Positions 1 through 64,000 of a DNA stretch of 64,000 bases are shown piece after piece. The translations under genes and the position numbers were made by a program. Source of the stretch: Hydractinia symbiolongicarpus (lineage: Eukaryota; Cnidaria; Hydrozoa; Anthoathecata; Hydractiniidae); contig NC_079878.1 of the NCBI RefSeq assembly GCF_029227915.1, positions 15,998,001-16,062,000 of the forward strand. The letters are read 5' to 3'. How positions within the stretch are numbered: position 1 is the first letter of the stretch; each line of letters begins with the position of its first letter. The notes below the pieces were generated by a model that was not told the DNA's origin, ran no database searches, and worked only from the letters and a program-made list of their open reading frames with translations.

Positions 1-1232
1 TTGAAGCCGTTGGCGGGCGATGGTGTGCATCGCAACATAGACGAGCTAAAAAAAAATTGGGCAAATTTAGTCTAATTTAGCCATACATTTTTTATCGAAA
101 ATGGGAAAATGAAAGTTACACTAAGTCATTGTGAATTTGTGGGCAGTGTGAAGTTATGTAGCTAGTGCGGGATACCTTTTTAGAAAGCTAAAAGAACAAT
201 CTAACAGGTAAAGAAAAAATTAAGTTTGTGTCAGTACTTCTGAAAAATTACTGTTTTGACAAACTTTTGGTAAAAAATGTGCTGAAAGTGTAAAAAAGTG
301 CTTTCTCTTTTGGAATGTAATGGACTTAATTCTTAATTTATTAGTATTGTTATTTACTGGTAGGGTCAAATATGCTGGGTATTTAAACCAAAAGGCGCCA
401 TAATGATATAACTTTACTTTTAATGTAAAAAATTGCTCGTTTTTAGTCTAAAATTTTCTGCAAAATATTTGTTTGTAATACCGTACGCAATGCCTCTTTT
501 AGATAATCTTGTGTAGCTGCTGGGCTGAATGGGTAATATATACAAAAGTGCAAAAGTGGACAAACATGGATGGAATAGATAGCTATATACCTTAATATAT
601 ACCTAGTAAGTAGGACAACCTATTGCTCCAACATTCACAAGCTAGGTAGTATTCATACGCAGAGTTCAAACAATTTTTCTGCCACAGTTATAGGTTATTT
701 TTATTCTTTTTGTGATTTTGTTCAAACCTTTTAACTAGCTCTACATAGTTTGCTAGCTAGATGCTGCAATGGGACCACCATGGCTGGCTAAAGAAAGTTC
801 CTAGACTAACTTTTATATGTTGTATAACTAGATGTAAAAATCAAGAAGGAGTTTGCTTGTGATATTTCTTTGAGAAAAAATATGTACAATTGAGATTGTT
901 TATATTAAAATGTTTAAAAAGTAATCAATTCTTGCCTTTTTGTCTTATTGTGTGTTCCATTACATTATTTAATTTGATTTGGTGTTTTTGTTAGTTTTTT
1001 ATCCTTTTATTTCACTTCAATAGGTTAGAACATTTGCATACGAGATGGAACAACCTGTTGCCGTGGAATTTTAATATTTCGACGATACTTCGAATGTATT
1101 TCACATCTTTATCAAGTCAGTAAAAAATATTTTACAAGTTCACGTTTATATAGGCTGCGGGAATTACAATGAAAATTAATTACGCAAGGGTACATTCAAA
1201 CTAAGGGTGACAATTCTATAATAAGAGTTGGT
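1..1232. other. Intergenic, nothing recognised
   Basis: AT-rich sequence with no long reading frame and no recognisable RNA gene. Scattered TAGCTAG-type motifs occur, as elsewhere in the window. Confidence 0.5.
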
Positions 1233-1415
1233 AAAGGCTATTGATGTAACTTAAAATAGGTATGAATAATTAAAATAATACTGGTGCGTAGCGCATATAT
1301 AATTACAATTTTTAATAAAATCTGTGAAAGTATATACATATTTACAAAAGTTTTTAAAAAAGGACGTAAAGAATAATAAATTGAAAAGTTCTCTGCGCGG
1401 TCGAACTATTACAAA
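1233..1415 (+). repeat. Left arm of a 183-bp inverted repeat pair
   Basis: This stretch reappears as its reverse complement at about 5302-5484 with very few differences. It runs from the TTGATGTAACTTAAAATAGG region to the CTGCGCGGTCGAACTATTAC region. The two arms enclose about 3.9 kb containing a Penelope-like fragment and a SINE-like element. They may be termini of one element or two copies of one dispersed repeat in opposite orientation. Confidence 0.8.
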
Positions 1416-1806
1416 TACAATTAAATTATACTGACAGTTATAAATTATTGTATCCCGCTCCCTTCTTAGTAATCAAAGCGGAGACACTACATCACAAATA
1501 CAAACAGTTGAATTAATTTAGATACATACGGGACATAGGTACTCTAACAGATAAATAGTTTACAAAATAAAACTGGAAAATCTCTCAGTAAAATTAACAT
1601 AAAAGTAGGTTTTCCTACAATATGTCCAAAGCAATTAAGCTTGGTATATACTACCTAAAAATTAGGGTTTCAACACCGCGGTGGAGACCTAAGTACAAAT
1701 TATCCGAAACACCCGTAAAATAAAAATAAATAAATAAATGCAATTAAAAGAAAAATCAATTTATTTAAAAACAATACGAAACATAAACGATACACTGGAC
1801 TGAACG

Positions 1807-2575
1807 TTAGTAATAATCATTCACATTTCGATCATTAAGGCCATAGGGCGCAAAACTTTCAAGCTTATTTTGCCAATGCTGTTGCGCCTCAATGAATTCA
1901 CAGTGTCAGCTCGGTCAATAATCTTGGCAACCATTGTGACCATCTGAAGCCAAATGTGAATGGAAAGATTGTTGTGGTACAGAAGAACCTGAACTATGCT
2001 TCCGAAAGCAACTTTTGTAATTATTAAAACGAAGGCGAAACTTGGTACTTGCGCTACCTACATATTGTATATCGCAGGTTTTGCATTCTACCAAGTAAAC
2101 AACCATTTCGGAGTTACAGTTCAGGTCCCCCTTCCTTATATCAAATTTCTTGGACTTGCTTTTGTCACCAAAAGAAGAAGTAGTGTTTATGTAGTTACAT
2201 ACATCGCAGCGTTTAGCACAACATTTTCTACACCCGTTGGCTTTCTCCCTGATCTCAGGTAACTTTGCCCGCACAAGAAAGTCTTGCAAACTTTTCCCCT
2301 TTTTAAACCCCACAATAGGTACATTGCGAAAAACTTTGCGATGTTCTTCATTTGGTGTCAAAAGCAAGTGAATTTTAGATAACGTTCGCCTAATATTCAT
2401 AAATGCTGGGTGGTAAGTAATGTTAAAAGGTGAATTTATTATCATTATTCCTAGTTTTGATAGTATTCAGCAAGTCATCTCGTCTGAATTTTCGAGCCCT
2501 AAGTACTTGCTTTCTCACCATCTTACTACTGTGACCTCTATCCTGCAACCATGATTCCAGCTAATTGCACCTCTT
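1807..2575 (-). pseudogene. Penelope-like retroelement, C-terminal GIY-YIG part, decayed
   Basis: The longest open piece is 1915-2445. It shows a YHPAF motif and a linker ending LVRAKLPEIRE, then a Cys-rich stretch (CRKCCAKRCDVC). After that comes a GIY-YIG-type start (VVYLVECKTCDIQYVGSAS) and the downstream R-x-R-x-N-N-Y-K pattern. This layout is typical of the end of Penelope-like element (PLE) reverse transcriptases, where a GIY-YIG endonuclease follows the RT. The homology continues outside the open frame. Upstream (about 2450-2570) another frame reads like the conserved PLE linker (ESWLQDRGHSSKMV). Downstream, two further frame changes lead to WQNKLESFAPYGLNDRNV and a TAA at about 1807. 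At least three frameshifts and the missing RT core mark it as a 5'-truncated dead copy. Confidence 0.75.
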
Positions 2576-3600
2576 ATCGAAAAGAGTTTAGGAAATTTTC
2601 GAGTCGCCAAGTTTGGGAGTTGGGGGCTGCAAGTCAGGGGCCAGGGATGTGCAAAAGTGTACGATCACCGATTTATTTGTCCGACAAATTCGATTTCTTT
2701 GGCCAATTTCACGCTGAAAAAATTTAGGAATTTCAAAGCAACTTAACTGCGAAAAGGCAACCATCCGTCAGTTTTTCCAATGCGCTGTGACCATGCTGTT
2801 TCATTCCAATTTGCAATCCGAAGAGTAAAGGTAATTGACAAAGTATTTTTTGTTGGTGGCAAGTTTTCATGTTCAAATGGGCAACAGGTGAAGAAAGTAA
2901 CCACATGAAGTTAGCCTAGCAAAATTGTGCGTGATATATACCCTAGTTGTGTTAAATTTATATTCATATATTTAAGCTGTTTTATATTTATTTATAATAG
3001 TATAATATATTGGGGCTTTTAGTCTAAAACATAACTTTTTAAAAATGGTAATTTTTTACAGCTTTTTGGCCATTTTAGCTGTCTGAGAAGTTCTTAGCTC
3101 ATTAGGACACTGTACACAGGGTAAGGCCACCCTCAAAATTGTAATTGGTTAGTGTCACCCAACCGACTTACTTTGAAAGGCGAAAGTCGAGTCGGGGAGT
3201 CGGTAAATTTGTAAAGAATAAACCAAACAATCCCCGAACAATCTTCGACATGCAACAAAATCCACCATTTACCTTTTCAGGAATTACGATTGTTACGTCC
3301 GAATGCTATTTCGATAGGGGACTAAACTCTGTTACACAGTGCTTATATTCCTGCTTCGCATTTATACGACAATACAAGCGAAAACCATGGGAAAGACGTT
3401 GACTGAGAAAAATGGTACTTGGAACGGAGGCTAAAAATACTAAAAGTACATTTAAAATGAATAACAAAATATGGCTGCGAAATATAGTATTTTTGTAATT
3501 TTTTCGGGAAATTTTTTTATCCAACCGACCGACTCACTTTTGTAATTAGAAATGACGCTAACCAAACATATTTTCGACCGTGACCTAATAACAGGCTGTT
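2576..3600. other. Intergenic, nothing recognised
   Basis: Short reading frames only, without recognisable motifs. No RNA gene seen. Confidence 0.45.
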
Positions 3601-3609
3601 TACGGTCTG

Positions 3610-4135
3610 TTTATTTGAATCAAAGTGAGGATAGTTTTTTGGTATTATGCCTATACATTTGTGCGACACAGTATACCTGTACTAAACATTACGTTTGAAA
3701 AATATATATACACCCAAAACACCTTAATGCTGTGTGTGTGCATGACACGATTTACGATGTATATACTGCATACTTTTATTAACGGGCTTTACATGAATGT
3801 GTGGTACAATTTACAATTCGTATTAATCGCTCCGTCAGAAAAAAAGTTAAGTATGTTATGTGTGCAGTAAATCCACAAGCATATATAATATGCACCTGTA
3901 AAGTCATATTATATTTATACCCCTTTGGTCTAATGGCTATGACACTCATGCAAATGAGATATCCAGGTTCAAATCCTGGACAGGGCTAGAAAAAACATAA
4001 TTATCTACAACAAACAGATAATAATAATGATTGTAAGGATAGTTGGTATTCTTTGAATTGTAGGGGGCAGTGTTAAATACATTCATCACTTTTATTTATA
4101 GAGCACAAAAACTCAATTGAGGGATATATCCATAC
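3610..4135 (+). mobile_element. SINE-like repeat with tRNA-like core, copy 1
   Basis: The core at about 3920-3988 has a box A-like TGGTCTAATGGCTATGA, a perfect box B-like GGTTCAAATCC, a T-arm (CCAGG/CCTGG) and a GGGC acceptor end. The presumed anticodon arm is CTCAT-GCAA-ATGAG, a stem that cannot give a normal 7-nt anticodon loop, so this is not a functional tRNA. Flanks on both sides are shared with copies on the minus strand near 44.7-45.0 kb and 47.8-48.4 kb. The core and its CATAATTATCT downstream segment recur in all three. Confidence 0.75.
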
Positions 4136-5301
4136 AATCATTAACTGGGTTGTCATTTTGTCTAAAAAACAAAAAGTTTTTTAAACACATTTTTTATCTC
4201 AAATCTTACATACAGCGTGATGTTTACTTTTATTTCTGTACGTGATTTTTATTTCTAGATTTCTAGATCTGTGTGTATGGTGTGGAGGGTGAATATTAAA
4301 AACTGTCTAAGCAGCACAAGTGTTAATTTTTATGCTTGAAATGTTTTTACGAAAAGCTTCGTTAATAAAATCTTGTATATTGATGTGTGTTGATTTTTTA
4401 CATTTATTCGACTTTTACTTGACGTATATTTTTTATAGGAAACGAATACATGTTTTTATTAGAAACTTCGCCTTGGCTAACTTAAAGGCAATGTTCAGCG
4501 TAATTACCCCAACCTCGTTAATTAACCCCTATGTTGCAGCTTTCAACGATTCGGTGATTTACGGTACCTGAACGCTAGTTTCTTGTAAAACAAAGTGTAC
4601 GTAGGAATCCTACACAATACAATATTTACTTACTTTTCAATTTTTGTATTTTTCAGTGGTGACTTGGCGGTATCAGATAACGATTCGTCGTCTGACAAAA
4701 TGATCAAGGTATCCTAAATGTTACCGGAAAATAGTATGTTGCATCCAAAGGTCCTGTCAAAACTTTGGCTAAATACATCCCATTTGCTTATCATTTAATT
4801 AAGCCGACAATTGCAAGCTTACCTTGTTCTCCTCATTTGTTTAATCAATAAAAGATTAGTCGATGTGTAAATTATTAAACTGCGTGTTGGTCTGGGGTCT
4901 TAACCCCTCAAGAAATCGATTGATCGAAAAGGAAAAACACGAGTACAGGAGATGCATTTCGTTCTGGATGATTTGAATCGGAGCTTTTTCAATCCAATTT
5001 AGTTTCCCAGATCTTACCAATCATGACATGACCCCAATTTGAGACCAAAATAAGTAAAAAAGACACTGGGGAGGAGGTTGATTTGCTCTACGCTAGATTG
5101 TGGACCCCGGGTTACTCAAAGCTAGAATTGACCTTATTTTTCCGGATCCCGTCGGCAAACCGGTGAATTAAAAAAAACAAAAACAAATTGTAGATGCAAC
5201 TTCCCAACTCACTGCGTCGCAACTCGCTAACTTCCCAACTTTGCAACTCCCTGCGTAAGTGTAATCCATCGAAAAACTCTCCCTCTGAACAAATCGAATA
5301 A
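4136..5301. other. Intergenic, nothing recognised
   Basis: No convincing coding or RNA feature. The open frame at 5112-5393 on the minus strand overlaps the right inverted-repeat arm and has no recognised motif. Confidence 0.45.
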
Positions 5302-5484
5302 ATTGTAATAGTTCGACCGCGCAGAGAACTTTTCAATTTATTATTCTTTACGTCCTTTTTTAAAAACTTTTGTAAATATGTATATACTTTCACAGATTTT
5401 ATTAAAAATTGTAATTATATATGCGATACGCACCAGTATTATTTTAATTATTCATACCTATTTTAAGTTACATCAATAGCCTTT
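5302..5484 (-). repeat. Right arm of the 183-bp inverted repeat pair
   Basis: Reverse complement of 1233-1415, nearly identical along its whole length. Confidence 0.8.
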
Positions 5485-5759
5485 TGAAACCTATTGGGTG
5501 TTTTTTGAATACAGGCATAAATATAGATTGGCTGTTTATTTAGGCATTTACCGTTTTCTATCTTTTCAAACTCATAAGTTGGTGCCCCAAAGTTTTTTTA
5601 TATTTCTTTATTCGCAACAGTTTATGCCTCACAATGCGTTCTTTTCTTTAGCAAAAGTAAAACCACAAAACTTGGTCCTTTTTGGCTTCCAGAAAGTTTG
5701 CTTTAATAGTAATAAAAATGCCCCCTAAAATAAAATGTCTAAAAAACTGCCCATTTTAC

Positions 5760-5808
5760 TAAAGCACTGTGAGTACAGAAACATGTTGATTCTGTACTCA
5801 CTGCTTTA
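5760..5808. other. Long hairpin, about 18 bp stem
   Basis: The two arms (GTGAGTACAGAA and TTCTGTACTCAC at their cores, extended by AAAGCA/TGCTTT) pair around a 9-nt loop ACATGTTGA, with a 2-nt bulge. The size resembles a short pre-miRNA hairpin. A tiny MITE relic is equally possible. Confidence 0.45.
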
Positions 5809-6744
5809 TTTCCTGTATACTAGCCTGAAATAATAAAGGGAATAAAATTTGTCGTTACAATAGGATTAAAATGCCTAAGCTTAGTATATTTGGAAGAATT
5901 TTCTTGGTTTGCCGGAAAATGTTAAAACATATGTTTACTTTGGCTGAGCATTCTTCTTAAAAAGTTAATTTCAAATCGACTTTACCCTGCTAGCGACAAA
6001 ATCACTTACATGTCGGCCAAGGTAATTTTTACATATATATAAATAAAGTTTGGTTTAAAAACTTTCCTTGTGTACACAAGAGGTACATATCAGTAGCTAA
6101 CAACCCAGTTTGTCTCGGGTATTGTGAAGGTCGGTCGACATACTAAAAACAGGTATCCAAGAAATAGTTAAGTGTGGGACAAAATTTTGTTCCCCAACTT
6201 TTTTTATGCAAAAAAAAAAAAAAATTTCTGAAGTTCTTTGAACATGTAGAACGTTTTTCCTATCAAGGCTAGGTGAAATTCTATAGTGGCCATGTTGAAT
6301 TTAACAAAAATTTTTTTTAAAAAACGTGTTTTGTCACAGACCATAATTTTTTCTAAGTACTAATACACTTCAATTTAATGTCTTCTTCTACCTTCAACTA
6401 CCTCTTTTAACTAAATTTATTTCCAGGATAACTTGAGAGGGCATCTGTTTTCATTAAAAAAGACATAAAATCTAAGCTTGTTGTGGTATCTGATAAACAA
6501 ATGCAACTTAATAATTTTTTCAAAATTTCATTGATAAATGAATAAATTTTTGTTATCAAATCTCAGTTTTAAGGTTTCAGTGTGTTTAATGGGTATAAAG
6601 CTGTATCCAAATAAAAGTTAGCTAGCCTAAAATATGTTTACATTTTAACGGATCTCGCCCCAGTCCTAATTCAAAAAAATGTTTAGACATGCGCAGTCTG
6701 AGTTTCCGAAATATTGACCGCTGAAACAGCCGTGAACAGATATC

Positions 6745-7240
6745 AGATGAAATTATTAAATTTCCATATCCGAATGAAAAAAATATATCAAAATTGCATG
6801 TCCGAAAATTCCAGAATGATTTGAATTTATTCGGAGCTAAAGTAAACTTTTTTTCCCTTTTTTTAATAATTTTTGAATAATTTATGAAACAATACACGAT
6901 AAACTATTTGGTAAATTATTCTAATTTTAGTAACTTTATGAAATACTTTAGCGAATGGTTTAACGTCTATCAGGGCCATTACATGCTCCTATCAAACTGT
7001 TCTATTTAGTGTGCGCACGGGATAAGCTGTGTAAAGTACAATCGCGTGCATACATATTGGGCAAATGGATTTTTTTACAAAAACTAACCCCTATATTTAC
7101 AGACCCCCTCCCCCCTTTCTCAATGTTGAAATACCGTTACGGGGTACCCTGGCTCTCCAACATTGAGAAATAGGGGGAGGGGTGTTTTAAAACAAATTTT
7201 AAGCCTAATTTGTCCCAATATATTATGCACACGATTGCCA
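6745..7240. repeat. Dispersed repeat, block X followed by block Y
   Basis: Block X (about 6768-6940) and block Y (about 7055-7240, with TTCTCAATGTTGAAATACCG and an internal CAACATTGAGAA inverse) recur at 10,960-11,345 in the opposite order (Y then X). Block Y is itself palindromic around GGGGTACCCTGG. Confidence 0.7.
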
Positions 7241-7361
7241 AAATTTTTCAAAAAATTGAAAATAGGTTCTCCTTGCAAATTGACAAGTCAAATTTTTTTT
7301 AGGGGCTAGGAAGCACACATCAACAATAGATTTGCATAAAAATAGTGTAAAAAGAGTCATG

Positions 7362-7596
7362 CTGTTGACACGCTACCAACACGCTACCAACATGCTACCG
7401 TCATCAATATAAGACATTTAACTGTGTATTAGGCAAAATTACACACGCTACTGCACGCTACCATCTAATAATTTAATATAAAAATATGTATTTATCATTT
7501 TATAAAAAAATTGATGGTAGCATGTGGTAGCGTGTTATTTTTCCGCAAAAAGCAACAGTAGCGTGTTAGTAGCGTGTTGGTAGCGTGTTAAAATTT
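7362..7596. mobile_element. Foldback element of CACGCTACCA repeats
   Basis: The left half carries several tandem CACGCTACCAA-type units. The right half carries the complementary TTGGTAGCGTG units. An AT-rich middle separates them. This is the structure of a foldback MITE whose arms are built from short repeats. Confidence 0.7.
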
Positions 7597-7898
7597 TATA
7601 TAGATTGTATTTTTGAAAGTTTTGTCTTGAGAATAACATAAAGACAGACTTTTCAAGACAATTTTTTGACTCTAAATTGCTTTAACGTCTTGTCACTCAG
7701 AGGTATATACACCTTGGCTTTGTATTTTAGTTTGTGTTTTCAACATAAGATAGGTACGCATAGATACTGGTATAAAAAAAACGCGCATTTACATATAAAA
7801 AACGCGCATTTACATATATATGTAGCCAAAAACTGTTTAACTAACCGTTTCCCTCTCAACTCCCCCTTGCTGATAAAGCACAGCTATTTCTGCAGAAC

Positions 7899-8240
7899 GT
7901 CTTGGTAATATTTTTTGCGAAGCGAAATTGTAGAATACGTTTGCTACACGCGAGGTATGCCAAGAGAATTATTGAGATTCTCAAAAATTCGATAGAAAAA
8001 AATCATATAAAATCAGGGTAAAGAAATAAGAATGATATTTTTCACAAAAAGGTAGGTTATTTTTTTGTCTACTACAACAAATAAGTTTGGACCGGGCAGC
8101 TCTAATAAAAGTAAGCTAAAAATACCAATAAATAGGCTTTGTACCCCCTGCCCCCGTCTTTTGTACCCCCCCCGTAATTTCCCGATTTTCCGCTTGCCGG
8201 GAGCGAAAGACTGGGAAGTACAGTCAAGCAATCAGAAAGT
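7899..8240 (+). repeat. Dispersed repeat block Z, plus copy
   Basis: About 340 bp that recurs inverted at 10,600-10,935 with high identity. It includes a C-rich GTACCCCCTGCCCCCGTC stretch and the CTTGCCGGGAGCGAAAGAC segment. Confidence 0.75.
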
Positions 8241-8788
8241 TATCGATTTCGGAAATGAGAAGGCAAACGAAGCAGCTTGTGGGTTGCTTTTTTTCACGTA
8301 AAAATAACGGCACTAATTATGAAAACCGATTTCTAGAAGTCACGGTATCTGCTGCAATAAGTTTTGAAAACTCACGGGAAACAATAAACAAAAACAAACA
8401 ATCTACAGAGACGAAAATAATTTATTAACTTTATCAAGATTTATGAAACAGCTTCAAAGTTTTGACAGAAAAACAATAGCAACGCGGTGTGACGTTTCGC
8501 TTTCTTCTTTTTATCTCACGTATTGAAAGATAACATCTCTCCTCGCTCTAATTGTGCGCAATCTAAAAAGAAACAGAAAACATTTTTATATAGTATATTA
8601 TATTATATATATAGCAAAGTCTCTAAATACATTAAAATCCAGTGCCTTTGAGGGACGATATTTAGAGCTAAATTTCTAAACTACAAATATATATCATTTT
8701 TTTGGGACAGAGTGCTCAAAAAGTGTTTACTAGATACAATATGCTTGATATAATTAATAAAGTCATTTTGAGGCTTGTCTTCTTTTGG

Positions 8789-8856
8789 GGATTGGCAGTT
8801 CAGTCGGTAGAGCGTTCACTTCCTATTCATATGGGTTCAATCCCACGTAACAGTTG
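8789..8856 (+). mobile_element. tRNA-related SINE fragment
   Basis: Contains a box A-like CAGTCGGTAGAGCG followed about 27 nt later by a box B-like GGGTTCAATCCC. The stems of a complete tRNA cannot be formed. Probably the head of a tRNA-derived SINE. Confidence 0.5.
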
Positions 8857-9666
8857 TTGCTTATTGAACAGAAATTTAAAAGTTTTCTGTAGCGCAAATG
8901 GAAGTTTTTTAACACTCTAAAACCGTCTATGTTGTACCTCCTGGAAAAAAATTGACAGGGTAAATTTATTGGAATTAATGAGGCTAGCCACATAAAATAT
9001 AGATCACTACTTTTGTGGCCAAGACAACAGAATTGAAGGCACTGTTTTTCATTTGGAAAGTACAAATTGTATTTAAAAATTTGCCCAAGCTTGCCCTCAT
9101 ACTTATGGTTTTTTTGGCCAGTTGACACGCACACTAATCTACCATACTGAACACAAAAGTTACGAAAAACACGAAATTTGATTAAGGTCTATTATGTGGT
9201 TTCACATTCTTAAAGGGTCATTCAAGAGTATTTTTTACGTATCATAACTTAGCTATACCACATTATTGTAAGCTCATGAAACACAATGCAAACACATAGG
9301 GTTGTAAAGAAAATGATGAAGCCCTGAATATTTTTTAAATAATTTTATATATGTCTAAACTTAATGTCCCAAAAACAATAATTACATTAACGGTCACCAC
9401 CATTATCGAACAAAAGTCCACCTGATCATTTGTGACTTCACACATCGTACATAGCTCACTTCTTGAAAAATTTACAAGGTTCGAGTTTTGAAGAATTTGA
9501 CAACATGCGAAAGTAGATAAACAAAGTAGAACTTCCAGGTAAAGGCACTGTTTGATAAAATAGTTTAGATTTAGAACATATATCAGTAAAAAGACGCTAG
9601 TAGCAACAGTACAAAAGTTCTTAATCACAAATGAGCAAATACCTTAAAGAATGAAGAGGTATATTG

Positions 9667-9982
9667 AAGAGGGTGCTGATAAGCCGCAAACGCACGCATA
9701 TACAAGGGCGAGTTCGGACGACTTGTTTGAATAAAATTGGCGGTTGTCCTCCGAAATCGCCCGGATGCAATTTCTTGTAACATACCATCATGCGGACGAC
9801 AGTTGCAAGGAGGCGCTTGAAGAGAAAGGAGTTAATAAAGTTTATATATAAGTTATTTATAAAGTAAATTTTATCAAAAACCATCAAAAACAGTTCTTTT
9901 AAGAACTTCGCCACCACATAGTAAGTTTATTTTAATTTTTATTGTTTTTTGAACCATTAGTGGCTTATCGGCACCCTCGTGT
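9667..9982. mobile_element. MITE with about 19-bp terminal inverted repeats
   Basis: The left end GAGGGTGCTGATAAGCC is repeated inverted at the right end (GGCTTATCGGCACCCTC). About 315 bp lie between the outer ends and no coding capacity is seen. Both flanks contain TATATT, a possible target duplication that is not in exact register. Confidence 0.6.
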
Positions 9983-10599
9983 ATATTTTCCCCTGTTAGT
10001 TTTGGATTGGTGACTTAAATTTATTTCCACGATACAACAAAAAAAGAAGCAACTTGAGTTTTAGGAAATATTTAAAAATTGTATAATAAAATTTAAAAAG
10101 AAAGAGTTTTGTTAATACTATATGGATTGAATTTTCTTCTTCTGACTGTAGCTAGAGGTAGTTAAGCTAGGTAATGATTCCATTGAAGGATGACAGCATT
10201 TTCCATGGTGGTCACAGGCACCACAAAGTAATTTAGTTAGCTAGCTACATCAAACCAAGGAAAAAACGTAAAAATAACTTTCAAATCATCCATACCTTCG
10301 CAACTCACTTTTCTTCTGCTGTGTGAAAAGGATACCAAACATGCCAATTCAAGCTGATAATTTAGTACTTTAAAATCTTCTTTTTGATGAAGCCATAAAC
10401 ATAACATGTGTTTGCGTATTATAAACGTTTAAATTAATATAGTGTGCCTTCAGAGAAAAGGTACAAGCTTTTCAACTCGAATTATTAATAGGAATAGCAT
10501 GCCAGCTAAGCCAATTATTATCAGGATTTGGTATAATCTACGTATTTGTGTTAGGTCTGTAAAAATACACGATAATTCAAAATAGCCGATATCTGTTTT

Positions 10600-10935
10600 A
10601 TGATTGCTTGACTGTACTTCCCAGTCTTTCGCTCCCGGCAAGCGAAAAATCGGGAAATCACTGGGGGGCGGGGGGGGGGGGGGGTACGAAAGACGGGGGC
10701 AGGGAGTACAAAGCCTATTTATTGGCATTTTTAGCTAACTTTTATTAGAGCTGCTCGGTCCAAACTTATTTGTTGTAGTAGACAAAAAAATAACCTACCT
10801 TTCTGTGAAAAATATCATTCCTATTTCTTTACCCTGATTTTATATGATTTTTTTTCTATTGAAATTTTGAGAATCTCAATAATTCTCTTGGCATACCTCG
10901 CGTGTAGCAAACGTGTTCTACAATTTCGCTTCGCT
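10600..10935 (-). repeat. Dispersed repeat block Z, inverted copy
   Basis: Inverse of 7899-8240. A run of G at about 10,665-10,682 replaces the shorter C tract of the other copy. Confidence 0.75.
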
Positions 10936-10959
10936 CGCTCAATTGCTTTGCAAAAATTC

Positions 10960-11345
10960 AGACAATCGTGTGCGTGATTATTGGGACAAATGGATTTTTT
11001 TAACAAATCTAACCCTCTATATTTTACAGACCCCCCCTCTTTCTCAATTTTGAAATACCGTTACGGGGGCACCCTGGCTCTCCAAAATTGAGAAATGGGG
11101 GAGGGGTGTTTTAAAACAAATTTTAAGCCTAATTTGTCCCAATATATTATGCACAGGATTGTAGCTCCGTAATTTCATATTCCGATTGAAAAAAATATCA
11201 AAACTGCATGTTCGAAAATTTCAGAATGATTTGATTTTATTTAGAACTAAAGTAAACTATTTTTTTTTCTTCTTTTAATAATTTTTGAATAATTCATGAT
11301 ACACGATAAACTATTTGGTAAATTATTCTAGTTTTAGTAACAATA
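10960..11345 (+). repeat. Dispersed repeat, block Y followed by block X
   Basis: Carries the same two blocks as 6745-7240 but in swapped order, in the same orientation, next to the inverted block Z. Confidence 0.7.
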
Positions 11346-11570
11346 GTAGCTTTTTCTTTTACCGATCAATCATTGGATTGAGATTTTTCTCGATACATGG
11401 AATTTCTAAAAATTTAGCAGTGAAATCTGTCAGACAGACGATCGATACTTCTAGAGTCCATCAAAACATAGCTTTTGAAGACCGTAGAAGTAAACGACGA
11501 ATTTGTTAATTTTGTTGGTATTTTTTTCGAGGTGAGATTAGAATTCCATCGAAAGTACGTCAATATTAAG

Positions 11571-12145
11571 CAGATATTCAGCAAGGTAAAATCGGATATC
11601 CGTAATTATTCAGTGGAGCTTGTGATATTCGACGACGCGCAGCGGAGTCGAATATAAACAAAGCGAGATTTAATAATTACGACATCCTATTTTACCGCGC
11701 TGAATATCTGTTTTATCATGCACCATTGGAGAGGAATCATTTATCTAAAGTAGCGAACCTCTCCATATTTTGTTTTTGTCTTTTTCGTTATTCTTGTTTG
11801 TTGTTTTAAAACGTTCGCGCTTCAGTTTTTTTCAGTTCTCCATCTGATTGCTTATCCCTTGTGTGCGACTATCGAGAACAATAAAAGATGAAGTGCGACA
11901 TAATACATCCTTTGTTTGATAACTTTTTTATTTATAATTAGTTTTAACTCTCCATCTGATTGACATGCATTTTTTAAAGGAACTATATGTATAAAAGAAA
12001 TATAAGTACCGGAGAGACTATTGGATATCTCCAGCAGATATTCGATATCGAATATCTGCTGAGATATTCGACTCTCAGCTAACGACTGCACGAATATCCA
12101 AAAATATTCTGTCAGACGCTCCCGCCTGAGGTGCATGATAAATTT
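11571..12145. repeat. Palindrome-rich region
   Basis: Contains an inverted pair CAGATATTCAGC (about 11,572) and GCTGAATATCTG (about 11,698), and a perfect 30-bp palindrome at 12,032-12,061 centred on TTCGATATCGAA. TTTATCATGCACC (about 11,711) also recurs inverted near 12,132. It looks like a compound foldback element. Confidence 0.55.
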
Positions 12146-12399
12146 CGTTATTTGACCTTTGAGTTTAAAACATTTCTTTAGAATCTTATAAAATAACAGT
12201 TTGAATATAACAAATCTCAACTAAAAACATATACACCCCTGCCAAGCCAGTGATTCACTGGCCTGATTAATTTATTATTCATAATTATGGAATTCTGTGA
12301 TTCTGAAATATCCCTTCCGAATAAATTAAGGAATTACAATTATTCGAAAAAATAACTACTTTATTCGGAGAAACAACAAGTTTTTTGGAAAAATTTTCG

Positions 12400-12990
12400 C
12401 GAATCTACAAATTTAAAAATTTCCGCGAGATAAACTTTCGCGAAATCTGAAATTGGAAAGTTTTGGAGAGATAAACTTTCGCGATTCGTGATTTTTTATG
12501 TTCTTATAAAAAAAGTGGCCTATATTTCTTATGATAGAAAAGTGTTTTTTAACGATGTAATTTTCTTTCTAATGGTATGTAAAAACTTCTATTTACAAAC
12601 TGGCTTTATCGTCAAAATCACAAAACAGATTAAACACATTTCTTTTTGCCAGTAACTCGGTTATAAGCCATACATATACATTTGAAACATCATCGCTTTT
12701 GTTTATTTCTAAGTTTATTCCAATCTCGTTCCCAGCGCCAGTTGTCTCTTTTTTATCGGGAGGGCGAGCCAAGTGAGGGCGAGTCAAGAAATAACTTTTA
12801 AAACCAGCGAATTTCTTTTAAATTTTAGTGGATAAACTTTCGCAAATCGACAATTTAGAAAGTTTGTACTGAATAAACTTTCGCGAATGGCCATTTTTGA
12901 AAGTTTCGCGAGACAAAGTTTCGCGAAAAAGGCCAAAAAACGAAATTCGCGAAAGTTTCTCTCGCAAAAGTTTCTCCGAAAAAAGTATGT
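12400..12990. repeat. Degenerate repeats of AAACTTTCGCGA
   Basis: Many direct and inverted copies of the motif AAACTTTCGCGA/TCGCGAAAGTTT at irregular spacing. A related AATTTCGCGATTT occurs near 18,738. Confidence 0.6.
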
Positions 12991-13049
12991 TATGTTGAAT
13001 TTTTTTCACAGGAATTTCAAAAATTTGACAAAAACAGAAACCTGTCAAT

Positions 13050-14280
13050 CATAGCGGTATAACCATAGCTAACTTGCCATTTCGTCTTCTATTGTTCGTG
13101 TAATCCTAAAAAACGTTTTTCTGGAAAATTAAGAAAAATGTCCTAGAACGTTCAGGAATTTCTTCGTATATGAATTTGTATTCTCTGAAGTCACCATCAA
13201 GTCATTAAATGTAACCTACTATTTTGTCCCCTATTGATATACCATTTACGATATTTGATTTATTTTATTGATTCAAAATATATTCTGGAACAAAATTTTA
13301 ATGCACTTGTATGTTTTATGTCACTGGAAGTTAAATTTTACTGACTACCCAAACAAAATAAGAAAAATGTGCACATAAACGTAACAATGTTTTATAAATC
13401 TTATGTAACTCTTTTAAATATGAAGGCTACATAAGGGCTTGGAGGAAAGAATACGGAAGGAGAAACAACTCTTTTAATTCTATTGAAACACTGCGTGAGG
13501 TTCTAGCAGGTGTCTGTATAGAAACTTAATTTGAAATTTTGGCGGTTGTGTGACTAAATTATTCGTGAATAACAATTCGCAACTATGATTGGTTATAAAA
13601 ACAATAAGTTAATTTGATGATGAATTTGATAATATTATCAAAACAAGAAGCCATATTGAAATCGGTAAAATTTCTTTTGTTTTTATGTTAACATAATTAG
13701 AGAAGAAGCACATGCTCGACACTTTTGTAAACAAAAAGAAAAAGTTTATATCTCGTTTTAAAACAACGTTCTGTTATAAGAAGTTATTTCTTTAGTTAGA
13801 ATAAACATTAATCCAGCACACATTTTGTCGGCACACGTCCGGCGCATATCTATCTATATTGTTTTTCATGATCAAAGTGGTATACTCAAGCCTGCAAAAA
13901 TAGGTTAATATCATGGTTAAACGCTTATTTCCAAACGTAATGTTGAAGTTTTTAACAGCAATGTTTACCGACTTATATTAGGCACACTTTCCATACAATA
14001 ATCTTGTGCCTGCAGCGTGTTACAGTCAGATTTCAATAGAAAAAAATTAGCCTCTATTAAAGGAGAATATGGAATTTGATCATTTTTTTGCGAAAAAGAC
14101 TCGGTCGAGCACCTCACGCACTGATTCTTTTGAAATTAAAAACAATAGAAAATTCAATACATTTAAAGCGTACAGAAATGAAGTTGTTTCTCCTTCCGTA
14201 TTCTTTCCTCCAAGATAAGGGTTATGAACCTTTTAGTCTTGATTGATTAAAAAAAATGGTCCTGTGCACCTCTGGTTTGC
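13050..14280. other. 3' flank of the arrestin gene, no gene seen
   Basis: AT-rich and without a convincing reading frame. It includes the 3' untranslated region of the minus-strand arrestin gene. No clear AATAAA could be assigned. GGAGAAACAACT with the adjacent ATTCTTTCCTCC-type sequence occurs inverted at about 13,440-13,470 and 14,185-14,215. Confidence 0.4.
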
Positions 14281-33850
<19,570 letters not shown>

Positions 33851-34573
33851 CGTCTTTTCGACTAAAACAGAAACAAAAATTGTTAAAAAAATGTCAGATG
33901 TGGATAACCGTGACTCAAACTATTATTCAAAACTCGTTCTCATTTCCTGTCTCGAAAAAACAAAAATAAAAAACAAAATAAAAGAGCTAAAGTCACCACG
34001 GTAATAATATTTTAATCATCCATTTAAAAACAACGCTGTTTTATGCTAAAAACGTCAAATTACCGCCACACCCGGTAAAATTGTTTTTATTAACAATAAA
34101 ATTGATAAAGTAGTCGAGTGAACAAGTAAACTTTTAATTTATTTTTAAGTTTATGCTGCTTTGATCTACAATTTGTGGATTTACCTGGTTTGTTATTTAA
34201 ATTAAAAGTTTTTTATTACTGCAACTTAGTAACTGAAAAAAATTTATGAAGTGTTGCGAAACAAAACGTTTTTTAATTATTCCGTTCCTATTTACGAGAA
34301 GGAGTTAAACTTTTTTCCGAAAAAAGACAATGTTCATTTAGCTTTCTGAAGGTAACATTAGCCTCTTCTTTATACAACAAAATGTTATCGCAAGTTTTCT
34401 CTTCTCGTTCATTATTTGTACAGTAAATGAAAATAAAAACAAAGAAACATACCTAAAATTATAGTCTTACGTTTACTTACGCGACAATTACTTATCACTG
34501 TGCTTCTACAAAATAAAAACAGAATGAACGATTGGTATTTGTCGAAAATTTCAACGATGGAGTGCTCTAATGA

Positions 34574-34595
34574 TATATAAACACGCTTTCACGTG
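34574..34595 (-). promoter_or_regulatory. Possible arrestin promoter: TATA-like box and E-box
   Basis: Upstream of exon 1 the minus strand has CACGTG (34,590-34,595) followed by TTATATATCA. Candidate 5' exon donors (GTAAGT, GTATGT) lie at about 34,452-34,483. Vertebrate ARRDC4 and TXNIP are driven by E-box pairs (MondoA/MLX). Only one CACGTG is seen here, so this is a weak suggestion. Confidence 0.3.
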
Positions 34596-34599
34596 AAAC

Positions 34600-36280
34600 G
34601 TCATAATTTGCTAAAAGAAAGCAAATTGGCAGATTAATAGCTCAGCACTTTTGTTACGTAAGAATTGATAATCGTAGAGAATGGGACGATATAATAACCC
34701 CTATTAATTTACTTGTTTCCCTGAAGCTTAATGCTCACTAGGCGTCTAATGGCGTTTAGTTGAGTCCAGCATGTTCTAGACGCAAATAGATAGACACATG
34801 CAAAAAAAGTTGTTTATCAAGAATACAAATTTGGTGAAAATGGAGTCTGAGTGGGTTATGCGATTTAGAAAATGTATTTTTTTTTCTACTTAAGAGAGAC
34901 ACGAAAACTAAAAAAGGAAAAAAGGAGAAAGGAGAACGACAAAATAAACTTTTTTGGATATGAAAAAGGCAGTTTCTTGGGATAATTCCTTCACTTTACA
35001 GGACAGAGAATAACTCCTAACTTTTTGAGAAACTGTTTTCAATTGTCCAAGAACATATAACTTAGAAGAACGCATTTTAAACATGCTTTCTCTTGTTTAC
35101 GATGCGGTAAACTTTGATCATTAGACGCAAAGAATTCAACGTGTCTAGTACCGTCTAGAAGTCAAACTCGCTAGGCATCTAGTCGTGTCTCGATCAGTCT
35201 ATATAATAATGTAGCTATGTCATACCTCGACAGTTAACCCTATTCGGTCCGGGGTTTTTCGAACATATTATAACAAGGGGAGAGCGAATTCCGCCCCCAC
35301 TCAATAACTTTTATAAGCTTGTCCAAATTTAATCAAACTCTGCACACTTATAGTACGTCACGAAAGGCACAAAATGGTAGCAAAATCTTTTGCTTATGTC
35401 AGCACGTTTTCTGTAATGTTATCAAAAGTTTGAAATTTGATCAAAATACGAAAATCCGTTTTTCGGAATTTTCGGGTGAAATCCGAAAAAGTTTCGGGTA
35501 GTAGGGACTCTTAGGAAGTAGAACAGGTGTAACTTTGCATTTCACTCGTAAGCCAAAATAAAATCGAGAAAGCGTTGTGGTGAATTAGATAGTTTTTTAA
35601 TTCACAGCTAATGATAAGATTTTAAAAAAGTTCCCTGTTACTCATTAAGTTATTTGACATACATTCAGAATCAGTATTTGTTTGCCAACCACTTTTTCTG
35701 ACATACTCATTTTAAAAATAACACGATTTATGACAAAAATTTACTGATCATGCAATACTTTAATTTTGACATTTGACTCGGCGTTTCAGATTATTTTTAT
35801 AAAATACTCAAAACAAACATGTCTGAATATATATTTTAAACCCTTTATCGCTCATTTAATGTCCCTGTTTTATAAATCGCACTATTAATGCCCCTTCCCC
35901 CTCTAATCAAAAAGGAATTTTTCAATTCAGGAAAATTCTCTTAATACATGGCTGTTATTTAATTTCATTTCATAATTTCATTCAGTGGTCTCTACAATAA
36001 AACACATATCGCAAGTGAGTAACTGTTTTTTGTCGGTAGATGCTTGTTTGCAAAACATTGTAACATTTTTTCTTCTGGATCCTGGATAAAAAGACACTTA
36101 CTAAACATTTTTTGTGTTATGTCGTAGATAAAAAGGGTGAATTTTTTTGCTTAATTCACCATAATTAACCGTTTTTACTGAAAAATTACCTTTGTACAAG
36201 CTAACACGTTCAAATATTTTAGTTCACTGATCCGATTTTACATTTAGCGAATAGCTAAAATTTCAAGTCGTGAAGTTGGG
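34600..36280. other. Intergenic, nothing recognised
   Basis: AT-rich with TCTAG-rich patches (GTCTAGTACCGTCTAGA near 35,140). No coding or RNA gene seen. Confidence 0.45.
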
Positions 36281-36332
36281 TAGTTAGTACGGTGGCCCAT
36301 GCTTGCCACTATTGTCGAGCAGCAGAAATAAA

Positions 36333-36415
36333 TCACTACTGCGCAGTAAAAACAATTCTACTGCGCAGTAGTCATACTTCTACTGCGCAGTAGAAAACAT
36401 TCCAGTGCGCAGTGC
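36333..36415. promoter_or_regulatory. Left cluster of CTACTGCGCAGTAG palindromes
   Basis: Four copies (two perfect or near-perfect, two partial) within 80 bp, immediately inside the left terminal repeat. Probably transposase-binding subterminal repeats. Confidence 0.7.
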
Positions 36416-36810
36416 AGACAAAACACTTTGTTACGTCGATTATACGGAACAGCAGAAAGCCTGATGACAAAGAAGATATTTTTACATATATGCGACAGAA
36501 ATTTTATATACTTTGTTTGTAAATGTTCATGAAGACTAAATATCATTGTTTCAAACACCCAAACAATTTATTTCATGTGTTTTGAATGCGTTTAGATGCG
36601 ATATGGATGTAGCAGTCGAAAAAGTAAGGTTTATCTCTTTATAATTATAATCTGATTATATTCTAATATATTTTGATAGCAGAATTTAATGATTCACACA
36701 TTTAAATGTTTAGGTATGTGAATTTCTTGCTTCTCGGGGCATAAATGAAAGCATTATTACCGTGGCCGATAAGTGCATAAAAAAATCTTTGTTGCATAAA
36801 TTTAAAAAAG

Positions 36811-37404
36811 GCGTAAAAATAATGTTATATGCATAAAAATAATGTTAAATGCATAAAAATAATGTTAAATGTGTAAAAATAATGTTATATACGTAAAAAT
36901 AATGTTAAATGTGTAAAAATAATGTTAAATGCATAAAAATAATGTTAAATGTGTAAAAATAATGTTAAATGCATAAAAATAATGTTATATGCATAAAAAT
37001 AATGTTAAATGCATAAAAATAATGTTAAATGTGTAAAAATAATGTTATATGCATAAAAATAATGTTAAATGCATAAAAATAATGTTAAATGTGTAAAAAT
37101 AATGTTAAATGCGTAAAAATAATGTTATATGCATAAAAATAATGTTAAATGCATAAAAATAATGTTAAATGTGTAAAAATAATGTTATATACGTAAAAAT
37201 AATGTTAAATGTGTAAAAATAATGTTAAATGCATAAAAATAATGTTAAATGTGTAAAAATAATGTTAAATGCATAAAAATAATGTTATATGCATAAAAAT
37301 AATGTTATATACGTAAAAATAATGTTAAATGTGTAAAAATAATGTTAAATGCATAAAAATAATGTTAAATGTGTAAAAATAATGTTAAATGCGTAAAAAT
37401 AATG
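36811..37404. repeat. 20-bp minisatellite, about 30 copies
   Basis: Unit AATGTTAAATGCATAAAAAT with variants at the GCAT/GTGT/GCGT/ACGT position and TTAAAT/TTATAT. The variant order recurs in blocks, so several units were copied together. Confidence 0.95.
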
Positions 37405-37905
37405 CTTCGCAACCACTTCTTAAATTGCGAGTGGCTACGTCTGAAGCGGCTGGACGTACTGCAACCTCGTCCCCAGGACTTGACTATTTTTTTAATAATG
37501 AATCAAGACCCGTGCAAAGACAAGAACTCTAAACTGTTTAAGCGAAAAGACGCTGATACACATACTCCTTGTTTTAATTTTTTTTAAACGTGTACAGAAC
37601 ATTGACAAAAGTTGATAGACCAATAAGAACTCGTTGCAATGGTCTATGGCTTGGTTCCGAAACAAAGAAGACGTGCGTTTACAACGTTCTATGGAGACAA
37701 ATGAAGAGTAACGCGTTTCAAACGAAGATAATGCTATCTTTAGATAACACGAGTTATCTTAAGTTAGCAAAAATATCGTCAAATTGTATTATTAACAGCT
37801 CTAATCTCAAGATAACTACAACGTAAAGATATAAATATAACATTAATATGTTATCTTAAGATTACTCGAGTTAATTACAATCAGGATATTAATGTGAATA
37901 CGCAC

Positions 37906-37989
37906 GCATTCCAAAGTCACATTAATAGAGTTATCTTAAGATAACGTTTGTTATCTTAAGATAACTGTATTAATGTGACTTTGGAATGC
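37906..37989. repeat. 84-bp near-perfect palindrome
   Basis: Both 42-bp halves read GCATTCCAAAGTCACATTAA outward-in and then a GAGTTATCTTAAGATAAC-type core, with about three mismatches. Each half contains the self-complementary GTTATCTTAAGATAAC, so the structure is a palindrome of palindromes. Confidence 0.9.
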
Positions 37990-38592
37990 CATACTTTCTC
38001 CGTATTATTATAGAGATTTTAATAACAAGATCATGGCAGACGAAAACTGGATATAAGATTTTTTTACGGAATGAGATTATTTTTATGTATATAACATTTT
38101 TTACACATATTACATTTTTTCTACGTATATAACATTTTTTTTTACGCATGTAAGATTTTTTTTACATATATAACATTTTTTTTACGCATTTTTAAAATTT
38201 ACGCAACAAAGATTTTTTTTATGCACTTGTCGGCCACGGTACATTATAGACAATTTCAAAATAAATAAGGTAAAATAAATTCAATTTTTGTTTATTGCTA
38301 AATAATGCTATCGTTTTTTTGTTTGTTTATCTTTTTACCTACATATAATCAGTTTCAGCCTATTGACACCCCTTGTTCAATGTTTTTGAAAAAGGTGTAG
38401 GTACAAATCTCATACATATATTATTCAATTGTTTATTTTGCTTCTAGATGAATGGAGAAGCAGTGCTCATTTCTTCCGACGACAACCTACGGAATGATTT
38501 GGGTTTGAAAGCCATGGGTGACATTTATTTTGTGATGAAAAGTAACAGTGGTGAATCAACAAGTCACAGAAATGAGTTAGTGCGAAACATTA

Positions 38593-40495
38593 CGGAGTTT
38601 CATACCGCGCAAGTCTGGGCGCTAGCAAAGCGCTTTGTAGGGACAAATTTTTGTCATGTTTTCATTTGTCTCGATAGCCCAAATAATTTTCATGGTCAGT
38701 TTTTCACAACTATTCTGGTTAGTGCTGCGAAAAGAGGCAGAAATGCAAAATCCTGCCTTATGGTTCTTCAAATAACTTTTTACTTTAACTGACGTTTTGC
38801 TTTTTTATTAACACGTTAAAATGGTGTTGCTAACCCTCTTTGTGGTATATTGACATGGGTAAGATGTTGGAATCGGAGAAAACTTAATTTACTGACTTTT
38901 AAAGAGACGCAAGAGAAGACATATTGTTGATGTTGGTTTTAGGGGTTAGCTTTCTGAAGTTGCAAGCTACATATACCATACATTTTGTGTTGTGGGGAAT
39001 AAAGTAATGGTTAAAACGAAACACTATTCTATCATTATCAGTGTACTTTGGCAAGAAGAAATAAAAATTACAGCTAGCTATAGAAAGACTTAAAGGAAGT
39101 TTTTTTACAGTAAGCTATAGCTAGCTAGCTATATATGGATCTGCAAGTTTGACATGGATTAACGTGGAAAAGCATTTGATAAAGGAATTATTTGCAAAGT
39201 ATAGCTAACTAGTTATATAAAAAAGAGCATAGATGAAATCGACTGAAAATAAAATGCACACTTCAATGATATAATGACTGGCTTTGACTTTTCGTTAGAA
39301 ATTATTGTATATAAATATTACATAGCTAGCTAGGAAGGGATATATATATAATAGCATGTTACACTATATTACTGTGTTCTTAATTTTGGTAAAATGCAAG
39401 AATAAATTTAGGCAAGGTCCACTTTTACAATTTTGTGATAGCTATAGTAATTTTGGTACATTGACATAAGAAAAATGTGGCAACCAAAAATATTTGACGA
39501 AAAAAGTTAAAGTCACTAAATTTGTTTAAAAAGTTGTTTTCCATTAGATGTGTTTATTTTAACCACAGTACGTTATTTTATTTTATATTTCGCAGCGGTC
39601 AAAACTTTGTACTTTACAGATTAAAATTATTCCAATGCAAGCGTAGCAATTTTTAAGGCTAAGTTGGTGTTTGAACTGCACTGTTAAGTTGAGTGATATT
39701 AGAAATTAGTTTTTATGATCCTATTTTTAGCATCTGGGCACTTACCAACCTATATATCTGATTACTGTATGAATAAGGCTACGATATATATGAGTGGCCC
39801 AGTGTGACCCCTAGCTAACAAAAACTACAACGAGACAGATACAGCCAGCTTTTTGACAATTTTTAATTTGGTTTATAAAAAATATAGGGAACTCCGCCCT
39901 GGTTAGTTAAATAAAGTTTCTAGCAAACACAAAATAAGAAATTTTGGAATTGTTTTTTAATATTATAGCTAGCTAGGTATCTGTTTAATGAGCATGAAAC
40001 TATTACTTTAGAAAAAAAACCCATTGTTTTCTTTACTGTGTTTAATGAGCTACATTATTTTGGCTGTACTACTATCTATATAAATCTTGAATGACATGCT
40101 AGCAATGCCTCTTTGATCAACACTGTGATATTTTTAAGACAATATTAAAACTTGTGATGTAACTAGCTACCAAAATAAGGTTTCTTTCTCTTTTGACTGC
40201 CAACTTTTCATGATGAGTGTACCCCACAACTTGAAGCAATTATAATAACCAAGTTTAGGTCTTGAACTTTCATAATATACAATCTTATGTCAATACTGAG
40301 TATTCTTCCTTTTAAATAATTGTAAAATCAATATATCGCGCCAGTTTAAAAAGTAAAAATACAAAAGAAAAAGTGAATAATTCTCTTCGTACTGCATGTT
40401 TTTCTTAGCAAATGCCTTACGCTCTGCGAGGGATATAAAAATTTGTCCCTACAAGCGCTTCGCTAGTGCCCAGAGCTGCGCGGTATGAAACTCCG
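38593..40495. mobile_element. 1.9-kb TA-flanked element nested in SAM exon 3
   Basis: Bounded by TA duplications (38,591-38,592 and 40,496-40,497) with about 60-bp inverted repeats starting CGGAGTTTCATACCGCGCA and ending GTAGGGACAAATTTTT. A TA duplication and long inverted repeats suggest a Tc1/mariner-type nonautonomous element. The interior has no open frame and is rich in TAGCTAGC. Confidence 0.88.
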
Positions 40496-41315
40496 TAATC
40501 AGAGCTGTTTCCGCCCCATCATCAAAAAGGGTGAAAAGCACACGGTTATTACATTTAGGTTGGCAAATTTTAGGTTTCATCCAGAAAAAAAAAAGTATGC
40601 AAGTGTCAAAAAAGCTGGTGGAGCTCGAAGTTTAGAAATGCAGAAAGATGCAAGTGTTCTTGATATTATTACTATTGCCAAGAAACATTTCTTTCCAAAT
40701 GGAACAAGTGTCCTTGGACTTGAAAATAAATTTGTGTTCAAATTAGGGAATTTCAGTTGTGACATAATTAATGATGTTGATGAAAATTCTCAGCAGCAGT
40801 TTACATTGGAAGGCTATATTGAAAAACTGACACATACACGACTGTATTTACTTTCAAAGGAAAAAAACTTTAGTGACTTAGTTGGTACCAGTGATGATGG
40901 ATATGATTTTTTTTATCAACCGAAAAAAACTTGTAACAAATGTTATACCAAGTACCGCTATATCTGCCTTAACTGCTCATTTGATGAAGATATGACCGTG
41001 ACTGATGAAAAAAACACCCTTTGTAAGTGTGGTCGAACCATGGTAGATGGATATTGCTTGCCGTGTCAACAGGATTTGGAATATCAACGTTCATTGGAAA
41101 TTGATCAAGCCAAAGTTAATCTTCAAGACTCAAGTTCCGCCAATGTAGTTGAGTTTGAAGATTCCAGTGATGAAAATGTTCCTGAGCTAACAAATGCTGA
41201 CCTACGAAATGCAAGAGTTCGCAGATTTACCAAGGCACCAATTAGATATAGACACTCAATTAGATCACCTCCTACGCCATCAGCTCACACAACACCACCA
41301 GAATCATCAGGATAA

Positions 41316-41579
41316 GGTCCTTCTACACCATCATCGCCCGGAAAAGCAAACCATGACAAGGATGAACATGAATTTGGAGATGAGGAAATCAATAGGTTTT
41401 TCGAAGAGTACACTGTGCCAGAAGACCTTTCTGAACCTGAGCAGTCAGGTGACAGTTTTTTATTAGAGGCACGAGCATTATATAAAGAGGACCAGGGTAG
41501 ACAACAGAGAGTTGTAGTTGTTCAACGTGCAAAAGGACGTTTTTGGAACATTTTGTTGCAACAAAACTTTAACTTATAA
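41316..41579 (+). pseudogene. In-frame continuation after the TAA of the SAM-domain gene
   Basis: Open for 87 codons in the same frame: Ser/Pro-rich, then acidic (EFGDEEINRFFEEYTVPEDL), then RVVVVQRAKGRFWNILLQQN before TAA at 41,577. The amino-acid character matches the sequence before the stop, which argues that TAA at 41,313 is a mutation and not the natural end. Confidence 0.6.
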
Positions 41580-41857
41580 TGAAATTTATTATGAAAAACA
41601 TACACATTATATTTGTTCTGTTCTATCTTGGAGAATTTTTGGAAAAGATATTACAGGTATTTTCTTTTGTTTTGAAAGCTATTAGAGAAGGTATATACTG
41701 TACCCAATCTATTTAAGCTCGATCTTAAGTGTTTGAGAGAAGTTTTATTGAAGAAAGTTAATATTGTATTGCTTTATTTTGTTCAAAGAAGAATATCATA
41801 TTAAACAATTTTTTTATATTTTATACTTATGCTGCATTTTTCTTCACACGTAACTGT

Positions 41858-41863
41858 TTTATT
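41858..41863 (-). terminator. Polyadenylation signal AATAAA for the integrase gene
   Basis: AATAAA on the minus strand about 28 nt after the integrase stop codon. Confidence 0.55.
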
Positions 41864-41890
41864 AAATGTTATCGGTTAAACGTATCAATT

Positions 41891-43108
41891 TCATGTACAA
41901 AATATCGGCTTCATCAAATGTCTTAGGATATTCAAGTTATTTTCATTCATCAAGATGGCTGCAAGCTCCGCGAATTCCGTCAAACAAGCGAAAGAGTTTG
42001 GGCTTTTAGCGTATATTGTAGAGATATTGTGAAGATCATGTGCAGTAACTTTCTTCCCATAATCCTGAACTCCAACTGTAGCGGACAATCGATACAAAAC
42101 ATTTGGGCAACCAGCTGGTGCTTCGCTCAATCGATTGTTCCGTATGTAGTGATTATTCCAATACTGCTTGGTGTGATCGAGACCTTCTTGTAAAACTCCA
42201 ATGAAACAAAATCGCAAAGCCTCAACATGCATTTTGTTAGAATCATCATAGAGACCTTGATCGCGGAGGTCACGGAAATAATTTATCCAGAAACTGTCTT
42301 GTTTTAAAATTGACCACCATGCTTCGATTCTCTGGTTGCTTGTCGAACGGCCATATTGGAAGCTCTTTTCTCCACCAAAACTATCCATATCATTACGGCG
42401 TAGATATTTTTGCACCGTGCATACATTTCCATTTTCTGTTCCACGATCAGCTAAAAATATGCAAAAGTATTTTTCAAAGGAGTGAGTAAGAGCCACGCTT
42501 GATACAGGAGAAAAAGATCATACCTCTTATACGCCTCGGAATTATTTTCCTGTCTTTAACAAACGTTGTGAAATAATGTGCGACAACCTTAGGATCTTTG
42601 TTCGTGTAACTGATTCTCAGCCATAGCATTTTTCTGCTGTAACCGTCAATTCCACCATGAATGTAAAATCCGAATGACTTTAATTTGTCATTCCCATCAA
42701 TGTGCCATACATCATTAGGCCCACGGTTTATGTACTTTCTTCTTTTTAATTTGTGGCGGGACCTGCGATCACATCCTTTAGGATCTATAATGGATAAGGA
42801 TTTTGTACAACAGATCGTTGGACTTGTATTCCACGTTGTAAAAGACGTTGTTGGTAGTTACGATAGCCACGATTCTCTCCCCCATTTTCAAGTATTTCCC
42901 TCATAGAAGTAATAAGCATATTTGGGTCGACTGTGACGCCTCTCCTTTTAAGGCCAAGTCGTCGCAAATTCCGATGTAGCGTTCTCATGCTCAATTCCTT
43001 TTTATAACGTTGAAAAATCAATCTTAGGATGTCATCATAAGGCAACCCATGATAAAAATAACTAGAAATGTCTCTTTCAATATCCATCTCTGAAATGACA
43101 GAACACAA
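41891..43108 (-). pseudogene. Integrase-type DDE transposase with N-terminal helix-turn-helix
   Basis: First coding block about 43,089-42,524, second exon 42,450-41,891, with a short GT/AG intron of phase 1 (donor AGAG/GTATGA, acceptor ATATTTTTAG). The N-terminus has a helix-turn-helix (YFYHGLPYDDILRLIF, LSMRTLHRNLRRLGLKRR). The catalytic core shows NDVWHIDGNDKL (first Asp) and GGIDGYSRKMLW. Exon 2 begins with ADRGTENGNV (second Asp) and then has STSNQRIEAWWSILKQ (Glu), so the D-D-E triad is intact. One base is missing near 42,800: after RSVVQ the frame reaches TAG, while the next frame continues DPKGCDRRSRHKLKRRKY. This may be a real mutation or a base error. The start could be MDIERD or an upstream exon (43,255 downward, MMADKIFEMR). 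It converges with the SAM-domain gene. Confidence 0.85.
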
Positions 43109-43302
43109 CGAAAGTCAAACTAAAAGTAGCGAAGGAGCAATCAAATTAAAATATGATTTTTTATAAAAGGAAGCACATACCAAACTTTTGATTTCAAATT
43201 TTCCTATATTCTTCTTCGTGTACTCTCGCATTTCAAATATCTTGTCAGCCATCATGGAATGCCGGAAAAATTGTCTTCACATAACTCAAAGCCCCATATT
43301 AC

Positions 43303-43745
43303 ACTGCGCAATAGTTGAAGTTCTACTGCGCAGTAGCACATATTCTACTGCGCAGTAGAACTTTTGACTACTGCGCAGTAGAACAATGACTACTGCGCAG
43401 TAGAACTATGACTAATGCTAGAACTTTGACTACTGCGCAGTAGAACTTTGACTACTGCGCAGTAGAAATTTGTCTACTGCGCAGTAGTCAAAGTTCTACT
43501 GCGCTGTAGCACATGTTCTATTGCGCAGTAGATGTATTTCTACTGCGCAGTGAAATTACCACTACTGCGCAGTAGAACATTTTCTACTGCGCAGTGCACT
43601 AAGTATTCTATTGTTCCTTCATGCTTACTGCGCACTAAACAAAGTTTTAATGCGCAGTAGAACGTTGACTACTGCGCAGTGAAAACTCGTCTACTGTGCA
43701 GTAGTCACAGTTTTACTGCGCAGTAGAAATGTGACTACTGCGCAG
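43303..43745. promoter_or_regulatory. Right cluster of CTACTGCGCAGTAG palindromes
   Basis: About twenty perfect or slightly altered copies at roughly 20-24 bp spacing over 440 bp, just inside the right terminal repeat and upstream of the integrase start. They may bind the transposase and also act as its promoter region. Confidence 0.85.
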
Positions 43746-43904
43746 TAGAAATCTAATTCTACTGGTCAACAATAAATGGCAGATATGGGCTTCCGTAAGT
43801 TAGGTAGTTGCCGAGGGAAGAGTGGGAGAGTTGCTAAATTTCACTGTAACGAGGTTAAAAGTCATAGTTGCTCTGTTCCGTCGGGGATAATACAACACTA
43901 AATC

Positions 43905-44700
43905 ATTCTCAATTCTCAAGAAATCAATATAGAAAGTGTTGCGGAGAGGTTGCCAAGGCAAATGCATTAAGCACGGCCAAGGAAAGGGCCAGGCAAGGAA
44001 ACAGGAAGAGGAATCAACACGGCAGGGGTGGGCAATGTAGGGGTAGGCAAGGCAAGGGTAGGCAAGGCATGGTAGGCCAGGCAGGGGTAGGCAAGGCATG
44101 GGAGGCTTAGGCAAGGCATGGTAGGCAGGCACCAGAAAAGGCATAGGAAGAGTAGGCCAAGGAACGGTCAGCGCCGGCAAGGCCGGGGAACGGTAAGGCA
44201 GGGGCAGGTACCTTAATAGAAAATCTCCCCCCTACAACTCAAAGATTGTGTATACTCAATATGTCTAAGCTATGTATCATATTAGGGCAGGAGTATAGAA
44301 CATATTGAGGTGCCAATATTTCAATTTCAATGGCTCATAAAAAAGGTCTCAAATTTATATCAGGTCAATATACAGTGAATCATGTTAGCAGAATTATATG
44401 CCAATACAAATATTTAAACAGTCGGTCATAACGCTGAAAAAACCATCATTTTTTGATAAATCTGAGATTAAAAATTAACTTGGTTCCAATGACAACAACA
44501 ATAAAAAGTCAAGAATTAGAAATAATAAGAGAAGTCCAGGAGAAAGGCAAAATGTTTTTAGTAAAGAACGCTTTTTTTGGTTTCTTGTGCCTAGCAGGTT
44601 TATCAGCACAAATCTTTTTACCATAAAGTGATAGCTCTATTAAAAAAACAAAGTATTTTTGGGCTCTATAAATGAAAGTGATGAATGTGCGCAATTACGC
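43905..44700 (-). repeat. Duplicated repeat block, copy 1, with G-rich minisatellite
   Basis: Shares most of its sequence with 47,285-47,985, starting ATCAATATAGAAAGTGTTGC. The minisatellite (43,960-44,215) is built on AGGCAAGGCAGGGGTAGGCA. The Pro/Leu-rich open frame on the other strand is an artefact of it. This block continues into the SINE-like core. Confidence 0.8.
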
Positions 44701-44995
44701 CCTCTACAACTCAAAGATTAGCTATTATACTCAATAGGTAATATCATATACTTATGAATACCTGCTTGTTGTAGATGCAAGATAATTATATTTTTCCTAG
44801 CCCTGTCCAGGATTTGAACCTGGATCTCTCATTTGCATGAGTGTCATAGCTATTAGACCAACAGGGCATGAATATACATATATGAAACACTTTACATCTG
44901 CATCTTTTATATGCTGACATAGCCTTTTTACTAACTAGACAGCGGGACCTGGGGTTGTAATGTCTGGTTTAGTCACAAGTAACTGTAACATCCGG
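44700..44995 (-). mobile_element. SINE-like repeat with tRNA-like core, copy 2
   Basis: The core at about 44,801-44,868 is the reverse complement of the copy at 3.9 kb: GCCCTGTTGGTCTAATAGC, ATGCAAAT in the anticodon position, GGTTCAAATCCTGG and ACAGGGC. Here the 7-bp acceptor stem is perfect. It ends next to a Penelope-like fragment. Confidence 0.75.
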
Positions 44996-45292
44996 CGCTT
45001 CATTTCAAAAAACTTAAAGTCTACGTTTAAGGAAAGATATCGAAATCACAAACGAGATATAAAATCATCGGGGTATAGAAAAGGTACCGCATTGTCAAGC
45101 TACGTTTGGAACTTGAAAGATCAAAACAAAGAGCCAATTATCAGTTGGAAAATTATCAAAACCACGAACGCTAAAGCCAGATTGAATTATTGCAAATTAT
45201 GTCTAACAGAGAAAATTGTGATTTTGAACTCCCTTGACGACCCGAAATTACTTAACTCAAAAAACGAATTTATCAGTAAATGTCGTCATTAA
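44996..45292 (+). pseudogene. Penelope-like GIY-YIG C-terminal fragment
   Basis: Encodes STFKERYRNHKRDIKSSG, then GTALSSYVWNLKDQN, ISWKIIKTTN, CKLCLTEKIVIL and LLNSKNEFISKCRH before TAA. This is the conserved end of GIY-YIG domains in Penelope-like elements (F-K-x-R-Y-x-N-H-K, L-S-x-Y-x-W, C-x-L-C-x-x-E-K, L-L-N-x-x-x-E-x-x-x-x-C-R-H). The frame is intact here, but the reverse transcriptase and the front of the domain are missing. Upstream sequence belongs to the SINE-like repeat, so this is a 5'-truncated copy or was cut by that repeat. Confidence 0.8.
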
Positions 45293-46115
45293 AACAAATA
45301 CTTGTTAAAGAACGTTAAGAGAATCGGTGTGGGTTAAATATAAGAGTTCAAGATTTTAAGATATGTTTATGATTAAAAAATGGTTAAAAAAGTTTATTTC
45401 CAGATGTGCGTACAATATAGCTAGCTAGCTAGCTACAATCGTCCACGAAAATATGGTTCTCCATTTCCCCTGAATGTTAAGAACTGCCCTTTTGTGGCTA
45501 TGCAACGTAAACAATTACACGTGACGTTCCTGTATATACACATTGATCACGAGTGCGAACAGAACGTACTATCTGCAATATATCCAGCTTGCTATGTTCT
45601 TTTGCTGACTTTGCTAAACCTTTTGGTTCTTGGTTTATGGTATAAAATTGCCAGAGACAACAAATTGTGCGGACGATTGTAGCTAGAACAAGCTATTGGT
45701 GGGACATTCCTACAGAGTAGAATTATCTCACTCACTGTGTAGTATATATGTATAATAGCTAGCTAGCTATAGCTAGAAAATCTGCCTGAAAGAATATTTC
45801 TATTAGCAAGCTATTTTGCTGATTTTATGCCAGATAAAATAGCTAATTTTATGCTAGATATATTGGTAGTTTTACCCTAACTAAGTAGTTAATTTTATGC
45901 TAGCCTTGCAGCTAGTTTTGTGCAAACCATAAGGTACTGTTTGCTCTTTTTTATGCTAGCTAGCTAAATGCTATCTAAGTTCTATTATTATTGTATCTAA
46001 ATCTGCAGTTTTAAGCTAGCTAGCTTTAGGTGTGAGTGAGAATAAGTAAGGGTTCATTACTTGTAAAAAAGTAGTGATATACTAGGTAGATTAACATACC
46101 CTTTCTTTCTTCGTT
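45293..46115. other. TAGCTAGC-rich noncoding stretch
   Basis: Several runs of the self-complementary TAGC tetramer (45,417-45,435; 45,761-45,775; 45,955-45,967; 46,014-46,026) in AT-rich DNA. No gene seen. Confidence 0.6.
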
Positions 46116-46712
46116 TTCCTGAACATAACAAGTCACAACAATGTTCGGGACATCACCACAAATACGCTTTCACAAGTTTGTGAAGATGTCGAATCGGAAC
46201 CAATGTTGATGCCTCTCACTGGTGAAAAGTTTGACAAACGATCAGTGAAAACGTCGCAGGAAGCTCGTTTAGACCTAAGAGCTCGAGGATTTTGGGAAAA
46301 AGGACAAAATGCATTTTATGATATAAGGGTCTTTGTTCCAAACGCATCGCGTTTTTTTAACCAAAACCTAAAGCAATGTTATGTTAGGAACGAGGCTGAG
46401 AAGAAGAATCAATACAACGAAAGAGTATTGGAAGTTGAGAACGGATGCTTCACACCGTTGGTATTCTCGATTTATGGCGGAATGGGTCGAGAGTGCCAAA
46501 CATTCTACCATCGATAGGCTGAAGACATTGCAGCGAAAAAAAAGCAAAACCTGGGCAATGTAATATCGGGGATCCGGACGAAACTGAGTTTTTCACTGCT
46601 GAGATTGTTCCTGTTATGTATTAGAGGCTCCCGTACGGCAAATGTCAGATCAGAGTGCAGTAGATTGGTTGCTGAAGACATTGATGTCGATCATCAACTA
46701 GCTAAAATTTAG
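46116..46712 (+). pseudogene. Mobile-element ORF C-terminus with one nonsense codon
   Basis: A single frame runs from about 46,116 (HNNVRDITTN) through EPMLMPLTGEKF, ARLDLRARGFWEKGQNAFYD, IRVFVPNAS and RVLEVENGCFTPLVFSIYGG to LRLFLLCIRGSRTANVRSE. It ends with TAG at 46,710 and is interrupted only by TAG at 46,515. I know this block as the end of multicopy retroelement-like proteins in cnidarian genomes. The D-x-R-x-x-G-F-W...A-F-x-D-x-R-V pattern could be a nuclease fold, but that is a guess. The start is not visible, so it is a fragment. Confidence 0.55.
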
Positions 46713-47284
46713 ATTTTTTCCTTGTAATGTAATCTTTTCTATGTTCTGTTATCCTTCCACGTATAATGTCTCCAGTCGAATTTATATGAATTTAATGTAA
46801 TTTTTTTCAATGTATTTTTTTTTTATATCGGTATATCTTCGTTGGACACCGGTAAAATATATGTATTTAAATGTAAAAAAAACAAACATAACAAGCCCTT
46901 CCGTCAGTTGCGATATGACTTATATTGAGTTTGAGGCGCTATGTGTCAGAGAAAAGGTCATGTGATATTAGTAAAAGTGATTTATGTATCACATGGCTAA
47001 AAAGTGTAGGCAGATTTAACCTAAACTGGAAACGGCACCATTTACGCTTGGTACCTTATTTAAAAAACAATAAAAACTCCATCGCCGTGCTGAAAACATG
47101 TTGTCTCGCTTACTAAAAACTATACTAGAGAATGACCATATTAAATTGCTGAATTGCACTGGTTTTCGGCCAAAATTGTAAATTTTAGATGTATAAGGAC
47201 AAAATTGTAAAGAAATGCTATATACTCTCCACCGTCCTTCCTTTTCTCTTATATTTGGCTTATTTAAAGAGGAAATTGGCTCCG
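46713..47284. other. Intergenic, nothing recognised
   Basis: AT-rich spacer between the mobile-element ORF and the second duplicated block. Confidence 0.45.
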
Positions 47285-47985
47285 CTACTCTCCGCAATCA
47301 ATATAGAAAGTGTTGCGGAGAGGTTGCCAAGGCAAAGGCATTAAGCACGGCAAGGAAAGGGCAAAGGCAGGCAAGGAAATAGGAAGAGGAATCAGGAAGG
47401 CAGGGGTAGGCAAGGCATGGGAGCCACAGGCAAGGACATAGTAGGCAGGCACCAGAAAAGACATAGAAAGGGTAGGCAAAGAAAGGCACGGTCAGTGCTG
47501 GCAAGGTGATGGAACGGCAAGGCAGGGGTGCATGACTTTAATAGAAAATCTCCACCTTACAACTCAAAGATTGCGTATACTCAATATGTCTAAGTTAAGT
47601 ATCATATTAGTCCAGGAGTATAGAAAAGATTGAGGTGCAAATATTTCAAATTCAATATCTCAAAAAAAAGTCTCAAATTTATCTCAGGTCAATATACAGT
47701 GAATCATAGCAGAATTATGTGCCATTACAAGTATTTAAACAGTTGGTCATAACGACATATCATTTTTTGATAAATCTGAGATTAACTTGGTTCCAATGAC
47801 AACAACATTAAAAAGTCAAGATATAGAAATAATAAGAGAAGTCTTCGAGAAATGCAAAAAAAACTATTAAAAAACGTCTTTTTAGTTTCTTGTGACTACC
47901 AGGTATATCAACACAAAACTTTAAAGTAGATCTATTACAAAAAACAAAGCACTTTTGGACTCAATAAATGAAAGTGATAAATGTA
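47285..47985 (-). repeat. Duplicated repeat block, copy 2, with G-rich minisatellite
   Basis: Second copy of 43,905-44,700 in the same orientation, with a shorter minisatellite (47,325-47,525). Both copies are followed by the tRNA-like SINE core, so block and core form one element. Confidence 0.8.
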
Positions 47986-48445
47986 TGCAACTCCCCCCTC
48001 TACGACTAAAAGAGTACCTATTATATGAAAACCTGGTTGTTGTAGGTGCAAGATAATTATGTTTTTCCTAGCCCTGTCCAGGATTTGAACCTGGATCTCT
48101 CATTTGCATGAGTGTCATAGCCATTAGACCAGCAGGGCATAAACATAAATAAATATACAAAACTTTACAGGTGAATATTATATACACTGAATTTACGCTG
48201 GTTAAGCCACAAGTAACTGTGTTACCTGGCGTTAAACGCTTGATGGAACAATTAATACAAATTTTAAACTGTACCACACATTCAGGTGGCTCGCTTTAGT
48301 ACAGGTGTGCAGTATATCATAAATCGAGTGAAACACACAACATTTAAGGTGTGTCGGGTGTATAATAATATTTTTCAGATTCACAAAATATATATTTCCT
48401 TCAACTTTAGCTTGAATAAAAACACAATTTAAATATCGCACCATT
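47986..48445 (-). mobile_element. SINE-like repeat with tRNA-like core, copy 3
   Basis: The core at about 48,070-48,140 matches copies 1 and 2. The far flank (to 48,445) matches the upstream flank of copy 1 at 3.6-3.9 kb, including the stretch read as NVWY-x-L-x-FVLI in both translations. Confidence 0.75.
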
Positions 48446-48818
48446 CCCAGTAAAACTTAAAATATATATGTACTTTAATCTGTGGTGCGCCATTAGTATA
48501 GGTAAACAAACCCTTTCAAAAAAACTTTAGCACAACTTCTATTAAATAGAAACACAGGTAATAGCTTGTCGTTAACACTAGGCTGAGTGATTAGTACAAA
48601 TATACTGTGGCGCACATCCAAAAAACTTTGGTTCAAATAAAGAGACAGTAAACACCCTGTTGTTATCCTACACAGCTAAAACAATCATTCAGCAATTTTA
48701 TTTTGCGGAAAAGTTTTTGTAACATTTAAAAATAAAACACTGTTCAAAACCTGTTTTTACGCTCCTAAAGAATCCTGCAATATTTTATGGGAAATATTTC
48801 TGTGCTAGATCAAAAATT

Positions 48819-50253
48819 ATCCATCCATCCATCCATCCATCCATCCATCCATCCATCCATCCATCCATCCATCCATCCATCCATCCATCCATCCATCCAT
48901 CCATCCATCCATCCATCCATCCATCCATCCATCCATCCATCCATCCATCCATCCATCCATCCATCCATCCATCCATCCATCCATCCATCCATCCATCCAT
49001 CCATCCATCCATCCATCCATCCATCCATCCATCCATCCATCCATCCATCCATCCATCCATCCATCCATCCATCCATCCATCCATCCATCCATCCATCCAT
49101 CCATCCATCCATCCATCCATCCATCCATCCATCCATCCATCCATCCATCCATCCATCCATCCATCCATCCATCCATCCATCCATCCATCCATCCATCCAT
49201 CCATCCATCCATCCATCCATCCATCCATCCATCCATCCATCCATCCATCCATCCATCCATCCATCCATCCATCCATCCATCCATCCATCCATCCATCCAT
49301 CCATCCATCCATCCATCCATCCATCCATCCATCCATCCATCCATCCATCCATCCATCCATCCATCCATCCATCCATCCATCCATCCATCCATCCATCCAT
49401 CCATCCATCCATCCATCCATCCATCCATCCATCCATCCATCCATCCATCCATCCATCCATCCATCCATCCATCCATCCATCCATCCATCCATCCATCCAT
49501 CCATCCATCCATCCATCCATCCATCCATCCATCCATCCATCCATCCATCCATCCATCCATCCATCCATCCATCCATCCATCCATCCATCCATCCATCCAT
49601 CCATCCATCCATCCATCCATCCATCCATCCATCCATCCATCCATCCATCCATCCATCCATCCATCCATCCATCCATCCATCCATCCATCCATCCATCCAT
49701 CCATCCATCCATCCATCCATCCATCCATCCATCCATCCATCCATCCATCCATCCATCCATCCATCCATCCATCCATCCATCCATCCATCCATCCATCCAT
49801 CCATCCATCCATCCATCCATCCATCCATCCATCCATCCATCCATCCATCCATCCATCCATCCATCCATCCATCCATCCATCCATCCATCCATCCATCCAT
49901 CCATCCATCCATCCATCCATCCATCCATCCATCCATCCATCCATCCATCCATCCATCCATCCATCCATCCATCCATCCATCCATCCATCCATCCATCCAT
50001 CCATCCATCCATCCATCCATCCATCCATCCATCCATCCATCCATCCATCCATCCATCCATCCATCCATCCATCCATCCATCCATCCATCCATCCATCCAT
50101 CCATCCATCCATCCATCCATCCATCCATCCATCCATCCATCCATCCATCCATCCATCCATCCATCCATCCATCCATCCATCCATCCATCCATCCATCCAT
50201 CCATCCATCCATCCATCCATCCATCCATCCATCCATCCATCCATCCATCCATC
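48819..50253. repeat. (ATCC)n microsatellite, about 358 units
   Basis: About 1435 bp of uninterrupted ATCC. Three frames per strand are open (SIHP and WMDG repeats). These are artefacts, not genes. Confidence 0.98.
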
Positions 50254-53200
50254 TTCTTAGGCCGCAAAAAACGTTTTCCAATCTTTGAAACCCTGTGCAC
50301 GTTCTTGAGGGTGTTCCATGGCTATGGCGGAATGGTAAACGACTTGAGATGTCGTAGGCAATGGAAAGTGGAAAGACTTGAACCTTTACCGTCTGTCTAG
50401 CGTCGTAGTAGCACGTATTTTACGTGTAAGGACCTTATTAAGCTGCGCAATGCCGTATTACAATCTTTAGAAGCCTGTACACGTAGTTGACGCTGTTCTA
50501 TTGCTATGGTGACAAGGAAAACGACTTGAGGGATTGCAATCTATTAAGAGTGAAAGGACTAAACCTACTGCCACCTAAGCTCGTGGAAGCACGTGATTTA
50601 CGTGTAAGTCCTTTATTAGGCTGCAAAAGGCCGTATTCCAACCTTTAGAAAACTGTGCACGTACTTGACGGTGTTCTATTGCCATGGCGGAAAGAAAAAC
50701 GTCTTGAGGTGTTGTAATCTATTGAAAGTGAACGGACTAGACCGATCCCTGCCTGTCTAGGCTTGTAGCAGCACGTAGTTTACGTGTAAGCCCCTTATTA
50801 GGCTGCACAATGTCGTATTACAATCTTTAGAAGGCTGTGCACGTAGTTGACGCTGTTCTATTGCTATGGTGGAGAGGAAAACGACTTGAGGCGTCGTAGT
50901 CCAATAAGAGTGGAAAGAGTAGACCGATCCCAGCCAGTCTAGGCTCGTGGCAGCACATGATTTACGTGTAAGGCCCTTATTAAGCTGCACAATGTCGTAA
51001 TACAATCATTGGAAGCCAGTGCACGCACTTGACTGTTTTCTATTGCCATGGCGGAAAAGAAAACGTTGAGGTGTGGTTCCTCATTGAGAGTGGAAAGACT
51101 AGACCGATGCCCAGCTCTCTTGGCTCATAGAAACACGTTATTAAGTGTAACGCCCTTATTAAGCCGCAAAAGGCCGTACTACAACATTTAGAAGACTGTG
51201 CACGCACTTGATGGTGTTTAAAGGCTATTACAGAATGGAAAACGTTTTGAGGCGACGTAGTCCATTGAGAGTGGAAGGACTAAATTGACCATCACCTGCG
51301 TAGGCTCGTGGAAGCACGTGATTTACGTGTAAGGTCTTTATTAGGCTGCAAAAGCCGTATCACAACCTTTTGAAGAATGTGCACGTACTTGACAGTGTTC
51401 TATGGCTATTGCGGAAAGGAAAAAGACTTGAGTCATCGTACGCCATTGAGAGTGGAATGGCTAGACCGATCCCAGCCTGTCTAAGCTCGTAGAAGCACGT
51501 TGTTTACGTGTAAAGCCCTTGTTAGGCTGCACAATGTCATATTACAATCTTTAGAAGCCTGTGCACGTAGTTGACGGTGTTCTATTGCTATGGCGGAAAG
51601 GAAAACGACTTAAGGCGTTGTAATCTATTGAGAGTGAAAGGACTAGAGCCATCGTCAACTGTCTAGAATCGTGGAAGCACGTTATTTACGTGTAAAGCCC
51701 TTGTTTGGCCGCAAAAAGCTTTGTTAGAACCTTTAGAAGACAGTGCACGGACTTGAGGTTGTACCATGGCTATTGCGGAGTGGAAAACGTCTTCAGGCGA
51801 CGTAGTCCATTGAGAGTGGAAAGACTAGACCGATCACTACCTGTCTAGTTTCATGGAAACACGTGATTTACGTGTAGGGCCCTTCTCAGGCTGCAAAAGA
51901 CCGTACTACAATTTTTAGACGCCTGTGGACGCAGTTGACAGTGTTCTAAGGCCATGGTGGAAAGGATAATGACTTGAGATGTCGTAGTCCATTGAGAGTG
52001 GAAAGTCTAGAGGGATGCCCACCTGTGTTGGCTCGTAGAAGCACGTTATTAAGTGTAAGGCCCTCATTAAGACGCAAAAGGCCGTACCACAACCTTTAGA
52101 TGACTGTGCACGTACTTGTCGGTGTTCTATTGCCATGGCGGGAAAAAATGTCTCGAGCCGTTGCAATCTATTAAAAGTGAAAGGACTAGAGCGATCTTCA
52201 ACTGTCTAGACTCGTGGAAGCACGTGATTTACGTGTAAGGCCCTCATTAGGCCGCAAAAGGCCGTATTCCAATGTTTGGAAAACTGTGCACGTACTTGAC
52301 TGTATTCTATTGCCATCGCGGAAAAAAAAACGACTCTAGGCGTGGTAATTTATTAAGAGTTAAAGGACTAGACCTATCGTCAACTATCTAGGCTCGTGGA
52401 AGCACGTGATTTAAGTATAAGGCCCTTATTAGGCTACAAAAAACGTATAACAACCTTGAGCAGAATGTGCCCGTACTTGACGGTGTTCTATGGCCATTGC
52501 GTATTCGAAAACGGTTTGAGGTGTCGGTGTCGATTGAGAGTGGAAGGACTAGACCGTTCTCAATCAGTCTAGGCTCCTGGAAGGACGTGAATTACATGTA
52601 AGGCCTTTGTTATGCTGCAAAAGGCCGTTTTACAAACCTTGAGAACAATGTGCCCATACTTGACGGTGTTCTATGGCCATTGCGGGCTCGAAAATGGTTT
52701 GACGCGCCGTAGTCCATTGAGAGTGGAAGTACTAGACCGTTCTTAATCGGTCTAGGCTCTTGAAGGCATATGATTTACGTGCAAGGCCCTTATTAGGCTG
52801 CAAAAGGCCGTATTCCAACCTTTAGAAAACTGTGCACGTACTTGACGGTGTTCTATTGCCATGGCGGAAAGAAAAACGTCTTGAGGTATTGTAATCTATT
52901 GAAAGTGAACGGACTAGACCGATCCCTGCCTGTCTAGGCTTGTAGCAGCACGTAGTTTACGTGTAAGCCCCTTATTAGGCTGCACAATGTCGTATTACAA
53001 TCTTTAGAAGGCTGTGCACGTAGTTGACGCTGTTCTATTGCTATGGTGGAGAGGAAAACGACTTGAGGCGTCGTAGTCCAATAAGAGTGGAAAGAGTAGA
53101 CCGATCCCAGCCTGTCTAGGCTCGTGGAAGCACGTGATTCACGTGTAAGACCCTTATTAGGCTGCAAAAGCCGTATTACGATCTTTAGATAACTGTGCAC

Positions 53201-56200
53201 GTACTTGACTGTGTTCTATTGCTATTGCAGATTCGAAAATGGTTTGAGGCGTCGTAGTCCATTGAGAGTGGAAAGTCTAGACCGATGCCCACCTGTCTTG
53301 GCTCGTAGAAGCACGTTACTAAGTGTAAGGCCCTCATTAAGACGCAAAAGGCCGTACCACAACCTTTAGATGACTGTGCACGCACTTGATGGTGTTTAAA
53401 GGTTATTGCAGAATGGAAAACTTCTTGAGGCGACGTACTCCATTGAGAGTGGAATGACTAGATCGATACCAGCCTGTCTAGGCTCGTGGAACCACGTGAT
53501 TTACGTGTAAGACCCTTATTAGGCTGCACAGTATCACATTATAATCTTTAAAAGCCTGTGCACGTAGTTGACGGTGTTCTTTTGCTATGGCGGCAAGGAA
53601 AACGACTTAAGGCGTGTTGTAATCTATTGAGAGTGAAAGGACTAGAGCCATCGTCAAATGTCTAGACTCGTGGAAGCACGTCATTTACGTGGAAAGCCCT
53701 TATTTGGCCGCAAAAAGCTTTGTTAGAACCTTTAGAAGACAGTGCACGTACTTGAGGTTGTTCCATGGCTATTGTGGAGTGGAAAACGTCTTCAGGCGAC
53801 GTAGTCCATTGAGAGTAAAAGGACTAAACCGACCACCACTTGTCTAGGCTCGTTGAATCACGTGATTTACGTGTAAGGCCTGTATTATGCTGCAGAAACC
53901 GTATTACAATCATTAAAAGACTGTGCACGTACTTGACAGTGTTCTATTGCCATGGCGGAAAAGAAAACGTCTCGAGGCATTGCAATCTATTAAGAGTGAA
54001 AGGACTAAACCGACAACCACCCATGCTCGTGGAAGCACGTGATTTACGTGTAAGGCCCTTATTAGGCTGCAAAAGGCCGTATTCCAACCTTTAAAAGCCT
54101 GTGCACATAGCTGACGGTGTTCTATTGCTATGATGGAAAGGAAAACGACTTGAGACGTCGTAGTCCATTAAAAGTGGAAAAACTAGACCGATGCCCACCT
54201 GTCTTGGCTCGTAGAAGCACGTTTTTTACGTGTAAAGCCATTATTAGGCCGCAAAAGACCGTACTACAACCTTTAGAAGACTATGCACGCTCTTGATGCT
54301 GTTTAATGGCTATTGCAGAATGGAAATCGTCTTGAGGCTACGTAGTCTATTGAGATTGGAAAGACTAGAACGATCACTACATGTCTAGTTTCGTGGAAGC
54401 ACGTGATTTACGTGTAAGGCCCTTATTGAGCTGCAAAAGACCGTACTACAATTTTTAGACGCCTGTGGACGTAGTTGAGAGTATTCTAAGGCCATGGTGG
54501 AAAGGAAAATGACTTGAGACGTCGTAGTCCATTGAAAGTGGAAAGGCTAGACAGATGCCCACCTGTCTTGGCTCGTAGAAGCACGTCATTAAGTGTAAGG
54601 CCCTTATTTAGCCGCAAAAGGCCGTACTACAACCTTTAGAAGACTGTCCACGAACTTGATGGTGTTAAATGGATATTGCAGAATGGAAAACGTCTTCAGG
54701 TGACGTAGTCCTTTGAGCGTGGAAGGACTAAACCAACCACAACGTGTCTAGGCTCGTGGACGCACGTGATTCACGTATAAGGTCTTTATTAGGCTGCAAA
54801 ATCCGAATTACAATCTTTAAAAGCCTGTGCACGTACTTGAGCGTGTTCCTTGGCTATTGCGGAATGGTAAACGAATTGAGATGTCGTAGCCAATGGAGAG
54901 TGGAAAGACTTGACCCTTCCCCGTCTGTCTAGGGTCGTAGAAGCACGTAGTTTTCGTGTAAGGCCCTTATTAAGCTACACAATGTCCTTTTACAATCAAG
55001 AATGTGCACGTACTTGACGGTGTTCTATTGCCATTGCGGATTTAAAAACGGTTTCAGGCCTCGTAGTCCATTGAGAGTGGAAGTACTAGACCGTTGTCAA
55101 TCGGTCTAGGCTCCTGGAAGCCCGTGATTTAAAGTCGTATTACAGACTTTAAAAGCCTGTGCACGTATTTGAGGGTGTTTCATGGCTATTGTGGAATGGT
55201 AAACGACTTGAGATGTCGTAGTCCATGGAGAGGGGAAAGACTAGACAAATCACCGCCTCTCTAGGCTCGTAGAAGCACGTAGTTAACGTGTAAGGCCCTT
55301 ATTAGGCTGCAAAAAGCCGTGCTACAATTTCTAGAAGACTGTGCACGCACTTGATGGTGTTTAATGGCTACTGCAGAATGGAAAAGGTCTTAAGGCGACG
55401 TAGTCCATTGGAAATGGAAAGACTAAACCGACCACCACCTGTCTAGATTCTTGAAAGCCCGTCATTTACGTGTAAGGTTTTTTTTAGGCTGCAAAAGGCC
55501 GTATTACAACCTTAAGAAAAATGTGCCCATATTTGACTGTGCTCTATTGCCATGGCGGAAAGGAAAATGACTTGAGGCGACGTAGTGCATTGACAGTGGA
55601 AGAAATAGACCGTTCTCAACCTGTCTAGGCTCATGCAAGCGCGCGACTTACGCTTAAGGCCCTTATTAGGCTGCAAAAGGCCGTACTACAATCTTTAGAA
55701 GACTGTGCACGTAGTTGACGGTGTTCTATTGCCATGGCGGAAAGTCCATTGAGAGTGGAAGGACTGAACGGACCACCACCTGTCTAGGCTCGGGCAAGTA
55801 CGTGATTTACATGTAAGGCCTTTGTTAGGCTGCAAAAGGCCGTATTACAATCTTTAAAAAACTGTGCACGTAGTTCACGGTGTTCTATGGCCATGGTGGA
55901 AAGTAAAGTGACTTGAGACGTCGTAGTTCATTAAGAGTGGAAAGGGTAGACCGATTCCTCCCACCTGTCTAACCTCGTCGAAGCACGTGATTTACGTATC
56001 TTATCAGGCTGTACAATGTGGTATTACAATTTTCAGAATCCTGTGCAATTAGTTGACGGTGTTCTATTGCCTTCCCGGAAAGGAAAGCGAATTGAAATGT
56101 CGAAGTCCATCACTGTGCACGCACTTGATGGTGTTTAATGGCTACTGCGGAATGGAAAACGTCTTGAGGTGACATAGTCCATTGGGAGTGGAAGGACTAA

Positions 56201-59200
56201 ACGGACCACCACCTGTCTAGACTCTTCAAAGCCCGTGATTTACGTGTAAGGTTTTTTTTAGGCTGCAAAAGCCGTATTACAGACTTTAAAGGACTGTGCA
56301 CGTAGTTGACGGTGTTCTGTTGCCATGGCGGAAAGGAAAACGTCTTGAGGCGTTGTAATCTATTCACAGTGAAAGGACTAGACCGATCTCCGCCACTTTA
56401 GACTCGTAGAAGCTCGTAGTTTACGTGTAAGGTCCTTATTAGGCCTGCAAAGGGCGTATTACAACCTCTAAAAAACTGTGCACGTAGTTGACGGTGCTCT
56501 ATGGCCATGGTGGAAAGTAAAATGACTTGAGACGTCGTAGTCCATTGAGAGTGGAAAGGCTGGACCTACTCCCACCTGTCTAATCTCGTCGAAGCACGTG
56601 ATTTACGTGTAAAGCCTTTACTAGTCTTCAAAAGTCTGTATTACAATCTGTAAAAGTCTGTGCACGTATTTGACGGTGTTGTGTGGCCATTCCGGATCTA
56701 AAAATGACTTGAGGCGCCGTAGTCCATTGAGAGTGGAAGGACTAGACCGTTTTTAACCGGTCTAGGCTCGTGGAAGGACGTGAACTACGTGTAAGGTCCT
56801 TTTTAGGCTGCAAAAGACCGTATTACAATCTTTAAAAGCCTGTGCACGTAGTTGACGGTGTTCTATTGCCATGGCGGAAAGGAAATCAACTTGAGGCGTT
56901 GTAATCTATTAAGAATGGAAGGACTAGACCGTTCTCAATCGGTCTAGGCTCGTAGAAGCACGTGATTTACGTTTAAGGCCTTTATTAGGCCGTAAAACGC
57001 CCTATTACAATCTTTAGAAGTATATGCACCTAGTTGACGGTGTTCTAATGACATGGCGGATTTGAAAACGATTTAAGGCGTTGTAGTCTATTGAGAATAT
57101 AAGGACTAGACCGTTCTCAATCGGTCCAGGCTCGTAAAAGCACGTGATTTACGTGTAAGGCCTTTACTAGTCTTCAAAAGTCTGTATTACAATCTGAAAA
57201 AGCCTGTGCACGTATTTGACGGTGTTGTGTGGCCATTCCGGATTTAAAAACGACTTGAGGCGCCGTAGTCCGTTGAGAGTGGAAGGACTAGACCGTTCTC
57301 AATCGGTCTAGCCTCGTAGAAGCACGTGAATTACGTGTAAGACCCTTATTAGGCCGCAAAAAGCCGTGCTACAATTTTTATGAGACTGTGCACGCACTTG
57401 ATGGTGTTTAATGGCTACTGCGGAATGGAAAACATCTTGAGGTGACATAGTCCATTGGGAGTGGAAGGACTAAACCGACCACCACCTGTCTAGACTCTTC
57501 AAAGCCCGTGATTTACGTGTAAGGTTTTTTTCTAGGCTGCAAAAGCCGTATTACAGACTTTAAAAATCTGTGCACGTAGTTGACGGTGTTCTGTTGCCAT
57601 GGCGGAAAGGAAAACGTCTTGAGGCGTTGTAATCTATTCACAGTGAAAGGACTAGACCGATCTCCGCCACTTTAGACTCGTAGAAGCTCGTAGTTTACGT
57701 GTAAGGTCTTTATTAGGCCGCAAAAGGCCGTATTACAACCTTGAGAAGAACGTGCCCATATTTGACTGTTTTCTATGGCAATCGCGAATTCGAAAAGGGT
57801 TTGAGGCGTCGTAGTCCATTGAAAGTGGAAGGACTAGACCGATCCCAACCTGTCTAGGCTCGTTGAAGCACGTGAATTACTAGAAAGGCCCTTACTACTC
57901 TCCAAAAGGCCGTATTGCAACCTTAAGAAGAATGTGTCCATGTTTGACTGTGTTCTATGGCCATTGCGGATTCGAAAACGGTTTGAGGAGTCGTAGTCCA
58001 TTGTGAGTGGAAAAGCTAGACCGATTTCCAGCTGTGTAACCTCGTCGAAGCCCTTAGGCCCTTATTAGGCCGCAAAAGGCCGTATTATAATCTTTAAAAG
58101 TCTGTGCACGGAGTTGACGGTGTTTTATTGCCATGGCGGAAAGGAAAACGCTTTAAGGCGTTGTAATCTATTGAGAGTGAAAGGACTAGACCGTTCTCAA
58201 TCGGTCTAGGCTCGTAGAAGCACGTGATTTTTGTGTAAGGTCCTTATTAGGCCTGCAAAGGGCGTATTACAACCTCTAAAAAACTGTGCACGTAGTTGAC
58301 GGTGTTCTATGTCTATTGCGGAATGGAAAACGACTTGAGGAGTCGTAGTCCATTGAGAGTGGAAGGACTAGGCTTGTGGAATCACGTGATTTACGTGTAA
58401 GACCCGTTTTAGGCCCCAAGAGGCTGTATTCCAAATTTTAAAAGACTGTGCACGTAGTTGACGGTGTTCTATTGCCATGGCGGAAAGGAAGTCAACTTGA
58501 GGCGTTGCAATCCATTGAGAATGGAAGGACTAGACTCTTCTCAATCGGTCTAGGCTGGTAGAAGCACGTAGTTCACGTGTAAAACCTTTATTAGGTCGCA
58601 AAAAGCCGTACTACAAGCTTTAAAAGACTGTGCACGTAGTTGAAAGTGTTTTATTGCCATGCCGGAAAGGAAAACGACTGGAGACGTCGTAGTCCATTGA
58701 AAGTGGAAGGACTAAACGGACCACCACCTGTCTAGGCTCGTGCAAACACGTGATTTACATTTAAGGCCTTTATTAGGCTGTAAAAGGCCCTATTACAATC
58801 TTTAGAAGTATATGCACCTAGTTGACGGTGTTCTAATGACATGGCGGATTTGAAAACGATTTAAGGCGTTGTAGTCCATTGATAATAGAAGGACTAGACC
58901 GTTCTCAATCGGTCCAGGCTCGTAGAAGCACGTGATTTACGTGTAAGGCCTTTACTAGTCTTCAAAAGTCTGTATTACAATCTGAAAAAGCCTGTGCACG
59001 TAGTTGACGGTGTTGTGTGGCCATTCCGGATTAAAAAACGTCTTGAGATGACATAGTCCATTGGGAGTGGAAGGACTAAACCGACCACCATCCGTCTGGA
59101 CTCTTGAAAGCCCGTGATTTACGTGTAAGGTTTTTTTTTATGCTGCAAAAACCGTATTACAGACTTTAAAGGACTGTGCACGTAGTTGACGGTGTTCTAT

Positions 59201-62200
59201 TCCCATGACGGAAGGGAAAACGGCTTAAAATGTTCTAATCTATTGTGAGTGAACAGACTAGACCGATCTCCGTCTGTGTAACCTCGTCAAAGCACGTGAT
59301 TTAAAGGTAAGGCCCTTATAAGGCTGCAAAAGGCCGTATTGCAACCTTAAGAAGAATGTGCCCATGTTTGACTGTGTTCTATGGCCATTGCGGATTCGAA
59401 AACGGTTTGAGGAGTCGTAGTCCATTGAGAGTGGAAGGACTAGACCGTTCAACACCTATCTAGGCTCGTGGAAACACGTGATTTTCGTGTAAGGCCCTTA
59501 TTAGACCGCAAAAAGCCGTGCTACAATTTTTATGAGACTGTGCACGCACTTGATGGTGTTTAATGGCTACTGCGGAATGGAAAACATCTTGAGGCGACGT
59601 AGTCCATTGGAAATGGAAAGACTAAACCGACCACCACCTGTCTAGATTCTTGAAAGCCCGTCATTTACGTGTAAGGTTTTTTTTAGGCTGCAAAAGGCCG
59701 TATTACAACCTTAAGAAAAATGTGCCCATATTTGACTGTGCTCTATTGCCATGGCGGAAAGGAAAATGACTTGAGGCGACGTAGTGCATTGACAGTGGAA
59801 GAAATAGACCGTTCTCAACCTGTCTAGGCTCATGCAAGCGCGCGACTTACGCTTAAGGCCCTTATTAGGCTGCAAAAGGCCGTACTACAATCTTTAGAAG
59901 ACTGTGCACGTAGTTGACGGTGTTCTATTGCCATGGCGGAAAGTCCATTGAGAGTGGAAGGACTGAATGGACCACCACCTGTCTAGGCTCGGGCAAGTAC
60001 GTGATTTACATGTAAGGCCTTTGTTAGGCTGCAAAAGGCCGTATTACAATCTTTAAAAAACTGTGCACGTAGTTCACGGTGTTCTATGGCCATGGTGGAA
60101 AGTAAAGTGACTTGAGACGTCGTAGTTCATTAAGAGTGGAAAGGGTAGACCGATTCCTCCCACCTGTCTAACCTCGTCGAAGCACGTGATTTACGTATCT
60201 TATCAGGCTGTACAATGTGGTATTACAATCTTCAGAATCCTGTGCAATTAGTTGACGGTGTTCTATTGCCTTCCCGGAAAGGAAAGCGAATTATAATGTC
60301 GAAGTCCATCACTGTGCACGCACTTGATGGTGTTTAATGGCTACTGCGGAATGGAAAACGTCTTGAGGTGACATAGTCCATTGGGAGTGGAAGGACTAAA
60401 CACACCACCACCTGTCTAGACTCTTCAAAGCCCGTGATTTACGTGTAAGGTTTTTTTTAGGCTGCAAAAGCCGTATTACAGACTTTAAAGGACTGTGCAC
60501 GTAGTTGACGGTGTTCTGTTGCCATGGCGGAAAGGAAAACGTCTTGAGGCGTTGTAATCTATTCACAGTGAAAGGACTAGACCGATTTCCGCCACTTTAG
60601 ACTCGTAGAAGCTCGTAGTTTACGTGTAAGGTCCTTATTAGGCTGCAAAAGGCCGTATTACAACCTTGAGAAGAACGTGCCCATATTTGACCGTTTTCTG
60701 TGGCAATCGCGGATACGAAAAGGGTTTGAGGCGTCGTAGTCCATTGAAAGTGGAAGGACTAGACCGATCCCAACCTGTCTAGGCTCGTTGAAGCGCGTGA
60801 ATTACTAGTAAGGCCCTTACTACTCTCCAAAAGGCCGTATTGCAACCGTAAGAAGAATGTGCCCATGTTTGACTGTGTTCTATGGCCATTGCGGATTCGA
60901 AAACGGTTTGAGGAGTCGTAGTCCATTGTGAGTGGAAAAGCTAGACCGATTTCCAGCTGTGTAACCTCGTCGAAGCCCTTAGGCCCTTATTAGGCCGCAA
61001 AAGGCCGTATTATAATCTTTAAAAGTCTGTGCACGGAGTTGACGGTGTTTTATTGCCATGGCGGAAAGGAAAACGCTTTGAGGCGTTGTAATCTATTGAG
61101 AGTGAAAGGACTCGACCGTTCTCAATCGGTCTAGGCTCGTGCAAGCTCGTGATTTACATGTAATGCCCTTATTAGGCTGTAAAAGGCCGTAATACAATCC
61201 TTAGAAGACTGTGCACGCAGTTGACGGTGTTCTATGGCCATGGTGGAAAGTAAAGTGATTTGAGGCGTCGTAGTCCATTGAGAGTGGAAAAGCTAGGCCG
61301 ATTCCCACCTGTCTAACCTCGTCGAAGCACGTGAACTACGTGTAAGGTCCTTTTTAGGCTGCAAAAGACCGTATTACAATCTTTAAAAGCCTGTGCACGT
61401 AGTTGACGGTGTTCTTTTGCCATGGCTGAAAGGAAAACGACTTAAAGTGTTGTAATCTATTGAGAGTGAACGGACTAGACAGATCCCGCCTGTCTAGGCT
61501 CGTAGACGCACGTAGTTTACGTGTAAGGCCCTTATTAGGCTGCACAATGTCGTATTAGAATCTTTAGAAGACTGTGCCTGTAGTTGAAGTTGTTCTATTG
61601 CTATGGCGGAAAGTAAAATGACTTGACACATCGTAGTCCATTGTGAGTGGAAAAGCTAGACCGATTTCCAGCTGTGTAACCTCCTCGAAGCACGTGATTT
61701 AAGTGTAAGGTTTTTACTAGTCTTCAAATGTCTGTATTACAATCTGTAAAAGTCTGTTCACGTATTTGACGGTGTTGTGTGGCCATTCCGGATCTAAAAA
61801 CGACTTGAGGCGCCGTAGTCCATTGAGAGTGGAAGGACTAGACCGTTTTCAACCGGTCTAGGCTCGTGGAAGCACGTGAACTACGTGTAAGGTGCTTTTT
61901 AGGCTGCAAAAGACCGTATTACAATCTTTAAAAGCCTGTGCACGTAGTTGACGGTGTTCTATTGCCATGGCGGAAAGGAAATTAACTTGAGGCGTTGTAA
62001 TCTATTAAGAATGGAAGGACTAGACCGTTCTCAATCGGTCTAGGCTCGTAGAAGCACGTGATTTACGTTTAAGGCCTTTATTAGGCTGTAAAAGGCCGTA
62101 TTACAATCTGAAAAAGCCTGTGCACGTATTTGACGGTGTTGTGTGGCCATTCCGGATTTAAAAACGACTTGAGGCGCCGTAGTCCGTTGAGAGTGGAAGG

Positions 62201-64000
62201 ACTAGACCGTTCTCAATCGGTCTAGCCTCGTAGAAGCACGTGAATTACGTGTAAGGCCCTTATTAGGCTGCAAAAAACCGTGCTACAATTTTTATAAGAC
62301 TGTGCACGCACTTGATGGTGTTTAATGGCTACTGCGGAATGGAAAACGTCTTGAGGTGACATAGTCCATTGGGAGTGGAAGGACTAAACCGACCACCACC
62401 TGTCTAGACTCTTCAAAGCCCGTGATTTACGTGTAAGGTTTTTTTTTAGGCTGCAAAAGCCGTATTACAGACTTTAAAGGACTGTGCACGTAGTTGACGG
62501 TGTTCTGTTGCCATGGCGGAAAGGAAAACGTCTTGAGGCGTTGTAATCTATTCACAGTGAAAGGTCTAGACCGATCTCCGCCACTTTAGACTCGTAGAAG
62601 CTCGTAGTTTACGTGTAAAGTCCTCATTAGGCCGCAAAAGGCCGCATGACAACCTTGAGAAGAACGTGCCCATATTTGACCGTTTTCTATGGCAATCGCG
62701 GATTCGAAAAGGGTTTGAGGCGTCGTAGTCCATTGAAAGTGGAAGGACTAGACCGATCCCAACCTGTCTAGGCTCGTTGAAGCACGTGAATTACTAGAAA
62801 GGCCCTTACTACTCTCCAAAAGGCCGTATTGCAACCTTAAGAAGAATGTGTCCATGTTTGACTGTGTTCTATGGCCATTGCGGATTCGAAAACGGTTTGA
62901 GGAGTCGTAGTCCATTGTGAGTGGAAAAGCTAGACCGATTTCCAGCTGTGTAACCTCGTCGAAGCCCTTAGGCCCTTATTAGGCCGCAAAAGGCCGTATT
63001 ATAATCTTTAAAAGTCTGTGCACGTAGTTGACGGTGTTCTATTGCCATGGCGGAAAGGAAGTCAACTTGAGGCGTTGCAATCCATTGAGAATGGAAGGAC
63101 TAGACCGTTCTCAATCGGTCTAGGCTCGTGCAAGCTCGTGATTTACATGTAATGCCCTTATTAGGCTGTAAAAGGCCGTAATACAATCCTTAGAAGACTG
63201 TGCACGTAGTTGACGGTGTTCTTTTGCCATGGCTGAAAAGAAAACGACTTAAAGTGTTGTAATCTATTGAGAGTGAACGGACTAGACAGATCCCGCCTGT
63301 CTAGGCTCGTAGACGCACGTAGTTTACGTGTAAGGCCCTTATTAGGCTGCACAATGTCGTATTAGAATCTTTAGAAGACTGTGCCTGTAGTTGAAGTTGT
63401 TCTATTGCTATGGCGGAAAGTAAAATGACTTGACACATCGTAGTCCATTGTGAGTGGAAAAGCTAGACCGATTTCCAGCTGTGTAACCTCCTCGAAGCAC
63501 GTGATTTAAGTGTAAGGTTTTTACTAGTCTTCAAATGTCTGTATTACAATCTGTAAAAGTCTGTTCACGTATTTGACGGTGTTGTGTGGCCATTCCGGAT
63601 CTAAAAACGACTTGAGGCGCCGTAGTCCATTGAGAGTGGAAGGACTAGACCGTTTTCAACCGGTCTAGGCTCGTGGAAGCACGTGAACTACGTGTAAGGT
63701 GCTTTTTAGGCTGCAAAAGACCGTATTACAATCTTTAAAAGCCTGTGCACGTAGTTGACGGTGTTCTATTGCCATGGCGGAAAGGAAATTAACTTGAGGC
63801 GTTGTAATCTATTAAGAATGGAAGGACTAGACCGTTCTCAATCGGTCTAGGCTCGTAGAAGCACGTGATTTACGTTTAAGGCCTTTATTAGGCTGTAAAA
63901 GGCCGTATTACAATCTGAAAAAGCCTGTGCACGTATTTGACGGTGTTGTGTGGCCATTCCGGATTTAAAAACGACTTGAGGCGCCGTAGTCCGTTGAGAG
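50254..64000. repeat. Satellite array, about 181-bp monomers, about 76 copies
   Basis: Monomers of 178-186 bp in head-to-tail order. Landmarks in order: TGTGCACGTAGTTGACGGTG, TTGCCATGGCGGAAAGGAAA, CGTAGTCCATTGAGAGTGGA, a CTAGACCG...GTCTAGG hairpin, GCACGTGATTTACGTGTAAG and CCTTATTAGGCTGCAAAAGG. Divergence between monomers is moderate, but larger blocks are almost identical: about 1 kb at 55.4-56.4 and 59.6-60.6 kb (offset about 4199), 803 bp at 61,390-62,193 and 63,197-64,000 (offset 1807), and 50.6-50.9 versus 52.8-53.1 kb (offset about 2178). Short open frames within it have no shared coding logic, since the monomer length is usually not a multiple of three and stops occur in all frames. 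The array reaches the window end. Confidence 0.95.

Follow-up and report, generated by a model that had tools for sequence, protein, structure and literature searches.

The locus examined here lies in a 64,000-nucleotide stretch of the Hydractinia symbiolongicarpus genome (PMC10411563), referred to as the window, and raises the question of what kind of element combines a gene for an rva_4 DDE integrase with a SAM-domain gene (the partner) on the opposite strand, and what the second gene might contribute. The sequence AGTTAG is duplicated exactly at 36282-36287 and 43798-43803, forming a 6-bp target-site duplication, and the DNA between the two copies is bounded by imperfect inverted ends, TACGGTGGCCCATGCTTGCCA and TACGGAAGCCCATATCTGCCA (TACGG..CCGTA), of which ∼54 bp can be aligned. 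A search of the window with the end pattern, allowing up to three mismatches, matched both element ends only, each mismatch-free; in the shuffled window the chance mean was 0.18, with two matches in 2 of 100 shuffles. Twenty occurrences of CTACTGCGCAGTAG (up to two mismatches) were counted in the window, every one of them within the two element ends, compared with a chance mean of 0.05. Both the transposon and the palindrome clusters inside its ends, as proposed in the first-pass annotation, are borne out by these results.

36282..36287, no strand: left target-site duplication AGTTAG, exact match to 43798-43803
36288..36340, plus strand: left terminal inverted repeat, TACGGTGGCCCATGCTTGCCA...; its counterpart in the alignment is 43745-43797, reverse-complemented
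36336..36413, no strand: left palindrome array of 4 units, their ACTGCGCAGT cores spaced at 22 bp, with 50 bp between the tip and the first core
43303..43750, no strand: right palindrome array of 19 units, spaced mostly at 22 bp, with 51 bp between the last core and the tip
43745..43797, minus strand: right terminal inverted repeat, aligned with the left end
43798..43803, no strand: right target-site duplication AGTTAG, identical to the left one

In the portions of PMC10045372 and PMC12730594 available to us, the IS3EU/GingerRoot superfamily is described as having TA..TA termini (TAYGG..CCRTA in the described fungal families), target duplications usually of 6 bp and an integrase-like DDE transposase without the HHCC motif, with an alpha-kinase gene oriented opposite to the transposase in the TET-bearing fungal members. 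The ends, duplication length and layout of the window element appear to fit this superfamily, in that its TACGG..CCGTA termini conform to TAYGG..CCRTA and both the 6-bp duplication and the PF24764 DDE core are present. The second gene differs, being SAM-like/ubiquitin-like/HECT here and alpha-kinase or TET/JBP in the fungal elements. The first-pass annotation had regarded SAM and ubiquitin-pathway domains as unusual cargo; given the IS3EU/GingerRoot hallmarks and a pairing of the two genes that recurs, they are no isolated oddity.

The integrase matches rva_4 (PF24764) in two exons, at 52.0 and 49.9 bits against a Pfam cut-off of 26, and retains the acidic residues in WHIDGND, DRGTEN and NQRIEAWW. 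The intact triad reported earlier is present in this sense, but the reading frame is broken between 42806 and 42800. The N-terminal exon is uncertain, and comparison of the integrase open reading frame pieces with Pfam, at E values up to 1, listed no integrase zinc domain.

41891..42451, minus strand: integrase exon 3, with the second D and the E of the triad (rva_4, 49.9 bits; tblastn with P0002)
42522..42800, minus strand: integrase exon 2 past the frame break, with the first D of the triad (rva_4, 52.0 bits)
42806..43087, minus strand: integrase exon 2 ahead of the frame break, N-terminal region (open frame and tblastn comparison)
43181..43255, minus strand: putative integrase exon 1 (open frame and GT donor)

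The window copy is more damaged than the first-pass annotation described, with two further elements nested in the exons of the partner gene.

36603..36623, plus strand: putative partner exon 1 (MDVAVEK), with a GT donor and a frame that runs on into exon 2
36714..36757, plus strand: first part of partner exon 2 (SAM), with an AG acceptor; matches SAM_2 when the exons are joined
36758..38241, no strand: nested element A, with IS3EU-like TACCG..CGGTA ends, inside partner exon 2
38248..38269, plus strand: second part of partner exon 2, resuming past nested element A
38448..38588, plus strand: first part of partner exon 3, with the remainder of SAM
38589..40499, no strand: nested element B, with ∼65-bp inverted ends (TTACGGAGTTTCATACCGCGC...) and approximate boundaries, inside partner exon 3
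40500..41579, plus strand: second part of partner exon 3, with the ubiquitin-like region, Cys pairs and linker

The joined exons score 20.8 bits against SAM_2, barely above the Pfam cut-off of 20.5, so the SAM domain noticed earlier stands, but in a gene that is split by the nested elements, frame-broken at an A-run (∼40585-40595) and interrupted by a stop codon at 41313-41315. The ubiquitin-like frame proposed earlier probably begins in the wrong place, because the conserved block TRLxHLGWQ, which matches P0001 (E 8.6e-6) and P0123 (E 7e-4), is read in another frame; its first ∼30 residues are probably out of frame. Homology between the window partner and its relatives ends at 41576, where their HECT region starts. 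The rest of the window yielded no HECT match at E 1e-3, and the partner open reading frame pieces gave neither a HECT nor a ubiquitin-like match in Pfam. The window copy has lost HECT, which is likely the business end of the partner.

With frame breaks in both genes, two elements nested in the partner gene and the HECT part missing, the window copy is dead. It spans 7.5 kb, or ∼4.1 kb once the two nested insertions are subtracted. Nine other copies of the window family carry both ends, with the target duplication exact in one, matching at 5/6 positions in three and not clear in five. Eight of these, at 218-851 bp, could hold neither gene, and the remaining one, of 3494 bp, showed no match to the integrase or partner gene. 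Within this family, then, the comparison shows neither the integrase alone between the same ends, which would have counted against the first-pass reading, nor the two genes together, and it revealed no coding sister of the window copy. The window element is best explained as the decayed copy of a Hydractinia symbiolongicarpus DNA transposon of the IS3EU type.

Pairing of the partner with an integrase recurs in the Hydractinia genome. At least 35 of 55 partner loci lie within 6 kb of an integrase among the matches listed, compared with a chance mean of 0.31, and 31 of these 35 pairs are convergent and none divergent. Nine of the 14 regions read proved to be elements whose ends match and whose 6-bp duplications are exact; in the others (L060, L063, L064, L065 and L071) no exact duplication with matching ends was found, and in L071, of the highest-scoring integrase group, neither ends nor partner were recognised by eye. 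Eight of the nine elements begin TACGG or TATGG (in L061 the other end, inverted, reads TACGA), and L059 has TACCG, departing from the TAYGG of IS3EU/GingerRoot. Five carry a HECT-type partner with the Thr-Cys active-site motif, two have lost it, one is partnerless and one is unclear. In L070 the integrase stands without a partner, so that a partner is not required by every family.

A very improbable reading makes the SAM/HECT gene a member of an ordinary family of host genes, which transposons repeatedly captured or inserted beside. Twenty of the 55 partner loci, including the window locus, have no integrase within 6 kb among the matches listed, as a host family would predict, and some of the remaining unpaired loci could be host genes. 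Against this reading are the convergent orientation of the pairs, the finding that in several families one set of ends, with exact duplications, encloses both genes, and the correlation of integrase distances with partner distances. The earlier assignment of the SAM/ubiquitin-like gene to the transposon is upheld by the recurrent pairing and by the relatives' genes between shared ends.

In the relatives, a convergent pair of genes is enclosed by TA..TA inverted ends that are flanked by 6-bp duplications; one of the two is the rva_4 DDE integrase. The protein encoded by the other starts with a SAM-like part, or in one family with a zinc ribbon, and ends in a HECT region; between these it has a ubiquitin-like region and, often, pairs of Cys. 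Pfam identified HECT in 8 of 10 database relatives of the partner and in the partners of L060, L061, L062, L067 and L069, with modest scores across relatives of 25-48 bits, and gave no HECT match in P0133, P0136, L059, L066, L068 or L072. Pfam found no SAM match in the partners of the relatives scanned; only the window's joined exons passed the cut-off. The L059 partner, to which the ubiquitin-like fold search was confined, is linked to the HECT-bearing relatives by BLAST similarity only. A search of PDB sequences with P0001 returned no matches, and profile scans of viral contigs with the partner and integrase alignments found no relatives of either.

The predicted fold of P0131 matches solved HECT domains, and this, together with the C-lobe Thr-Cys of the relatives, resembles HECT E3 ligases such as NEDD4, HUWE1, UBR5 and E6AP, from which the relatives differ in having 15-20% identity, in being transposon-borne and in being fused to SAM-like and ubiquitin-like parts. 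The Thr-Cys active-site motif is retained in all five families compared, although 58-83% of positions vary between their partners. These features make a transposon-encoded HECT-type E3 ligase the best reading of the partner, and E3 activity in the relatives is quite probable. We place the probability of an IS3EU-type transposon with an E3-type partner, substrate aside, at roughly 70%. The ubiquitin link suspected earlier, with its suggestion to look for HECT, is borne out in the partner's relatives, but the window copy itself lacks HECT. The literature examined on IS3EU, HECT or SAM partners, as far as its available parts extend, contains no description of a HECT partner of IS3EU, although Repbase or subscription papers may record one.

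Phased palindrome arrays are found at both ends in three Hydractinia families, a further difference from IS3EU/GingerRoot; the palindrome differs family by family, and the arrays start at similar distances from both tips in most copies. The array search covered relatives other than L063, L064, L065, L070, L071 and L072. En/Spm (CACTA) elements likewise encode two proteins and have a repeated motif within each end, the subterminal repeats being bound by TnpA, but the transposase is another one, the duplications are 3 bp, the motif is non-palindromic and no ligase is known. A HECT-like partner devoid of ligase activity could, like TnpA, be a structural or DNA-binding helper, for example a SAM oligomer on the palindrome array, and the similar spacing from the tips, the modest HECT scores and the persistence of N-terminal parts in L066 and L068, where HECT is cut or absent, all favour it. 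The retention of Thr-Cys in such divergent partners argues against a helper, as does L059, whose partner (SAM-like N terminus, HECT by BLAST similarity) occurs without a phased array of this kind, so that the array and such a partner are not linked. We consider the helper unlikely.

The scaffold role, the redirected host ubiquitination and the escape from silencing proposed in the first-pass annotation are candidate functions of the partner. If the partner is an E3 ligase, the integrase would do the cutting and pasting while the partner, attracted through SAM or ubiquitin-like contacts or by its own binding to the phased arrays, did its work at the transposition complex. Its most likely targets would be the integrase-DNA complex or neighbouring chromatin proteins, and the outcome could be disassembly of the complex or relief of silencing. 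That the partner acts at the element itself is a tentative proposal, and it is doubtful that the full scheme holds, in which an animal cut-and-paste branch has its own HECT ligase, recruited to the element's ends by family-specific phased palindromes, that uses ubiquitination to switch the transposition complex or the chromatin nearby. Viruses commonly deploy ligases against host defence or silencing factors, and by analogy an active partner might degrade such a factor and not act at the complex. The TET/JBP genes on fungal IS3EU elements, thought by their authors in the accessible text to counter silencing, are in keeping with this, but the architecture of the partner does not reveal its target; we regard this alternative as somewhat unlikely, and would say the same of host silencing factors as the main target.

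An E3-type partner may provide a route by which such elements steer the host protein-tagging machinery. If it is an active ligase, the elements carry their own means of steering the ubiquitin system, like some viruses, and ubiquitin use in transposition becomes testable in Hydractinia, a laboratory animal; were E3 recruitment true, DNA transposition would include a self-encoded ubiquitin step. The family-specific arrays near the tips offer a ready binding assay for which protein reads the ends.

L059, L064 and L065 are copies of one family, too similar for informative dN/dS. No 6-bp duplication was seen by eye around nested element B. Nested element A is flanked by a 6-bp duplication, CATTAT, at 36752-36757 and 38242-38247, and contains a minisatellite.

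36807..37404, no strand: 20-bp minisatellite, 29.9 copies, within nested element A

The inverted ends, exact 6-bp duplication and palindrome clusters reported by the first-pass annotation were all present at 36288-43797, as were the two genes it had placed between them. The minus-strand exons match the rva_4 DDE transposase (PF24764) at 52.0 and 49.9 bits (Pfam cut-off 26), with all three acidic residues of the claimed triad, and the joined plus-strand exons of the SAM gene reach 20.8 bits for SAM_2 (cut-off 20.5). A protein search with this integrase returned 299 relatives at E values up to 1e-3, of which the best 120 were listed, the top one at 3e-121 and 51% identity. The IS3EU superfamily, to which the element is assigned, is already known to have TA..TA ends and 6-bp duplications, and genes for alpha-kinase and TET/JBP proteins have been described in its fungal members (excerpts of PMC10045372 and PMC12730594).

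Fourteen regions elsewhere in the genome (L059-L072) were read: 11 because a partner match lay next to an integrase, and three (L070-L072) on account of the group to which their integrases belong. Nine of them combine an exact 6-bp duplication with ends that match at all but 0-2 of 20 positions; this combination was not found in L060, L063, L064, L065 and L071.

Regions with matching ends, their exact duplications and features
L059: ATCTAG
L061: CACCGC
L062: TCAAAC; integrase and HECT partner at 1472-3733 and 4638-5096, zinc-ribbon sequence at the start of both
L066: TAAAGA
L067: GTTTTA
L068: GCTGAG
L069: GTTACG
L070: GAAGCT; IS3EU-like element at 844-2304, without partner
L072: GTTTTA

Pfam identified a HECT domain in the partners of L061, L062, L067 and L069, and the L059 partner is of HECT type by BLAST only; the Thr-Cys motif is present in all five. 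L060 also encodes a partner with HECT recognized by Pfam, in convergent orientation to the integrase, despite its lack of detectable matching ends, and L072 has a HECT-like start, by eye only. The L061 partner is missing 263 bp from its middle and the L069 integrase frame is short. At the level of sequence, these regions reveal a mobile element with two convergent genes, in which a HECT-bearing partner carries its active-site motif in several families. The integrases and partners also co-diverge, as judged from their sequence distances across five families (L059, L060, L062, L067 and the L061 family, with L069's partner), which correlate with r 0.92, a value reached in 3 of 120 permutations, identity included.

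The genome that contains the window amounts to 480.9 Mb; the published assembly comprises 15 chromosomes and 483 Mb, with a largest scaffold of 42.6 Mb (excerpt of PMC10411563). The partner set comprised 61 matches, merged to 55 loci (60 of 117 candidates scored), and the integrase set at least 199 merged loci among the matches in two lists. Among the integrases listed, one lies within 6 kb of the partner at 35 of the 55 loci, in convergent orientation in 31 pairs, on the same strand in four and divergent in none, with one integrase common to two pairs; when positions were randomized within contigs, 1000 trials yielded 0.31 pairs on average and never more than 3. The window locus counts as unpaired, its broken integrase being absent among the integrase matches listed. 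Integrases of rva_4 type are numerous in this genome, with 705 first-look candidates and several groups of identical copies among the 150 scored.

The SAM gene of the window copy is interrupted by two nested elements:
36758-38241: nested element A, TACCG..CGGTA ends, CATTAT duplication
38589-40499: nested element B, 1.9 kb, inverted ends of about 65 bp
From its ends and duplication, element A looks like a further IS3EU member; a 20-bp minisatellite (29.9 copies) sits within it. No clear 6-bp target duplication was seen by eye at the boundaries of element B. The reading frame of the integrase is disrupted between 42806 and 42800, and the partner has a frame break near 40590 and a stop at 41313. 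As it reads, the window copy cannot encode a whole integrase or a whole partner. Matches to 15 partner relatives stop at 41576 in 12 and at 41573 in one, with two giving no match at E 1e-3; because the relatives continue into HECT where homology stops (41576), the domain has been lost from this copy. HECT is also partly or wholly deleted, with differing borders, in L066 and L068 of the L061 family. Copies of two families have lost HECT with ends and N-terminal partner parts kept; the losses could reflect internal deletions that arose by chance, or selection that favored a shortened partner.

For the window's own family, 23 distinct places were examined, window included. Nine other copies carry both ends (218-3494 bp), with an exact duplication in L044 (CGTAAG), five of six positions matching in L039, L040 and L051, and no clear match in five. 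Since eight of the nine are shorter than 0.9 kb and the 3494-bp copy, when searched, matched neither integrase nor partner, the family appears here mainly in the form of short non-autonomous copies. Palindrome arrays are kept in all six copies examined (window included), and in L040.

In the window copy the array core is ACTGCGCAGT, mostly at a 22-bp period, and the two arrays start 50 and 51 bp inside the ends of the element. Two copies of the window's family differ at one tip (L047, 27 bp; L039, 63 bp). L061, L066, L068 and L069 have the core AGGACGTCCT at intervals of mostly 20-21 bp, with arrays that start 51-52 bp inside both tips, and L067 has AGTTATAACT at 19 or 31 bp spacing, 75 bp from each tip. 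Arrays lie at both ends in three families; none were found in L059, L060 or L062. The consensus of the window's 22-bp unit is palindromic and less conserved outside the core, by which the units were picked. Spacings come close to integral numbers of helical turns (with a 10.5-bp period the mean cosine is 0.64-0.84), which fits helical phasing of the arrays and does not prove it.

The L070 integrase has a SAM-like N terminus (18.0 bits, under the Pfam cut-off of 23), and such a fusion may explain the SAM-like parts of partners elsewhere. The L062 zinc ribbon scores 31.1 bits in the integrase and 18.7 in the partner, over and under the cut-off of 25, respectively. Together, the L070 fusion and L062 ribbons hint at a common assembly surface of integrase and partner. 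In relatives the SAM and ubiquitin-like assignments have weaker evidence behind them, which leaves the identification of HECT unaffected. The partner would be an active E3 ligase, presumably recruited to act on a substrate, and we favor action of this putative ligase at the element or its surroundings. A literature search, with Repbase outside its reach, found no description of a HECT partner among the papers listed.

In L065, an ORF for a tyrosine recombinase (33.4 bits for Phage_integrase, cut-off 27.1) lies next to an IS3EU copy (5482-6501, minus strand) and is possibly a Crypton- or DIRS-like element. In the window, a minus-strand fragment at 1915-2466 with a weak GIY-YIG match (19.0 bits, cut-off 22.6) is perhaps part of a Penelope-like retroelement, and a short tandem repeat of about 1.45 kb occupies 48809-50260, one frame of which reads SIHP.
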